A stretch of 64,000 nt of DNA. Source: Deltaproteobacteria bacterium (GTDB lineage: Bacteria; Desulfobacterota; Desulfarculia; Desulfarculales; Desulfarculaceae). The translations under genes and the position numbers were made by a program. How positions within the stretch are numbered: position 1 is the first letter of the stretch; each line of letters begins with the position of its first letter. Shown here one piece after another: positions 1 through 64,000 of this stretch. The stretch spans positions 1-64,000 of the forward strand of contig JAJZPI010000001.1 in NCBI GenBank assembly GCA_021811275.1, given 5' to 3'. The notes beneath the pieces were generated by a model. It was not told the DNA's origin. It was given only the letters and a program-made list of their open reading frames with translations, and searched no databases.

Positions 1-120
1 CTGATCTCAGACCTTTTCCAATATGTCATCAGGCGCGTGGTGAACATGGCGGCCGTCACCTACAAGGAAATCAGCCAGGGATCAAAGGCAACCACGGCCT
101 TACATGGCGCGTGCGTATAG
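1..120 (+). CDS. Possible 3' end of a CDS truncated by the window start (…LISDLFQYVIRRVVNMAAVTYKEISQGSKATTALHGACV*)
   Basis: Open frame from base 1 to TAG at 118-120; no family recognised. Confidence 0.25.
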   Translation: MISDLFQYVIRRVVNMAAVTYKEISQGSKATTALHGACV

Positions 121-233
121 GCTCATGCATCCAACTGTGCCAATGGCTACATCAGTCCGTTGGCCTTCGAGTCCCAACAGGTCGCTTAACAATCTGTCCG
201 CTGTTCGTGGGCAAGATCATAATGCTTTAGGCT

Positions 234-274
234 TAAAAAGCGGGACGACCACTCTGCAAGGAGTGGCCGTCCCG
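234..274 (-). terminator. Rho-independent terminator of rpsU
   Basis: 14-bp inverted repeat CGGGACGACCACTC/GAGTGGCCGTCCCG (one mismatch), followed on the minus strand by a T-run (complement of 235-240). Confidence 0.85.
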
Positions 275-297
275 TTGATTTCGGAGGCGGTGAGGGG

Positions 298-510
298 CTA
301 GCGCGTGGAGCGGGCCCGGGCGCGGGCGATCTGGCGGCGGAGCCGGCGGCGGGCCTGGCGCTGCTTGCGCCGGCGGGCGTCGCTGGGCTTCTCGTGCCAG
401 CGCTTTTCCTTCAGCTGGCGGAAGATGCCTTCCTTGGTCAGCTTGCGCTTGAGGAGCTTGATCGCCTTCTCGACGTTGTTGTCCACGACTTGGACTTGCA
501 CTAGAATCAC
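298..510 (-). CDS. rpsU: 30S ribosomal protein S21
   Basis: MILVQVQVVDNNVEKAIKLLKRKLTKEGIFRQLKEKRWHEKPSDARRRKQRQARRR; GTG start at 510 with AAGAAG upstream. Confidence 0.93.
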   Translation of the reverse strand: MILVQVQVVDNNVEKAIKLLKRKLTKEGIFRQLKEKRWHEKPSDARRRKQRQARRRLRRQIARARARSTR

Positions 511-640
511 CTTCTTTGCTGTAGAATGTAGTCGCCCTCCGGGAATGGTCCGCCGGGGGACGACGAAGGCTAAATATAGCCAAGGGTTGGACCGGTGTAA
601 AGTAAAAACATCCGTCAAACGTCGGAAATTGGGGGCGGGG

Positions 641-1597
641 TTGCGCTCGGCAAAGGCACATGGCCTTAGCTTGGCCCTGGGCGGGGGAGGGGCGAGAGGG
701 TTCGCCCATGTGGGCGTTCTGGAGGTGCTGCACCGCGAGGGCATCCAGGTGGAGGCCATCGTGGGCACCAGTTCCGGGGCGGTGGCCGGCGCGGGATACG
801 CCCTGGGCTACCATCCCCAGGAGATGCGCCAGCGGGTGCTGGACTTTTCACGCAGTCCTCTGGGCCAGGACGCCAAGCTACGGGCCATGCTCAAGGAATC
901 GGAGGACAACGTCTGCCGCAGCCTGGGCGACAGGGTGGGGCGGGTTTTCTGCAAGGGCAAGCTGGTCAAGGACCTTTTCATGGCCCCCTCGGTGATTAGC
1001 GGCGACTACTTCCAGCGCATGATCAGTTTTTTCCTGCCCGACGTCCTGATCGAGTCCATGCCCATTCCCTTTGCCGCGGTGGCCACCGATATCATGACCG
1101 GCGAGAGCGTGGTCTTCGACAAGGGCCCCCTACGCCAAGCCGTGCTGGCCAGCATTTCGGTGCCGGGGGTGGCTCCGCCGGTGAGGGTGAACGGCCGGCT
1201 GCTCGTGGACGGCGGGGTAGCCTCCCTGGTGCCCACCACCGAGGCCAGAGCCCGGGGCGCGCGGCGTCTGGTGGCTGTGAGCGTGGACCGCGATCTGGGC
1301 GTGGAGGACTCTCCCGACCAAGCACTGGAAGTCTATATGCGCGCCGGAGACATCCAGGCCGCGCACCTGAACGAGCTGCAACTGGGCCTGGCCGACTTGG
1401 TTCTGCGGCCGGCAGTGGGGTGCGTCCACTGGGTGGACTTCAGCAAGGCACAGCTGATCATGGATAGCGGCCGCGAAAGCGCCTTGGAGGCCTGGCCCCA
1501 ACTGGAGAGCCTGTTGCGGGAAAGCTGGCGCGAGCGCCTGGCCCTGGCCTGGCAGGCTGGGGTGCGATCCTTCCGGGGCCGGCACGGGGACAGGTGA
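641..1597 (+). CDS. Patatin-like phospholipase family protein
   Basis: GGGGARGFAHVGVLEVL, GTSSGAVAGAGYA (GxSxG) and DGGV motif; start uncertain (TTG 641 or ATG 545). Confidence 0.88.
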   Translation: MRSAKAHGLSLALGGGGARGFAHVGVLEVLHREGIQVEAIVGTSSGAVAGAGYALGYHPQEMRQRVLDFSRSPLGQDAKLRAMLKESEDNVCRSLGDRVGRVFCKGKLVKDLFMAPSVISGDYFQRMISFFLPDVLIESMPIPFAAVATDIMTGESVVFDKGPLRQAVLASISVPGVAPPVRVNGRLLVDGGVASLVPTTEARARGARRLVAVSVDRDLGVEDSPDQALEVYMRAGDIQAAHLNELQLGLADLVLRPAVGCVHWVDFSKAQLIMDSGRESALEAWPQLESLLRESWRERLALAWQAGVRSFRGRHGDR

Positions 1598-1600
1598 GCC

Positions 1601-3013
1601 ATGGAGCTATTTGACCAGCCCCCGGCCGGGGAAGCCCCCCTGGCCCCGGACGCGCCCTTGGCCGAAAGGATCAGGCCGCGAGGCCTCGACCAGTACATGG
1701 GCCAGTCCCACCTTCTGGGGCCGGACAAACCCCTGACCAGGCTGCTGGCCGCCGGCCGGCCCGCCTCGCTGATTTTCTGGGGACCGCCGGGCACGGGCAA
1801 AACCACCTTGGCCCGGCTATTGGCCCGCTTCTGGAAGGCGGCCTTTGTAGAATTCTCGGCCGTGCTCTCGGGCGTGGCCGACATCCGCCGGGTGGTGGCC
1901 GAGGCCCGCGTCCGCCTCAAGCAGGGCCAGGGTACGGTGCTCTTCGTCGATGAGATACACCGCTTCAACAAGGCCCAACAGGATGCCTTCCTGCCCCATG
2001 TAGAGTCCGGGATCATTACCCTGCTGGGCGCCACCACCGAAAACCCCAGCTTCGAGATCATTCCGGCGCTGCTTTCGCGCTGTCGGGTCATGGTGCTCAA
2101 TCCCCTGGGCGAGTCCGAGCTGGGGGCCATCCTGGACCGGGCGCTCGGCGACCGGGACCGGGGCCTGGGCGGTCTGGAGGCCGAGCTGACCCCCGAGGCC
2201 AAGGAGCATTTGGTCGCCGCGGCCTTCGGCGATGCCCGCCGGTTGCTCACCTCCCTGGAGGTGGCGGTGAACACCGCGCCCCTGGGCCGGGGCGGACGGC
2301 GCCTGGTGGACCTCACCCTGGCCGAGCAGGCGGTCGGCAAGAAGGCCCTGCGCTATGACAAGGCCGGCGAGGAGCACTACAACCTCATCAGCGCCCTGCA
2401 CAAATGCCTGCGCGGATCCGACCCCGACGCGGCTCTCTACTGGCTGGCGCGCATGCTGGAGGCCGGCGAGGACCCCCACTACCTGCTGCGGCGTATGATG
2501 AGATTCGCTAGTGAGGACATTGGGTTGGCCGATCCCTACGCCTTGAATCAGGTGGTAGCGGCCCTGAGCGCCTTCGATCTCTTGGGCATGCCCGAAGGGG
2601 CCCTGGCCCTGGCTCAGGCCGCGGTCTATCTGGCCATGGCCCCCAAGTCCAATGCCCTCTACACGGGCTTCGGCCAGGCCCAGGCCGACGCCCGCGAACT
2701 GGGTCCGCTGGCGGTTCCCCTGCACATTCGCAACGCCCCCACCAAGCTAATGAAGGGCCTGGGCTACGGCCGGGGATACGAGTATCCCCACGACCATCAG
2801 GGCGCGGTGGTGGGCCAGGAATACCTGCCCGACAGCCTGCGCGGACGCCGGTATTATCAGCCCACCGATCGGGGCAGGGAGAAGTTCCTGCGCGAGCGTC
2901 TGCGCGAGATCATGCAGGCCAAAGCCAGGCTGCGACTGAAGCCGGCGAGCGATGGTGGTGACAATGCCGACGGCGGGCCGGAAAAATCGGGCGGAGAGGG
3001 GGGGGCTATTTGA
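1601..3013 (+). CDS. rarA: Replication-associated recombination protein A (AAA ATPase)
   Basis: RPRGLDQYMGQSHLLG, Walker A GPPGTGKTTLA, FVDEIHRFNKAQQDAFLP. Confidence 0.93.
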   Translation: MELFDQPPAGEAPLAPDAPLAERIRPRGLDQYMGQSHLLGPDKPLTRLLAAGRPASLIFWGPPGTGKTTLARLLARFWKAAFVEFSAVLSGVADIRRVVAEARVRLKQGQGTVLFVDEIHRFNKAQQDAFLPHVESGIITLLGATTENPSFEIIPALLSRCRVMVLNPLGESELGAILDRALGDRDRGLGGLEAELTPEAKEHLVAAAFGDARRLLTSLEVAVNTAPLGRGGRRLVDLTLAEQAVGKKALRYDKAGEEHYNLISALHKCLRGSDPDAALYWLARMLEAGEDPHYLLRRMMRFASEDIGLADPYALNQVVAALSAFDLLGMPEGALALAQAAVYLAMAPKSNALYTGFGQAQADARELGPLAVPLHIRNAPTKLMKGLGYGRGYEYPHDHQGAVVGQEYLPDSLRGRRYYQPTDRGREKFLRERLREIMQAKARLRLKPASDGGDNADGGPEKSGGEGGAI

Positions 3014-3290
3014 CCACTGTCAGCCGCGGCGAAGCCTGATCAACGGTCCGGGCCGGACGCTGACCGCGCTGATGCAGATGGTCGCGGAAGGTCTGGGCGT
3101 TGATGATGAAGAAGGAAACCACGGCCCGGGCCCAGTCACCGCTGTCGTCTGGGGTGGCCATACGGGACTGGGTTTCCGCCAGGAGGCCTTTAAGTTCATC
3201 GGGGTCGAGCTGAAGGATTTGGTCGGCCAGCCCGTCCAGAATTTCTTTCACCGTCGGCCTCGCGCCCATAGCGGAATCACTCCTCGTCAA
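3006..3290 (-). CDS. Hypothetical protein; true start may be the internal MGARPTVKEI
   Basis: ORF with plausible coding composition, convergent with and overlapping rarA by 8 nt. Confidence 0.5.
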   Translation of the reverse strand: MTRSDSAMGARPTVKEILDGLADQILQLDPDELKGLLAETQSRMATPDDSGDWARAVVSFFIINAQTFRDHLHQRGQRPARTVDQASPRLTVVK

Positions 3291-3410
3291 ACACCCATTT
3301 TTTAATTATGGCCTGGAACCCTTAAGATGTCAATTTTCTCCGCCTTGTGTGGCCGACCGGCCCAATGTATACTGGAAACCGATAGTTAACTACCAAAGGG
3401 GAGAGCGGGC

Positions 3411-4814
3411 ATGTCCGAGGGCCAGGTTCGGCTGGACTACGCGTTTTGCATGGAGCAGGTTTTGGGCCAGGGCAGGGGGATTTCCGCCCGGGCCTGGGGC
3501 GAAGACCTGGCCGGGCTGGGTCCTGTGCACGGCCTCATGGAAGAACAGCGCAAGGCCGGCAAGCTGGGCTTCTGGGATCTGCCCAGAATGCCCGAGGATG
3601 AGGTGCAGACCATCCTGGACCATGCCGATCGCCTGCGCGGGTTCGCCGACGACTTGGTGGTGCTGGGCATCGGGGGCAGCGCCCTGGGAACCACCGCCGT
3701 GGACATGGCGCTCTCCGGGGGGCTTCGCCAGGTCTGGCCCCGCCGTCAGGGGGCCATGCGTCTGTTCGTGGCCGACAACCCCGACCCGCGCGCCTTCGGG
3801 GGGCTGCTGGAGAGGCTGAACCTCAAGCGCACCGCCTTTAACGTGGTGAGCAAGAGCGGCTCGACCGCCGAAACCATGGCCCAGTTCATGGTGGTGAGGC
3901 AGCGACTGGAAGATGCCCTGGGGGAGCAGGAGGCGGTGCGCCGGCTAGTGTTCACCACCGACCCCGAAGCAGGCAACCTGCGTGCTTTGGCCCGCCGCAC
4001 GCCCTATGTCTGCCTGCCCGTGCCTTCCAACGTGGGTGGCCGCTACTCGGTGCTGTCCGCGGTGGGGCTCCTGCCGTTGGCCTGCGCGGGCTACGACGTC
4101 CGCGCCCTCCTGGCCGGGGCGGGGGAGATGGCCCGGCGCTGCCTGGAGAAGAAGCCCCAGGCCAACCCAGCCTATGCCTTCGCGGCCCTGGCCGTGGCCT
4201 TCGCGCGCCAAGGGCGCAACATTCTGGTCATGATGCCCTATGCCAGCGACCTCTTCGGCCTGGCCCAATGGTTCGCCCAACTCTGGGCCGAATCCCTGGG
4301 CAAGGCCCAGGACCTGGGCGGGGCCATGGTGAATGTTGGCCAAACTCCGGTGGCGGCGGTGGGGGCCACGGACCAGCATAGCCAGCTCCAGCTCTACATG
4401 GAAGGCCCTCAGGACAAGCTGGTCTGCTTCGTCACCTTGGGCAATTACGGCGTCGACCTGGAGGTGCCGCCCCTGTTCGGCGACATCGAGGCCCTGACCT
4501 ACTTGGGCGGGCGCACCCTGGCCGAATTGATCGAGGCCGAGGCCAAGGCCACCGCCGCGGCCTTGGCGCAGCAGGGGCGGCCGTCCTTAAACCTGCGCCT
4601 GCCGGAGATCAGCGAGCGCTCCCTGGGCCAGGTGTTGTTCCTGCTGGAGGCGGCCACCGTGGCCGCCGGCGGCCTGCTCAAGGTCAATCCCTTGGACCAG
4701 CCTGGGGTGGAGCTGGGCAAGAAGCTCACCTACGGCCTCATGGGCCGCAAGGGTTTCGAAGACTACCGCCAGCGCATTCAGGAGATGGCCGGCGGCGAAG
4801 ACTTCGTGGTCTAG
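3411..4814 (+). CDS. pgi: Glucose-6-phosphate isomerase
   Basis: VLGIGGSALGTTA, NVVSKSGSTAET, SVLSAVGLLPLA, ATDQHSQLQLYMEGP. Confidence 0.93.
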   Translation: MSEGQVRLDYAFCMEQVLGQGRGISARAWGEDLAGLGPVHGLMEEQRKAGKLGFWDLPRMPEDEVQTILDHADRLRGFADDLVVLGIGGSALGTTAVDMALSGGLRQVWPRRQGAMRLFVADNPDPRAFGGLLERLNLKRTAFNVVSKSGSTAETMAQFMVVRQRLEDALGEQEAVRRLVFTTDPEAGNLRALARRTPYVCLPVPSNVGGRYSVLSAVGLLPLACAGYDVRALLAGAGEMARRCLEKKPQANPAYAFAALAVAFARQGRNILVMMPYASDLFGLAQWFAQLWAESLGKAQDLGGAMVNVGQTPVAAVGATDQHSQLQLYMEGPQDKLVCFVTLGNYGVDLEVPPLFGDIEALTYLGGRTLAELIEAEAKATAAALAQQGRPSLNLRLPEISERSLGQVLFLLEAATVAAGGLLKVNPLDQPGVELGKKLTYGLMGRKGFEDYRQRIQEMAGGEDFVV

Positions 4815-4826
4815 GCGGGATCGGCC

Positions 4827-6284
4827 TTGGAGCAGGCGGCGGCCATGCAAATGGGGGGGGGACAGGCCGGGGGCGATCCCACCGCCCAAAGGCCCTTCCA
4901 GCTGGTCAAGCACTTCTCGGTGACCAGCCTGGTCATCATCCTTCTGTTCACCTTGGCCATATCATCCGTGGTGAGCGTGCGCGCCAGCGACCTGGTGTTG
5001 CACAAACGCGAACAGTACGCCCTGCTTCTGGCCGAGAACCTGAACCATCAGGTGATGGTGCAGTTCGTCATGCCCGCCTTGCGCGACTACGGCGGCATCA
5101 ACGTAGGGCAGCCGGCCCAGTTCAGCCTGCTCGACCTGGTGGTGAGAAACACCATCCAGTCCTTCCAGGTGAGCCAGGTCAACATCCTGGACCTTGACGG
5201 CAACATCATTTACAGCACCCAACCAGACTACATCGGCCGTTTGGGGCATTACGAAGGCCCCTTTCAGGTGGCGGCCGCCGGCGGGCACGCCAGCACTCTG
5301 GATCCTCCCTGGGATCCCTTCGAACTGGGCGCCGGTCTGCCCCGCGTCTTCAAGACTTTCATCCCCCTGCGCGACCAGCGCCGCTTGACCGCCGAGCTGG
5401 GCCCCCCCCGCGCGGTCTTCGAGATATCGCTGGACGTGAGCGACGACTTCAAGGAAATCTGGCTGAACCAGAAGATCATCATGGGCACCTTGCTGATCAT
5501 GATGGCGCTGTTGTTCATGATCCTGCGCTCCATAGTCATGCGCGGGCAGCGCATCGAGGCCCGGCGGGCGGCCCAGGAGGCGGCGCTGGAGGAACAGCTG
5601 CACCAGTCCGAGCGCCTGGCCTCTCTGGGGCGCATGATCGCCGGCGTGGCCCATGAGATCAGGAACCCCCTGGGCATCGTGCGCTCCACGGCGGAGCTGT
5701 TGGGCAGCAAGGTGGAGCCGCGGCAGAAGGCCCTGGCCGAGGTCATCGTGGAGGAATCCACACGCCTGAACCGGGTGGTTACCGAGTTCCTGGACTTCGC
5801 CCGCCCGCAGAAGGCCGAGCTGAAACCGCTCAAGGTGGAGGAGGTGTTGGAGCGCAACCTGGCCGCCCTGGCCGCCGAGACCGAGCGGGCCGGGGTGGAG
5901 GTGGTGAGGCGCTTCCCGGCCAAGCCAGCCCTGGCCATGGGAGATGCCGACTTGCTCTACCGGGCCTTCCTCAATGTTTTCAACAACGCCTTGCAGGCCA
6001 TGAGCGGCGGGCAGGGAGGCAAGCTCACCATCACCACCAGCCGGGCGCAGCAGGACGGCCAAGTCTGGATCGTGGTGACGGTGGAGGACGAGGGGCCGGG
6101 CTTCGAGCCGCAAAGTTCGGGCCAGCTCTTCGACCCCTTCTTCACCACCAAGGAACAGGGGACCGGCCTGGGCCTGTCCATCGTGCGCAGCATCATCGAC
6201 ACCCACCAGGGCAAGGTCGAGCTGGGCAACGCCCCCGGCGGCGGGGCCCGGGTGGAGATCAGGCTGCGGGCAGCCCAAGCCTGA
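4827..6284 (+). CDS. Two-component sensor histidine kinase (NtrB-like)
   Basis: H-box GVAHEIRNPLGIVRS, NVFNNALQAM, DEGPGF, GTGLGLSIVRSI; N-terminal TM segment. Confidence 0.93.
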   Translation: MEQAAAMQMGGGQAGGDPTAQRPFQLVKHFSVTSLVIILLFTLAISSVVSVRASDLVLHKREQYALLLAENLNHQVMVQFVMPALRDYGGINVGQPAQFSLLDLVVRNTIQSFQVSQVNILDLDGNIIYSTQPDYIGRLGHYEGPFQVAAAGGHASTLDPPWDPFELGAGLPRVFKTFIPLRDQRRLTAELGPPRAVFEISLDVSDDFKEIWLNQKIIMGTLLIMMALLFMILRSIVMRGQRIEARRAAQEAALEEQLHQSERLASLGRMIAGVAHEIRNPLGIVRSTAELLGSKVEPRQKALAEVIVEESTRLNRVVTEFLDFARPQKAELKPLKVEEVLERNLAALAAETERAGVEVVRRFPAKPALAMGDADLLYRAFLNVFNNALQAMSGGQGGKLTITTSRAQQDGQVWIVVTVEDEGPGFEPQSSGQLFDPFFTTKEQGTGLGLSIVRSIIDTHQGKVELGNAPGGGARVEIRLRAAQA

Positions 6285-6388
6285 GGCGCCGGCTCGCCCT
6301 CGGGCTGTCCGGCCAGGCCCTTGGCATGCTATTCTTGACCGGCCGCGCGCACGCGGGCCGGATCTCCTCAAGCTGACGGGAACCGCAC

Positions 6389-7744
<1,356 letters not shown>

Positions 7745-7800
7745 GAAGGAAGGAAAATCAATTCATTTACGATCCTTTCTTACTGCCTTGTGCATTAAAA

Positions 7801-9189
7801 TTACAGCAGTCCAACCCTCCTGACGTTCTTATAAGGTACTCCTGCAACATATTGAAAATCATCAATCAAACCATCAGGCAGTCCTATTTTCTTTAAGACA
7901 TAAGAGCGCATTATAACTTCTAATAATTTTGCAACGATATCTATATGCGCTGCTTGGTGGTGTGGTTTTTGAGGATGTACAGTTTTGCTCCTTAATTGAG
8001 ATATTTTTATCCCAATATCTTCGTAGGACGTTTGTCTAGTCAATTGCAGATATTTTTGTAGCATTTCCTTTATGAATATATTGGTATATTTCTCGAATAT
8101 ATTTTTTGTGGGCGAGCATTGATATTGCTTATCTAGTTGCATCATATAGTTGATCGCATCATAATTCCTTGATAAATGAAAGTGTGTAATGCGGCTATCG
8201 GCCAGATTAGACCAATAAGTATTTATTATCGGAGCTAGCACACTATATTTGCTAAACCAATTATTTATTAGGTCAGGAAGCAGGCCAACAATTTTTGGTA
8301 CGGTAGTGGGGTGCTGCGTAAAATCAAGTTCTTCTCCCGTGGTAGGAATTAGGTCTTGCCTAATTTCAGAACTTGGGGTCAATAATGAAAAACTCCTTGT
8401 TCTGCCTGTACTATCGCTTTCTTCAATTAGCAAATCAATGTTGACCGGTATAATTGGAATGCCAACCATAATAGACAGCAGTTGTCCTAGTTTTTTTGAC
8501 TCTTCAATGTAGCTTGAAAGTATATTAGCTGAGAATAGCGTATTACACTCAAACTCGATATAGCTAACCAGTGAGTCTAGCTTCTTGAGGCCAAACCATT
8601 GTTGATTATCATGGCATGATTTTGCCAACTCATTTACTATGTTTGATAATTTATTCAGAGTGTCATCGGGACCAAAAAAGTATTTGCTAGCTTCAAACGT
8701 TTCAAATATTGGCGAAAAGCTATTCGCTATACCAATAGTAATAGAATTATGTTGGGGGCGTACTATTTTTATTGGCAAACAAGAAATATCTGTATATGCA
8801 TAACCCAAAGGCATGACATAGCTATCCAGCAGATTATATTTCACTCTAATTGATTTCAAAACACTGTTTGCTGTACTTGCAAATGATGAACCAATAATAC
8901 AAAATAGATATTCCTGTATTTCATTCGTATGGAAGTGTGTGAAGCCGCCAATGCGTGATATACCGCCGAACATGCTTATGGCATGATTTTCCGAATAAGC
9001 ATACAAGTCTGTTTTTTTGTTCAGCTGCCCGGGTAGTGATGATTGTAGATTGTGATGTCCCGGGTGTATTAGATTGGCTTTAGTTAACCTAAAAGGCTCA
9101 TAGACAATATACCCTCCACAATCCTTTTCCCCATCGATTGCGAACGTTGCTGGAAGGTAATGCTTTTCAAGTAGGCTGTATTTAAACAT
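7801..9189 (-). CDS. Putative HEPN-domain (ApeA-like) protein; candidate antiphage gene
   Basis: Single long ORF (ORF track 7801..9222; likely start at MFKYS, 9189) in a strongly AT-rich patch; N-terminal GxI..L…beta-rich layout; C-terminal RSKTVH (R-x4-H) at 7975-7992. Confidence 0.6.
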   Translation of the reverse strand: MFKYSLLEKHYLPATFAIDGEKDCGGYIVYEPFRLTKANLIHPGHHNLQSSLPGQLNKKTDLYAYSENHAISMFGGISRIGGFTHFHTNEIQEYLFCIIGSSFASTANSVLKSIRVKYNLLDSYVMPLGYAYTDISCLPIKIVRPQHNSITIGIANSFSPIFETFEASKYFFGPDDTLNKLSNIVNELAKSCHDNQQWFGLKKLDSLVSYIEFECNTLFSANILSSYIEESKKLGQLLSIMVGIPIIPVNIDLLIEESDSTGRTRSFSLLTPSSEIRQDLIPTTGEELDFTQHPTTVPKIVGLLPDLINNWFSKYSVLAPIINTYWSNLADSRITHFHLSRNYDAINYMMQLDKQYQCSPTKNIFEKYTNIFIKEMLQKYLQLTRQTSYEDIGIKISQLRSKTVHPQKPHHQAAHIDIVAKLLEVIMRSYVLKKIGLPDGLIDDFQYVAGVPYKNVRRVGLL

Positions 9190-9315
9190 AATACTAATTT
9201 TTAGCCATGACTTAGCACGCAATAGATCGTTATGGCGTTAGATGGCTCTATAATTAGGTACCCCTTAAGCATTCATTACAGCACACAGATAATGTTTCGC
9301 AAGAGTCTAGAGTTC

Positions 9316-9379
9316 ACACCGGCACGACCACCGGTGGCCTGAGCAGCAAATCCACCGCCTCGCGGGCGCAGGCCTCCAG
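9316..9379 (-). pseudogene. Diverged duplicate of the helicase gene 3' end (…ACAREAVDLLLRPPVVVPV)
   Basis: About 60/64 nt identity to 10491-10554; encodes the same C-terminal peptide. Confidence 0.85.
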
Positions 9380-9398
9380 GGTTTCTGCTGCCCCACGC

Positions 9399-10409
9399 TT
9401 ACAGCCCACTAAGATACTTCTCCACCCGGTTGGCCGCGTTTTCCTGAATATTGTAGTAGTAGAACGGGTAGTCGAAGCTGTGGTAGACGCCCCGGCCGAA
9501 GATCGCGTGGCCGGGGGCGTATTTGTCCTCATCGGCGGTGCTGCAAACCAGGACGCCCTTGGCGGTGTCAACCTGGGCATCCGCGTAGTTCATGACTTTC
9601 AGGAAGTTCCCATCGGAATCCAACACCACGCTTCTGTCCGGGTTCAACATTATGGACCCCAGATTCTGTGAGGCCGAGGCGAGGGTTTCGTCCCTGGTCC
9701 AGGTTATGGGGTTTATGGCCAGCGCGCCGCTCAACACCACGGGATTGGTTCCCGGTACGGTATCGGGGGCCTGCGTGTTGTACGAAATAATCACGCCCGT
9801 GTCGTCGGCGCCTTCGGCGAACTTCAAATGCGGATTATCGGCAAGGTACGAGGTAGTAACCGAGTATCCGATAACATAGGCGGCGATCATCCTGGCGTAC
9901 ACGTCCGGATGCGTTCCCATATAGTCGGACAACAGGTTGATCAGGACATTGGAGCCTTGCGAATGTCCGGCCAGGATAAATGGTCGACCGTTGTTGTAGT
10001 AATTGATGTAGTAGTCGAAGGCCGCCGTCACATCGGAGGTTGGCACGCCTGCCACCACGGTCGGGAGCACGTCCGCCGGCAAGGACAGGTCCACCTGCCG
10101 GTAATATGGCGCGAAAATATTGCCCACGGTTTCAAATGCCGTAGCTTGTATGTTAAATGCCAGACTTGCGCCTGTCAGCATGGACGCATTGTCGATTTCG
10201 CAAATGTCGGGATCAGATGCGTTAACCTTTTGCCAGGCGGTGGGATACACGTAAAAGACATCCACGGCCTTGTCGAGCGTCACGGGCAAGGACAACCAAT
10301 ATTGCGTTTTTGAGTAATCAATAGCGTCGTATCCCGATGCGACGCCGGCCGCCAAGGAAATAATTAACAAAATAGATATATTAACTAGCTGGATTATTTT
10401 TAAGCGCAT
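9399..10409 (-). CDS. DUF3089-type alpha/beta hydrolase, secreted
   Basis: Signal peptide; VDVFYVYPTAW; nucleophile elbow PFILAGHSQGS; LVCSTADEDKYAPGHAIFGRGVYHSFDYPFYY. Confidence 0.8.
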   Translation of the reverse strand: MRLKIIQLVNISILLIISLAAGVASGYDAIDYSKTQYWLSLPVTLDKAVDVFYVYPTAWQKVNASDPDICEIDNASMLTGASLAFNIQATAFETVGNIFAPYYRQVDLSLPADVLPTVVAGVPTSDVTAAFDYYINYYNNGRPFILAGHSQGSNVLINLLSDYMGTHPDVYARMIAAYVIGYSVTTSYLADNPHLKFAEGADDTGVIISYNTQAPDTVPGTNPVVLSGALAINPITWTRDETLASASQNLGSIMLNPDRSVVLDSDGNFLKVMNYADAQVDTAKGVLVCSTADEDKYAPGHAIFGRGVYHSFDYPFYYYNIQENAANRVEKYLSGL

Positions 10410-10488
10410 TTTCCCACCTCCTCTAATCGGCTTTTGTTTGTGCCAGCTGATTGAATATCAAAGTGAATCCGTCGCCGCGGGCGCCAGC

Positions 10489-13293
10489 CTACACCGGCAC
10501 CACCACCGGCGGCCTGAGCAGCAAGTCCACCGCCTCGCGGGCGCAGGCCGCCAGCGCGGGGTGGGTGTCGTGCAGGCTGATGATCTGCCTCAGGTTGTCG
10601 GCGGTGCGGTAGATGAGGTTGGCCAGGTCGCCCTCGCCCGCGCCGTAGATCATGGCCACGTCCGTAAATTCCGAGCCCAGGCCCCAGGCGAAGACCGCGC
10701 TGGCCGCGGGCTGAGGCATGACCGGGGTCTCGAAACCCCACTGGCGCAGGCGCTCCAGGATGGGGTCCAGGGTGCGCCGCAGGCTGAGCAGCCCGTCCTG
10801 CAACCGCTGGCTCAGGTACGGCGCCTCCGACTCCCGCTCGCGGTCATCCACGAACAGCGCCACCAAAGACGCCAGCAGCACCGGGTCCTGCTGGGGCAGG
10901 GCCTCCTGGCGTATGGCCTCGGCGATGAGCACCGGCTGGTCCAGACGCAGGTTGCTGGCCCAGGCTCCGTCGGCGGTGAGCCGGCCTTGCGCGTCCACGT
11001 AGCCCTCGGCGCGCAGAAACTCCAGGTGGCGCACGAAGTCGTACCAGAAGGCGTGGCTTTCCTCCTGCACCTGCATCAGCAGGGCCTCGGCCTGGTTCAG
11101 AAGCTCTGAAAGCTCCTGGCCGCCGTCCAGGCAGGCCTCGGCCAGGGGGCACTCGGTGCAGACGATGCCCGTCAGCTCCTCCTCCACCGAAGTCAGGCGG
11201 CTCTCCACCTCCGTCAACTCGCGCTGACCCAGGTCGGCCAGGTCCGGGGCGGCCAGCGGCCGGGGGGTGGCGGGAATCTGATCCAGTACCGCCTGCGCCA
11301 GGGAACGGCCGCCGCCGGCGTGGGGCAGGTCCAGCACCTCCTGAAATACCCCGGCCACCTCGTCCAGGGGCACGAAGTCCAGGCGCGGCCGGCCTTTCTG
11401 CAATCGCCGCTCGGGAGTCAGGCTCACGGCCAACACCCCCGCCTGCTCGCCCTCGCCCTCGCGCCGGAGCACGGCGCCCAGCGCGCCGAACATGTCCATG
11501 AAGACCCGCCCGCGGGTAAGCGCGGCCCAAATTCCACGGCGGCCGGCGATGGCCCCCTGTTCGCGCTCCAGCCGCCGGCGCAGGGACTCCAACTGGCGGC
11601 GGCGGCGGCGGCGGATGACGGCTTCCTCCGGGCCGGGGCAGGCCGAGCCTTTCAGGGCCCGGGCCAGGGACTTGAGCACCTTCTGCGGGCCGGCCTGGGA
11701 GCGGGGCCGGCCCTCGGCCTTCTCCAGGCGCTGGAAGGTGGCCAGGCTTTGCCCCAGGAGCTGCTTGACCTCGGCCGGGCGGTGGGAGAGCAGCAAGTTG
11801 AGCACCATGGAGAAGTTGATGGAGAGCTGGCTCTCGATGGGCTCGGGGCTGGAGGCCAGCAGGCTGGCCACCAGAGGCACGTTGTTGAAGGGCCCAGGCA
11901 CCACCAGGCAGAAGCCGATGTTGTCCATGCCCCGGCGGCCAGCGCGGCCGGTCATCTGCAACAGGTCGGTGGCGGTCAGGTCGGCGAACTCGCGGCCGTT
12001 GAAGCGGTCGCTTTGGGTGATGACCACCGTCCGCGCCGGGAAGTTCACCCCGGCGGCCACCGTGGAGGTGCTGAAGATGGCCTTCAGGAGGCCCCGCTGC
12101 ATCAGCCGCTCGACCAACAGTTTCCAGAGCGGGAGGTGCCCGGCGTGATGGGCGGCCACGTGGTGGCTGCGCAGATAGGACAACTGGGGATGGGTGGCTA
12201 GGAAGGGATAGCGCTCTACGTAGTCATCGACCAGGTCGTTCAATGCCTGCCGCTGGGCGGCCTCCACGCCCATGCGGGCCGAGGCCGCGTAGGCCAGGGC
12301 GTTGTCGCAGTCGGCGCGCGACTTCAGGAAGAAAATGGCCGGCAGCAGATCGGCGTTGTCCAGGGCGGTGAGGATGCGCCCGAAGGGCGGGACGTGCTGC
12401 AAAGGCCCGCGGTGGCGGGCCTGGCCCTCGGCCTCCAGAAAATGGGCCACCTTGGCGAATACGCCGCGGGTGGTCGTCAGGGGAGCCAGTTCGCCGTCGG
12501 GGAAGAGAAAGAGCGGGGCCAGAGGCACCGGGCGCTGGTCGCTCAGCACGGTGGCGCAGGGCTCGCCGCGCACGTACTGCAGCCAGCGGGCTATCTGCTC
12601 GGCGTTCTCCACCGTGGCCGAAAGCAGAAGCAGGCGCACCCTCACCGGCAGGTAGATGATGACTTCCTCCCAGACCACGCCCCGCTCCGGATCGCCCAGG
12701 AAGTGGGCCTCGTCCAGGACCACCAGGCCGGCGTCGATGTCCTCGCCCCGGTACATGGCGTCGTAAAGCTGGTTGCGCAGTATCTCGGTGGTGCCCACGA
12801 TGAGCTGGGCCTGGGGGTTTTCCTTGCGGTCGCCGGTTAGAATGCCCACCCGCTCCGAGCCGTAGATTTGGCCGAACTCGGCGTATTTGGAGTTGGAGAG
12901 GGCCTTCAGGGGGCTGGCGTACCAGGCCCTTTGCCCGGCAGCCAGGGCTCGGCTTATGGCCTGCTCGGCGATCCAGGTCTTGCCGCTGCCGGTCGGCGCA
13001 CTCACCACCACATCGGTCTGATCGAGGCCCCGCACCGCCTCGACCTGGAAGGGGTCGGGCACGAAGGGCTTGGCCTCGGGCACGCCGATGTGACGGAGCA
13101 CCGGCTCCAGCTTGCTGTTCACGCGAGGCATGAAGGGACGGGGGGCTTCCATGGACCTGCGTCGGCGGGCCGGGGCCTCGCGTGGCGCGCGGCGGGAGGG
13201 CTTGGAGGAACTGCGACGACTTTTTCGCGGGGGGGGCGTCAAGGGGCTCTCCTTGTTTGCCCACATGCTACCTGATCGTCCGGTGCCCGGCAA
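10489..13293 (-). CDS. DEAD/DEAH-box helicase, Ski2-like
   Basis: SAPTGSGKTWIAEQAI, VVLDEAHFLGDPERG, LLLSATVENA, FSTSTVAAGVNFPARTVV, QMTGRAGRRGMD; true start may be at MWANKE. Confidence 0.9.
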   Translation of the reverse strand: MPGTGRSGSMWANKESPLTPPPRKSRRSSSKPSRRAPREAPARRRRSMEAPRPFMPRVNSKLEPVLRHIGVPEAKPFVPDPFQVEAVRGLDQTDVVVSAPTGSGKTWIAEQAISRALAAGQRAWYASPLKALSNSKYAEFGQIYGSERVGILTGDRKENPQAQLIVGTTEILRNQLYDAMYRGEDIDAGLVVLDEAHFLGDPERGVVWEEVIIYLPVRVRLLLLSATVENAEQIARWLQYVRGEPCATVLSDQRPVPLAPLFLFPDGELAPLTTTRGVFAKVAHFLEAEGQARHRGPLQHVPPFGRILTALDNADLLPAIFFLKSRADCDNALAYAASARMGVEAAQRQALNDLVDDYVERYPFLATHPQLSYLRSHHVAAHHAGHLPLWKLLVERLMQRGLLKAIFSTSTVAAGVNFPARTVVITQSDRFNGREFADLTATDLLQMTGRAGRRGMDNIGFCLVVPGPFNNVPLVASLLASSPEPIESQLSINFSMVLNLLLSHRPAEVKQLLGQSLATFQRLEKAEGRPRSQAGPQKVLKSLARALKGSACPGPEEAVIRRRRRRQLESLRRRLEREQGAIAGRRGIWAALTRGRVFMDMFGALGAVLRREGEGEQAGVLAVSLTPERRLQKGRPRLDFVPLDEVAGVFQEVLDLPHAGGGRSLAQAVLDQIPATPRPLAAPDLADLGQRELTEVESRLTSVEEELTGIVCTECPLAEACLDGGQELSELLNQAEALLMQVQEESHAFWYDFVRHLEFLRAEGYVDAQGRLTADGAWASNLRLDQPVLIAEAIRQEALPQQDPVLLASLVALFVDDRERESEAPYLSQRLQDGLLSLRRTLDPILERLRQWGFETPVMPQPAASAVFAWGLGSEFTDVAMIYGAGEGDLANLIYRTADNLRQIISLHDTHPALAACAREAVDLLLRPPVVVPV

Positions 13294-13480
13294 GTTGAAC
13301 GGCGCTGGCGGCGGGCCACGGCGTTGAGGTGAAAAGACGGAAGAAGCGGAGAAGATTCCGCGAGGGGGGGAGAACGGCCAAGCTCCATGTCTTGGCGCCG
13401 GGGGTTGGTCTCCCCCCGCCTACGTCCTCGTCGCAGGCGGGGGGACACCGGGCGTCACCGTCCCTGGCGACTGCAAGGGG

Positions 13481-13502
13481 AAAGACGCTTCCTTGCGTCT
13501 TT
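13481..13502. other. Perfect 8-bp hairpin, possibly terminator-like
   Basis: AAAGACGC-TTCCTT-GCGTCTTT between two CDSs. Confidence 0.4.
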
Positions 13503-13740
13503 GGTGAGCCCAGGCCCCCGGAGGACCAATCCACGGGTCAAGGCTCGTCCCAGGTTAAAGCAACCCGCGTGCCATTTTTCTTTGGAGGGGAGGTTAATCT
13601 AAAATTAACAATAAAAACATAGTTTTGAGCATTATCGGAAGCAATGAGGGCTTGAGCGCCGCCGGCCACTGGCGGCAGAAACGTCCCTCGGGGCCAGGGG
13701 GTCGGCGGCAGGAAATGCCGCAGGGGCCCTCCCGGCCCGG

Positions 13741-14697
13741 TTAAATAAGGCCCTGGAAATACAGCGCCCCCACCACCAGGGCCAGGGCCACGCGGTAGTA
13801 GCCGAAAAGGGCCAGGCCGTGCCGGTTCAGGTAGTTCACCATCCATTTGACCGCCGCCACCCCGGCCACGAAGGAGGTGACAAAGCCCAGCAAGGGATTG
13901 AGCCAACCATAGATGGCGATGATGTGATGCCCGTCCTTCAGGGTTTCGTAGGAAGTAGCCGCGCCCAAGGTCATTAGCCCGAGCAGGAAGCTGAACTCCA
14001 CCGCCGCCGGCAGGCTCAGGCCCACTAGTAGCCCCCCTACGATGGTGATCAGGCTGCGGCTGACCCCCGGCCACATGGCCAGGCACTGGGCGAAGCCGAT
14101 GATTAGGGCCTGTTGCCAGACCAGCTCGTCCAGGCCGTTGCGCAGCCGCCGGCTGCCGTTTTTCTTTAGCCAGGTAACAAGCAGGATGGCCACACCACCC
14201 GCCAGCCAGGCGATCAGAATGGGACCCATGCCGAACAGATAGTGCTTGATGGACTTTTCGAACAAGAGGCCGATCACCGCCGCCGGCACGAAGGCGGCCA
14301 GCAGGTTGACCAGAAGGTGGAGCCCCTCCGGGTCGCGGCCGAAAAGCCCGGCGAAGACGCTCTTCACCCGCCCGAAGTACAGCCACAACACGGCCAGAAT
14401 GGCCCCAGCCTGGATACAAATGCCGTAGGAGTCGGCCGCGTCCTTTTCCGGGCCGTTTTTGCCCAAGCCCATGAGGCGCTGGGTCAGAAGCAGGTGGGCG
14501 GTGGAACTGACCGGCAGGTACTCGGTGAGTCCCTCGACCACACCCAGGATGGCGGCTTGGCCCGCGCTCATGGCCACCCGCTCGGGCGGCGCCGGGGCGG
14601 TGGCGGCGGCCAGAGGGGCGGCCAAGAGCAGGCCGAGCAGGGCCAGCGAAAGCAAAGCCGTGGCGATCGAGGGATTGCGGTGGCGCAGGTTTTTCAT
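13741..14697 (-). CDS. uppP: Undecaprenyl-diphosphatase (UppP/BacA)
   Basis: VVEGLTEYLPVSSTAHLLL, PGVSRSLITIVGGLLVGL; N-terminal hydrophobic extension. Confidence 0.93.
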   Translation of the reverse strand: MKNLRHRNPSIATALLSLALLGLLLAAPLAAATAPAPPERVAMSAGQAAILGVVEGLTEYLPVSSTAHLLLTQRLMGLGKNGPEKDAADSYGICIQAGAILAVLWLYFGRVKSVFAGLFGRDPEGLHLLVNLLAAFVPAAVIGLLFEKSIKHYLFGMGPILIAWLAGGVAILLVTWLKKNGSRRLRNGLDELVWQQALIIGFAQCLAMWPGVSRSLITIVGGLLVGLSLPAAVEFSFLLGLMTLGAATSYETLKDGHHIIAIYGWLNPLLGFVTSFVAGVAAVKWMVNYLNRHGLALFGYYRVALALVVGALYFQGLI

Positions 14698-14725
14698 TTT
14701 GTGCCTTGAGGAGAGGGTTGGCGGG

Positions 14726-15421
14726 TTAGTCGGGGTCGCGGTGGCCGCAGAGGGCGTCAAGCTCCTCGCGCAGGCGGTTCAACTCGCGCTCCAACTCCAG
14801 GCGGGCGGCTTCCATGCCTTCCTTGTCAAGGTCGGCGGGGAAGTATATCTCGCGGCCATAGGCCATCTTGATCGTGGCGAAGGGCTTGGGGATCATGGTG
14901 CGGTCCCAGGAGTTCCTGAAGATCCAGGCGCGGTCGGTTGACCACATCAAGGGCAAGAGAGGTAGCCCGGTACGCATGGCTAGGAGAATCATGCCGGCCT
15001 TGGCCTGGTAGCGCGGACCCCGGGGGCCATCGGCCACGGTGGCGGCCTGCGTAACCCGGCCGCTTTTGAGCATGGCCTCCATCTCCCGCAGGGCCTCGCG
15101 GCCCCCGCGGCTGGAGGAACCGCGCACCGGCACCCCCCCCATGACCTCCAGATAGCGGGCCAGCAGTTCGCCGTCCTTGCTGCGGCTGATCATGATGGCT
15201 GGTTTCAAGCGGCCGTAATAGTAGAGGAAGAACACCGCCGCGCGGTGCCAGGTGGCGCCGATGACGCCCCACTGCCCGCTCATGAGGCGGCGGTCCGCCT
15301 CGGGGGTCAGCACCTGCACCCGGCAGGTGCTGAAGATGAGCTTGATCAGCCTGGCACCCAGGTTGGCCAGCAGCCAGAATCGCGCCTTCTGCCAAGCCCT
15401 CAACTCCGGAGGCTTGGACAT
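14726..15421 (-). CDS. DUF374-type lysophospholipid acyltransferase-like protein
   Basis: WHRAAVFFLYYYGR, SRSKDGELLARYLEVMGGVPVRGSSSRGGREAL, DGPRGPRYQAKAG. Confidence 0.85.
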   Translation of the reverse strand: MSKPPELRAWQKARFWLLANLGARLIKLIFSTCRVQVLTPEADRRLMSGQWGVIGATWHRAAVFFLYYYGRLKPAIMISRSKDGELLARYLEVMGGVPVRGSSSRGGREALREMEAMLKSGRVTQAATVADGPRGPRYQAKAGMILLAMRTGLPLLPLMWSTDRAWIFRNSWDRTMIPKPFATIKMAYGREIYFPADLDKEGMEAARLELERELNRLREELDALCGHRDPD

Positions 15422-16075
15422 CTAATACCCCAGGTCCGCGCCCACCAGGAGGACGTGCAGACGCTCGGCCCGCGCCTGCTTGTGGATGACCACCGTAGCG
15501 TTGCAGATGCGCTCGGGGCTCGCGCAGTCGGCGCACTGGCCGGTTTCGGCGCAGGGTGTTTTGCGGCCGATGCGCTTGGCGTTGGTGGGGGCCACGAAAT
15601 GCCGGATGCGCTCCTGGGCGAAGGCCAGGTTGGGCACGATCTTGTTGCAGCCGGCCACCAGGATGACCTTGGTGGGCCCGAAGAGGATCGGAGCCACCCG
15701 GTTGCAGGTGGCGTCAACAAAGACCAGCTCACCCTGTTCGGTGATGGCGTTGATGCCAGATACGATCACTTCGGCGATGAGCCCCTGGCGCAGGCGCTCC
15801 ATGACCTGCTCGGGCGCAAGCCCCGGTTCGTAGCGGTCGATGAGCTTTAGCTTGCCCTCGCGGTGGCCTTGGCGCAGGGCCTCCACCACGCCGGTTTCCG
15901 CCATGGTCACCGAGCCGCCCATGGCCACGCTCGCGCCCTCGGGGATCATGGCCATGACCGCCGAGGCCGCCTCACCGGCCTGGGCCAGGAACGTGCCGTT
16001 CATGCGGTTCTTCTTGAGGGCCTCGATGACGCTTTCGGCGCGCCTTCGGTAGAACCAGCCGATATAGGGGTCCAT
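15422..16075 (-). CDS. LUD (LutC-type) domain protein
   Basis: MDPYIGWFYRRRAESVIEALKKNRMNG…VAMGGSVTMAETGV…GINAITEQGELVFVDATCNRVAP. Confidence 0.88.
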   Translation of the reverse strand: MDPYIGWFYRRRAESVIEALKKNRMNGTFLAQAGEAASAVMAMIPEGASVAMGGSVTMAETGVVEALRQGHREGKLKLIDRYEPGLAPEQVMERLRQGLIAEVIVSGINAITEQGELVFVDATCNRVAPILFGPTKVILVAGCNKIVPNLAFAQERIRHFVAPTNAKRIGRKTPCAETGQCADCASPERICNATVVIHKQARAERLHVLLVGADLGY

Positions 16076-16291
16076 CACGCCTCCGCCTTGCTTGGGGTGG
16101 CCAGCCGGGTTCAGGGCTCGACATATGCTTACCATGAGAGTTCCCCGGCCGCCAAGCCGCACGCGCGAGTGTTGCCACGCGGGCTTTGCCATGGTTGACA
16201 GTTCGGGCCCAGGCTTGTTAGCTTCGCCAGACAGGGGCGCTACCGGCTTCCGCGACCCCGTCCATTCCGGCGAACAAGGAGATCGGCCTCC

Positions 16292-16687
16292 ATGGACATG
16301 CACATCGCCTTCCCCGGCGGCAAAAAGGTTGAGGTCCACTACAAGGACTTCGTCATCCCCACCGATCAGCCCTTGGAGCATGGCGGCCAGGGCAGCGCGC
16401 CCGAGCCCTACGCGCTCTTCCTGGCTTCCCTGGCGGCCTGCGCCGGCTTCTACGTTCTGGCCTTCTGCCAAATGCGCAACATTTCCACCGAAGGACTGGA
16501 ACTCATCCAGCGCACCCTGCCCGGCCCGGAGGGCAAGGGCCTGGGCAAGATCGAGATTGACGTACGCCTGCCCGCCGGCTTTCCGGAAAAATACGAGAAG
16601 GCCGTGGTGCGCGCCGCCGACCAGTGCGCGGTCAAGAAGACCATTATGAATCCCCCGCAAATGGAGGTTAGGGCCATTCGGGCCTGA
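16292..16687 (+). CDS. OsmC-family protein
   Basis: PEPYALFLASLAACAGFYVLAFC. Confidence 0.8.
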   Translation: MDMHIAFPGGKKVEVHYKDFVIPTDQPLEHGGQGSAPEPYALFLASLAACAGFYVLAFCQMRNISTEGLELIQRTLPGPEGKGLGKIEIDVRLPAGFPEKYEKAVVRAADQCAVKKTIMNPPQMEVRAIRA

Positions 16688-16721
16688 ACTGCCGGACACC
16701 ATTTTCGCCACGAGGTGCGTT

Positions 16722-17159
16722 TTGAAAAAAAGTCATGGATCAGCCTTGATCGCCGCCTTGGCGCTTTGTCTGGGCCTCCCTCTCTTCGCCGCGTCCGGCC
16801 TGGCCGCTGGTCAGCAAAAGGCAGTCACCGCCGGGGAGATGGACGCCGATCACGACGGCAAGGTGAGCAAGGAGGAGTTCCTGAAGGCCTGGAAAGACAA
16901 GAAGGCCGGCGAAAAAGCCTTCAAGCGTCTGGACAAGGACCGCGATGGCAGCATCACCAGCTCCGACCTCATGGGTCAGTTCAAGGGACTGGACAAGAAC
17001 CACGACGGCAAAGTGAGTCTTGATGAGTGGTCGGCGGGCTGGAAGGACAAGAAGGCGGCCAAGGAAGCCTTCGACCGCCTGGACAAGAACCAGGACGGCT
17101 ACCTGACCCCGGACGAGTACAAGGGCATGTGGCCGGGGATTCCCCTGCTGACCTGGTAG
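16722..17159 (+). CDS. Secreted EF-hand protein with four EF-hand motifs
   Basis: Signal peptide, then DADHDGKVSKEEF, DKDRDGSITSSDL, DKNHDGKVSLDEW, DKNQDGYLTPDEY. Confidence 0.9.
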   Translation: MKKSHGSALIAALALCLGLPLFAASGLAAGQQKAVTAGEMDADHDGKVSKEEFLKAWKDKKAGEKAFKRLDKDRDGSITSSDLMGQFKGLDKNHDGKVSLDEWSAGWKDKKAAKEAFDRLDKNQDGYLTPDEYKGMWPGIPLLTW

Positions 17160-17164
17160 CCGAC

Positions 17165-18127
17165 TTACAAACCACGCCGGGCGAGGGCAACCAGCAGGGC
17201 CAGGGCCGAGGCCAGTGCCGCGGCGGCCGCCAGCAGGTCCAGGGATGACCTTGAATCCGCGGCCTCGGGCTGGCGCCCCTGGGGATTGATCCAGGGTTTT
17301 TTTACCAGGCGGCCGTTGTAGAAGTTGGGCCCGCCCAGTTTAACGCCCAGGGCCCCGGCGGCGGCGGCCTCGGGCCAGCCGGAGTTGGGGCTCTTGTGCG
17401 CGGCGTGGTCGCTGAGCGCGGCCCGCCATGCCCTATCCGCGCTAAGACCAACCAGAGGGGAGGCCAGGGCCATGAGCAGCGCGCTGAGCCGGGCCGGGGC
17501 CCATCCGGCCAGATCGTCCAGACGGGCGGCGGCCAGTCCCAGGTCGGCGTACTTCTCGTTTTTGTAGCCCACCATGGAGTCCAGGGTATTTACCGCCTTG
17601 TAGGCCACGCCCAGGACCGGCCCGCCCAATGCCAGGTAGAACAGCGGGGCCACCACTCCGTCGTTGAAGTTCTCGGCCACGGTCTCGATCACCGCCCGCC
17701 GAACCCCGGCCTCATCCAAGGCGGCGGTGTCGCGGCCCACGATCAAGCCCAGCCGCTGGCGGGCCAAGTCGAGGTCGCCCGCCTCCAAGGGCTGGGCCAC
17801 GGACCGGGCCTCGCGCCAGAGCTGGCCGGCGGCCAGGCATTGGAAGCTTACCGCGGTGGCCAGCAGAAACCCCAGGGGCTCGAAAAAAGCCCTGGCCAGT
17901 TTGAGCGCCAGCCAGCAACCCAGCGCCCCTCCGCCCACCACGGCCGCCACCAGCAGGAAGCCGGCCAGGCGCAGGCCCTCGGGGGAGTGGAAAATACCGC
18001 GCGCCAGGCCTTCCAGCCAGGAGATCAACCGTCCCAGCCAGCGCACGAAATGGGGCCAGGTGGGCGGGTCGCCCAAGAGGGCGTCGGCCGCCACGGCGAT
18101 CAGAAGGGGGAAAAAGCCGTTGGGCAT
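17165..18127 (-). CDS. cbiB: Adenosylcobinamide-phosphate synthase (CbiB/CobD)
   Basis: ADALLGDPPTWPHFVRWLG, VETVAENFNDGVVAPLFY, KAVNTLDSMVGYKN. Confidence 0.93.
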   Translation of the reverse strand: MPNGFFPLLIAVAADALLGDPPTWPHFVRWLGRLISWLEGLARGIFHSPEGLRLAGFLLVAAVVGGGALGCWLALKLARAFFEPLGFLLATAVSFQCLAAGQLWREARSVAQPLEAGDLDLARQRLGLIVGRDTAALDEAGVRRAVIETVAENFNDGVVAPLFYLALGGPVLGVAYKAVNTLDSMVGYKNEKYADLGLAAARLDDLAGWAPARLSALLMALASPLVGLSADRAWRAALSDHAAHKSPNSGWPEAAAAGALGVKLGGPNFYNGRLVKKPWINPQGRQPEAADSRSSLDLLAAAAALASALALLVALARRGL

Positions 18128-18183
18128 GGGCGCTACCTTACGGCAGGGGCCGCCGGCCAAAGCAACCGGCGGCCACGATGTGA

Positions 18184-19410
18184 TCAGTTCTTATAAAGTT
18201 CCACCTGGTCCAAGGGCTTCAGAGGATCGCCGGGACGGAAGCGGTGCAGGGTGAATTCCACGCCCCGGGGACCGACCTTGGTTACCAGATAGTTGTATTC
18301 CTCAACCCGGGACTGGCCCAGCCAATAGCGCTCCTCGGGATAGCCTTCGGGGGGCGGGTTGGCCTTGAGCTTCTGGGGCGCGCCGCCGCCGCCCAGGAGC
18401 AGGTAGCGGATGCCGTCGGCGTAGTAGATCTCGGTGGAGTGCACGTGGCCATTGAACACGGCTATGTTGAGGCTCCTGGCGAAGGGCTTGAGATATGGGT
18501 GGGGATTGTCGGACATGGGCAGGGGCCCGTGGCCGGCCAGGCAGAAGGAGGGCTTGTGGTAGACCACGAAGACGTTGCGAATCTTCTTCTCGCGCGCCTC
18601 GTTGAGCCATTCGGTCAGAGTCTGCATCTGGTACTGGAAATTGGGATGATTGCTGAACCAACCCTCGCCGGTCGGACCGTAGGTGCCCGAGTCCAGGAAG
18701 ATGAAGCGGCAGCCGCCGTGGTCGAAATGGTAGATGCGTTTGTCCTTGGAAAAGCCCAGCTTGGTCAGGTAGGGCATGGTGCTCAGGACGCCGGCAAGGT
18801 CGTCATCGCCCCAGACCTCGTGATTGCCCAGCGCGGGGAAGAAGCGGCCGGGCAGGCCCAGCGCGGCGTCGGCGGGAGGCAATTTGGACAGGAATCTGTC
18901 GTTGAACTCCTGCCAGCCGGGATTATGGTCGAGGTCCTGGCCCTGATGCCCCCAGAGCATCACGTCGCCGGTGTGCAGGGCGAAGGCCGAGCCCGTTTTG
19001 ATTTCGGACAGCACCCGGCGCAAGACCCAGTTGAGTCCCTGACGGCGCAGGATCACCTGGCCATCGCGCACGCCCAGCCAGGGCCAGCCGTCGCGGTAGA
19101 AATAGGTGGTGGGCCCCTCCTTGCCCGAGGCCGGTTCCACCAGGCGCTCCAACTGCCCGGTTTGGGGGTCGAAGAACAGCTCCGGCGAGGCGGCGGGGTA
19201 GCGTTCGCCGAGCATTTGCCTGATTTGTTGCGATTGCCAGACCCCGGCGGCGATGAAGCTTTCCGAGCGGGTGTCGCCGAAGACCACGAAGGAGAATTCC
19301 TTGTCTTGGGCGGCGGCGGGAAGGGCCCAGAGGCAGACCAGGGCCAGCATGACCAGCAGAAGAAGCGCCTTGCGTCGGCGGCGCGGGTGGTGTTCGAAGG
19401 CCAACGTCAT
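18184..19410 (-). CDS. Secreted metallophosphoesterase
   Basis: Signal peptide; VVFGDTR, HTGDVMLWG, ALGNHEVWG, FNGHVHSTE. Confidence 0.9.
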   Translation of the reverse strand: MTLAFEHHPRRRRKALLLLVMLALVCLWALPAAAQDKEFSFVVFGDTRSESFIAAGVWQSQQIRQMLGERYPAASPELFFDPQTGQLERLVEPASGKEGPTTYFYRDGWPWLGVRDGQVILRRQGLNWVLRRVLSEIKTGSAFALHTGDVMLWGHQGQDLDHNPGWQEFNDRFLSKLPPADAALGLPGRFFPALGNHEVWGDDDLAGVLSTMPYLTKLGFSKDKRIYHFDHGGCRFIFLDSGTYGPTGEGWFSNHPNFQYQMQTLTEWLNEAREKKIRNVFVVYHKPSFCLAGHGPLPMSDNPHPYLKPFARSLNIAVFNGHVHSTEIYYADGIRYLLLGGGGAPQKLKANPPPEGYPEERYWLGQSRVEEYNYLVTKVGPRGVEFTLHRFRPGDPLKPLDQVELYKN

Positions 19411-19556
19411 GTCTTTGCTCCTTAGGGGGGCTTCAGTATACCCAGCCCACGGCGGCAGGGGAAGCGCCATGCGGGGTGTGCCATGGGCGGTGCTGTCCGG
19501 GGCGGGTGTCATCCCCGCGGCTAGCGCATATAATGGCGGCAGCCCAGGGAGGGACC

Positions 19557-20060
19557 GTGAACAGGACCGATGATTTTAAGCAGGGGGCGCGGGACAGGGG
19601 CCTGCGCTTCATGGCCAGCCTGGGGGTGGGGCTTCTGCCCGGGCCCCAAGGCACCTACGCCTCGCTGGCTACCTGCGCGGCGGCCCTGGCCTGGTTGGCG
19701 GCCGGGGGCGCGCCCCTGGCCGGGCCCTGGTACGCGGCCCTGGTGCTGGCGATGAGCGCTGCTTCGGTGGCGGTGGCCCAGGCGGCGGTTAAGCGCCGGG
19801 TTTTTGGGCAGAGCGAGGACCCCGGCCAGATCGTCATCGATGAATCGGCCGGCCAGCTCCTGGCCCTTTACGGCGTGGCCCACCCGGGCTGGGAGATGTT
19901 GGCCGCCCTGGCCGCATTCCGCTTCTTCGACATAGCCAAGCCCTGGCCGGTGAACGCATCCCAGCGTTTGCCCGGCGGCTGGGGGGTCACGGCCGACGAT
20001 TTCTTGGCCGGGCTTTACGCCCTGGCCCTGGTCAGGCTTTTGGCGTCTTGGCTGGGTTAG
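19557..20060 (+). CDS. pgpA: Phosphatidylglycerophosphatase A
   Basis: GVGLLPGPQGTYASL, DPGQIVIDESAGQLLAL, FRFFDIAKPWPV; GTG start with AGGGAGGGA upstream. Confidence 0.92.
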   Translation: MNRTDDFKQGARDRGLRFMASLGVGLLPGPQGTYASLATCAAALAWLAAGGAPLAGPWYAALVLAMSAASVAVAQAAVKRRVFGQSEDPGQIVIDESAGQLLALYGVAHPGWEMLAALAAFRFFDIAKPWPVNASQRLPGGWGVTADDFLAGLYALALVRLLASWLG

Positions 20061-20511
20061 TCACTTGGCCTTGGCAGGCCGGGCAGGTCCCCAGCACCTC
20101 CAGCTTGTGGCCGTCGACCAGATAGCCCATCTCGCGCGCCAGGCGTTCTTCCACCCCGCGCAAGGTCGGCTCGGAAAACTCCACCACCTGGCCGCAGCGC
20201 AGGCAGCGCAGATGGCAGTGGTGCTCATGACCGTAGGTGTGCTCGTAGAGGGTTTGGCCGGAGTCCTGAAAAACCTGGGCCACCAGGCCGGCGTCGATCA
20301 ACAGCGGCAGAGTGCGGTAGATGCTGGCGCGGGATATCTGGCGGCGTTTCTTGCGCAGCGCCAGGTAGAGGTCCTCCACGCTGAAATGGTCGTGGCGGGC
20401 GAATATCTCGCGCACGATTGACTCGCGTTCGGGCGTGTAGCGCATGTTGCGCCGGGCGATGTACTCCCGCAGGATCTCCAGCTCCGAGCCCAAATTCGGC
20501 CTCCCAACCAA
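20032..20511 (-). CDS. Fur-family transcriptional regulator
   Basis: MRYTPERESIVREIFARHDHFSVEDLY, SRASIYRTLPLLIDAGLV, HEHHCHLRCLRCGQVVEF, C-terminal CPAC. Confidence 0.92.
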   Translation of the reverse strand: MVGRPNLGSELEILREYIARRNMRYTPERESIVREIFARHDHFSVEDLYLALRKKRRQISRASIYRTLPLLIDAGLVAQVFQDSGQTLYEHTYGHEHHCHLRCLRCGQVVEFSEPTLRGVEERLAREMGYLVDGHKLEVLGTCPACQGQVTNPAKTPKA

Positions 20512-20560
20512 CTAGTTCCGGTCCGGGGCGGGTAGTTGGGCTTGCTGCCCAGCCCTGAGG

Positions 20561-21952
20561 TTAGTTTTTGGCCGCCGCCCTGTCAAGCTCGCCGGCCGCG
20601 GGCCGCTCCATCAGTTCCGAGACCGGCACGATCTCCATTTCCCGGCGCAGGCGCTCGGCGAAGGCTTCGAGGGCATCCAGGGTGGCTCCGTGGGGATGGC
20701 CGATGGCGATGACCTGGCCCTGGTGCTGGGCCATCTTGAGCAGCCGCGCCAACTGCAAATCCACCGCCGCGCGGGCCGGCTCGTGATCCAGGAAGATATC
20801 GCGCTGGGCGTTGGCCAGGCCCATCCGGGCTGCCGTCTCCCGGGCCTGGGAGCGCGGGGAGGTCACGCTGTCCAGGAAAAACAGCTGCTGGTCGCGCAGC
20901 ACGGCCAGCACCGCCGACAGCGCCACGGGGTTTTCGCTGAACAGCGATCCCATGTGGTTGTTGACCCCCACCGCTCCGGGCACCGAGCGCAAGTCCTCCA
21001 GGGTGATCCGCTTGATTTCTACGGCGTTCATGCCCGTGAGCAGGGCCCCCTTGCCCAACTGGCTGGTGGAGTGGGCCTTGGCCTCCATGGGCAGGTGCAG
21101 GAGTACCTGCAAGCCCTTGGCCTTGGCCATCTCGGCGATCTGGCGGCCATGGGGCGACCTGGGCAGCACGGCCATGGTCAGGGGCAGACCCAGGCCCAGA
21201 AGCCGCTGGGCAGGCTCCAATTGATAGCCCAGGTCGTCGATGACGATGGCCACTCGCGGCTTTTGGCCTGGCGAGGATGGACGGGGACGCGTGAGTGGAG
21301 GCGCGCCGGGCAAAAGCAGGCGCAGGATGTGGGTGGGCGAGCCCTGCAAGGAGACGTTGAGCAACGCCTGCTCGTGGTTGATCTGCCAGGAACCCTGGGC
21401 CTTGGTTGCGGCCAGTTGGGCGGAGACGCTGCGCTCCACGGCTCGGAGGTTTTGTTCTGGGGTGAGCTTGGCCGCCAGTACCGCCACCTCGCCTTGGGGC
21501 GTTGTCCGGACCTTCAGGTGTACCGAGGCCGGTTCCACCCCGGCTATGCGCAGCCCCGCGAAAAGCGCCTCGTCCACGGCCTGCAACTCGCGGGCGCTGA
21601 TCTGGGCCGGCGGAGCCTCTTCATAGGGGAGCGGCATGGGCAGGGTGGTGGCCGGCGCGGTCCGGGGGGCAGACACATCCTGCGAGGCCCGCGGCCCTGC
21701 TTGCGCGGCGGTACGGGTCTGGGATGCCGGCTCCTTGAGGGCCTCCCACCACCAGGCCAGGATCAGGCCGGAAACCACCAGGGCCAGCCCCAGGCTCCAC
21801 AGCAGCCAGGAGCGCAGGCCTGAAAAACGGCCCCGGCCCGGTCGAGACCGGGGCCGGGGTTTGCGGCGGGGTTTGCCCTTGTCTGCGGCGCGGGGCCGGC
21901 TGGCGCGGGTCTTGCTGCCGCGGGGCTGCCGGGGGCGGCTGCCGGGAGCCAC
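20561..21952 (-). CDS. Divergent polysaccharide deacetylase family protein (DUF610/YibQ-like)
   Basis: VAIVIDDLGYQ, LPLTMAVLPRSPHG, VLLHLPMEAK, GVNNHMGS. Confidence 0.88.
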   Translation of the reverse strand: MAPGSRPRQPRGSKTRASRPRAADKGKPRRKPRPRSRPGRGRFSGLRSWLLWSLGLALVVSGLILAWWWEALKEPASQTRTAAQAGPRASQDVSAPRTAPATTLPMPLPYEEAPPAQISARELQAVDEALFAGLRIAGVEPASVHLKVRTTPQGEVAVLAAKLTPEQNLRAVERSVSAQLAATKAQGSWQINHEQALLNVSLQGSPTHILRLLLPGAPPLTRPRPSSPGQKPRVAIVIDDLGYQLEPAQRLLGLGLPLTMAVLPRSPHGRQIAEMAKAKGLQVLLHLPMEAKAHSTSQLGKGALLTGMNAVEIKRITLEDLRSVPGAVGVNNHMGSLFSENPVALSAVLAVLRDQQLFFLDSVTSPRSQARETAARMGLANAQRDIFLDHEPARAAVDLQLARLLKMAQHQGQVIAIGHPHGATLDALEAFAERLRREMEIVPVSELMERPAAGELDRAAAKN

Positions 21953-23319
21953 TAGTTGGCGGGAGCCAGAGCCGCCTGGGATGGCTGTTTGGCGCCCGAG
22001 CTATTGAAGACCTGCCAGGCCTTGAGCAGGTCCAACGCCCTCCGCAGCTGGTTGTCCTGGGCCAGCTTGTCGCTTTGCATGTAGAGCTTGTTTTCGCCGG
22101 CGGCTCCCCCTTCGGCCTTCTTGCTCTGAGGCTTTTCCTCGGCGGGCATGGCCCCGGAGAGGTCCTTCTCCCGGATGGAGGCCCCGGCATCGGCGGCGTT
22201 CTTCTTGGCTTCGGGGGGCTCAAAGGCCACCACCAGGTCGGGCTCGATCCCCTTGGCCTGGATGGCCCGGCCGTTGGGGGTGTAGTAGCGGGCGGTGGTG
22301 AGCCTGAGCGCGCCCTTGTCCTCCAAGGGGATGATGGTCTGCACCGAGCCCTTGCCGAAGGTGGTGGTGCCCAGAATCATGGCCCGCTTGTGGTCCTGCA
22401 AGGCCCCGGCCACGATCTCGCTGGCGCTGGCCGAACCGTTGTTGACCAGACATATCACTGGGTAGTCCCCGGCCTTGCCTTGGCCGCTGGCCTTGAAGAC
22501 CATCTGCTGGCTGGCCTGACGCCCCTTGGTGGAAACTATGACGCCTTCCTTGACGAACTGGTCGGTGACGCTGACCGCCTCCTGCAACAGGCCGCCGGGG
22601 TCGTTGCGCAGGTCGAGCACCATACCGCGCAGGGGGATCTTCTGGGATTGCAGAACCGCCAAGGCCTTGATCAGGTCCTGGGTGGTGTCCTCCTGGAAGC
22701 TGGCGATGCGCACGTAGCCGAAGCCGTCCTCAAGCAGGTTGTAGCGCACGCTGTGCATGGGGATTACGTCGCGGGTGATGGAAATGTCGGAGAGCTTCTG
22801 AATGCCCTCGCGCAGGATGGTCAGCACAACCTTGGTGCCCTTGACCCCGCGGATGGATTTGACCGCGTCGTGGAGGCTCATGCCCTTGGTCAACTTGCCG
22901 TCGATCTTGATGATGCGGTCGCCGGCCTGGACTCCGGCCAAAAAGGCGGGGGTGCCCTCGATGGGCGAAACCACCGTGAGCACGCCGTCCTTCTGGGTTA
23001 TCTCTATGCCTATGCCGTGGAAGCTGCCCCTGGTTTCGATCTGCAGGTCCTTGAACTCGTCGGGCGTGAGATAGGCCGAGTGGGGGTCCAGGCTGCTCAC
23101 CATGCCCTTGAGGGCCTCGGTGATCAGTTCCTCGGAGGTTTTTTTCTCCACGTACTTGCTCTCGATTTCCGAGAGCACCTCGGTAAAGACCCTCATGCGC
23201 TGGTATTCGGCGTCGCCGGCGGCCTTGGCCGTTTCCGGGGAAAGTTTGGGCAAGGCGACGGCCGTCGCCAGAGCCAGGCCGAGGGCCACGATGATGGTTT
23301 TGAGAATGCCGGAGCGCAT
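21952..23319 (-). CDS. S41 carboxyl-terminal processing protease (CtpA-like)
   Basis: Signal peptide, PDZ (IGIEITQKDGVLTVVSPIEGTPAFLAGVQAGD), DLRNDPGGLL, NNGSASASEIVAGALQD, GKGSVQT. Confidence 0.93.
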   Translation of the reverse strand: MRSGILKTIIVALGLALATAVALPKLSPETAKAAGDAEYQRMRVFTEVLSEIESKYVEKKTSEELITEALKGMVSSLDPHSAYLTPDEFKDLQIETRGSFHGIGIEITQKDGVLTVVSPIEGTPAFLAGVQAGDRIIKIDGKLTKGMSLHDAVKSIRGVKGTKVVLTILREGIQKLSDISITRDVIPMHSVRYNLLEDGFGYVRIASFQEDTTQDLIKALAVLQSQKIPLRGMVLDLRNDPGGLLQEAVSVTDQFVKEGVIVSTKGRQASQQMVFKASGQGKAGDYPVICLVNNGSASASEIVAGALQDHKRAMILGTTTFGKGSVQTIIPLEDKGALRLTTARYYTPNGRAIQAKGIEPDLVVAFEPPEAKKNAADAGASIREKDLSGAMPAEEKPQSKKAEGGAAGENKLYMQSDKLAQDNQLRRALDLLKAWQVFNSSGAKQPSQAALAPAN

Positions 23320-23380
23320 GCAAGCCTCCCACAAGGGATAAAAAACAGCTAACTAGATTATCCGCATGATCGCTTGCTAG

Positions 23381-24508
23381 TCAAGGGGAGATGCTCAGCC
23401 AATCCAGGGGGTTTTCGGGCTGGGTGCCCTTACGCAACTCCAGGTAGAGCAGCCCCGAGCCGTCCAGGGTCCCCACGGGCTCGCCGGCCTTGACATCCTG
23501 GCCCGCGACCACCGAGAGGGTGCCCAGGTTGGCCAGGACGGTATGCACCCTCTGGCCATGGTCCAGGACCACCACCCGGTCGTAGCCGGTCAGGCTGGCG
23601 GCATGGACCACGGTGCCGGCCCAGGGCGCGCGCACCGGCGCTCCTGGCCGCGCCTCGATGAGCACCCCACGCTGGCCGTGCCCCCAGCGGCCCTTGATCC
23701 GGCCCTCCACCGGCGGGGAGAGCCGTCCCCGGGCCCGGGCCACGCTCCCGTCGCCGGCATCCTGCCCCTCGCCCAGGGCGAAAGTGCGGGCCAGGCGGGC
23801 CTCGGCCTCGCTCAAGAGCGCTACGTTCTCGTCCAGGGCCTTCCGCCGCGCCGCCAGTTCGGCCATGGCCTGCTGGCGGGCCTGCTTTAGGGTCAGTAGC
23901 CGGTTCCGGTTCTCTCCCAACTGCCGTCGCAGTTCCTGAATCTCGTTCTGGCGATAGGCCAGGATGGCCCGCAAATCCGCCAGGGCGGCGCTTTGGGCCA
24001 TAAGCTCCTTGCGCGCCTTCTGCTCGTGATCCAGAAGCCGGGTCAGGGCCGCGGTGCGGGTGAGCACATCGTGGAAATCTGTGGCCGAGGCCCAGAGCGA
24101 AAGGCTCAAGTCGGGGCCGAAAAGGTAGAGGGCGCGCAGGTGGCGGTGGTAGCGGCGGCGCAGGGCTTCCACCCGAGGAGCCATTTCCTCCTGCTGTTGG
24201 CGCACCTCGGGCAGCCGATCCGAAACTTCCGCCTCCTGGCGCGTCATCTCCAGGGCGTCGCTTTCGCCGGCGGCGATTTCCCCTTCAAGGCGCTTGATCT
24301 CCTTCCTGGCCCGTTCCAACGACTCGGCTATCTGCTCGCGCTGCTCCAGGGCAGAGGTTAGGCGCTCCTTGAGCTCCTCGCCGGCCTCCTGGGGGGTCTG
24401 AGCCGCGGCCGGCGGGGCGCAAAGGCACAGGGCCAGCGAAAGGGAAACGACGCACAGGAGAGCAGGGAGGAACAAAGCCAGGCCGCGCGGCCGCACCGGT
24501 CGCCTCAC
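23381..24508 (-). CDS. EnvC-like murein hydrolase activator (coiled coil plus M23-type domain)
   Basis: Coiled coil N-terminus; VEGRIKGRWGHGQRGVLIEARPGAPVRAPWAGTVVHA… directly downstream of ftsEX. Confidence 0.85.
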   Translation of the reverse strand: MRRPVRPRGLALFLPALLCVVSLSLALCLCAPPAAAQTPQEAGEELKERLTSALEQREQIAESLERARKEIKRLEGEIAAGESDALEMTRQEAEVSDRLPEVRQQQEEMAPRVEALRRRYHRHLRALYLFGPDLSLSLWASATDFHDVLTRTAALTRLLDHEQKARKELMAQSAALADLRAILAYRQNEIQELRRQLGENRNRLLTLKQARQQAMAELAARRKALDENVALLSEAEARLARTFALGEGQDAGDGSVARARGRLSPPVEGRIKGRWGHGQRGVLIEARPGAPVRAPWAGTVVHAASLTGYDRVVVLDHGQRVHTVLANLGTLSVVAGQDVKAGEPVGTLDGSGLLYLELRKGTQPENPLDWLSISP

Positions 24509-25431
24509 GACACGCCCTTGGGGCGCAGCGCGCGACCCACGCCCAAGAGGCCGCCCAGCACCCCGGCCGTGACGGCCAGGCCCAGGAGCGCGGCCGGGAC
24601 CGTCCAGGGGAAATCCAGCAATACTCCCAGGTCCAGGCCCAGGGGCAGTTGGCCCGGGGTTTTCAAAATTTGCATGAGTCCCCAGACCAAGGCCGAGGCC
24701 AGGGCCGAGGCCAGGCAGGCCTGGATCACCGCCTCCAGCACGAAAGGCCAGCGCACGTAGGAGGGCTTGGCCCCCACCAGGTCCAGGATTTCCAGCTGGT
24801 CGCGGCGCACGTAGATGGCCAGACGCACGGTGTTGCTGACCAGGAGCACCACCCCCAGGAACAGGAGGGTGCCCAGAGCCCAGGCAGCCTCGCCCAGGGA
24901 ACGGGAGGCATCCTCCAGCCCCGAAAGCCAGGGCCGGCTGGTGACCACCTCGGCCACCTCGGGCAGCGCTTTGAGTCTGGCGATCATCTCGGGTCCGGGT
25001 GATTTGCCCGGGGCCATGAATATCTCCACGGCGTTGGGCAGAGGGTTGTCCTCAAGGCCTTCCAGTAGGCCGGCGTGGGGCCCCAACTGCTTGCGGAAGC
25101 GGTCTAGGGCCTCCTGACGGTCGACGAAACGCACCTCGGCCGCCTCGGCCGGCCCGTGCGGGCCGGGGTTGGTCAGGCTGGCCGTCAGCTCCGCTGCCAA
25201 TTGGCGGCCCTCGTCTATGCCGGCCCCGTCGGCCATGACCACCATCAGGGCGCCCCCCGTGCGCAGCTCGCTTCCCGCCTGGCGCAGGTTCAGGCAGAGG
25301 GTGAAGTAGGCCCCCACGATGGCCAGGGCCACGGTCAGGGTGGTGATGGCCACGCCTTGCAGCCAGGGGTCCTCGCGCATCTGGACCAGGGCTCGGCTCA
25401 AGGGGCCGTGGCGGCGGGCGGGTCGGCTCAT
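24505..25431 (-). CDS. ftsX: Cell division protein FtsX
   Basis: Four-TM permease; [30 protein letters not shown]; overlaps ftsE by 4 nt. Confidence 0.92.
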
Positions 25432-26096
25432 GGGCGCTCCTCGTGCAGATGGCCCTCGGCCAGGCGCACCACCCGCGCACCGCGCACCAGGCCCAGCAGC
25501 TTGGGGTCGTGGGTGGCCACCAGTACCGTGGCCCCCTGGGCGTGGGCCTGCACCAGAAGCCGCATGACCTCAAGGGCGGTGCCGGGGTCAAGGTTGCCGG
25601 TGGGCTCGTCGGCCAGGAGCAGGGGAGGGCGGCCCACCAGGGCGCGGGCGATGGCCACCCGCTGCTGCTCGCCGCCGCTCAAGGTGTCGGCCCTGGCTTG
25701 GGCCGCGCCGTTCAAGCCGACCTGGGCGACGACCTCTTCCACCCGGCTTACCAGATCGGGACCCCGCCCGCCGGCCACTCGCAGGGCGAGCGCCACGTTT
25801 TCGAAAACGCTCTTTGCCCCGACCAGCTTGAAGTCCTGGAAGATTACCCCCACCTTGCGCCGCAGCAGGGGAAGTTGGCTGGGTTTCAGGCGGCCCAGAT
25901 CCGCCCCGCCCACGCGCACGCTGCCGTTGGTGGGGGATTCGGCGGCGAAAAGCATTCTGAGCAGGGTAGTCTTGCCGGCGCCCGAGGGTCCGGTGAGGAA
26001 AAGGAACTGGCCCGCGGGCACCCGCAGGTCCACCTCGGAAAGGGTGGGCTGGGGACGGTCGTGATAGCGTTTGCCGACCTTGGTCAGGAGGATCAT
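25428..26096 (-). CDS. ftsE: Cell division ATP-binding protein FtsE
   Basis: [41 protein letters not shown]. Confidence 0.94.
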
Positions 26097-26159
26097 CTGC
26101 GTCCGCTTAGCCTCGGTCCGTCCCGTTTCACCAGCCGTCCCCCGGCCCCATGGCGGCTT

Positions 26160-27578
26160 CTATTTGTCCGAAGCGGCCCCGGCAGGCGGAGCTGGCTTGA
26201 GCATCTCCTCGGGGGTCGGCTTGGCGTCCAGCCCGGGGGGCAGCCCGCGGCCCATGGAGCGCAGCAGCGCGGCCTCGGCCAGGTTGTATTGGGTCAGGGC
26301 CGTATAGTAATTGTTGCGGGCCTTGGTCAAGAGGGTCTGGGCGTCGAGCACCTCGGTATTGGTGGTCAGCTGCTCCTTGAAGCGCTCCTGGGTGATGCGG
26401 AAGTTCTCCTCGGCCGAGACGATGGAGGTCCGGGCGGTGCTGATGTTCTTCTCCGAGTCCTTGAGCGAAAGCCAGGACTGCTTGATCTGCAACTCGACTT
26501 GGTCCTGGAGGTCGCGGCGGGTGGACTCGAGCTTGCGCAGGTTGGCCCGCTTCTGATTCACCTGGTGCAGGGTGCGGCCCCATTCCCAGAAGGGCCAGTT
26601 GACTGCGGTCACCACCTGCCAGTTGGTGGGGTCGTAGACGCTGGAATCGCCGAAATCCCAGTTCTCGCCGGTGAATATGTAGCTGGCTTGCAGGTTTACC
26701 TGGGGGTAATAACCGGCCTCGGCCTGACGCACGTTCTCCTGGCCCTGCTGGAGCTGAACCTCGATGGCCTTGAGTTCGGGCCGCTCCACCCGGCCGGTCT
26801 GGCGGGCCTGCTCGTAGCCGATCTTGACCTCGTGATAGTTCAGCTCGTCCTGAGTTTTCAGGTCGGCCCCCACCGGCCGGCCCAGCAGGGTGTTCAAGGT
26901 GGCGCGGGTCACGGAGACGGAGTTGTCCGCCTGGACCAGCTGCTGCTGGGCCTCGGCCAGTTCCACCTCGACCTTGAGCACGTCGTTGGTGGGCAGGATG
27001 CCCACGTCGAAGAAGTCGCGGGCGGTCTGCAGGTGGCTGGTGAGCTGCACCACCTGTTGGTTGGCCACATCCAAGGACTTTTGAGCCTTGAGGTATTCGA
27101 AGAAGGCTTTCTTGGCCGAGTAGGCCACGTCCAGGCGGGTGAGGAAGACTTGCAGTTCGCTGAAGTCCACGCCCAGGTCTGCCAGCTTGTAGGTGCTGGA
27201 AAGCTTGAAGCCGGTGAAGATGGGCTGGCTGACGGAGGTGGACCATTGGTAGGTGTTCAGGCTACCGGTGTAAAGGTCGCCGTAGCGGGTTCTGATGCGG
27301 GTTAGGTCCTGGGTTCTGTAGTAGTTGTAGTCGGTGCTCAGGGTGGGCAGAAAGCCGGTGATGGTCTCCTTGCGCCGGGAGGTCGCCGCCTCCAGGTCCT
27401 CGCGCGCGCCGGCCAGGTTGGGCGAGTAGCTCAGGGCCTGCTCAATGGCCTGGTTAAGGGTCAAGGCTGGCTGATCCTCGGCCTGGGAGGACGATGCGGC
27501 CAGGGTCAAGGCCAGGGCCAGGGCGCTGATGAGCCTAAATCTGGTCGCAAGCCGGTGTTCTGCGTGGAGCCTAGGCAT
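26160..27578 (-). CDS. TolC-family outer membrane efflux protein
   Basis: Signal peptide; LTLNQAIEQALSYSPNLAGAREDLEAA; repeated TolC-type coiled-coil sequence. Confidence 0.9.
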   Translation of the reverse strand: MPRLHAEHRLATRFRLISALALALTLAASSSQAEDQPALTLNQAIEQALSYSPNLAGAREDLEAATSRRKETITGFLPTLSTDYNYYRTQDLTRIRTRYGDLYTGSLNTYQWSTSVSQPIFTGFKLSSTYKLADLGVDFSELQVFLTRLDVAYSAKKAFFEYLKAQKSLDVANQQVVQLTSHLQTARDFFDVGILPTNDVLKVEVELAEAQQQLVQADNSVSVTRATLNTLLGRPVGADLKTQDELNYHEVKIGYEQARQTGRVERPELKAIEVQLQQGQENVRQAEAGYYPQVNLQASYIFTGENWDFGDSSVYDPTNWQVVTAVNWPFWEWGRTLHQVNQKRANLRKLESTRRDLQDQVELQIKQSWLSLKDSEKNISTARTSIVSAEENFRITQERFKEQLTTNTEVLDAQTLLTKARNNYYTALTQYNLAEAALLRSMGRGLPPGLDAKPTPEEMLKPAPPAGAASDK

Positions 27579-27659
27579 GTTCAACCCCTTTGAGCCCGTC
27601 CGGGGCTTGAGGAATAACGCTCTACCAGACAACGAAATATGGCACCCCGGTCATCGGTG

Positions 27660-28682
27660 TCAACCCATATTTGGTCGAGAGCCCGCGCGGCTGGGGCCGC
27701 CGCCGGCGCCCAGGCGGTCGCCCGCCGCCGCCAGCATGCCCCCCAGCCAGGCGAAGGGCCGCAGCAGGCAATAGAGCAAGGCCCTGTTCACGAGGTCCGG
27801 GTCCGATTCGCCCACCCCGCGCAGGAAGGGCCGGTTCAGGGGATAGAGCAGAAGCAGGCAGAGCAGGGTCAGGGTGAGCGCGCGATCCGGGGCCAGGGGC
27901 CAGAGGCCGGCCAGCAGGGCCGGGCTCAGCAGGGCCAGCAGGGTCTGGAGGCGCTCCCTGCCCTGGCCGGGAAGCAGGCCGGGGCCCAAGGACCGGGCCA
28001 GGCGCAAGCGCTGGAAACTCTCGCGGCCCTCGGACCAGGCCTGGCCCAGAAGCCCCCGCCAGGAACCGGGCAGGGCCGCGCGCACGAAAAGATCCTGATC
28101 CCAGTAGAGCTCCCGCCCCTCGGCCTTCAAGCGCAGCCATAGGGCCAGCAGGTCACCCTGGGGTTCGGGCAGGTTCGGGTCCAGCCCGCCGGCCCCCATC
28201 GCCGCCGCCCGGCGGAAGGCCGCGCATCCCATCTGGGGCAATCCCAGCTCTTTGGCCTGCCAGGCCAGTTCCAGGGCGGCCAGCCTTTTCAGGGGTTCGC
28301 CCTGGCCGTCGGGTTTGAGCAGCAGGCTCAAGCCAACGGCCTCGGTCTCGTCCATGATGCGCCGGATCACCCCGGGCAGGTGGGGCGGAACCTGGCAGCC
28401 TGGGCCAAGAAAGAGCGCCACCGCTCCCCGGGCCTGGGCCAGTGCGCAAGCCCGGGCCGCGGCTGGGCCCTGGGGGGGCTGGGAGACCAGCCGCCAGCCC
28501 GCCGGGCCGGCGGGAGCGGCCTGGTCCAGGGCGCGCAGCGCCGTATCTCCCTGGGCCACCACCAGGGCCTCGCACTCAGGGCCGGCCAGCGCCGCCAGGG
28601 AGGTCAGGCAGGAAGCCAGGCCGGGTTCGCCCCCCCGCACGGGCACGATCAGGCTGAGCCAGGGCTGGGAGAAATCCTTCAT
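27660..28682 (-). CDS. Family-2-like glycosyltransferase
   Basis: LSLIVPVRGGEPGLASCLTSLAAL…, C-terminal hydrophobic segments. Confidence 0.7.
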   Translation of the reverse strand: MKDFSQPWLSLIVPVRGGEPGLASCLTSLAALAGPECEALVVAQGDTALRALDQAAPAGPAGWRLVSQPPQGPAAARACALAQARGAVALFLGPGCQVPPHLPGVIRRIMDETEAVGLSLLLKPDGQGEPLKRLAALELAWQAKELGLPQMGCAAFRRAAAMGAGGLDPNLPEPQGDLLALWLRLKAEGRELYWDQDLFVRAALPGSWRGLLGQAWSEGRESFQRLRLARSLGPGLLPGQGRERLQTLLALLSPALLAGLWPLAPDRALTLTLLCLLLLYPLNRPFLRGVGESDPDLVNRALLYCLLRPFAWLGGMLAAAGDRLGAGGGPSRAGSRPNMG

Positions 28683-28696
28683 GGAGAGGCTTTCAT

Positions 28697-29533
28697 CTAA
28701 AAAGAATCGAGAATCCCTGCGGGGATTGTACCATGGAGCGCGTCGGCCTGTTCCAGGCCCAAGATGAGCGGTATCAAGGCTGGAAGCATTTCGGGCTCGG
28801 CCTCGCCGCTGGCGCCAGGCCGGATCAGGCCCGGAGACCAGAGCAGGGCGCCTTTCACGCCGGCCAGGCAGATCACGGCCTCCGCCCCGGCGGCGCGGGC
28901 CAGTCCCTCGGCGTAGCCGTCCAGCTGGCTCAGCAGCATCAACTCACGTCCGCTCTCCGGCTTATTCAAGGCGCGCACCTGCGTCAACCCGCCCAGACCA
29001 GGGCAGGCCAGGCCCACGGCGACCAGCTCCGGACGGTGGACGCGAGTCAGGCGATCGGCGTGCTCGAAGGCCAGACGGGCGAAGGCGGCCTGCTGGGCCA
29101 GGGCCAGGTCGCGCTCGTGGGGCCTTGGCCGGGGCCGTCCCACGGTCCAGACCGCGCCGGCCAGGTAGTCGCCCAGGTCCAGGGCCAGTTCCCTAGGACG
29201 CAGGCGGCCGGCCAGGCCCGGGCCTGGCTCAGGCACGGCGAAGAGAGCGCCCGCTGGGAGAGGGCGGGGCAGGGGCAGGTTGAAGAGGCCCGCGCGCAAC
29301 TCCGGACGGCTTAGGGCCTTTCCCAAGCGGGCGGGGTTCCAGGGGTCAGGGCCGTTCGGGCCTTCCCCGACCCAGGCCAGCCAGGCCCCCTCCCGGCATA
29401 GCCGGCTCAGGAAGGGGAGGGCGGTCAGCCCGGACCAGGGCGCGGGGCTGAGCGGGTCCGCGCCGGGCAAGCGCAGGATCAGGGCTTGGCGCCGGGATTG
29501 TGCCTTTGGCAGGGGGGTGAAGATTTGGGCCAA
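28697..29533 (-). CDS. Hypothetical protein (278 aa)
   Basis: Long ORF collinear with neighbouring genes; no family recognised. Confidence 0.6.
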   Translation of the reverse strand: MAQIFTPLPKAQSRRQALILRLPGADPLSPAPWSGLTALPFLSRLCREGAWLAWVGEGPNGPDPWNPARLGKALSRPELRAGLFNLPLPRPLPAGALFAVPEPGPGLAGRLRPRELALDLGDYLAGAVWTVGRPRPRPHERDLALAQQAAFARLAFEHADRLTRVHRPELVAVGLACPGLGGLTQVRALNKPESGRELMLLSQLDGYAEGLARAAGAEAVICLAGVKGALLWSPGLIRPGASGEAEPEMLPALIPLILGLEQADALHGTIPAGILDSF

Positions 29534-29547
29534 GGTGGCGGCGTGGC

Positions 29548-29928
29548 TCAGGCTTCGGAGGACCGGCCGGCCACCCCGGCCTGGAAGGCGCGGTAATGGG
29601 CTTGAGCCCGGTCCAGATCGCCCTGGGCCTCGTATGCCTCGGAAAGGGCGCGGTGAATTCCGCGGGCCTCCAGCATATCGGGAGTCAGGGCCAGGGCGGT
29701 CTTCAAGTGGCTGGCCGCTTGCTCGGGCTGGCCCAGGGCCAGATAGACCTGGGCCAGGTCGCGGTGCACCGGGGCTTGGTCCTTACCTTTGGCTATGGCC
29801 TGGCTGAACAGCTCCGCCGCCAAATGCAGGTTGCCGGAAAGGTTGGCCCGGTGAGCTTGGGACACCAGGCGATCGGGTTCGGGCAGGCCTTTCTCGCTTT
29901 CGGCGAACAGGGCCTCGAGATCGTCCAT
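29548..29928 (-). CDS. TPR-repeat protein
   Basis: GNLHLAAELFSQAIAKGKDQAPVHRDLAQVYLALGQPEQAASHLKTALALTPD. Confidence 0.8.
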   Translation of the reverse strand: MDDLEALFAESEKGLPEPDRLVSQAHRANLSGNLHLAAELFSQAIAKGKDQAPVHRDLAQVYLALGQPEQAASHLKTALALTPDMLEARGIHRALSEAYEAQGDLDRAQAHYRAFQAGVAGRSSEA

Positions 29929-30124
29929 GTTGGCGGCTCCTGATGGGGTGAGGATTAATCTCGAATATTAACAGCTGAGCTGGATGGTATACAAATAAAT
30001 TCCTACCAATTCACAATTACACACCAAGCGCGGCCCCCCAGCCGCAGCCGAAATGTCCTGAAATGGGGATGGATTGACACCTTGGGACTGCCGTGTAATC
30101 CTTAGCAACCCTTTCCGGGAGAGC

Positions 30125-32107
30125 ATGTTTGGCGGTAGAGGCATGACAGGATCAGTACAGAGCCCGTCCCCGCGGGCCTCCGGGGGGGAAAAGGCCTTGG
30201 TGGCCGCCCTGATGCTGGCGCTAAGCCTGGTCATGACTTGGCCGCTGGCCATGCACCCGGCCCGAGCCGTCAACGACTTCGGCGACCCTCTGCTCAATTC
30301 CTGGATCCTATGGTGGGTGGTCAAGGCCCTGGTCACTCCCGGCCTCTCCCTGTTCAACGCGCCCATCTTTTTCCCCGAGCACCTGACTCTGGCCTACTCC
30401 GAGCATCTGCTGCCCAGCGCCCTGACCGTCTCGCCGGTATTGCTACTGGGCGGCGACGGCATCCTGGCCCATAACCTGATGTTCTTGATCGCCCTGACCG
30501 TGGCCGGCCTAAGCATGTACCTGCTGGGCCTGGAACTGACCGGCTCGCGCGCGGCGGCCATGGTCATGGCCCTGGCCTTTGCCTTCAATCCCTTCCGTTT
30601 CGGCCACTTGGGCCATTTGCAGATGCAGACCAACCACTTCATGCCCCTGGTCATGCTCTACCTGCACCGCTGGGCCAGGTCGCCGCGCTGGTCCCTGGCC
30701 CTGCTCATGGGCCTGTTCTGGCTGCTCCAGATACTCTCCTGCGGCTATTACGCCCTTTTCGTTTCCCTGGCTGTGGGTCTCTTTCTGCTCTTCTACGGCC
30801 TGCGCGGTCGCTGGTGGCGCGAGCGCCGGCGGCTGGGCCAGTTGGCGGTGGTGCTGGGGGGGGTGGCCATCCTGGTGGCTCCACTCTATCTGCCCTACGC
30901 CATCGTCAAGAAGGAGATGGGCTTCAAGCGCTCGGAGTCTTTGGCCGCCGGGTTCTCGGCCCAGGCGCGCAACTACCTGGCCGCGCCGCCGGCCAGCCTG
31001 CTCTACGGCGAGGGCACCGAGGGCTTTCGGGGACCCGAGGGCGAGTTGCTACTGGGCCTTGGACTGACCACCTTGGTCATCATCGGCTTCGTGCGCCCCG
31101 CGCCCCCGGCCCTGGCTGGCCGGCAGGCCCGGCGCGGCCAAGCCCCGGCCCTGGCCAGCCTGGCGGGTTTCTGGCTGCTGACTGGGCTGGCCTTTCTCAC
31201 CGAAGGCCTCGGCTTGCCCCCGGGACCGCGATTTTGGCGCGAGTTCGCCCCCATGATATTCCTGATCCTGGCTCTTGGCTCCCTGGCGGCCTGGCGCTTG
31301 CTGGCTCTGGGCGGGCTCAAGGCCGCCCAGGCGGCGGGTTGGAGGCTGGCGGCCGGCCTGCGCCCGGCAGAGGAAGGGGGACATGCCTGGGGCCATGTCC
31401 GGACCGAGCAGTGGTTCTACCTGTTTTTGGCGACAATGGCCTTCTGGGCTTCCCTGGGCCCGGACTACGGTCTCTATTCACTTTTCTACAAGCTCGTACC
31501 GGGCTTCGACGCCCTGCGCGTGCCGGCGCGCCTGGCGGTGCTGGTCACCCTGGCCTGGGCGGTGCTTGCCGGCTATGGCTGGCAACGGCTGGCGGCCCTC
31601 TGGCCGGCGCGGCCGAAGGCGCGTTCTTTGGCGCTCGCCGGGGTATGCCTGTTCGTGCTGCTGGAGGCCTGCTCGCTGCCCCTGCCCTGGCTCCTGGTTC
31701 GCGAGGACACCCCGGCGATCTACCAGTGGCTGGCCCGCCAGCCCCGGGAAACGGTGGTGATGGAGCTGCCGGCCATGGGATTCAACGACGACCTGGCCCG
31801 CGACGCCCGCTACGTCTACTGGTCGACCAGGCACGGGCAGCCGCTTATTAACGGCTACTCCGGCTACTTCTCAAAAGCTTACAGTGAGTTGGCCAAAAAA
31901 GGCATCCGGCCCAGCCGTACCGACTTCATCGACGTCATCCGCGCTCGCGGGGCTGGGCTCCTGATCTTTCACGCCAAGGAATACCGCTCCTCGGACCGGG
32001 TTTGGCAATTGCGCAAGTTCGAGCAGGACAAGAGGCTGCGCCTGGTATACAAGGACGAGTGGGACTATGCTTTCGAGATATTCCCCCGCGAGGTGCAACA
32101 GCCTTGA
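30125..32107 (+). CDS. Polytopic membrane protein, possible GT-C/YfhO-like glycosyltransferase
   Basis: Many TM helices; C-terminal soluble domain YQWLARQPRETVVMELPAMGF. Confidence 0.65.
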   Translation: MFGGRGMTGSVQSPSPRASGGEKALVAALMLALSLVMTWPLAMHPARAVNDFGDPLLNSWILWWVVKALVTPGLSLFNAPIFFPEHLTLAYSEHLLPSALTVSPVLLLGGDGILAHNLMFLIALTVAGLSMYLLGLELTGSRAAAMVMALAFAFNPFRFGHLGHLQMQTNHFMPLVMLYLHRWARSPRWSLALLMGLFWLLQILSCGYYALFVSLAVGLFLLFYGLRGRWWRERRRLGQLAVVLGGVAILVAPLYLPYAIVKKEMGFKRSESLAAGFSAQARNYLAAPPASLLYGEGTEGFRGPEGELLLGLGLTTLVIIGFVRPAPPALAGRQARRGQAPALASLAGFWLLTGLAFLTEGLGLPPGPRFWREFAPMIFLILALGSLAAWRLLALGGLKAAQAAGWRLAAGLRPAEEGGHAWGHVRTEQWFYLFLATMAFWASLGPDYGLYSLFYKLVPGFDALRVPARLAVLVTLAWAVLAGYGWQRLAALWPARPKARSLALAGVCLFVLLEACSLPLPWLLVREDTPAIYQWLARQPRETVVMELPAMGFNDDLARDARYVYWSTRHGQPLINGYSGYFSKAYSELAKKGIRPSRTDFIDVIRARGAGLLIFHAKEYRSSDRVWQLRKFEQDKRLRLVYKDEWDYAFEIFPREVQQP

Positions 32108-32192
32108 TCGAAAGATATTTGCCCTTGACAACCCAGGGCCCGTGTACGAAATCAGAGGGGCCCGCCGCCCGGGCAGAGAGAGAGGTTCACAA

Positions 32193-33248
32193 GTGAGCCA
32201 GAAGCGCCGAGCGCTCATCACCGGCATCACCGGCCAGGACGGGGCCTACCTGGCCCGCTTCCTGCTGGAAAAGGGCTACGAGGTCTACGGGGCCTTCCGC
32301 CGCCTGTCCACCCCCAATCTGTGGCGCCTGCAGGCCTTGGACATCTTCCATCAGGTGCAGCTCATACCCATGGAACTGGTGGATTCGGCCTCCATGACCG
32401 GAGCCCTGGTGGCCAGCCGGCCTCACGAGGTCTACAACCTGGCGGCCCAGAGCTTCGTGGGGGCGAGCTTCGAGCAGCCGGTGGGCACCGGCCAGGTCAC
32501 CGGCCTGGCGGTCAGCCGCCTCCTGGAATGCATCCGCCACGTGGATCCAGGCATCCGCTTCTACCAGGCCAGCACCAGCGAGCTTTTCGGCAACAGCACC
32601 CAGGTGCCCCACAACGAACTGACGCCCTTCGAGCCGGCCTCGCCCTATGCCGCGGCCAAGCTCTACGGCTACTGGATTACCCGCATCTACCGCGAGGCCT
32701 ACGACCTCTTCGCGGTCAACGGCATCCTCTTCAACCACGAGTCTCCCCTGCGCGGCCTGGAGTTCGTCACCCGCAAGATCACCAACGCCCTGGCCAAGGT
32801 CAAGCTGGGGCTGGAGAGCAAAGTCAGCCTGGGCAACCTGGAGGCCAGCCGCGACTGGGGCTTCGCCGGCGACTACGTGGAGTCAATGTGGCTCATGCTC
32901 CAGCAGGAGGCCCCCGGCGACTATGTCATCGCCACCGGCGAGACCCACACCGTGCGCGAATTCTTCACCCTGGCCTGCGAGATCGCCGGTCTGGACCCGG
33001 CCGGCATCCTGGAGGTCAACCCCAAGTTCATGCGTCCCTTAGACGTGGACCTGCTCCTGGGCGACTCCGGCAAGGCCCAGCGCATGCTGGGCTGGCAGCC
33101 CCGGGTGACCTTCCGCGAACTGGTCAGGATCATGATGGAGACCGACCTGGCGCGCTGGCACCGCTGGCAGAAGGGCGAGCAGTTCCCCTGGGACGCCTTC
33201 AACTATCCCTCGGAGATGAACATCCTCTCCCGCGCCGTGAAGAGTTAG
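32193..33248 (+). CDS. gmd: GDP-mannose 4,6-dehydratase
   Basis: [81 protein letters not shown] start. Confidence 0.93.
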
Positions 33249-33261
33249 GGGAGGAGGCGCC

Positions 33262-33984
33262 GTGCTCCTGTCCATCGTCATGCCGGTCTTCAACGAGGAG
33301 GGCTTCCTGGAGGAGATCGTCGCCCGTGTCCAGGCCGTGGACCTGGGGCCGCTGGAGCGCGAACTGATCATCGTGGACGACTGCTCCAGCGACAAGAGCC
33401 CCCAGATCCTGGCCGCCATGGAGGGCCAGCGGGCTGTGCATCCCTCGGCCCGCCCCTTCGACCGGCCCATCAGGGTCAAGCGCCATGCCGTGAACCAGGG
33501 CAAGGGCGCTGCCCTGCGCACCGGCTTCGCCGAGGCGGCCGGCGACCTGGTGCTCATCCAGGACGCCGACCTGGAATACGACCCGGAGGACTACCCCAAG
33601 CTCCTGAACCCCGTGCTCCGGGGCAAGGCCGAGGTGGTCTACGGCAGCCGCTTCACCGGCGAGCGCCGCAACATGTTCTTCCATCATTGGGTGGGCAACA
33701 AGTTCCTAACCCTGTTCACCAATATCCTGTTCAACACCACCCTGAGCGACATGGAGACCTGCTACAAGCTCTTCACGCGCCAGACGCTGGCCGGCATTAT
33801 GATCAAGAGCGACCGCTTCAACTTCGAGCCCGAAATCACGGCCAAGATTCTCAAGAAGGGCATCCGCATCTACGAGGTGCCCATCAGCTACACCGGCCGC
33901 GAGTTCCACGAGGGCAAAAAAATCACCTGGCGCGACGGCTTGGCCGCCCTATGGGCCCTGGCCAAGTTCCGCTTCAAGGACTGA
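33262..33984 (+). CDS. Glycosyltransferase family 2 (dolichol-phosphate mannosyltransferase-like)
   Basis: [45 protein letters not shown]. Confidence 0.92.
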
Positions 33985-33996
33985 TCCCCACATCCC

Positions 33997-35001
33997 ATGT
34001 GGAAGCATTACCTCATAGGCCTCGTGATCAGCGTGGCCGCCGGCTGGCTCTTCCTGCGCTTCGTGGACCTTGAGCAGATGGGCCGGGCCCTGGCCGCCAT
34101 GAACCCCTGGTGGCTGCTGCCCTGCTTGGCCTTCTACGTCATGTCCTACGTGTTCCGCACGCTGCGCTGGCACTACCTCATGCGCCCGGTCGCCAAGGTG
34201 CGCTTCCAACCTCTGTTCGCCGCGCTACTCATCGGCTTTCTGGGCAACAACCTCCTGCCCGCCCATCTGGGCGAGGTTGTGCGGGCCTATGTGCTGGGCC
34301 GCTCGGAGAAGGTGAGCAAGTCCTCCGTCTTCGCCACCGTGGTGCTGGAGCGGGTCTACGACGGCCTCACCGTGCTCTTTCTGCTCATGATCGTGCTGCT
34401 GTTCATGAAACTGCCCGAGGGCGGGGGCCCGACCGGCGGCGGCATCACCGTGGCCAATCTGCGCGCCGCGGGTTGGCTGGGCCTGGCCGTTTTCGCCGGG
34501 CTCATGATCGGCCTGCAGCTTTTGCGCTGGCAGCGCCAACGCATGCTCAAGCTGCTGGCCTTTTTTCTCAAACCCCTGCCCGCGCGCCTGAGCGAACGCG
34601 GGCTGAACATGGCCGGCTCCTTCGCCGACGGGCTTTCGCTCACCCGCGCCACCGACTTGCTCTGGATAGTGGCTCACTCTCTGCTGACCTGGGTTTTCCT
34701 GGGGCTCTACGCCTGGAGCCTTTTTCCGGCCTTCGGGCTCAAGCTGGGCCTAATGGCCGGCCTGCTCATGGAGGTGGTGGTGGCCCTGGCCCTGTTGATC
34801 CCCTCGGCCCCGGCCTTCCTAGGCACCTTCCACTTGGCCGCGGCCTTCACCTTGGGCTATCTGGGCGCCGACGCCGGCCAGGCCGGCAGCTACGCCATGG
34901 TGCTCTGGCTTGTGCACTTCGTCTCCACGACCGGCATCGGCCTGGCCCTGCTGTGGCGGCAGGGCCTGGGTTGGCGGGCCCTGCGGGGCCGCGAGGACTA
35001 G
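33997..35001 (+). CDS. Lysylphosphatidylglycerol-synthase-TM / flippase-like (UPF0104-type) membrane protein
   Basis: YVFRTLRWHYLMRP, LLIGFLGNNLLPAHLGEVVRAYVLGRSEKVSKSSVFATVVLERVYDGL. Confidence 0.87.
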   Translation: MWKHYLIGLVISVAAGWLFLRFVDLEQMGRALAAMNPWWLLPCLAFYVMSYVFRTLRWHYLMRPVAKVRFQPLFAALLIGFLGNNLLPAHLGEVVRAYVLGRSEKVSKSSVFATVVLERVYDGLTVLFLLMIVLLFMKLPEGGGPTGGGITVANLRAAGWLGLAVFAGLMIGLQLLRWQRQRMLKLLAFFLKPLPARLSERGLNMAGSFADGLSLTRATDLLWIVAHSLLTWVFLGLYAWSLFPAFGLKLGLMAGLLMEVVVALALLIPSAPAFLGTFHLAAAFTLGYLGADAGQAGSYAMVLWLVHFVSTTGIGLALLWRQGLGWRALRGRED

Positions 35002-35103
35002 CCTCGGGGGGCGGAGCCGCCTTCAGGGTTTGCCATGCCTGGCCCCAAAGGGTATGCTTCACGGGGCGAGTCTTGCGCGTCCACCCAGCCCAGGGGAGAA
35101 ACC

Positions 35104-35367
35104 ATGCAAAAGACAGAGCTGGCCACCCGCTTCTTCGACCAATTGGCGCAAGGGGCGGGCGAATTCATCGGCAAGATGATCGAGGCGGAGATGGACGCCG
35201 ACCTGATCGAGCTGTTCAACAAGCTCGGAGGTCAACTGCAAAAGGGGGAGATGGAAGCGGAACGCTTCCAGGCCAGCCTGCTCATCATCGGCTACCTGGT
35301 GCGGGCCCACGAGCAGAACGGGCTGGGCGAGGCCACGCCCCCAGCCGCCAACCCCAACCGCCACTAG
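35104..35367 (+). CDS. Small hypothetical protein
   Basis: MQKTELATRFFDQLAQGAGEFIGKMIEAEMDADLIELFNKLGG…; GGGGAGAAACC upstream. Confidence 0.6.
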   Translation: MQKTELATRFFDQLAQGAGEFIGKMIEAEMDADLIELFNKLGGQLQKGEMEAERFQASLLIIGYLVRAHEQNGLGEATPPAANPNRH

Positions 35368-35372
35368 GGGCC

Positions 35373-36077
35373 TTGACCAGCCGACTTGTCCTGGGCCAAG
35401 GGACCGCCACCCTGGCCGCCCTTATGCACGAGAGCCCCCGCCCGCCCTGGGCCGCCGCCGTGATCGCCCACGGCCTCTTTTCCTCCATGCAAAGCGAGAA
35501 GCTCACCCGCCTGGCCGACACCTTGGCCTGGCAGGGCTGCGCCACCCTGCGCTTCGACCATGCCGGCTGCGGGGAATCGCCAGGCGAGGTAAGGCGCGCC
35601 ACCCTGACCGGCCGCCGCGACGAATACCTGGCTGCGGCCCGCCGGATGGCCGAGGTCCACCCCGGGCTGCCCCTGGTCTATCTGGGCTCCTCGCTGGGCG
35701 GCACCGCCGCGCTCCTGGCCTCCCGAGAGCTGCCCCCGGCCTGCCTGGCGTTGTGGTCGGCGCCAATGGACATGGCTGAGCTGATGGCGGACATGAGCGC
35801 CCGCCCCGATCCGCCGGACCTTCCGGAGATGGCCGCGGACCTGGCCCGCCACGACCTGCGCGCCCTGCTGGCCCGGACCAAGGGCGCGCTGTTCGTGCAT
35901 GGCGAGAGGGACGAGGTGGTGCCCGTGGCCCAGGCGCGCCTGGGCCATCGCCTGGCCGCTACGCCCAAGGCCCTCTGCGTCCTTCCCGAGGCAGATCATC
36001 GCCTCAGCCGCATCGAACACCAGCTGCAAGCCACGGCCCGCACCCTGGAGTGGATAAGGCTCATGCTGGGCCGCTAG
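35373..36077 (+). CDS. Alpha/beta hydrolase
   Basis: VIAHGLFSS, RFDHAGCGESPG, LGSSLGGTAALL, HGERDEVVPVAQA; TTG 35373 or ATG 35424 start. Confidence 0.82.
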   Translation: MTSRLVLGQGTATLAALMHESPRPPWAAAVIAHGLFSSMQSEKLTRLADTLAWQGCATLRFDHAGCGESPGEVRRATLTGRRDEYLAAARRMAEVHPGLPLVYLGSSLGGTAALLASRELPPACLALWSAPMDMAELMADMSARPDPPDLPEMAADLARHDLRALLARTKGALFVHGERDEVVPVAQARLGHRLAATPKALCVLPEADHRLSRIEHQLQATARTLEWIRLMLGR

Positions 36078-36090
36078 GTCCGGCCCGCTT

Positions 36091-36828
36091 TCAGAGGTCG
36101 GGCCAGGGCCCGGGTTCGATCTCCGGGAGGTGGCTCTGGCACAATTCCCGCAGCCAGCGATGCATAGGGACCATGGCCGCGTAGCGCTCGCGGCACCATT
36201 CCACCAGCGCCGGCGAGTGCAGTTCTTCAATAAACCCGCTTTCGTGGAACACATAGAGGCCGTTGTGCCTGAGCAGGTCAGCTCGGGGATGGCCGGGGTC
36301 GAGGCCCCGAGGCACGCGGGCATAATGCCGGCCGCCCAGGTCGTAGAGTCCTTGACTCAGGCCAGGCTGCAGGGCCCTGGTCAGGGCCGGGCCCAGCTTG
36401 TCGTCGGCCACGGCTTGGCGAAAGGGCCCCAGCAGGCGCCTGGGGAAGACGTACATGCCCGCGGCCACCATGATTCGGGGCGGCTCCATCTGGAAATAGA
36501 AGCCCGAGCATTCCATGCGCGGACCCTCGCCCTCCCATAGCCAGAGGCCCAGATGGGTCTTGAAGGGGCTCTTGTCCGCGCTGAAGCGGATGTCACGTTG
36601 GATGCGGAAGATGGAGCGGTTGACCTTGGGCTCGGCGTGCAACCCGGGCGCGACCTTGGCCAGGGACCGGCCCAGGTCATCCACCAGGGCCCTGGCCGGT
36701 TCCAGGACTTCCCTTTCATACACCTCCTTGTGCTCGGCAAACCACTCGCGGCGGTTGTGGCGGGCCAATTGGGCGTAGAAATCCAGGCCGGCCTGCGAGA
36801 ATCCCTTGAACTTCCCCCGAAGCGCCAT
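36091..36828 (-). CDS. DUF2461-type protein
   Basis: GFSQAGLDFYAQLARHNRREWFAEHKEVYEREVLEP, FRIQRDIRFSADKSPFKTHLGLW. Confidence 0.88.
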   Translation of the reverse strand: MALRGKFKGFSQAGLDFYAQLARHNRREWFAEHKEVYEREVLEPARALVDDLGRSLAKVAPGLHAEPKVNRSIFRIQRDIRFSADKSPFKTHLGLWLWEGEGPRMECSGFYFQMEPPRIMVAAGMYVFPRRLLGPFRQAVADDKLGPALTRALQPGLSQGLYDLGGRHYARVPRGLDPGHPRADLLRHNGLYVFHESGFIEELHSPALVEWCRERYAAMVPMHRWLRELCQSHLPEIEPGPWPDL

Positions 36829-36846
36829 GACTGCTCCTAATCTTTA

Positions 36847-36899
36847 ATACCAAGTCGGTGCATTCATAACCGTCCATGGCTTTGAATGCTTGTTGGTAT
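36847..36899. repeat. Dispersed palindromic repeat, copy 1
   Basis: ATACCAAgtcggtGCATTCA…TCCATGGCTTTGAATGCttgTTGGTAT; nested inverted repeats. Confidence 0.65.
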
Positions 36900-37033
36900 A
36901 ATCTCTTCGCCATATGCCCGCCTGCCCGGAGGCGGCCGGCGGAACCAGCTCTGCTTGCCGATGGGTGGGAGTCAATATATTATTCATAGATTGCGTCTTG
37001 ATTATCAAAATCGTTCGCGGAGCGCGTTGAAAC

Positions 37034-37873
37034 TTGGCATTCGCTTTCGAACAGAGCTTGGGCTTCCTCGGCCTGGGGCTGGCCACCGGCGCCTACGGCA
37101 CCCTCATCGGGGCTGGCGGCGGCTTCGTGCTCATGCCCTTGCTGCTTCTGCTCTACCCCAACGAAAGCCCCGACCTGCTCACCAGCATCTCCTTGGCCGT
37201 GGTGTTCTTCAATGCCCTCTCGGGGTCCGAGGCATATGCGGTCATGGGGCGGGTGGATTACAAATCGGGGTTCCTTTTCGCCCTGGCCTCGGTGCCGGGC
37301 GCGGTGGTCGGGGCGCTGAGCACATCCTATGTCCCTCGCCGGAGCTTCGACCTTATCTTTGGCGTGTTGCTGGCGGCGGGGTCCATCCTGCTCCTGGCCC
37401 GCCCCAGGGCCCGCCAGGCCAAGACCGGGCCGGGAGGCGGACTGCGACTGGCCCGCCACCTGGTGGATCGCGACGGCCAGAGCTTCGACTATGCCTTCAA
37501 TCCGGCAATCGGATTAGCCCTGAGCCTCTTCGTAGGCTACGCCTCGAGCTTCCTGGGCATAGGCGGCGGCATCATCCATGTGCCCGCCTTGATTTTTCTT
37601 CTGAATTTTCCGGTGCACGTGGCCACGGCCACGTCGCATTTCATCCTGGCCATCATGGCCTTGAGCGGCACCATGGTGCATATCCTGACCGGCACCTTCA
37701 GCCATGGCGTACACCGGACCATTTATCTGGCCCTGGGCGCTCTCATCGGCGCCCAGGTCGGCGCGCGGCTGTCCAACCATGTCAAAGGGGTGTGGATCAT
37801 CCGCAGCCTTTCCCTGGCCCTGGGTTTGGTGGGGGTGCGTATAATCGTCGCCGCCTTCCAGGGGGGCGGCTGA
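37034..37873 (+). CDS. TauE/SafE-family sulfite exporter-like permease
   Basis: GAGGGFVLMPLLLLLYP, GIGGGIIHVPALIFLLNFPVHVATATSHFI. Confidence 0.9.
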   Translation: MAFAFEQSLGFLGLGLATGAYGTLIGAGGGFVLMPLLLLLYPNESPDLLTSISLAVVFFNALSGSEAYAVMGRVDYKSGFLFALASVPGAVVGALSTSYVPRRSFDLIFGVLLAAGSILLLARPRARQAKTGPGGGLRLARHLVDRDGQSFDYAFNPAIGLALSLFVGYASSFLGIGGGIIHVPALIFLLNFPVHVATATSHFILAIMALSGTMVHILTGTFSHGVHRTIYLALGALIGAQVGARLSNHVKGVWIIRSLSLALGLVGVRIIVAAFQGGG

Positions 37874-37936
37874 GGGGGCGCGCCCAAAGCTGACCTTGCC
37901 AGTGCCCGCGCTCCACTTTAAAATTAAAAAAATGGG

Positions 37937-38320
37937 TTGGCCTCGAAGGCCGCCGAATCCGTAAACCAGGCTTGGCGCAACGAGGTAGCAGCGCGAATGG
38001 CCGATGGCGACCGTCTTATTATAAACGAAGCCCAATTGGTGCTGGCGGAGAAGCGGACATCCCTGGCCGCGCTGCGCACCGGCATAGCGGTGATGGCCCT
38101 GCCCATGACCGTGATAAGCTTCCTCATCGTCGCCTCGCACTACTATCAACTTACCGAGAACGTGCTTTTTCTCCTGATTCCCCTCCTGGTCGCCTGCACA
38201 GGCTTGGGCGCGCTGGGCGCATTTCTGGTCATCCGCTCCATGGTCAGGCTGCACCGTGAAGAGGAGCTGATCCAAAAGCTCAAGCGTCAGAATTCCATCA
38301 TATCGGAATATATGGATTAA
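37937..38320 (+). CDS. DUF202-like small membrane protein
   Basis: LAEKRTSLAALRTGIAVMALPMTVISFLIVASHYY, second TM pair; TTG 37937 or ATG 37997 start. Confidence 0.7.
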   Translation: MASKAAESVNQAWRNEVAARMADGDRLIINEAQLVLAEKRTSLAALRTGIAVMALPMTVISFLIVASHYYQLTENVLFLLIPLLVACTGLGALGAFLVIRSMVRLHREEELIQKLKRQNSIISEYMD

Positions 38321-38892
38321 TCCCCAAGCCGCGCCAGCCACCCCCCGCCTCGAAAAATATTTTTCCTACCTGCGCCCGGAGTATTGCTTTTTCCTTGCAT
38401 TGGCTTTAGATTTCGCTGCAACATGAGACGCTTTGGGTGCGCCTAATTAAATACGACAGGGCAGGGGAAAAACCCAAAGATTCAGTTAAAAGAATAAAAA
38501 GGTCTGGTTTCAAGGAATAAAGATCCATCGGTTCCGTTTCGTATTATTGAATATTCATATCAAAGACTTATGATATGCACCCCATGATGGGGCTTGGCAG
38601 AGGTCAAAAATACGGAGCCATGGACAGGAACAATGAGTTCCCCGCGATACGAGCTGCTGATAAATAGGCGCTTACTTTTCAAGATGTTAGTTTTTTGCCC
38701 GGATTTTGCTAGAAGACGGACCGGATTGATTTCAACGGTCCTAACCAATAACCAGGGATAGGCAGCGCCAGACCGACGAGCCGTTATTTTTGCCAAGGCT
38801 TGGTTCTACTGCGCCAGGGGCGGGATGACGGAACGCTGGTCTGCTGCCTTGCTGCTGCAAAAAACTTCTGTTGAGGATTAGGTCTCCCGAAC

Positions 38893-40941
38893 ATGAAACC
38901 CGCTTTCGAGCAAAAAGATCAGGAGGCGGCCGCCGAGCCGGCGGCTAAACGCCTTTCCTTGGTTGCTCCCGGCCAGGCGACCTGCGCCCTGTCCGCCTCG
39001 CCCAAGGGCCGTGCCTTAAAGATCGGGGCGTTTCTAGGCCTGCTGGCCCTGTCCTGCCTGGCCGCCTATCTTGGTATGGCCGACGGCGGGGCCTGGTTGA
39101 CCGGCTCCCTGCCCAACTTCTGGTCGCGCATCATCGCCCAGGTCGGGCAGGTCGTGCTGGTGCTCAACGTGCTGGCTTTGTTATGGCGCATCTACCTGGT
39201 CCTGACCTACAAGCCGGTGCCCGAGTGCGCCGTGGGCGAGCTGCCCTCCTTGACCGTGGTCATCCCGGCCTACAACGAAGGCCGGCAGGTGGCTGACACC
39301 ATGTTCAGCGTGGCGGCCAGCGACTATCCGGCCGACAAGCTCCAGATCATCGCCGTCGATGACGGCTCTCAGGATGACACCTGGCTTTGGATGCAGCGGG
39401 CCAACGCCGAGATGCCCGGACGCTTCACCCTCATCCGCCAGCCCCGCAACATGGGCAAGCGCCACGCGCTCTACGAGGGTTTCCGGCAGAGCGTGGGCGA
39501 GTTCCTGGTGACCATCGACAGCGACTCCATGATCGAGCCGCCGACCCTGCGTCGCCTGGTGAGCCCCATGGTCAAGGACCAGGTGGTGGGCGGCGTGGGC
39601 GGCAACGTGCGCGTGCTCAACATGAAGGCAGGCCTCATCCCCCGCATGATGGAGGTGGCTTTCACCTTCGGCTTCGATTTCCTGCGCGCCTCGCATAGCC
39701 GGGTCAACACCGTTATGTGCACCCCCGGCGCGCTCTCGGCCTACCGCAAGAGCGCCGTGATGCCCGTGCTGGACCAGTGGCTAAACGAGACCTGGCTTGG
39801 CAAGCCCTACCGCATCGGCGAGGACCGCTACCTGACCAATCTTATCCTGCGTCAGGGCTACCATGTGCTTTTCCAGAGCAACGCCATGGTTTTCACCAAC
39901 GTGCCCGTCAAATACAAGGGCCTGGTGAAGATGCTCATGCGCTGGGCGCGCAGCGACATCCGCGAATCCATCGACATGAACGGCTTCCTGTTCAAGAAGT
40001 TCCGCCGTAGCTCGGCCCTGGGCGCGCGCATCAACCTGCTCTTGAGCTGGGTGGACATGACCGTCTGCCAGGTGCTCATGGTCAGCGGCATGATCTCGCT
40101 CTTGACCCTGCCGCCGGTGGTGGCCCTCTACACCCTTATCGGCGCGGCGGTGGTGGGCCTGGTGCCCATGACGGTCTACCTGATCCGTCATCGCAGCCCG
40201 CGGGCCCTGTGGGCCATCCCCTACAGCGTGTTCTACGTGGCGGCCCTGGCCTGGATCCCGGTGTACGCCATCGTCACCGTGCACAAGTCCGGCTGGCTCA
40301 CCCGCCAGATCAAGCCCCAAGCCAGCCGGCGGCCCTGGCTGGCCATGGCCCGCTTCGCCCCGATCTATGCCACCGCCGGCATCGTGGCCGTGTTGGTGGG
40401 TTCGGGCGCCTCGCTTTATACCGCCGGGAACAATACCCCAGCGCCCTTGACCCAGGTTGCCTCCTCCGACCAGGCCGGCCTGGGCTTCAAGCTCGCCAGC
40501 TCCGGCTCCGACTCATCGAAGGTCCAAGGCGAAGCCCCCCGTTGGAGTCTTTCCGCCGCCCGCTCCAGCCTGGACCAGGAGGCCGGACTTATCAACCTGG
40601 AGGGGGTGGAGCTGGTCCTTTATCAGAGGGACGGCAACAAGATGCGCTTCCACGGCGATCGGGCTGAGTACGACCCCAGCGACCGCTCGGTAACCCTGGA
40701 GGGCAATGTCAGGGGCGTGACCACCAACGGCATGTTCCTGACCACCAAGTCCCTTTCCTACTCCGAGGCCGACAAGCTGGTGGAAACCGACGATGACGTG
40801 GTGCTTACCGGCCAGGACTTCAAGTTCAAGGGCCGGGGCATAACCATGGACATGGCCAAGAACCGCACCGTTTTCAAGAAGGCCTCATCCTCGCGGGTGA
40901 CCGCCGTCATGGGCCAGCCAGCCCGGGCCGCCACCATGTAA
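38893..40941 (+). CDS. Processive family-2 glycosyltransferase (synthase-like) with C-terminal LptC-like domain
   Basis: VVIPAYNEGRQVADTMFSV, IIAVDDGSQDDTW, TIDSDSMIEP, IGEDRYLTN, MRWARSDIRE; C-terminus INLEGVELVLYQRDGNKMRFHGDRAEYDPSDRSVTLEGNVRGVTTNGMFLTTKSLSYSEADKLVETDDDVVLTG. Confidence 0.85.
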   Translation: MKPAFEQKDQEAAAEPAAKRLSLVAPGQATCALSASPKGRALKIGAFLGLLALSCLAAYLGMADGGAWLTGSLPNFWSRIIAQVGQVVLVLNVLALLWRIYLVLTYKPVPECAVGELPSLTVVIPAYNEGRQVADTMFSVAASDYPADKLQIIAVDDGSQDDTWLWMQRANAEMPGRFTLIRQPRNMGKRHALYEGFRQSVGEFLVTIDSDSMIEPPTLRRLVSPMVKDQVVGGVGGNVRVLNMKAGLIPRMMEVAFTFGFDFLRASHSRVNTVMCTPGALSAYRKSAVMPVLDQWLNETWLGKPYRIGEDRYLTNLILRQGYHVLFQSNAMVFTNVPVKYKGLVKMLMRWARSDIRESIDMNGFLFKKFRRSSALGARINLLLSWVDMTVCQVLMVSGMISLLTLPPVVALYTLIGAAVVGLVPMTVYLIRHRSPRALWAIPYSVFYVAALAWIPVYAIVTVHKSGWLTRQIKPQASRRPWLAMARFAPIYATAGIVAVLVGSGASLYTAGNNTPAPLTQVASSDQAGLGFKLASSGSDSSKVQGEAPRWSLSAARSSLDQEAGLINLEGVELVLYQRDGNKMRFHGDRAEYDPSDRSVTLEGNVRGVTTNGMFLTTKSLSYSEADKLVETDDDVVLTGQDFKFKGRGITMDMAKNRTVFKKASSSRVTAVMGQPARAATM

Positions 40942-40984
40942 CCTGACCATGGGCGCAACAGCGCCCAGCCCCAAGCATCACCAC

Positions 40985-41018
40985 CGGCCGGTCCCAATCA
41001 GGACCGGCCGTTTTTTTT
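40985..41018 (+). terminator. Rho-independent terminator
   Basis: CGGCCGGTCC-CAATCA-GGACCGGCCG followed by T8. Confidence 0.93.
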
Positions 41019-41049
41019 ACCGGGAGGTCAGGCCACCCGATCTTCGGTC

Positions 41050-41140
41050 TAATACCAAGCGCGCAAGCGCTCGCGAGGCAGGGCACAACTACGCTTTTGC
41101 CCTGCCGATCGGTGGCTAAAGCCATGGAAGGCTGTGATCG
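41050..41140 (-). repeat. Possible divergent copy of the dispersed ATACCAA repeat
   Basis: Reverse complement shares TCCATGGCTTT…TTGGTATTA with 36847-36899 but has a longer interior. Confidence 0.35.
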
Positions 41141-41493
41141 CATATTGAGGCCATTGCATGGTTAAATACAAATATAGCTCGTAAAATCAGACAATAATCC
41201 CTTCCAACATAATTTGACCATGCAATGGCCGATACGGGCCACGGATCCACCCTAGCCAACAAGTTGGCTAGGGACCCCGGGGAAGGCCCGCCAAATTACG
41301 AACCTGGCAAGGTAAGCAATTTGAGAGACTTGGCAAAATCACACTTTTGCCAAGACGACATTGCGCGGGGCAGGGCGCCCCGTGCAATGGTTTCATATTT
41401 TGGCGTAAAAGGTTCGGCCCGTCCGCAGACTGTTGCCAGCCTGCGGACGGGCCGAATTGGGGGAAGCAGGGACCAGCCTGGAATGGTCCCTGC
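41077..41493. ncRNA. Array of consecutive perfect or near-perfect hairpins; candidate structured RNA or element
   Basis: Stems: 41077-41106 (9 bp), 41149-41230 (18 bp, one G/T), 41250-41273 (11 bp), 41329-41354 (10 bp), 41359-41389 (13 bp, one G/T), 41413-41456 (16 bp), 41466-41493 (10 bp); no supported ORF. Confidence 0.45.
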
Positions 41494-41770
41494 GCTATTT
41501 ATATGCGATTGCCATGCCAGCGAAACTCGGGCTGGCCCTGTCAGCATTCTAACTTAATAATCGCTGTAAAAACAAATAATAAGCTAGTGTGCTGGTGGGA
41601 TGCCGGAGGCTTGGGGCCAGCCTGCCGGGGCCCACGGCTTGCGAAATGCAACTTCGGGCCCGGCCAAGCCAGAAAAATGCAACTCATACCGCAGCGGACC
41701 AGTTCGTAAAAAGGGGGGGAAATGCCTTTACCACCAGGGCTGGGGTTGCTAGGATAGCGCTAACCACTAC

Positions 41771-42595
41771 ATGAGGGGAGGGCGCTGCTTGAACGGAAGA
41801 GGAGGGCGCTTTCGGCGAGGCTGGTGGACGCCCCTGGGGCTCCTGGCCCTGGCCTTGGGTCTTTGGCTGGCCGGCTGCGCCTCCAAGGCCCCCAGCCCCC
41901 CCCGCCGTGCCGAGCCCTCCAGCCCCGAAAGCAAGAAGACCAAACCCACTCAGCGCCCCTACACGGTAATGGGAAAGACCTATTACCCCATGCCCTCTGC
42001 CGACGGCTATCAGGAGAAGGGGCTGGCCTCCTGGTATGGCCCCAACTTCCATGGCAAACGGACCAGCAACGGCGAAGTCTACGACATGGAAGCCATGACC
42101 GCCGCGCACAAGACCCTGCCCCTGGACACCTGGGTGGAGATAACCAACCTGGACAGCGGGAGCAAGGCGGTGGTGCGGGTCAACGACCGCGGACCCTTTG
42201 TGGATGGACGGATCATCGACCTTTCCAAGGCCGCCGCCCGCGAACTGGGCGTGCTGGGACCAGGAACGGCCAGGGTCGAGGTGGTGGCCCTGGGCTACCG
42301 CAAGCTGGGCACCGGCGTTGCCGGGCGTCCCGCCGAATATGAGCCTCCGGCTTCCTATGACGTGGGCACCTTCACGGTGCAGGTGGGAGCCTTCACCGTA
42401 AAGTCCAACGCCGACCGCCTGGCTGCCAACCTGCGCCCGGTCTGGAAGAACGTGTTCGTGGTGCGCTATGACCGCGGAGACGCGATCTTCCACCGCGTGC
42501 GGGTGGGCAAGGTGGAAACCCTGGCTCAAGCCAAGGAGTTGGAAGGCAGGTTACGTCAGGCCGGACAGTTACAGTCCTTCACCGTGGCCTGGTAG
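41771..42595 (+). CDS. rlpA: RlpA-like septal ring lytic transglycosylase with SPOR domain
   Basis: Lipobox LAGCAS; GLASWYGPNFHGKRTSNGEVYDMEAMTAAHKTLPLDTWVEITNLDSG; C-terminal SPOR FTVQVGAFTVKSNADRLAANL. Confidence 0.93.
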   Translation: MRGGRCLNGRGGRFRRGWWTPLGLLALALGLWLAGCASKAPSPPRRAEPSSPESKKTKPTQRPYTVMGKTYYPMPSADGYQEKGLASWYGPNFHGKRTSNGEVYDMEAMTAAHKTLPLDTWVEITNLDSGSKAVVRVNDRGPFVDGRIIDLSKAAARELGVLGPGTARVEVVALGYRKLGTGVAGRPAEYEPPASYDVGTFTVQVGAFTVKSNADRLAANLRPVWKNVFVVRYDRGDAIFHRVRVGKVETLAQAKELEGRLRQAGQLQSFTVAW

Positions 42596-42727
42596 AGGAA
42601 GGTGCGGGGCCGCGGAGCGCGCCACGGCCTATGCCCGCCGATTCGGCGGCGGATACCGGTGCCTGGAGAGGAACTGCTTGATCTGGGCGGAGGGTCGGGG
42701 CGGACCCGCCAGTACCGGGCAGGAAGT

Positions 42728-43012
42728 CTAGCCCTCGTTGACGCGCTTGCGCAACACGCCCGAGGTCTTGAAGACCACCACCTTGCGGGCGCGCAGTTGC
42801 AGGTCGGCGCGCGTCTGGGGGTTGCGGCCACGGCGGGCCTGCTTGGATTTGACCATGAACTTGCCGAAGCCGCTGACCAGAATGTCTTCGCCCTCGGCCA
42901 GGGTACCCTTCATGAGCTCCAGCAGGGTTTCCACGACGTCCCGAGCCTGGCTTTTGGGCAGTTGGGCGTTCTGGTAAACTTGATCTATTATGTTCTCCTT
43001 GGTCAGCGCCAC
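42728..43012 (-). CDS. ihfA: Integration host factor alpha-type (HU/IHF family) DNA-binding protein
   Basis: MALTKENIIDQVYQN…VETLLELMKGTLAEGEDILVSGFGKFMVKSKQARRGRNPQTRADLQLRARKVVVFKTSGVLRKRVN. Confidence 0.9.
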   Translation of the reverse strand: MALTKENIIDQVYQNAQLPKSQARDVVETLLELMKGTLAEGEDILVSGFGKFMVKSKQARRGRNPQTRADLQLRARKVVVFKTSGVLRKRVNEG

Positions 43013-43087
43013 CAGATGCCCCTCCTTAGATTTTGATGTGGCAGTTTTAACGCGCCGAGCACAACGGTTCGTTAGATTGCTGGTAGG

Positions 43088-43118
43088 CGAATATGCACCA
43101 AGGTCAACCTCTTGTCAA
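43088..43118 (-). promoter_or_regulatory. Candidate sigma-70 promoter for the IHF gene
   Basis: Minus strand TTGACA (43118-43113) with AT-rich -10 candidate about 16-19 nt downstream. Confidence 0.4.
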
Positions 43119-43151
43119 CACCTTACCCTTCTCGCCCAACAAAAATTCGCA

Positions 43152-43180
43152 TTGCGGGAAGCATGGTGAGTGCCTATAAT
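43152..43180 (+). promoter_or_regulatory. Sigma-70 promoter of ssrA
   Basis: TTGCGG-N17-TATAAT, about 24 nt upstream of the tmRNA 5' end. Confidence 0.75.
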
Positions 43181-43203
43181 AAAATATGAACGCATCAATT
43201 CCC

Positions 43204-43561
43204 GGGGGCGACATGGTTTCGACGGGGATGGTTGCGGTCCAAGTTGCATGTCGGGGGTCTCTCCGGCCCGTAACCCGGGGGGAAAAAAAGTAAGCGCAGA
43301 CGATTACGCTTACGCCGTAGCCGCGTAAATAGGCTACCGTCCGCCCTGCCCGCTTCCGCGGGGCAGGAGCCGGGCGCCGATTAGCGGAATAGGGAACGGA
43401 CGCCGCCTCGCAGGTCCGGGACCGAAAACAAATGGGAGGCTGGCCAGTCGGGCACCCTGTCCGTGGGGGGCGCGAAAGGCGAGATCAAAGCACGGAATAA
43501 GCATGTAGAAGCTTGGGCCAAAGATCTTCGGACGGGGGTTCGATTCCCCCCGCCTCCACCA
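43204..43561 (+). ncRNA. ssrA: Transfer-messenger RNA; tag ORF 43296-43328 encodes ADDYAYAVAA*
   Basis: 5' GGGGGCGACATGGTTTCGACGGGGAT; 3' GGGTTCGATTCCCCCCGCCTCCACCA; pairing acceptor stem; tag reading frame ends in AA-TAA. Confidence 0.97.
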
Positions 43562-43570
43562 GGGACCAAT

Positions 43571-43606
43571 AACCCCTCCGCTCCAGCGGGGGGGTTTCTT
43601 TTTATG
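43571..43606 (+). terminator. Rho-independent terminator of ssrA
   Basis: CCCCTCCGCT-CC-AGCGGGGGGG followed by TTTCTTTTT. Confidence 0.85.
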
Positions 43607-43931
43607 CCTTTGTGGAGGACGATCTAGAAGAAACCATGCCCCGCTACCCGGACAAGCGGCGTGGCTAACTCTCGCTGCTTGCCCAGGCCCTTGCCCAAGC
43701 CGGCTTCGGAAGGCCGTGCAAGGTTGGAAATGACTTGAAGGGTACCGGCGGCAGTTACGGCTTCGGCGCCATCAGCGGCATCGGCCGTGCCCCGGGGCGG
43801 GGCGTCAAGGACCTGGACCCGCTGGCCGTCAGGCGCTTGGTGGAGAAGCTTACGAATTTTCTGGAAAGGATGCGCGTGGTCTTCGCCGCTACCTGTAAGG
43901 CGCTCTGGGATCGCCGCCGCGGGATTGACCA

Positions 43932-44099
43932 ACGGCCGTAAGCCAGGACAAAGGATCGCCCGAAAAGCTTACGTATATCGATGGCAGCGAGGAAAGCCGA
44001 GTCCTGCTCGCGGCCTTGCTCAGGCGGGCGGGGTTCACTGCAGGCATGGCGTTTGACGGCCAGGAAGCCCCGCTGGCGGTGGAGTTGCATCCGCCTTGA
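43932..44099 (+). pseudogene. Possible degraded CDS remnant downstream of ssrA
   Basis: Open frame TAVSQDKGSPEKLTYIDGSEESRVLLAALLRRAGFTAGMAFDGQEAPLAVELHPP* with no start codon. Confidence 0.3.
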
Positions 44100-44344
44100 G
44101 CCAGCCCGGTTGCCGGGTCAAGGGCAAGAGGCCCCCGCGCACCGGAACCGGCAACCCGAGCGGCCCATCATGAGTCGCGCGGGCCAGGCAGGGATGCGCG
44201 GGAGCCACTAAAAATATAATTACAAACAGAAACCATCTGCAACAATGGCCTGGCCTTCCGGATCGGCCAATGCCGCGGGTGGCGGGGCATTCTTAACTCA
44301 AAATTTTCCCATTCGTTAGGGAGCGCAGGTCAACGGTCACCCGT

Positions 44345-46090
44345 TTAGGCGGACCCCGGTGGTCCGCCGGTCCAGTCGTCCCGCAGGGCCTCCAAAGTGC
44401 CAATGGGTAGACCCAGCTCCTTGGCCTTGAGAACCCGGCGCAGTAGCCGCCTACCGGCGTTGCGAGGTAGCTCGTCGGTGAACTCCAGCTCGTTCAAAGG
44501 TAGGTAGGGGGAAATCTCCGCCCGGGCCAGGGCCTTGAGCACCTCCTTGAGCTCCCAGCCCGGCTTGTTGCCCGGATGCAGCCGCACGAAGCCCTTGAAC
44601 CAGGGGCTCTTGTCCGTGGCGGGCTGGATAACGGCGCACTCGGCTACCGCCGGATGCCTGGCAAGGGCGCGCTCCACCTCGTAGGGGCCCACCAGGCGGC
44701 CGAATACCCTGAGCACGTCGTCCTTGCGCCCGCTCAGGTAGTAATAGCCGTCCTCGTCCACGGTAGCCAGGTCGCCGCTCAGATACCAGCCATGGCTGAC
44801 CAGGCTATCCTCGCGGCCGGCCTCCCCCCACAGCCCTGAGAACATGGAGGGCCAGCCGGGTTTGAAGGCCAGCTCCCCCAGAGTCAGGAGAGGCTGGCTC
44901 CGGCCCAGGCTGTCGATAACCTCGGCCTGCACCCCGGGCACGGGCCTTCCCGCCGAGCCCAGCTTGATGTCCTGGCCGGGGAAATTGGCCAGTGCGATCA
45001 TGCCAATTTCGGCGCTCCACCAAGTGTCGTGGATATGCCGGCCCAGGTTGTTGCGGAACCAGAAGAAATCTTTGGGCGGCAGGGGCCGGCCCACGGTGGC
45101 CACGTGCCCCAGGCCGTCGAGCCGGTAGCGCTTGGGCAGGTCCTCGCCGGCTTGCTTCAGCAGTTCGATGATGCCCGGCCTGGTGTACCAGGTGGTGGGC
45201 TGGTGGAGTTCCAGGGCCCGATACCAGTTGGAAGGGCTGAACTCGCCGCCCACCATGAGGACCGCCGAGCCGCAAAGCCAGGGGGCCAGGCCGCCGTAAA
45301 CCGTTGCCGAGAACCAGCCGGGCAGGCCGTCGGTCCAGCAGAGACTCCCTGGCCCCAGGTCCAGCACGTAACGGCCGGTCATAAGGAGGCCGGCCATGCC
45401 GCCGTGGGTGTGTACCACTCCCTGTGGCGGGCCGTCGCCGCCGGAGGTGAAAATGATGTAAAGGGGGTGCTCTGGCCCAACCCAGCGCGGCGGGCGCTCC
45501 TTGGGCTGGCCGGGCAGCAGCCGGCTGACCAGCTCTTCCCGGACATGGCGGCCGGTGGGCTTGCCCGTGGTCAGCAGCAGGGTGGTGCCGTCCGCCAGGG
45601 TCTCCCGTGGCAGTTTGCGCGCCAGGGTGGGGGTGCTGACCATGACCTTGGGGGCCATGCGGGCCACCAGCCAGTGCAGCTCATAGGGCGTGAGGTCCGG
45701 GGGCAGGGGACAGAACACGGCCCCTAGGCGGGCGGCGGCCAGGACCGCCAGATGAGTTTCCGGCCGGGCCGGCAGAAAGACGGCCAGGCGGTCGCCGGGC
45801 ATTAGACCCAAATCGGCCAGCATGTTGGCCCATTGGCAGGAGAGTTCCCTGAGCTCGCCGAAGGTGTAGGCGTTCACCTCCGCGCCGTGGTCGAAGATCA
45901 GGGCCAGTTTCCCCGCGGTCTCCGGAGAGTCGGCCCAGCGGTCGATGGCCTCGTAGGCTAGATTGTAGCGGTCGGAGCCGCGCCAGGTGAACTCGTCCAG
46001 GATGGTGTCCCACTTGAAGTTGAGATAGGCCTCCTCATACGAGCCCAGGCGGCTACGGGAGTCTTCGGCCCTGATGCGGGTGCGTATCAC
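44345..46090 (-). CDS. AMP-dependent acyl-CoA/acetyl-CoA synthetase
   Basis: IIFTSGGDGPPQGVVHTHGG, TWWSAEIGMI, YYLSGRKDDVLRVFGRLVGPYEVERAL; GTG start overlapping the upstream stop (GTGA). Confidence 0.92.
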   Translation of the reverse strand: MIRTRIRAEDSRSRLGSYEEAYLNFKWDTILDEFTWRGSDRYNLAYEAIDRWADSPETAGKLALIFDHGAEVNAYTFGELRELSCQWANMLADLGLMPGDRLAVFLPARPETHLAVLAAARLGAVFCPLPPDLTPYELHWLVARMAPKVMVSTPTLARKLPRETLADGTTLLLTTGKPTGRHVREELVSRLLPGQPKERPPRWVGPEHPLYIIFTSGGDGPPQGVVHTHGGMAGLLMTGRYVLDLGPGSLCWTDGLPGWFSATVYGGLAPWLCGSAVLMVGGEFSPSNWYRALELHQPTTWYTRPGIIELLKQAGEDLPKRYRLDGLGHVATVGRPLPPKDFFWFRNNLGRHIHDTWWSAEIGMIALANFPGQDIKLGSAGRPVPGVQAEVIDSLGRSQPLLTLGELAFKPGWPSMFSGLWGEAGREDSLVSHGWYLSGDLATVDEDGYYYLSGRKDDVLRVFGRLVGPYEVERALARHPAVAECAVIQPATDKSPWFKGFVRLHPGNKPGWELKEVLKALARAEISPYLPLNELEFTDELPRNAGRRLLRRVLKAKELGLPIGTLEALRDDWTGGPPGSA

Positions 46091-47136
46091 ATCATGCCTC
46101 CCATCCAAACGCCGTAGATGCCGTGCACCTGACGGGCCTTTCTGACCAGCGCGATGCCCCGCTCGCTTCTGGCTCGGGCTAATATCTCCTCGCCCTGGCC
46201 CAAACCCAGGAGTCCCAGCAGGGTTTGGCGCACCGAGGCGGCCAGGGCCTCGGGATTGTAGCCGCCCTCCAGAGCTAGCATGAGGGGCACGCCGCGCTCG
46301 GGGCCCAGACGGCGCACCAAGGCCCCCAGGCCGGCGAAGGCCTCCTCGCTGAGCTGGGTGCTGCCCAGGGGGTCTTCCTTGTGGGCGTCGAAGCCGGCCG
46401 CCACCAGGATCAACTCGGGCTCGTAGCCTTCCACCACCTGTGGCAGCACTTCTCGGTAGAGGCTGAGCACGTCGGCGTCGGAGGCGTCGTAGGGCAGGCA
46501 GACGTTCATGGTGTAGCCCGCGCCCCGGCCCATTCCCACATCCTCCCAGTCGCCGGTGTGAGGGTATGCCTGAAAATAGTGGGTGGAAAAATAGAACACC
46601 CCTGGGTCGCGGTAAAAGATGTCCTGGATGCCGTTGCCGTGGTGGACGTCCCAGTCCACGATCAGCACCCGCTTGAGTCCGAGAGCCGCCCGCGCCCAGG
46701 CCGCGGTCACGGCCAAGTTGTTGAAGATGCAGAACCCCCCCGCCTGGCCTCCCAGGGCGTGGTGGCCCGGCGGCCGCACCAGGGCGAAACAGATAGGGCA
46801 CTGGCCGGAGAGCACCGCTTCCAGCCCGCGCAGGCAGCCACCGGCGGCCAGCCAGGCGGCGTGGCAGCTATTGGCGCTGGCCGTGGTGTCGGAGGCCAGG
46901 TTGGTGAAGGCCCGCCGGGCGGTGGCCAGCACCAGTTGTACATGGGCCGGTGAATGGGCCAGCTCGATCTGCTCCAGGGTGGCCGGGGAGGGGTCGAAGA
47001 AAAAAAGCTGGCTCGAGAATTCCCTGTCCAGCATGCCGTATACCGCCGCCAGCCGCTCCGGGCTCTCCGGGTGGCTCAGGCCGGTCTTGTGGGTGAGGTA
47101 GGCGGGGTCTTTGACTATGCCCAGCTTCGGGCCCAT
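46087..47136 (-). CDS. Histone-deacetylase-family (AcuC-like) protein
   Basis: HPESPERLAAVY, ALVRPPGHHALGGQAGGFCIFNNLAV, VLIVDWDVHHGNGIQDIFY, AAGFDAHKEDPLG. Confidence 0.94.
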   Translation of the reverse strand: MGPKLGIVKDPAYLTHKTGLSHPESPERLAAVYGMLDREFSSQLFFFDPSPATLEQIELAHSPAHVQLVLATARRAFTNLASDTTASANSCHAAWLAAGGCLRGLEAVLSGQCPICFALVRPPGHHALGGQAGGFCIFNNLAVTAAWARAALGLKRVLIVDWDVHHGNGIQDIFYRDPGVFYFSTHYFQAYPHTGDWEDVGMGRGAGYTMNVCLPYDASDADVLSLYREVLPQVVEGYEPELILVAAGFDAHKEDPLGSTQLSEEAFAGLGALVRRLGPERGVPLMLALEGGYNPEALAASVRQTLLGLLGLGQGEEILARARSERGIALVRKARQVHGIYGVWMGGMM

Positions 47137-47432
47137 GCGGCGCTCCCCTATGTTGTCCTTGGCCTATCCTGCCGGGCGCGGAGGCGATGCTCTCCGCCAT
47201 GTCCTTGAGGCTCACATACCTGTCCCGGCCGGTCAAGAGGAAGAATGGCCAACCCCCGAGTTCCTTCTGCCTGCAAGGCGGGCTTTACCGTGGCCGCCGA
47301 GCCCCCGGCGTCTCCTACTTGCCAAGCAGGCTTTCAAGACGTAAAAAGCCTATCAGCCGCCTGCATTCTGCCGGGGCATTCGACTCCCGGCCGGAGGCGG
47401 GCAGGGCGCGGCAACGAAATCATGGACGGGGC

Positions 47433-48092
47433 GTGGAATTGAAACCCATCGGCCGCTTGCATGTGCTCACCGACCAGGAGCTGCAGGGGCGCTTCACCCA
47501 CCTGGAGCTGGCCGAACTGGCCATAGCGGGAGGCGCGGACACCATTCAGTTCAGGCAGAAAAACGGCTGCACCAGACAGCTGATCGAAACCGCCCGCCAA
47601 ATGCGGGAGACTTGCGCGCGCGCCGGGGTCGCTTTCATAGTCAACGACCGCTTGGACGTGGCCCTGGCCTGCGGAGCGGACGGAGTGCACCTGGGCCAGG
47701 ACGATTTCCCCATCGGCCTGGCCCGGACCTGGCTGGGGGAGGAAAAGATAATCGGAGGCTCGGCGGCCAACCTCGCCGAAGCCCTGGCCTGCCGCGAGCA
47801 GGGCGCGGATTACGTGGGCTTCGGACCGGTCTTTCCCACCGCCTCCAAGGACGACGCCGGACCGGTCAGCGGCCTTGAGACCCTCTCGGAAGTGGCCCGC
47901 CGGCTTGGTATGCCCGTGATCGCCATCGGCGGCATCGGAAAGAAAAACGCGGCGGAGGTCATGGGGGCCGGCGCCCACGGCATAGCGGTGATCTCGGCGG
48001 TATGTTGCCAGCCCGACCCGGCCGAGGCCACCCGCCGTCTTGTCATGGCCTGCGGGATTAAGCAAAACCCGCCTGGCCTGCGGGGATTTTGA
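47433..48092 (+). CDS. thiE: Thiamine-phosphate synthase
   Basis: TIQFRQKNG, FIVNDRLDVALACGADGVHLGQDDFP, GFGPVFPTASKDDAGP, IAIGGIGKKNAAEVMGAGAHGIAVISAV. Confidence 0.92.
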   Translation: MELKPIGRLHVLTDQELQGRFTHLELAELAIAGGADTIQFRQKNGCTRQLIETARQMRETCARAGVAFIVNDRLDVALACGADGVHLGQDDFPIGLARTWLGEEKIIGGSAANLAEALACREQGADYVGFGPVFPTASKDDAGPVSGLETLSEVARRLGMPVIAIGGIGKKNAAEVMGAGAHGIAVISAVCCQPDPAEATRRLVMACGIKQNPPGLRGF

Positions 48093-48116
48093 CAGGCATT
48101 GGACCGAGGGAGCGTC

Positions 48117-48932
48117 ATGAACGAGATATCAGGAAAAAGGGCGGCTGCCGCGCTGGCGGCCATCAGGGGAAAGAAACCGCTGGTCCACAACATAACCAAC
48201 TACGTGGTGATGAACTACACTGCCAACGCCCTACTTGCCTGCGGGGCCTCCCCGGTCATGGCCCACGCCGCGGCCGAGGTCCAGGAGATGACGGCCCTGG
48301 CCGGGGCCCTGGTGCTCAACATCGGCACCCTGAGCCCGGCTTGGATAGAGGCCATGCATCTGGCGGGGGAGCGAGCCAATCAGCTGGGCGTGCCGGTGAT
48401 CCTGGACCCGGTGGGAGCCGGCGCCACCCGCCTGCGCACCGAGACCGCCAAAGAGCTGCTCACCAGGCTCAAGGTCAGCCTGGTGCGGGGCAATGCATCG
48501 GAGATCATGGCCCTGGCCAGCGGCGAGGGCGGGACCAAGGGCGTGGACTCCATCCACGGCGTGGAGGAGGCCGCCCTGGTGGCCCCCGGCCTGGCGCGCG
48601 ACCTTCAGACCCCGGTGGCCATCACCGGGCCCCAAGACCTGATCACCGACGGCAAGCGGACCTTCATGGTCGGCAACGGGCACCCGCTCATGAGCCGCGT
48701 CACCGGCATGGGCTGCACGGCCACCGCCCTGACCGGGGCCTTTCTGGCAGTGGAGCCGGACCCGGTGGACGCCGCCACCTGGGCGCTCTCCTATCTAGGC
48801 TTGGCCGGCGAAAGGGCGGCCTTGAGCGCCAACGGGCCGGGGAGTTTCGCTGTCGCCTTGCTGGATGCGCTCTACAACCTTGACGCCCCGGCCCTGGCCG
48901 CCGGGGCGCGGGTGAGCCAAGTCCTATCCTGA
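48117..48932 (+). CDS. thiM: Hydroxyethylthiazole kinase
   Basis: PLVHNITNYVVMNYTANALLACGASPVMAHAAAEV, VILDPVGAGATRLR, VRGNASEI, GMGCTATALTGAFL. Confidence 0.94.
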   Translation: MNEISGKRAAAALAAIRGKKPLVHNITNYVVMNYTANALLACGASPVMAHAAAEVQEMTALAGALVLNIGTLSPAWIEAMHLAGERANQLGVPVILDPVGAGATRLRTETAKELLTRLKVSLVRGNASEIMALASGEGGTKGVDSIHGVEEAALVAPGLARDLQTPVAITGPQDLITDGKRTFMVGNGHPLMSRVTGMGCTATALTGAFLAVEPDPVDAATWALSYLGLAGERAALSANGPGSFAVALLDALYNLDAPALAAGARVSQVLS

Positions 48933-49083
48933 GGCATCGACTTCACCGCTGAAGGCCGCGGGCGCTTAACTGCGACCGCGGCTGTTATTCGTGGCCCCCG
49001 CGTTTTTCTGGTCTGCCGGCGCCGGAAGGCCAGGCTGGGCCGTTCCTGGAAACCTATCAAAGACGAACTTCCGAAGCGGTAGC
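48933..49083 (+). pseudogene. Truncated Nudix-like remnant, in frame after the thiM stop
   Basis: GIDFTAEGRGRLTATAAVIRGPRVFLVCRRRKARLGRSWKPIKDELPKR*; no start codon, no complete Nudix box. Confidence 0.45.
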
Positions 49084-49190
49084 CCACTCCTCGGCGACGA
49101 GTTTAATCCCTCTCCAGGGGCTTTGCTCGAACCACATTGGCCGCCCAGGGCCTTTCCCTAAAAAAAGCAAATCAAGACTGAATTTCCGGA

Positions 49191-49219
49191 TTGACGATCA
49201 GGTGCGATGGGTTCATAAT
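49191..49219 (+). promoter_or_regulatory. Sigma-70-like promoter of cydAB
   Basis: TTGACG-N17-CATAAT upstream of cydA. Confidence 0.7.
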
Positions 49220-49252
49220 GTTATTAGGAATTATTATTAAGAGGGGGATCTT

Positions 49253-50623
49253 ATGGATGTTCTAATGCTTTCCCGGTTGCAGTTTGCCGCCGCCACCTTC
49301 TTTCATTTTCTCTTCGTTCCGCTGACCCTGGGGCTGTCGATCCTGATAGCCATCATGGAATCACGCTTTGTGAGCAGCGGAGACGAGGACTACAAACGCA
49401 TGGCCCGATTCTGGGGCAGGCTCTTCCTCATCAACTTCGCCGTTGGCATCGTCACCGGCATCACCCTGGAATTCCAGTTCGGCACCAACTGGTCGCGTTA
49501 CTCCCAATACGTGGGCGACGTTTTCGGTTCGCTGCTTGCCATCGAGGCCACCCTGGCCTTCTTCCTGGAGTCCACCTTCATCGGGGTTTGGTACTTCGGC
49601 TGGAACAGGCTCTCGCCCAAAAACCACGCCTTGAGCATCTGGTTGGTGGCCCTGGCCTCCAACATCTCGGCCTATTGGATCCTGGCAGCCAACTCCTTCA
49701 TGCAGCATCCGGTGGGCTATGTCCTGCGCAACGGCCGGGCCGAATTGAACGATTTCCTGGCCGTGGTGACCCAGAAGTGGGCAGTGCTGGAGTTCGTGCA
49801 CACCGTCAGCGGGGCCTACGTGCTTGCGGCCTTTTTCGTGCTGGGCATCAGCGCCTGGCACCTGCTGCGTAACCGCCGGGACAGCCTCTTCCAAAAGAGC
49901 TTCAAGCTGGCGGCGACCTTCGCCCTGGTCTGCTCCATCATCGTGGCCATCAGCGGCGACCTGAGCGGTAAGGAGGTGGCGGAGAAGCAGCCCAGCAAGC
50001 TGGCGGCCATGGAGTCACTCTGGGAGACCACCAAGGCCGCGCCCATGTACCTGCTGCAGGTGCCGGACGAGGCCAACGCCAAGAACTCGGTTGAACTTTT
50101 TCCGGTACCGGGGGCTTTGAGCTTCCTGGCCTTCGGCGACTTTTCGGCCGAGGTCAAGGGCCTCAAAGAGTTCGCGACCGCCGACCGGCCGCCGGTGACC
50201 CTGACCTTCATCTCCTTCCGCATCATGGTTGGCCTGGGCACCCTGTTCATCCTGCTGGCCATTTGGACCTGGCTCAAGCGCAAGGATCCTGGCGCCAGCC
50301 CGCTTTTGCTAAAGACCCTGCTTTGGGTGATACCGCTGCCCTACCTTGGCCTGGAGGCGGGATGGGCGGTGACCGAGGTGGGACGTCAGCCATGGATCGT
50401 CTGGGGGGTGATGCGCACCTCCGAGGCGGCTAGCCCCATCGCGGTCAGCCAGGTGACCACCTCGCTGGTCGCCTTCATCCTGGTTTATGGCCTCTTGGGG
50501 GCCGTGGCGGTCTACCTCATGTTCAAGTACGCGCGCAAGGGGCCCGAAACCGTTCAGGTATCTGACCCCGGCAGCGAGCCCATGGCGGCCCGGCAGGCCG
50601 CCGTGGCCGGCGGGGGGAGGTGA
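49253..50623 (+). CDS. cydA: Cytochrome bd ubiquinol oxidase subunit I
   Basis: LSRLQFAAATFFHFLFVPLTLGLS, GIVTGITLEFQFGTNW, FFLESTFIGVWYFGWNRL. Confidence 0.96.
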   Translation: MDVLMLSRLQFAAATFFHFLFVPLTLGLSILIAIMESRFVSSGDEDYKRMARFWGRLFLINFAVGIVTGITLEFQFGTNWSRYSQYVGDVFGSLLAIEATLAFFLESTFIGVWYFGWNRLSPKNHALSIWLVALASNISAYWILAANSFMQHPVGYVLRNGRAELNDFLAVVTQKWAVLEFVHTVSGAYVLAAFFVLGISAWHLLRNRRDSLFQKSFKLAATFALVCSIIVAISGDLSGKEVAEKQPSKLAAMESLWETTKAAPMYLLQVPDEANAKNSVELFPVPGALSFLAFGDFSAEVKGLKEFATADRPPVTLTFISFRIMVGLGTLFILLAIWTWLKRKDPGASPLLLKTLLWVIPLPYLGLEAGWAVTEVGRQPWIVWGVMRTSEAASPIAVSQVTTSLVAFILVYGLLGAVAVYLMFKYARKGPETVQVSDPGSEPMAARQAAVAGGGR

Positions 50624-50626
50624 GCC

Positions 50627-51652
50627 ATGCTGGAGAGCATTTGGTTTGTGCTGTGGGGCGTTCTCTGGGCTGTGTACTTCATGCTGGACGGCTTCGACCT
50701 GGGCCTGGGGGCGCTCATGCCGGTCCTGGCCAAGAGTGAAGACGACAAGCGGGTCATCTACGGCGCCATGGGGCCTTTCTGGGACGGCAACGAAGTTTGG
50801 CTGCTCACCGCCGGCGGGGTGACCTTCGCCGCCTTCCCCGGCACCTACGCGGTGATGTTCAGCTCCCTTTACTCGGCGCTCATGCTGCTTCTGTTCGCGC
50901 TTATCCTGCGCGGTGTGGCCTTCGAGTTCCGGGGCAAGGTGGACAGCCCGGTTTGGCGCGCGCTCTGGGACGGCTGCCTGTGGGTGGGAAGCTTCGCGCC
51001 GGCGCTGCTCTTGGGCGTGGCCTTCGCCAACATCTTCAAGGGCATTCCCATCGACGGCCAAGGGGTCTATCAGGGCACGCTTCTGACCTTGCTCAACCCC
51101 TACGGCCTTTTGGGCGGGGTCTTCTTCGTGCTGCTCTTCGCCCAGCACGGGGCGCTGTGGCTGGCCATCAAGGCCAGCGGCGAGCTGGAGCAGAGGGCCG
51201 GGGCCATGGCCCGCAGGCTCTGGCCCGTCTTGCTGGTTGTGGCCGTGGTATTTTTGGCCGCGACCTGGATGGCCACCAATCTCTACGCCAACTACCTGGC
51301 CCAGCCGGTGCTGTGGATACTGCCCCTCTTGGCCGTGGCTGCGCTTCTGGCCACCCGGGCGATCATGGCCAAGGGCTCCTGGGGCCGGGCCTGGATAGCC
51401 TCGGCGGTGACCATCGTGGCATGCACCTTGTTCGGGGTGGTGGGGCTGTATCCTGCCATGCTGCCTTCGAGCCTCGACGCTGCCTTCAGCCGCACCATAC
51501 ACAACTCTGCCTCCAGCCCGTTGACGCTGAAGATCATGCTGGGGGTGGCCCTGGTGATGGTGCCGGTGGTCATCGCCTACCAGCTGTGGTCCTACCTCAG
51601 ATTCAGCCACAAGCTAACCCCGGAGGAGATGGCCAGGGAGCCACACTACTAG
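50627..51652 (+). CDS. cydB: Cytochrome bd ubiquinol oxidase subunit II
   Basis: FMLDGFDLGLGALMP, GPFWDGNEVWLLTAGGVTFAAFPGTYAVMFS. Confidence 0.96.
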   Translation: MLESIWFVLWGVLWAVYFMLDGFDLGLGALMPVLAKSEDDKRVIYGAMGPFWDGNEVWLLTAGGVTFAAFPGTYAVMFSSLYSALMLLLFALILRGVAFEFRGKVDSPVWRALWDGCLWVGSFAPALLLGVAFANIFKGIPIDGQGVYQGTLLTLLNPYGLLGGVFFVLLFAQHGALWLAIKASGELEQRAGAMARRLWPVLLVVAVVFLAATWMATNLYANYLAQPVLWILPLLAVAALLATRAIMAKGSWGRAWIASAVTIVACTLFGVVGLYPAMLPSSLDAAFSRTIHNSASSPLTLKIMLGVALVMVPVVIAYQLWSYLRFSHKLTPEEMAREPHY

Positions 51653-51658
51653 AAACCG

Positions 51659-51705
51659 AAACGGCAGGGGCGGGGGCTGGCGCCGAGCCTCCGCCCCTGC
51701 CGTTT
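51659..51705 (+). terminator. Strong hairpin terminator downstream of cydAB
   Basis: 15-bp perfect stem AAACGGCAGGGGCGG / CCGCCCCTGCCGTTT. Confidence 0.75.
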
Positions 51706-51744
51706 CCCCAGCCTTCGCCGGCTCCTAGCTATCCTGCTTACCGC

Positions 51745-51773
51745 TTGACAACCCCATTCCCCCCCGGTAGCAT
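51745..51773 (+). promoter_or_regulatory. Candidate promoter of the liv cluster
   Basis: TTGACA-N17-TAGCAT. Confidence 0.5.
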
Positions 51774-51779
51774 CGACGC

Positions 51780-51792
51780 GTATACTGTATAC
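51780..51792. promoter_or_regulatory. Candidate operator GTATACTGTATAC
   Basis: 13-nt palindrome just downstream of the candidate -10; resembles GTATAC-core GntR/FCD operators. Confidence 0.45.
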
Positions 51793-51859
51793 AAATATTG
51801 GTGAAATCGCGGCGGCCCGCCCCTGACAACGGGCCGCCTTCCATGTGGGGACGGGCCTG

Positions 51860-52744
51860 ATGACCGGCGGCGAGCAGCTAGCCCAATATCTCATGAGCGG
51901 TCTGACCACCGGCTCCATCTACGCTCTGGTGGCCCTGGGCTTCTGCCTAATCCACAAAGCCACCCATATCGTCAACTTCGCCCAGGGCGACTTCCTGAGC
52001 CTGGGCGGGCTCATGATGTATTCCTTGCTGCACTGGGCCGGACTGCCCGCCCCGCTGGCCTTCGTCCTGGCCGTGGCCGCCGTGGCCCTGGTGGGCGCGG
52101 CTCTGGAGAGGCTGGCCATCCGGCCGGCCAAGAGCCGCGACGCCATGGTGCTCATCTTCATCACCGTGGCGGCCAGCATGTTCATGCGAGGCATCTTCAA
52201 AGAGGTGTGGGGCAAGCAGGCCTTGGCCATGCCGCCCTTGAGCCCCGACGTGGCCCTCAAGTTCTTGGGCGCTACCTTCACCCCTCAGAACCTATGGGTG
52301 CTGGGCATCACCCTGGCGGCCATCGCGCTACTGAGCTTTTTTTTCCGCGCCACCCTCACCGGCAAGGCCATGCGCGCGGTGGCGGCCAACCCGCGGGCCG
52401 CGGCGCTTATGGGCATAGACACCGACCGCATGGTGCTCTACTCCTTTGCCCTGGCCGGGGCGCTGGGCGGACTGGCCGGGGTCATAATCACTCCCATCAC
52501 CACCTTGAATTATCAGGTGGGGGTGATGATGGGACTCAAGGGCTTCGCATCGGCGGTGCTGGGCGGCTATGGCAGCTTCACCGGCGCCATAGCGGGCGGG
52601 TTGGCCCTGGGGTTGCTGGAGTCCCTGGCCACCGGCGTCGTCTCCAGCGCCTACAAAGACCTCATAGCCTTCGTGATCCTCCTGGCCGTGCTTTTCGTGC
52701 GTCCGGGGGGTCTTCTGGGGCGGGCGCAGCAGGTGCGGGTATGA
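51860..52744 (+). CDS. Branched-chain amino acid-type ABC transporter permease (LivH family)
   Basis: GLTTGSIYALVALGFCLIHKATHIVNFAQGDF, ALAGALGGLAGV. Confidence 0.94.
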   Translation: MTGGEQLAQYLMSGLTTGSIYALVALGFCLIHKATHIVNFAQGDFLSLGGLMMYSLLHWAGLPAPLAFVLAVAAVALVGAALERLAIRPAKSRDAMVLIFITVAASMFMRGIFKEVWGKQALAMPPLSPDVALKFLGATFTPQNLWVLGITLAAIALLSFFFRATLTGKAMRAVAANPRAAALMGIDTDRMVLYSFALAGALGGLAGVIITPITTLNYQVGVMMGLKGFASAVLGGYGSFTGAIAGGLALGLLESLATGVVSSAYKDLIAFVILLAVLFVRPGGLLGRAQQVRV

Positions 52745-53706
52745 GCAGGGGCCAGGTCTTCTATCTCCAAATGGGCTGCCTTGGCCTGGCGGTGCTCCTG
52801 GCCCCCCTGTTCATGAGCAACCCCTATTACTTGAACGTGCTCAACGTGGTGGCCCTGAACGTCATCGCGGTCACCGGCCTGAACCTGCTCATAGGCTTCG
52901 CCGGGGCGGTGAGTCTGGGCCATGCCGCCTTCATCGGCCTGGGGGCCTATCTGAGCGGCATGCTCAGCTCCATCTGGGGTTGGCCACCTCTGGCGGCGGC
53001 CCTGGCGGCGGCGGTCTTGGCGGCGTTGGTGGCCCTGGTCATCGGCCTGCCCACCCTGCGCCTGGAGGGCAACTACCTGGTCATGGCCACCCTGGGATTC
53101 AACCTCATCGTCGGCATAATCATGCTCCAGGCCGACCAGTACACCGGCGGACCGAGCGGCCTGAGCGGCATCGAGCCCGTCAGGCTTCTGGGAATGACCT
53201 TCTCCGATGACCAAAGCTTCTACTGGCTGGCCTGGGCCGTGGCGCTACTGGGGCTGGCCCTGGCCCGCAACCTGGCAGCCTCGCGGGTGGGCCGCGGCCT
53301 GCGCGCGTTGCACGATTCGCCTCTGGCCGCGGCGGCGGTGGGGGTGCCCACCGCAAACTACAAGGTTCGGGTCTTCGTGCTCAGCGCGGTCTACGCCTCG
53401 ATCTCCGGCTCGCTCTACGCCCACTACTTCGGCATAATTACCCCGCGCACCTTCGATATCTTCCGCTCGGTGGAGCTGGTGACCATGTGTCTGGTGGGGG
53501 GCATGGGTTCACTATGGGGCGGGTTCATCGGCGCGGCCTTCCTGACCCCCTTGCCCCAGGCCCTGCATGTATTCGACCAGTATAAGGACGTGTTCTACGG
53601 CGGCCTGCTCATGGTGCTCCTGATCCGCGAACCCGAGGGACTGGTGGGAGCTTGGCGACGCCTGCGCCCCCGCTTCGGGCCCAAGGCCACCGGGAGGCCC
53701 GCTTGA
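52741..53706 (+). CDS. Branched-chain amino acid-type ABC transporter permease (LivM family)
   Basis: LNVIAVTGLNLLIGFAGAVSLGHAAFIGLGAYLS, ATLGFNLIV, GGMGSLWGGFIGA; ATGA overlap with the preceding gene. Confidence 0.94.
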   Translation: MSRGQVFYLQMGCLGLAVLLAPLFMSNPYYLNVLNVVALNVIAVTGLNLLIGFAGAVSLGHAAFIGLGAYLSGMLSSIWGWPPLAAALAAAVLAALVALVIGLPTLRLEGNYLVMATLGFNLIVGIIMLQADQYTGGPSGLSGIEPVRLLGMTFSDDQSFYWLAWAVALLGLALARNLAASRVGRGLRALHDSPLAAAAVGVPTANYKVRVFVLSAVYASISGSLYAHYFGIITPRTFDIFRSVELVTMCLVGGMGSLWGGFIGAAFLTPLPQALHVFDQYKDVFYGGLLMVLLIREPEGLVGAWRRLRPRFGPKATGRPA

Positions 53707-54506
53707 TGGACGACATCTTGGCAGTGGAGAACCTGAGCCTGAGTTTCGGCGGACTTCAGGCCCTGGACGGGGTTAGCTTTAGCGCCCCGCGGGGCCTGGT
53801 CACGGCGATCATCGGGCCCAACGGCGCGGGCAAGACCTCGGCCATCAACTGCATGAGCGGGGTCTACCGGCCCCAGGGCGGCCGGGTGATGTTGGACGGC
53901 CGCCAGGCCAGCGGCGCGCCCCAGCATGTGCTGGCCCGGCGCGGGCTCACCCGCACCTTTCAGAATCTCCAGGTCTTCGCCAATTTGAGCGTGCTGGAGA
54001 ACGTCATGGTGGGCCTGCACGCCGTCACCAAGAGTGGCTTCCTGGGTGCCATGTTCCGGCTGCCCGGTCACCGGGCCGAGGAGCGCGCCATCCGCGAGCG
54101 GGCCTTGGAGATGCTTGATTTCATCGGCTTGGCCGAGTTGTCCGGCCAGCCCGCGGGCCAGCTTTCCTACGGCGACCGCAAGCGGGTGGAGCTGGCTCGT
54201 GCCCTGGTCGGCCGGCCCAAACTGGTTCTCCTGGACGAGCCGGTGGCCGGCCTGAACCCGGCCGAGACCGAGGAGATGGGAAGCATCCTGCTCAAGGTGC
54301 GCGGCACCGGGGTGAGCCTGTTGCTGGTGGAGCACGACATGGCGCTGGTCATGCGGGTCAGCGACAAGGTGGTGGTGCTGCATTTCGGCCGCAAGATCGC
54401 CGAGGGAACACCTCACGAGATACAGAATCATCCCGAGGTTATCGCCACCTATCTGGGTGGGCGCGAGGAGCCCATAAACGGCGTGGCGGAGGCGGCCCAT
54501 GCTTAG
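53706..54506 (+). CDS. ABC transporter ATP-binding protein (LivG family)
   Basis: [52 protein letters not shown]. Confidence 0.94.
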   Translation: MDDILAVENLSLSFGGLQALDGVSFSAPRGLVTAIIGPNGAGKTSAINCMSGVYRPQGGRVMLDGRQASGAPQHVLARRGLTRTFQNLQVFANLSVLENVMVGLHAVTKSGFLGAMFRLPGHRAEERAIRERALEMLDFIGLAELSGQPAGQLSYGDRKRVELARALVGRPKLVLLDEPVAGLNPAETEEMGSILLKVRGTGVSLLLVEHDMALVMRVSDKVVVLHFGRKIAEGTPHEIQNHPEVIATYLGGREEPINGVAEAAHA

Positions 54507-55245
54507 CGTGGAGGGGGTGTCCTTCAATTATGGACCGCACCCCGCCCTGCGCGAGGTCAGCCTTCGGGTGGAACCTGGAGAGATCGTCTGCCTGCTGGGG
54601 GCCAACGGCGCGGGCAAGACCACGCTCATGAACGTCATCAGCGGGCTGGCCCGGCCCCAGCAGGGCAAGGTGCTTCTGGCCGGCCGCGAGCTGAGCGGCT
54701 TGAAGCCATCGCGGGTGGTGGAGGCCGGGGTGGCCCAGGTGCCCGAGGGCCGCCAGCTCTTCGCCCCCCTTAGCGTTCGCGAAAACCTGGAGCTGGGCGC
54801 ATTTTCCCGCCGTAGCCGGGGCGAGCGCCAGGAAGTGGCGCGCGACATGGAGAGGGCGCTGGCAATGTTCCCGGTGCTGGCCCAGCGGCTGGGGCAGCCG
54901 GCGGGCACCTTGAGCGGCGGCGAGCAGCAGATGCTGGCCATGGCCCGGGCGCTCATGGCCAGACCCAAGGTGCTTTTGATGGACGAGCCCACCTTGGGCT
55001 TGGCGCCCCTGGTCACCCGCGAGATATTCGACGTCATACGCCGGCTGCCCGCCAGCGGCGCCAGCGTGCTCCTGGTGGAGCAGAACGCCCTGGGGGCGCT
55101 TTCCGTGGCCCAACGAGGCTACATTATCACCAGCGGCCAGATCCGGTTCAGCGGGACCTCGCGGGAAATTTTAGGCGATGTCCTGTTGCGCGAGGCCTTC
55201 CTGGGACCAGAGAAGGTCACGGCGGCGGGGGAGGTGAGGCGATGA
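54499..55245 (+). CDS. ABC transporter ATP-binding protein (LivF family)
   Basis: CLLGANGAGKTTLMNVISG, VPEGRQLF, LSGGEQQMLAMARALMARPKVLLMDEPTLGLAPLV. Confidence 0.95.
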   Translation: MLSVEGVSFNYGPHPALREVSLRVEPGEIVCLLGANGAGKTTLMNVISGLARPQQGKVLLAGRELSGLKPSRVVEAGVAQVPEGRQLFAPLSVRENLELGAFSRRSRGERQEVARDMERALAMFPVLAQRLGQPAGTLSGGEQQMLAMARALMARPKVLLMDEPTLGLAPLVTREIFDVIRRLPASGASVLLVEQNALGALSVAQRGYIITSGQIRFSGTSREILGDVLLREAFLGPEKVTAAGEVRR

Positions 55246-55916
55246 AGGCGGCGGCTAATCTTACCAGGCGGCATCTTGGACAGGAGGCCTTCGTACTGCT
55301 GCGCCGCATGATCACCCACGGCGAGATGGTCAACGGCGAGCGTCTGGTAGAGGAGCGCCTAGCCGAGCAGCTGGGTTTGTCGCGCACGCCGGTGCGCGAG
55401 GCCCTGCACCGGCTGGAGCAGGAGGGGCTTCTTCTGAAGCGCCCGCGCGGGGGCTACGAGGTTCGCCCGCTCACCCCCGAGGAGGTGGCCGACGCTCTGG
55501 GGGTGCGCGGGGTGCTGGAGGCCTACGCCGGCGAATTGGCCGCGGCGCGCATCACGCCCAAGCTGCTCAAGGAGATGGAGCGCAATCTGGAGATGTTCGA
55601 GGAGGCCCTGGCCCGCACTGACGAGAAGAGACTGGTGGAGCTGAACGGCCGTTTCCACGAGCTGCTCTATCAGGCCGCGGATTCCAGGCTGCTGCATCGG
55701 CTCCTGAGCGAGTTGCAGGACGAGGTGGAGCGCATCAGCCATTTGATCATGTCCAACATGGCGGCCGGGGCCTGGTCGGTGGAGGACCACCGGGCGCTGG
55801 TGGATGCCCTGCGCGTCGGCGACGCCAAACGGGCGCGCAAGGCCGCCATGGACCATGTGCAGCGCGGGGCCAGGTGGCTGGTATCGCGCCTGCGGGACCA
55901 GGCCTCCCGGGAGTGA
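55242..55916 (+). CDS. GntR-family (FCD-type) transcriptional regulator
   Basis: GERLVEERLAEQLGLSRTPVREALHRLEQEGLLLKRPRGGYEVRPLTPEEV; C-terminal helical FCD-like domain. Confidence 0.93.
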   Translation: MKAAANLTRRHLGQEAFVLLRRMITHGEMVNGERLVEERLAEQLGLSRTPVREALHRLEQEGLLLKRPRGGYEVRPLTPEEVADALGVRGVLEAYAGELAAARITPKLLKEMERNLEMFEEALARTDEKRLVELNGRFHELLYQAADSRLLHRLLSELQDEVERISHLIMSNMAAGAWSVEDHRALVDALRVGDAKRARKAAMDHVQRGARWLVSRLRDQASRE

Positions 55917-55960
55917 GGCCGGGAGCAAAAGCCAACCAAGCAGGGGAGCGGTCGTCAATC

Positions 55961-57247
55961 ATGACCTTCATGCCCAACTTCAACCGGGCCGGAGACCTTG
56001 AGGCCCATCAATTGGCGGGGCTCAAGTGGACCGTGGCGCACGCCTATGACGGCAGCCCCTTCTATCGGGCCAGGCTCGACGCCGCCGGGGTGCGGCCGGA
56101 TGATATCAGGACCCTGGATGACATGAAGCGCCTGCCCTTCACCACCGCCGACGACCTGCGCGATGGCTATCCGTTCCCGCTGCTTTCCGTGCCCCTGACC
56201 GATGTGGTGCGCCTGCACGCCAGCAGCGGCACCACGGGCAAGCGCAAGGTCATGACCTACACCGGCAAGGACATTTCCGATTGGGCCAACATGTTCGCCC
56301 GTTGCTACGAGATGGCCGGGCTCACCCGTGAGGACCGGGTGCAAATCTGCGTGGGCTACGGCGTCTGGACCGCCGGCGTGGGCTTCCAATTGGGCTGCGA
56401 GCGTTTTGGAGCCATGGCCGTGCCGGTGGGGCCCGGGTTTCTGGACATGCAGTGCCAGTTCCTGGTCGACTTCGGCTCCACCGTCATCTGCTGCACCTCG
56501 TCGATGGCCTTGCTGGTCTCCGAGGAGGTGCGCCGCCGCGGGCTTTCGGACAAGGTGAGACTGAAAAAGGTCATCTACGGTTCGGAGCGGACCTCAGATG
56601 CCATGCGCGAGAAGATCAGCGCAGGCCTGGGCGGGGCCGAGCTTTACGACATACCAGGCATGACAGAGCTCTACGGTCCGGGCACGGGCTTGGAATGCGG
56701 CGCCCACCGGGGAATCCACTACTGGGCCGACTACTACATTCTGGAGATACTGAACCCCGAAACCCTTGAGCCGGTGGCCCCCGGTGAACTTGGCGAAATG
56801 GTGGTCACCACCTTGGCCAAGGAGGCCGCCCCCCTCATCCGCTACCGCACCCGCGACCTCACCCGGCTGTTGCCCGAGCCTTGCCCCTGCGGCAACCCCC
56901 TGCCCAGGCACGACCGCCTTTTGGGCCGCAGCGACGACATGATCAAGTTCCGGGCCGTCAACATATATCCCGGACAGATCGACGCCGTCCTGAGCTACAG
57001 CCGTGGTGTGGGCTCGGAGTACCAGATAGTGCTGGAGCACCGCCCCGACGGCAAGGACCATATGACCGTGCGCGTGGAGCGCATCGAGGGGGCCAATCTG
57101 AGCGACGACGAGCGGGTGAAGAAGGATATCGTCCGCGCCATCAAGTCGCAGATGCTGGTAAGCGCCGAGGTTGAACTGGTGGACCACGGCGAGTTGCCGC
57201 GCAGCGAGCGCAAGAGCAAGCGAGTCTTCGATCATCGTTTCGAGTAG
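55961..57247 (+). CDS. Phenylacetate-CoA ligase family protein (PaaK-like)
   Basis: LHASSGTTGKRKVMTYT, MTELYGPGTGLEC, LIRYRTRDLT, LGRSDDMIKFRAVNIYP. Confidence 0.93.
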   Translation: MTFMPNFNRAGDLEAHQLAGLKWTVAHAYDGSPFYRARLDAAGVRPDDIRTLDDMKRLPFTTADDLRDGYPFPLLSVPLTDVVRLHASSGTTGKRKVMTYTGKDISDWANMFARCYEMAGLTREDRVQICVGYGVWTAGVGFQLGCERFGAMAVPVGPGFLDMQCQFLVDFGSTVICCTSSMALLVSEEVRRRGLSDKVRLKKVIYGSERTSDAMREKISAGLGGAELYDIPGMTELYGPGTGLECGAHRGIHYWADYYILEILNPETLEPVAPGELGEMVVTTLAKEAAPLIRYRTRDLTRLLPEPCPCGNPLPRHDRLLGRSDDMIKFRAVNIYPGQIDAVLSYSRGVGSEYQIVLEHRPDGKDHMTVRVERIEGANLSDDERVKKDIVRAIKSQMLVSAEVELVDHGELPRSERKSKRVFDHRFE

Positions 57248-57306
57248 ATCCTCCGGCGAGGAGGGTTAAAAAAGTGCCTTGAAACGGGATTTCCTAGGAG
57301 GGCGAC

Positions 57307-58488
57307 ATGCGTACCATGTTCAAGACGGCGATCCTGGGCCTGGCCTTGGCCATGGCCCTTACCGGGGCGGCGGGCGCGGCCGAGCCCATCAAGATTGGGG
57401 CCTTCTTCGCTCTGAGCGGACCGGCGGCCTCCATCGGCATCCCCACCAAGCTGGTGGCGCAGATGGTGGTGGACAAGATCAACAAGGAAGGCGGGGTGAA
57501 CGGCCACCCTATCGAGCTGGTGCTGGGCGACACTGAGAGCGATCCCACCAAGGCGGTCATGGTCTTCAAGAAATTCCTGGCCGTGGACAAGGTTGTCGCA
57601 GTGATCGGGCCCACCCGCACCGACACCGGCATGGCGGTAAAGAAGCAGGCCGAGGAGGCCAAGATTCCGGTGGTGATGACCGTGGGCGGCGACCCGGTCA
57701 TCATGGAAGGCAAGATGGGCAACGTGGACTTCGGCACCGCCCGCTGGGTCTTCAAGACCCCCCAGCGCTCCTCGGTGGCGGTCAAGAAGGTTCTGGGCTA
57801 TCTCAAGGACCATGGCCTGACCAAGATCGGGCTCATCACCGCCAGTGACGGTTTCGGCCGCGACGGCGCGCGCTGGCTGGAAAAGCTGGCTCCGGAGTTC
57901 GGCGTGACCGTAGCCGGCAATGAGCAGTTCAACCCCAACGACGTGGACATGAAAAGCCAGCTCACCAAGTTGGCCGCCGCCGGGCCTCAGGCCATAGTCT
58001 GCTGGACCATCGGTGACGCCGGGGCCATCGTCAGCAAGAACCACCACGCCCTGGGGCTTTCGGCTCCTCTGGTGCAGTGTCACGGCTTGCCCGGACCGCG
58101 CTACCTGGAGCTGGCCGGGCCGGCGGCCGAAGGCGACCTCATGCCGGCCACCAAGCTCATGACCTGGCAAGCGCTGCCCGACAGCGACCCGCAGAAGAAG
58201 GTCATCGCCGAGTTCGTTCACCTCTATGACGAGGTGTACAAGTTCAACAAGGAATATCCCATCAACACCCATTCGGGCTACGCCTGGGACGCCATCTATC
58301 TTTTGGCCGACGCCATGAAGAGGGCCGGCACCGACCCCCAGAAGCTCAAGGAGGCCATCGAAGGCACCAAGGGCCACGTGGGCGTCAGCGGCGTGTTTAA
58401 CCTCTCGGCCGAGGACCACAACGGCCTGGACGTGGATTCCATGGTCATGTTGCAGGTCAAGGACGGCAAGTACGTAATGGTGAAGTAG
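57307..58488 (+). CDS. LivK-type ABC transporter substrate-binding protein
   Basis: Signal peptide; IKIGAFFALSGPAASIGIPTKLVAQMVVDKINKEGGVNGHPIELVLGDTESDPTKAV. Confidence 0.94.
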   Translation: MRTMFKTAILGLALAMALTGAAGAAEPIKIGAFFALSGPAASIGIPTKLVAQMVVDKINKEGGVNGHPIELVLGDTESDPTKAVMVFKKFLAVDKVVAVIGPTRTDTGMAVKKQAEEAKIPVVMTVGGDPVIMEGKMGNVDFGTARWVFKTPQRSSVAVKKVLGYLKDHGLTKIGLITASDGFGRDGARWLEKLAPEFGVTVAGNEQFNPNDVDMKSQLTKLAAAGPQAIVCWTIGDAGAIVSKNHHALGLSAPLVQCHGLPGPRYLELAGPAAEGDLMPATKLMTWQALPDSDPQKKVIAEFVHLYDEVYKFNKEYPINTHSGYAWDAIYLLADAMKRAGTDPQKLKEAIEGTKGHVGVSGVFNLSAEDHNGLDVDSMVMLQVKDGKYVMVK

Positions 58489-58600
58489 CGCTGCAAGGGG
58501 CGGGACGCCTGAGACCGACGCCCCGCCCCCGGCCTGCTATTGTGCAGTCTTGGCCGCCGGGCTATATTGTCGGGGCAAAACCCACAACGCGAGGAAGAGC

Positions 58601-59707
58601 ATGGCCGACATCTTCACCCCCTGGCAGATGGGCGAACTGACCATCCCCAACCGCCTGGTGCGTAGCGCCACCTGGGAGGGCATGGCCCAGCCCGACGGCA
58701 CTCCCACCTTCGAGACCGTGAACTTCACAGCCGAACTGGCCGAGGGCGGTGTGGGGCTCATCATCACCGGCTACGCCTTCATCCATCCCCTGGGGCGCGG
58801 GCTGCCCCACCAGACCGGCGTGCACATCGACGCCATGATCGGCCCCATCACCCGCATCAGCGACGCGGTGCACAAGAACGGCGGACTGGTGGCCATGCAG
58901 ATCGTCCATGCCGGCGGCCAGACCAAGTCAGATTGGATCGGCGGCCAGCCCCTGGCCCCCACCGCCATGACCCACCTGGCCTTCAAGGAGGAGCTGGCCG
59001 AACTTAGCAAGGCGCAGATCAGCGACATCGCGGAGATGTTCGGCCGGGCCGCCGCCCGCGTCAAGGCAGCCGGCTTCGACGCGGTGCAGCTGCACGGCGC
59101 CCACGGCTATCTGATCAGCGAGTTCCTGAGCCCGCTGACCAACAGGCGCACCGACGAATACGGCGGCGGCATCGAGAACCGGGGCCGCTTCTGCCGCGAG
59201 GTCTACCAGGCCGTGCGGCGCGAGGTGGGGCCGCGCTACCCGGTTTTCATCAAGCTCAACACCGAGGACGGCCTGGAGGGCGGTCTCACTCCCCAGGATG
59301 CGGCCCTGGTGGCGGCCAGCCTTTCCGATCTGGGCATCGACGCCATAGAGGTCAGCGGCGGCATGGCCGCGGCGGGCAAAAAAGCCGCCGGGCGGGTGGT
59401 GACCAAACCAGAGGAGGAAGGCTACTTCTTCGACAACGCCAAGCTCGTCAAGGCGGCGGTCAAGTGCCCGGTGATCGTGGTGGGCGGCTGGCGCAGCAAA
59501 TCCAGGGTGGAGGCCGCCCTGGATCAGGTGGACGCGGTGTCCATGGCCAGACCCTTCATCCGCCAGCCCAACTTGGCCAATCTATGGAAGGCCGGCCAAA
59601 GTCTCCAGGCCGCCTGCATATCCTGCGGCCAGTGCCTGCGCGCGGGCATGAAAGGCGGCGTCCTCTGCGTACAGGAGCAGAAGGAGAAAGAGGAGGCCAA
59701 GAAATAA
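58601..59707 (+). CDS. NADH:flavin oxidoreductase (Old Yellow Enzyme family) with C-terminal cysteine cluster
   Basis: NRLVRSATWEGMAQPDG, AGFDAVQLHGAHGYLISEFLSPLTNRRTDEYGG; C-terminal CISCGQCLRAGMKGGVLC. Confidence 0.93.
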   Translation: MADIFTPWQMGELTIPNRLVRSATWEGMAQPDGTPTFETVNFTAELAEGGVGLIITGYAFIHPLGRGLPHQTGVHIDAMIGPITRISDAVHKNGGLVAMQIVHAGGQTKSDWIGGQPLAPTAMTHLAFKEELAELSKAQISDIAEMFGRAAARVKAAGFDAVQLHGAHGYLISEFLSPLTNRRTDEYGGGIENRGRFCREVYQAVRREVGPRYPVFIKLNTEDGLEGGLTPQDAALVAASLSDLGIDAIEVSGGMAAAGKKAAGRVVTKPEEEGYFFDNAKLVKAAVKCPVIVVGGWRSKSRVEAALDQVDAVSMARPFIRQPNLANLWKAGQSLQAACISCGQCLRAGMKGGVLCVQEQKEKEEAKK

Positions 59708-59737
59708 GGGCCCCAGGCGCTCCTAGATCGATAAGCG

Positions 59738-59775
59738 CGGCCGGTTCCCCTTTTGGGAAACCGGCCGTTTCTCTT
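59738..59775 (+). terminator. Rho-independent terminator after the OYE gene
   Basis: GGCCGGTTCCCC-tttt-GGGAAACCGGCC followed by GTTTCTCTT. Confidence 0.75.
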
Positions 59776-59857
59776 GATACCAAGTCGCATTCAAAGCCAT
59801 CCATGGCCTGAAACCAATTAGCGCTCAAACTACTCTCTTGAACGCTGATTGGTATCA
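59775..59857. repeat. Dispersed palindromic repeat, copy 2
   Basis: TGATACCAA…TTGGTATCA termini, internal GTCGCATTCAAAGCCATCCATGGC related to copy 1. Confidence 0.6.
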
Positions 59858-60349
59858 GGCCAGAAGGCCGTCCATGAAGGCCTTGACCAGTTTGCCGCGC
59901 AGCATGGCCGCCTCCTCCAAGGCGCGTTCGGTCGTGATCCGCTCGGTTGGGGCCATGGCCTCCTCCAGGCGCGCGCAGATGTAATGCAGGCAGGCGTAAG
60001 GGCGGACCCGCCAGGGCAGGGCGCAGCCCGCGTCTTCCAGAAAGGGGCATCCGCGCCGTCGGGGGCGGGGGTAGGGCAGGTCGCGCAGACCCAGGGCGGC
60101 ATAGTAGATCAGGTCGGTCTGGTCGAGCAGTCCGTGCGGGCTGACGCGCAGACAGCAGACCGTGGGACAGGTTGGGCAGAGTTCAGGGCAGAGGCGGGCG
60201 AAGGCCTGGCGGGCGGGGAGATAGCATTCCTCCAGTTCGGCGCCCAGGCTGCGGGCCTCGGCCTGGGCGGGGCCGGCCAGTTGGGCGAACAGGCGTCGCT
60301 GAGACTTGCGCCAGCGGTCCGGCGTGAATGGAAAGTCCTGGGGGCTAAT
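59855..60349 (-). CDS. Cysteine-rich (CxxC/YkgJ-like) protein, apparent non-canonical ATT start
   Basis: GC-rich third positions; CPELCPTCPTVCCLRVSPHGLLDQTDLIYYAALGLRDLPYPRPRRRGCPFLEDAGCALPWRVRPYACLHYIC; ATT at 60349 overlaps the trpS stop. Confidence 0.6.
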   Translation of the reverse strand: MSPQDFPFTPDRWRKSQRRLFAQLAGPAQAEARSLGAELEECYLPARQAFARLCPELCPTCPTVCCLRVSPHGLLDQTDLIYYAALGLRDLPYPRPRRRGCPFLEDAGCALPWRVRPYACLHYICARLEEAMAPTERITTERALEEAAMLRGKLVKAFMDGLLA

Positions 60350-61310
60350 AGTCCAGGCCTACCCGATGGCGGACGTCGGCCAGGGTCACAGCTGCCACGC
60401 CCCGCGCCTTGGCCGCGCCCTTCTTCATGATCTCGCAGACGAACCCGCGGTCGGCGGCAAGCTGGGCGCGCTTTTCGCGGTAGGGCTTGAAGTATTCCCA
60501 CATGCGCTCGAAGAGCTCCTTTTTGACCTGGGCGTAACCCATGCCGCCGGCGCGGTAGCGGCCGGCCAGTTCCTCGCGCTCATCCTTGGTCATGAACAGA
60601 CTGATCAGCGCGTAGACGTTGCACTTGTCCGGGTCCTTGGGCTCCTCCACCGGCGTGGAGTCGGTGACGACGCTCATGATGCGTTTGCGCAGGGGCTTCT
60701 CCTCGGCGAAGATATCCAAGGTGTTGCCATAGCTCTTGGACATCTTCTGTCCGTCGATGCCCGGCACGGTGGCGGTATCCTCGTCTATGCGCGCCTCCGG
60801 CACCACAAAGGTCTCGCCGTAGGTGTTGTTGAACCTCATGGCGATGTCGCGGGTGATCTCCAGGTGTTGTTTCTGGTCTTTGCCCACGGGAACCACGTGG
60901 GCCTGGTAGAGCAGGATGTCGGCGGCCATGAGCACGGGGTAGCTGAACAGGCCGTTATGAGGTGTGAAGCCCTTGGCAAGCTTGTCCTTGTAGGAATGCG
61001 CCAGCTCCAGCCGCGCCACGGGGGCGTGGTTGTTAAGTATCCATGTCAATTCGCAGACCTCGGGCACGTCGCCTTGCACATAGAAGGTGCTCTTGTCCGG
61101 GTCCAGGCCCAAGGCCAGGAAGTCCAGGCAGGCATTCATGGTGCCCTCGCGCAGCTTGGCCGCGTCGGTGACCGTGGTGAGGGCATGGTAGTTGACGATG
61201 AAGCAGAACAGGTCGTGTTCCTGCTGGTGTCGAATCATCGGCTGCATCATGGCGAAGTAGTTGCCGATGTGCAGGGTGCCCGAAGGCTGGATGCCGGACA
61301 GCACGCGCAT
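60345..61310 (-). CDS. trpS: Tryptophan--tRNA ligase
   Basis: VLSGIQPSGTLHIGNYFAMM, GQKMSKSYGNTLDIF. Confidence 0.96.
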   Translation of the reverse strand: MRVLSGIQPSGTLHIGNYFAMMQPMIRHQQEHDLFCFIVNYHALTTVTDAAKLREGTMNACLDFLALGLDPDKSTFYVQGDVPEVCELTWILNNHAPVARLELAHSYKDKLAKGFTPHNGLFSYPVLMAADILLYQAHVVPVGKDQKQHLEITRDIAMRFNNTYGETFVVPEARIDEDTATVPGIDGQKMSKSYGNTLDIFAEEKPLRKRIMSVVTDSTPVEEPKDPDKCNVYALISLFMTKDEREELAGRYRAGGMGYAQVKKELFERMWEYFKPYREKRAQLAADRGFVCEIMKKGAAKARGVAAVTLADVRHRVGLDY

Positions 61311-61427
61311 TGAAGGGACCTCCCGGGTTCTGGCGGACCAGGAGGCAATATACCCAACCGCCCCGGAGGCGTCAACGTTTGGAAGTGCCGCGTTTGGAAA
61401 TGCCGCCCAAAGGGCTTTGGTCGCGCG

Positions 61428-61646
61428 TCAAATCTTGTATTGGCGCTTGCGGGCCAAGTGCCAGCCCCAAACCAGGAGGCCCAAACCCGAACCGCCCAGC
61501 ATAAGCAGAAGGACCAGGGAGGCCAGGATGCCGCCCTGCTCCATGGCGCGTGTAAGGATTATCTCCGAAAGCGGTATGCATGAGCCCAGCATCAGGGCCC
61601 CCGCCACCATGACCAAGCCAATCACCAGCCTGGATGGCCTCGACAT
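61428..61646 (-). CDS. Small membrane protein (72 aa)
   Basis: Two hydrophobic segments, C-terminal basic tail; between trpS and the PPIase genes. Confidence 0.55.
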   Translation of the reverse strand: MSRPSRLVIGLVMVAGALMLGSCIPLSEIILTRAMEQGGILASLVLLLMLGGSGLGLLVWGWHLARKRQYKI

Positions 61647-61682
61647 TGTGGCCGCTCCACCAGGAGGCCGGAAATGCGGGCG

Positions 61683-62663
61683 CTACTCCATGACCTTGAT
61701 GTATATCTTGGACCGCAGATCCTTGATCCACTCCTGAAAACGTTTCTCCATGGCCTCGTTTTCCAGTTTGGCCCTGACCTGCTCTTTGAGCTGGGACGAA
61801 GGCGCGGCGGCCGGGGCGGCGCCGCGTTCGATAAGCTGCATGACCACGTAGCCGGAGGGCACCCGGACGACGCCGCTGATGTCGCCGGGTTTGAGGTCCG
61901 CCAGGGCCGCGCGCATGGCGGGCAGCATGTCGGCCGAGGAAAGGGGGCCGATCTCGCCGCCCTGGGCCGCGCCCGGCCCCTGGGAATACTTTCGCGCCAG
62001 ATCGGCGAAGTCCGCGCCGCCCGCGGCCTGCTTGCGCAGATCCTCGGCGCGCTGCTTAATGGTCTGTTCCACCGCCGGGCTGGCCTCCTCGGAGACCTGA
62101 AGGAACAGGCCGCGGAAGCGCACCTGGTCGGTGCTGAAGGCCGAGCCGCCGCTGGCCTCCTGATAGGCCTTCTCCACCTGTTCGTTGCTGATGACCACCT
62201 TGCTCTTGACGTTGCGGTCCAGGAGCTTGTGCTTGATGATGTCCTTCTTGAGCTCCTCGCGGTACTCGTCCATGGTAAGGCCGCGCCGGCTGAGCTGGGC
62301 CACGAACTCATCCTCGCTCAGGTTGTTGGAGGTGCGCACCCTATCGATGAAGCGCTCCAACTCCTCTTTGCCCACGGTAATTTTCTCGCGCTGGACTTCC
62401 TGCTCGAATACCTTGTCCTCGATCAGGCGCTCCAGGGCCAGCCGCTGGAGTTGCTGGGGAGAGGGAGTCTGCTCTCCCGGACGGGTGGTGGCGGTCATCT
62501 GCTGCTCCAGGGTGCGCAGCATTTTCTCCACGTCAAGGGAGGTGATGACCTGATCGCCGACCACGGCCAGGACCCGGTTCACATCCTGGGCCCAGGAGCC
62601 GGAGGCGGTAAGAAGGATCAGGGATAAGAGCGCCGAGGTAAGGATACGGCGATGGGTTGTCAT
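61683..62663 (-). CDS. SurA-type peptidyl-prolyl isomerase/chaperone
   Basis: Signal peptide; VNRVLAVVGDQVITSLDVEKML, PpiC region DFADLARKYSQGPGAAQGGEIGPLSSADMLPAM. Confidence 0.9.
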   Translation of the reverse strand: MTTHRRILTSALLSLILLTASGSWAQDVNRVLAVVGDQVITSLDVEKMLRTLEQQMTATTRPGEQTPSPQQLQRLALERLIEDKVFEQEVQREKITVGKEELERFIDRVRTSNNLSEDEFVAQLSRRGLTMDEYREELKKDIIKHKLLDRNVKSKVVISNEQVEKAYQEASGGSAFSTDQVRFRGLFLQVSEEASPAVEQTIKQRAEDLRKQAAGGADFADLARKYSQGPGAAQGGEIGPLSSADMLPAMRAALADLKPGDISGVVRVPSGYVVMQLIERGAAPAAAPSSQLKEQVRAKLENEAMEKRFQEWIKDLRSKIYIKVME

Positions 62664-62670
62664 AGTCTCC

Positions 62671-63663
62671 TCACTTGCCGAGCTTGCCGCTTTTTTCGAA
62701 GCGGGGATCAAACCAAATCTGGGCCTTGGCCCGCATCTCCTCGACCATGGAGGCGGCCATGGCCTCCTTTTTTTCGGCTGACAGACGCCGCTGAATCTCC
62801 TCCGCGGCCTGGGCCAGGTCCAGCTCCATGGCCAGCCGCTTGGCCAGGACCCGCACCACGTGAAAACCGTAGGGACTGGGCAGGGGCCCGGCCACCTTGC
62901 CCGGCTCCAGGGCGAAGACCTTGCTCTCCAACGCGGGGGGCATGTGTCCCCGCTCAAGCCAGCTGGGCTCGCCCTCGTCGGCCAGGGGAACCTCCAGCTC
63001 CGCCGCGACCAGGCTCATGTCATCGCCTTTGGCCACCCGGTCCTGGAGCTTCTGGGCCAGTTCCTTGGTGGGCATAAGCGCATGCTGGGCCAACACTTGC
63101 TCCTGCCGCTTGAACTGCGCGCGGTGCTCGTGATAGTAGGCGCGGACATCCTCGGCCGAGATATGGACCTGGGATGTCAGCAGCAGATCGAGGGTCTTCT
63201 GCACCAACAATTCCTGGGCCATCACCCGCCGCCAATCATAATATTCTATGCCCTGCGCGGCCAGGGTGCGTTCGAAGGCTTCCTCGGAGAGGCCCTTGCG
63301 CCGGGAAGCCTCCTCCCGGTCCATCTCCTCCGGTTCCAGCCGGATGCCCTTGGCCTGGGCCTCATCCAGGACCAGTTTACGCCTGACCATGGTTTCCAAC
63401 ACCGCTTGGCGCAGATGGGGAGTGAGCGCCGAGGGGTCGTTGCCCAGACCCATGAAGGCCATGCGTGACCGGAAGCTCTCCACGGTGATGGGTCCGTTGT
63501 TGACCGTGGCCACGTTGCTGCTGTGGTTGGGCTGGCCACAGGAAGACGCGGCGCAGACAACCGCCGTCAGCAGGACGCCTGCCAGCAGGCGCCGTGGGCG
63601 CGGGGTGGATCGCTGGCAACTGAGGGGGGGACGATACTCCATATAAGTAGTTTCAGTTAGCAT
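62671..63663 (-). CDS. PpiC-type peptidyl-prolyl isomerase lipoprotein
   Basis: Signal plus lipobox-like AASSC; NVATVNNGPITVESF; PpiC region VLAQHALMPTKELAQKLQDRVAKGDDMSLVAAE; start at 63663 or 63642. Confidence 0.87.
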   Translation of the reverse strand: MLTETTYMEYRPPLSCQRSTPRPRRLLAGVLLTAVVCAASSCGQPNHSSNVATVNNGPITVESFRSRMAFMGLGNDPSALTPHLRQAVLETMVRRKLVLDEAQAKGIRLEPEEMDREEASRRKGLSEEAFERTLAAQGIEYYDWRRVMAQELLVQKTLDLLLTSQVHISAEDVRAYYHEHRAQFKRQEQVLAQHALMPTKELAQKLQDRVAKGDDMSLVAAELEVPLADEGEPSWLERGHMPPALESKVFALEPGKVAGPLPSPYGFHVVRVLAKRLAMELDLAQAAEEIQRRLSAEKKEAMAASMVEEMRAKAQIWFDPRFEKSGKLGK

Positions 63664-64000
63664 TTCCGCCCAGATATTGCAAGAAGTCCCTGGCCTGGGC
63701 CAGGGCCGGCGCTCCGGCCTTGAGCCTGAGCGAGACCCGGCCGTCGGGGTAGACCTTGACATCCTGGGGACGGCGCTCGGCCAGGCCCAGGAGCAGATCC
63801 AGGTTCAGGCGGGCCTCGTGGGTGAAGTGCACCTGCATCTGCTGGGCGTTCAGGTCCAGCCGGGTGGCCCAGAGCCGGCGCAGAAGCGACTTGAGCCCCA
63901 CCGCCGCGACGAGGTGATTGGCCGGCTCGGGCAGTGGGCCGAAACGGTCCTCCATCTCCCTGGTCACGGCCTCAAGGTCGGCCTGGGCCCGAACCAGGCT
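63653..64000 (-). CDS. mfd: Transcription-repair coupling factor, C-terminal part (gene runs off the window)
   Basis: TREMEDRFGPLPEPANHLVAAVGLKSLLRRLWATRLDLNAQQMQVHF. Confidence 0.85.
   Translation of the reverse strand, partial: SLVRAQADLEAVTREMEDRFGPLPEPANHLVAAVGLKSLLRRLWATRLDLNAQQMQVHFTHEARLNLDLLLGLAERRPQDVKVYPDGRVSLRLKAGAPALAQARDFLQYLGGNAN

Follow-up and report, generated by a model that had tools for sequence, protein, structure and literature searches.

A Probable ApeA-Type Defence Gene, Highly Diverged and Alone in an AT-Rich Islet beside Two Core Genes

Results and Discussion

A single gene fills the AT-rich islet at positions 7745-9315 of the window (the whole stretch of 64,000 nucleotides that was analysed), and this gene is a divergent variant of ApeA rather than a new system. 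Judging from the sequence, we put the probability at roughly three in four that this horizontally acquired gene specifies an ApeA-type defence effector, strongly diverged and working alone, that acts as an infection-triggered HEPN RNase. The gene is of interest because it stands so far from the known family and because it sits at what looks like a hotspot of foreign inserts.

Composition and Coding Content of the Islet

The islet lies between an NtrC-type response regulator gene (6389-7744, plus strand; assigned by sequence) and a repeat of the end of a DEAD/DSHCT helicase gene (10489-13293, minus strand), both of them conserved core flanks. An earlier note on this DNA had described an abrupt drop in GC content after the stop codon of the regulator (position 7744), and this was borne out: GC falls from 0.69 at 7251-7750 to 0.35-0.39 at 7751-9250, and recovers after about 9300. 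The islet as a whole has a GC content of 36.9%, as compared to 66-70% in the surrounding core genes, and third-position GC is 0.34 in its ORF vs 0.93 in the regulator and 0.90 in the helicase. This composition is foreign to its surroundings, and the ORF was most likely acquired by horizontal transfer.

One minus-strand ORF fills the islet, with zero internal stops. It encodes 462 residues from an ATG at 9189 (7801-9189) or 473 residues from a TTG at 9222 (7801-9222); this intact frame is the one of about 460-473 residues that had been noted before. The ATG start suits ApeA proteins better, because a YLP stretch then falls at about residue 12, roughly where ApeA proteins have their WLP motif. 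No second gene, partner ORF, tRNA or known RNA family was found within 7745-9315, in agreement with the earlier observation that no toxin or antitoxin partner is visible.

Homology to ApeA

In Pfam, the sole match of the islet protein was HEPN_Apea (13.6 bits, E 0.093, residues 383-450 of the 473-residue form), below that family's curated cut-off of 24.4 bits. ApeA_NTD1, for which a canonical ApeA protein scores 208 bits, was not reported by hmmscan against Pfam. In the PADLOC library, matches were confined to the Cas13-ApeA (E 3.2e-4) and PDC-S58 (E 1.3e-3) families, with E-values ranging from 3e-4 to 2e-3. Because canonical ApeA strongly matches these same PADLOC families (up to 6e-96), all informative library matches are to the ApeA family. 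A scan of NCBIfam returned no match, and the PHROGs scan returned only a match at E 0.33 to a family of unknown function. Ordinary annotation would probably label this ORF a 'hypothetical protein'. The range of ApeA-type defence genes extends far beyond what current libraries can detect, and defence-gene surveys may therefore under-count them.

Profile comparisons were made with ApeA proteins collected from plasmids, phylum relatives and GTDB genomes. An HMM built from 92 of these proteins gave the islet protein 25.3 bits (best of 3,000 shuffles, 6.5 bits) over three colinear segments at residues 95-129, 224-331 and 419-444. The middle segment alone reached significance individually, and the last, a C-terminal helix, was sub-threshold. 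In hhalign, comparison with the 92-protein alignment scored 51.2 over residues 96-332, as compared to 16.2 +/- 2.1 (maximum 21.9) for shuffles, and the single sequence matched a set of 13 ApeA proteins, collected without use of the catalytic motif, with a probability of 92% and an E-value of 5.6e-7. When parts of the protein were aligned alone, the N-terminal 222 residues did not rise above shuffles and the last 130 residues did so slightly (23.2 vs a maximum of 19.3). From these whole-protein and part-protein scores, homology is firm for the middle of the protein and follows from colinearity for its ends.

Read from N to C terminus, the match covers the second half of the N-terminal domain (from residue 96), the linker, the start of the HEPN domain and the sub-threshold C-terminal helix. 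On this profile evidence, the islet protein is homologous to ApeA, and the two are colinear from midway through the N-terminal domain up to where HEPN begins. The earlier note had proposed an ApeA-like N-terminal region followed by a C-terminal HEPN domain; the colinear match above shuffles supports that arrangement, whereas the first ~95 residues agree with ApeA_NTD1 in layout only.

The resemblance to ApeA (ApeA_NTD1 PF18862 plus HEPN_Apea PF18739; PADLOC Cas13-ApeA and PDC-S58) extends beyond these scores. Like ApeA, the islet gene is a stand-alone gene of about 460 codons with no partner, and its product combines a predicted beta-rich N-terminal region with a predicted HEPN domain that carries an R-x4-H in register and an NNW...Y..L.P..N.Y stretch at its start. 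The ApeA genes that we examined were mostly solitary, encoded ~460 residues and often had lower GC than their surroundings; 25 of 37 ApeA loci had no close neighbour on the same strand. The islet protein differs from ApeA proteins in its pairwise identity to them of 11-19%, in its score below the Pfam cut-off, in its N-terminal ~95 residues, which are hardly recognisable, in extra residues before the linker, and in departures within the HEPN domain that are considered below.

Predicted Structure

AlphaFold2 was run with the ApeA proteins as alignment, which could steer the model to the family fold. It predicted both the beta-rich N-terminus and the helical C-terminal half that the earlier note had read from the sequence, although the N-terminal half was of low confidence. 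The model of the whole protein reached a pLDDT of 61.8 and a pTM of 0.66, its helical C-terminal domain being better formed. The predicted beta-rich region comprises residues 1-222 (8524-9189, minus strand), of which residues 95-129 are in register with ApeA_NTD1; the GYIVYEPFRLTKANL segment begins at residue 26 of the islet protein. The predicted HEPN domain comprises residues 285-462 (7804-8337, minus strand) and, modelled alone, reached a pLDDT of 76 and a pTM of 0.75.

Structural comparison, which the earlier note had suggested as a check, pointed to the HEPN fold without reaching significance. In a search of the PDB with the model of residues 285-462, the HEPN structures 2hsb (probability 0.84) and 4nqf (0.44) ranked first, with no E-value below 0.5. 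Lower matches included 7bxo, from a toxin-antitoxin system, and 8yuf, a HEPN toxin, none of them significant. Foldseek of the whole-protein model gave no significant or usable match, and a sequence search of the PDB copy found no solved ApeA structure. The ApeA assignment is supported by three routes, namely the library matches, the 92-protein profile and hhalign comparisons, and this non-significant ranking of HEPN structures.

The HEPN superfamily is broad, and the structural matches range over several kinds of HEPN protein, toxins of toxin-antitoxin pairs among them. This might suggest another HEPN RNase with a use unrelated to ApeA, either the toxin of such a pair or a housekeeping RNA-processing factor. 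We consider this very unlikely, since sequence profiles favour the ApeA models and since the colinear match already sets in within the N-terminal domain of ApeA, ahead of HEPN. Toxins of toxin-antitoxin pairs (PDB 5yep, 7bxo) are weak structural matches that have the HEPN fold predicted for the islet protein, but the islet holds no antitoxin gene and its protein has a large N-terminal region ahead of the HEPN domain. The absence of the gene from relatives argues against a housekeeping role. The Cas13 and Csm6 HEPN effectors share the logic of an R-x4-6-H RNase and differ from the islet protein, which has one HEPN domain and no known guide RNA; neither a CRISPR array nor a cas gene was noticed in the vicinity of the ORF. 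Cas13 effectors have been proposed to descend from ApeA as their putative ancestor (PMC7699616).

Catalytic Residues and Departures in the HEPN Domain

The motif RSKTVH, which had been singled out as the R-x4-H signature of HEPN RNases, is present at 7975-7992 on the minus strand (residues 400-405 of the 462-residue form, 411-416 of the 473-residue form). In the alignment, R400 and H405 fall on the R and H of RNYLTH, the near-invariant pair of ApeA, and form a candidate catalytic site. Because the 13 aligned proteins were too diverse to yield a scanning pattern, a narrower set of six proteins was used for the scan. As the TRNYLTHY pattern of that set biases motif conservation, we counted the motif separately in the unbiased 13-protein set, in which 12 proteins keep both R and H. 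An R-x4-H within six residues of this place also appears in 1.4% of composition-preserving shuffles; the motif alone is thus modest evidence, and the profile evidence carries the case.

Several features of the domain depart from ApeA. The glutamate of the FLxLxxxLE helix (helix 2), which all 91 of the aligned ApeA proteins possess, is replaced by Gln351 (8137-8139, minus strand) in a MAFFT alignment whose placement at such low identity may be shifted by one or two residues. The residue after the catalytic Arg is Ser in the islet protein and Asn in ApeA, and much of the helical SLxxRLK segment is missing, including its conserved Arg. Non-catalytic HEPN domains have been described (PMC3710099), and one ApeA relative (L014) is without R and H. 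These observations are consistent with an ApeA descendant that no longer has RNase catalysis, whether its gene is now decaying cargo or its product binds RNA without cutting it. We regard such a descendant as rather unlikely, given that the 462 codons are intact, the length of ApeA is kept and the R-x4-H is in register. Moreover, in three canonical relatives (L059, L067 and L084), R, H and E persist although most of this helical segment is absent; loss of the segment alone therefore does not amount to inactivity.

A homologue this diverged points to parts of the sensor and of the active site that may be dispensable. It could also represent an undescribed ApeA-like clade, in which a differently built sensor and changed surroundings of the active site (Gln in place of Glu, a shorter HEPN domain) would serve another infection signal or mode of regulation. 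This idea seems to us possible but doubtful.

In L014, the relative without R and H, the HEPN_Apea protein has 503 residues (556-2067) and carries GNMLSD in the place of R-x4-H; judging by these residues, its catalysis has probably been lost.

Proposed Mode of Action

ApeA itself is a known anti-phage system (Gao et al.), a protein that acts alone and cuts RNA. HEPN RNases act as metal-independent homodimers, many of them with an R-x4-6-H site (PMC3710099, PMC13405049). It is on these two grounds that we favour a one-gene sensor-effector, an ApeA-type RNase triggered by infection. The C-terminal HEPN RNase would be held inactive by the beta-rich N-terminal region as long as no signal, derived from the phage or caused by it, is bound. 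Once activated, HEPN domains would pair, and R400 and H405 would form a metal-independent RNase site. Cleavage of cellular and phage RNA by this RNase may then stop both growth and the phage burst. Of these steps the trigger is the least certain, since no part of the protein has diverged more than the N-terminal region; according to a 2026 preprint, ApeA proper is activated by deoxydinucleotides.

Distribution and Insertion Site

The islet gene has no copy in 62 other genomes of its class, nor in the remaining genomes of a phylum sample of 395, and HEPN_Apea proteins above the cut-off occur in only six of these 395 genomes. Two weak matches from the phylum search were rejected as homologues, one being a histidine kinase (L003) and the other an intergenic frame (L004). 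No close homologue turned up in plasmids, phages, IMG/VR or, by 8-mer patterns, GTDB species genomes, although pattern-based scans reach close relatives only and moderate homologues may still exist. Likewise, no close homologue was found in a sample of the class to which a Halomonas genome belongs or in a sample of the phylum to which a Flavobacterium genome belongs.

The earlier note had considered that the same ORF might be conserved at this locus in close relatives with ordinary composition; this was looked for and none was found, and congeners are without the islet DNA. In one congener (G057), the regulator and helicase genes are convergent and enclose two genes, one for an aldo/keto reductase and one other of ordinary GC. 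In a second (G055), the two core genes lie on separate contigs. Downstream of its helicase end is a TIR-domain gene of 39-42% GC (L125, 7312-8385; PADLOC TIR-TM, E 2.8e-26), and downstream of its regulator end is an AT-rich ORF of 289 residues (L126, 6699-7568) with no Pfam or PADLOC match, a candidate unknown cargo or defence gene. With the caveat that the ends in G055 are on separate contigs, the ends of the regulator and helicase genes in this genus look like a small hotspot at which foreign DNA, in part defence genes, has inserted one gene at a time. If the hotspot holds, the site could be mined for further single-gene islets.

These neighbourhoods also bear on whether the islet and its resemblance to ApeA are real. 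The host genome consists of 245 contigs and identity to ApeA proteins is low, as would fit foreign DNA misjoined in metagenome assembly or a chance resemblance. Both are highly improbable: the profile scores lie far above shuffles, the islet boundaries fall at gene ends and none inside genes, and in a congener the ends of these two core genes are likewise bordered by AT-rich single genes.

At the islet edge, positions 9316-9379 repeat 64 bp from the 3' end of the helicase gene, with 94% identity to the native copy at 10491-10554. This direct repeat looks like an integration scar that restored the end of the helicase gene. Between both repeats is a gene for a DUF3089 protein of 336 residues (9399-10409, minus strand; about 54% GC), probably an insertion separate from the islet.

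Elsewhere in the window, GC content is 0.60, below the window average, at a tmRNA gene (43204-43561; tag ADDYAYAVAA), and dips again at 38-39 kb (0.53), 41-42 kb (0.58) and 49-50 kb (0.58). The tmRNA region and these three dips are possible further islets.

Follow-up and report, generated by a model that had tools for sequence, protein, structure and literature searches.

Within the window, the whole 64,000-nucleotide stretch of DNA analysed here, a single open reading frame with an ATG start encodes a protein of 682 amino acids in which a family 2 glycosyltransferase (GT2) synthase is fused to a complete LptC, consisting of a transmembrane (TM) helix and a periplasmic jellyroll (Table 1). The synthase occupies about the first 472 residues and the LptC portion starts straight after a conserved WLTR motif, the order in the fused proteins being WLTRQ, a short unconserved linker, the TM helix and the jellyroll. 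The full-length AlphaFold2 model showed a mean pLDDT of 80.6.

Table 1. Features of the fusion gene, its product and the adjoining non-coding DNA (aa, amino acids).
Feature	Position in window	Strand	Evidence
572-bp non-coding leader 5' of the fusion gene	38321..38892	+	
CDS of the fusion protein (HAS/NodC-type GT2 + LptC)	38893..40941	+	ORF; Pfam; NCBIfam
N-terminal membrane helices, aa 44-62 and 87-105	39022..39207	+	Hydropathy; AlphaFold2 helices 39-61 and 76-105
GT2 catalytic domain, aa 118-353	39244..39951	+	Pfam; motif positions and conservation
GT2 motifs DDG (aa 156-158), DSD (aa 209-211), GED (aa 309-311) and MxxRW (aa 347-351; M replaces Q of QxxRW)			
Synthase C-terminal membrane/interface helices (hydrophobic stretches, aa 380-463) and SGWLTRQ motif (aa 466-472)	40030..40308	+	
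LptC-type N-terminal TM helix, aa 484-502	40342..40398	+	Hydropathy; AlphaFold2
LptC beta-jellyroll, predicted periplasmic, aa 549-669	40537..40899	+	Pfam/NCBIfam; AlphaFold2; fold search; profile match to PDB LptC
Intrinsic-terminator-like hairpin with T-run, immediately 3' of the fusion gene	40985..41010	+	

Pfam analysis of the window assigned the neighbouring genes to TauE, a DUF202-like protein, RlpA and HU. The fusion gene looks monocistronic, with the ordinary lptC-lptA-lptB cluster located elsewhere, and the hairpin at its 3' end suggests that it is not co-transcribed with the downstream rlpA gene. Two relatives of the genus (G013 and G015) have a gap of comparable length after the same DUF202-like gene. 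Alignment of the leaders revealed no clear conserved RNA element, and Rfam returned no match in the leader, its sole match in the window being a tmRNA gene (43204-43561) that adjoins the HU gene and carries the tag ADDYAYAVAA. At 32193-34998, some 4-7 kb 5' of the fusion gene, a GDP-mannose 4,6-dehydratase-like gene is found near a flippase-like (TIGR00374) membrane protein.

In the synthase portion, Pfam GT2 domains were detected at amino acids 118-353 with scores of 88-89 bits, and the best NCBIfam GT2 model was NodC (TIGR04242), with a score of 184.7 bits that lies below the equivalog cut-off of 550. The closest solved structures by sequence were hyaluronan synthases (HAS), which also headed the fold search carried out with the full AlphaFold2 model, followed by cellulose and chitin synthases. 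The top HAS matches returned TM-scores of 0.60-0.66 (by target length), in a comparison where the GT2 family stops at or near WLTR and HAS has two more helices. The DDG, DxD, (T/G)ED and RW motifs of the core are invariant in nearly all relatives; the QxxRW motif is incomplete, reading MxxRW in all 20 members aligned, which comprise the fusion protein and its nearer homologues, and this HAS/NodC-like subfamily seems uncharacterised. The earlier note had described the first 500 or so residues as a processive GT2 with TM helices: the domain, its motifs and the helices were all found, while the processivity of the enzyme, as well as the identity and the fate of its glycan, are properties that we infer.

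The end of the synthase is well marked in the family. Of the unfused members checked, four distant ones end exactly after WLTR and others a few dozen residues later. The in-frame stops encountered in many unfused relatives were the ordinary stop right after WLTR in the four that were checked; a GT2 frame ending at a WLTR-stop is seen in the distant Desulfobacterota loci L116, L117, L118 and L119. In the sequence alignment, the WLTR of the fusion protein falls where hyaluronan synthases carry a WGTR-type motif, after which the chlorovirus enzyme has further TM helices. Since the LptC helix replaces these further helices behind a motif at the WGTR-type position, the jellyroll is predicted to be periplasmic, as in ordinary LptC, the orientation of the fused anchor from cytoplasm to periplasm being deduced from HAS topology. 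Unfused paralogous GT2 genes also occur in Desulfarculaceae genus g4 (L025, L027, L028, L030 and L031) in a conserved neighbourhood that includes a protein of about 120 amino acids (no Pfam match, tested in L025), a divergent sigma-54 response regulator, radical-SAM lysine-aminomutase-like and D-Ala-D-Ala-ligase-like ATP-grasp proteins, and a GNAT acetyltransferase.

The C-terminal portion was identified by both profile and fold searches. Pfam LptC (PF06835) matched amino acids 549-663 with 54.3 bits (cut-off 21) and the NCBIfam LptC equivalog (TIGR04409) matched amino acids 517-663 with 60.5 bits (cut-off 38). AlphaFold2 modelling of amino acids 473-682 from 31 aligned sequences predicted a single helix followed by a jellyroll, the latter at pLDDT values of 94-98. 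When this model was submitted to Foldseek, the LptC structures 6mit_C, 4b54 and 3my2 ranked at the top and LptA lower, and VIA gave Z scores of 16.0-16.7 to four LptC entries (6mjp_C, 6mit_C, 4b54 and 3my2) versus 14.9 for the best LptA. A plain sequence search of amino acids 485-682 against the PDB found no match and a profile search alone succeeded, the profile of fused and native domains matching LptC structures from several bacteria with the TM segment included. Profile scores and fold ranking thus rule out a generic OstA/LptA domain, and the earlier reading of the last 130 or so residues as LptC-like is borne out and extended, as the fused unit also carries LptC's own N-terminal anchor (amino acids 484-502 by hydropathy, 481-501 in the full model).

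Residues of known relevance were then compared with E. coli LptC. In known structures the LptC TM helix is located at the lateral gate of LptB2FG, and E. coli G21 is reported to contact LptG (PMC6744409). The corresponding residue of the fusion protein, G503, lies just past the TM helix and is kept in four of the five fused rows. G640 aligns with E. coli G153 and is kept in all four fused proteins that reach this position; the title of PDB entry 4b54 calls the G153R mutant of LptC inactive. The position of E. coli G56 is occupied by Glu547 in the fusion protein and by glycine in G013 and G017, the importance of both G56 and G153 being in part presumed from E. coli work.

The genome that contains the window keeps a complete ordinary Lpt system, with one LptF/LptG pair, an lptC-lptA-lptB cluster and one LptD-type frame. 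The fused module is therefore an extra LptC besides the native one, with which its domain shares 31% identity, and the fusion is ruled out as the sole LptC of the organism. No second dedicated Lpt set was found in this genome. A weak third LptF/LptG-like frame of 336 amino acids (G000:C49:4772-5644; L061, L062) occurs beyond the normal pair.

Relatives have unrelated gene neighbours and, both in the window and in those relatives that were examined, the fusion is not flanked by any LptA-, LptD- or other export-like gene. LptC-family jellyrolls are known to handle the acyl chains of lipid A, not glycan chains. The new polysaccharide export route proposed in the earlier note is possible but finds no support, in view of the lack of export-like partner genes, the single ordinary Lpt set and a jellyroll known for acyl chains. 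Passage of a polymer through the jellyroll finds no support here either, as there are no dedicated LptA/LptD-like partner genes. A true new export branch could also be imagined, with a GT2 that produces a glycan on a lipid or alters LPS and an LptC module that hands this glycolipid over to the LptA/LptD bridge. The jellyroll is by family a lipid carrier, and synthesis and the first bridge module would reside within one chain; however, the chain extruded by HAS/NodC-type enzymes is free and calls for no lipid carrier, there are neither partner genes nor a second Lpt set, and the Lpt bridge extracts its substrate via an ABC transporter that the fusion does not replace. We consider such a hand-off highly unlikely.

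The distribution of the fusion was investigated at increasing distance. Among 63 genomes of the class, LptC matches in long non-LptD frames occurred only in the window genome, G013, G017, G018 and G002, weak-match frames of 529-1309 amino acids having been counted as LptD by size and partial match. In addition, G016 bears a truncated C-terminal piece of this kind of fusion and the copy of G015 is interrupted by the contig end within the TM helix. G014, a 99% complete genome of the same genus as the window genome, shows no copy. All carriers belong to three genera of Desulfarculaceae, with none in the other relatives examined, and named records include Desulfarculus sp., Desulfarculales MAGs and the isolate Desulfocarbo indianensis. 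The GT2 was present at E <= 1e-90 in 39 of 395 sampled Desulfobacterota genomes, and in this sample no GT2 alignment outside Desulfarculaceae extended into the LptC jellyroll. Conserved GT2 peptides searched against 84,980 species genomes led to 18 loci, one of them (L058) without a readable full frame, and LptC was found only in the Desulfarculales loci. The survey therefore recovered the same fusion in further Desulfarculaceae assemblies, as a rare form of a GT2 that is widespread without LptC. Its recurrence in independent assemblies of three genera rules out an assembly chimera. No paper joining an LptC domain to a glycosyltransferase or cellulose synthase was found, and the architecture appears undescribed in the literature searchable here, which excludes most subscription journals.

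Phylogenetic analyses placed the fused LptC domains in one clade (99/100), two fused rows lying on long branches, and set fused and native Desulfarculaceae LptC apart from other Desulfobacterota LptC (99/99). The fused GT2 cores likewise formed one clade (90/90). As judged from these trees, the data fit one lptC duplication and one fusion inside Desulfarculaceae, which would have been followed by loss or decay.

Selection on the different parts of the protein was evaluated by dN/dS (omega) estimates with the NG86 method. When the window genome was compared with G013, identity was 49% for the fused and 53% for the native LptC domains, with an omega of 0.46 in both cases. These values indicate purifying selection that preserves the module in the genus about as stringently as an LptC in working order. 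The same comparison gave an omega of about 0.3 for the GT2 core and about 1 for the linker, and across genus g1 the fused domain showed 0.39-0.52 versus about 1-1.5 in the adjoining linker. Decay or strong divergence was observed in other carriers. The copy of Desulfocarbo indianensis (G002:C222; L023:7758-9488) encodes a 576-amino-acid protein whose LptC module is truncated mid-domain with an omega of about 1, and no frameshift restoring the domain was found downstream in any frame; this organism represents a natural case of LptC module loss with the GT2 retained. The G018 copy shows only 33% identity in the LptC domain and the TM glycine is absent.

The truncated Desulfocarbo copy, the very divergent G018 copy and the absence of the gene from G014 would all suit a neutral or decaying fusion, in which LptC was appended by accident and has little function. 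This explanation is distinctly unlikely, as it is at odds with the constraint measured in genus g1 against its own linker, with an omega identical to that of native LptC and with the retention of the whole LptC fold in the AlphaFold2 model. Being rare, conserved within the genus and under selection, the fusion is probably functional.

A function could be exerted with no contact to the Lpt machinery: the LptC module may have been converted into a periplasmic accessory of the synthase, where it would stabilise the enzyme or else bind or guide the glycan as it emerges. In the predicted model the module lies directly behind the extrusion side of the HAS-like synthase, it has strongly diverged from native LptC, and most relatives have a GT2 that is complete in the absence of such a module; this role would parallel the periplasmic parts of the cellulose, alginate and PNAG systems. 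We regard it as unlikely all the same, since the constraint equals that of native LptC, the domain still scores above the NCBIfam LptC equivalog cut-off, and the role would be a novel one for a jellyroll whose known ligands are acyl chains.

The reading that we favour, and to which we give about an even chance, is that the LptC module serves as the means by which a surface-glycan synthase docks at the Lpt bridge already present in the cell. A complete HAS/NodC-type GT2 would have gained a duplicated Desulfarculaceae LptC, anchor and jellyroll together, by one gene fusion. The TM helix and jellyroll would then let the synthase join or adjoin the bridge, with LptB2FG in the inner membrane and LptA in the periplasm, and glycan synthesis and extrusion would occur at the point where LPS leaves the inner membrane. 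Binding of the module to LptFG or LptA is the step that we infer. In favour of docking, the module scores as LptC, includes a gate-type TM helix and largely keeps the glycines aligned with G21 and G153; the fused clades are of single origin, omega equals that of native LptC with a linker at about 1, and the native lptC and LptF/G are retained. Against it count the low identity to the genome's own LptC, Glu547 at the G56 position, the divergent G018 copy, the truncated Desulfocarbo copy and the absence from G014. Docking at the existing bridge is more economical than a new polysaccharide export route. It is more doubtful that the fusion replaces LptC altogether in a subset of bridges, its TM helix sitting at the LptB2FG gate and its jellyroll handing on to LptA. 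If true, some of the LPS export machinery would contain a capsule- or matrix-type glycan synthase as a built-in subunit, and glycan would be produced in direct coupling to the places where LPS is exported.

The export of LPS and the synthesis of surface polysaccharides are regarded as the work of separate machines. That a HAS-like synthase is covalently joined to an extra LptC, and that this link is under selection, implies that physical coupling of the two is possible, provides an example of LptC duplicated and redeployed as a module, and offers a handle for asking whether Lpt bridges organise other envelope processes.

Compared with known systems, the C-terminal module resembles LptC (PF06835/TIGR04409) in its fold, its single N-terminal TM anchor and its scores above the curated cut-offs, and clusters with LptC of the same bacterial family; unlike LptC, it is not encoded with lptA/lptB, sits at the C-terminus of a glycosyltransferase and coexists with a separate ordinary LptC. 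LptF and LptG also join a jellyroll to a multi-TM inner-membrane protein, but they are ABC transporter subunits, whereas the membrane part of the fusion is a glycosyltransferase. Class-I hyaluronan synthases (CvHAS, XlHAS1) and NodC share with the synthase half the DDG, DxD, E-D and RW motifs, two N-terminal TMs and a WGTR-like WLTR, HAS being the best solved-structure match by sequence and fold and NodC the best NCBIfam model; in contrast, the present family has M for Q in QxxRW, its unfused members have no TM helices past WLTR, and the GT2 scores far under the NodC equivalog cut-off. Finally, BcsA-BcsB, Alg8-Alg44 and PgaC with PgaA/PgaB likewise combine a GT2 synthase with a physically attached periplasmic domain; the fusion differs from them in its periplasmic part, which is LptC, and in that neither an outer-membrane porin gene nor a gene for a periplasmic partner lies nearby.
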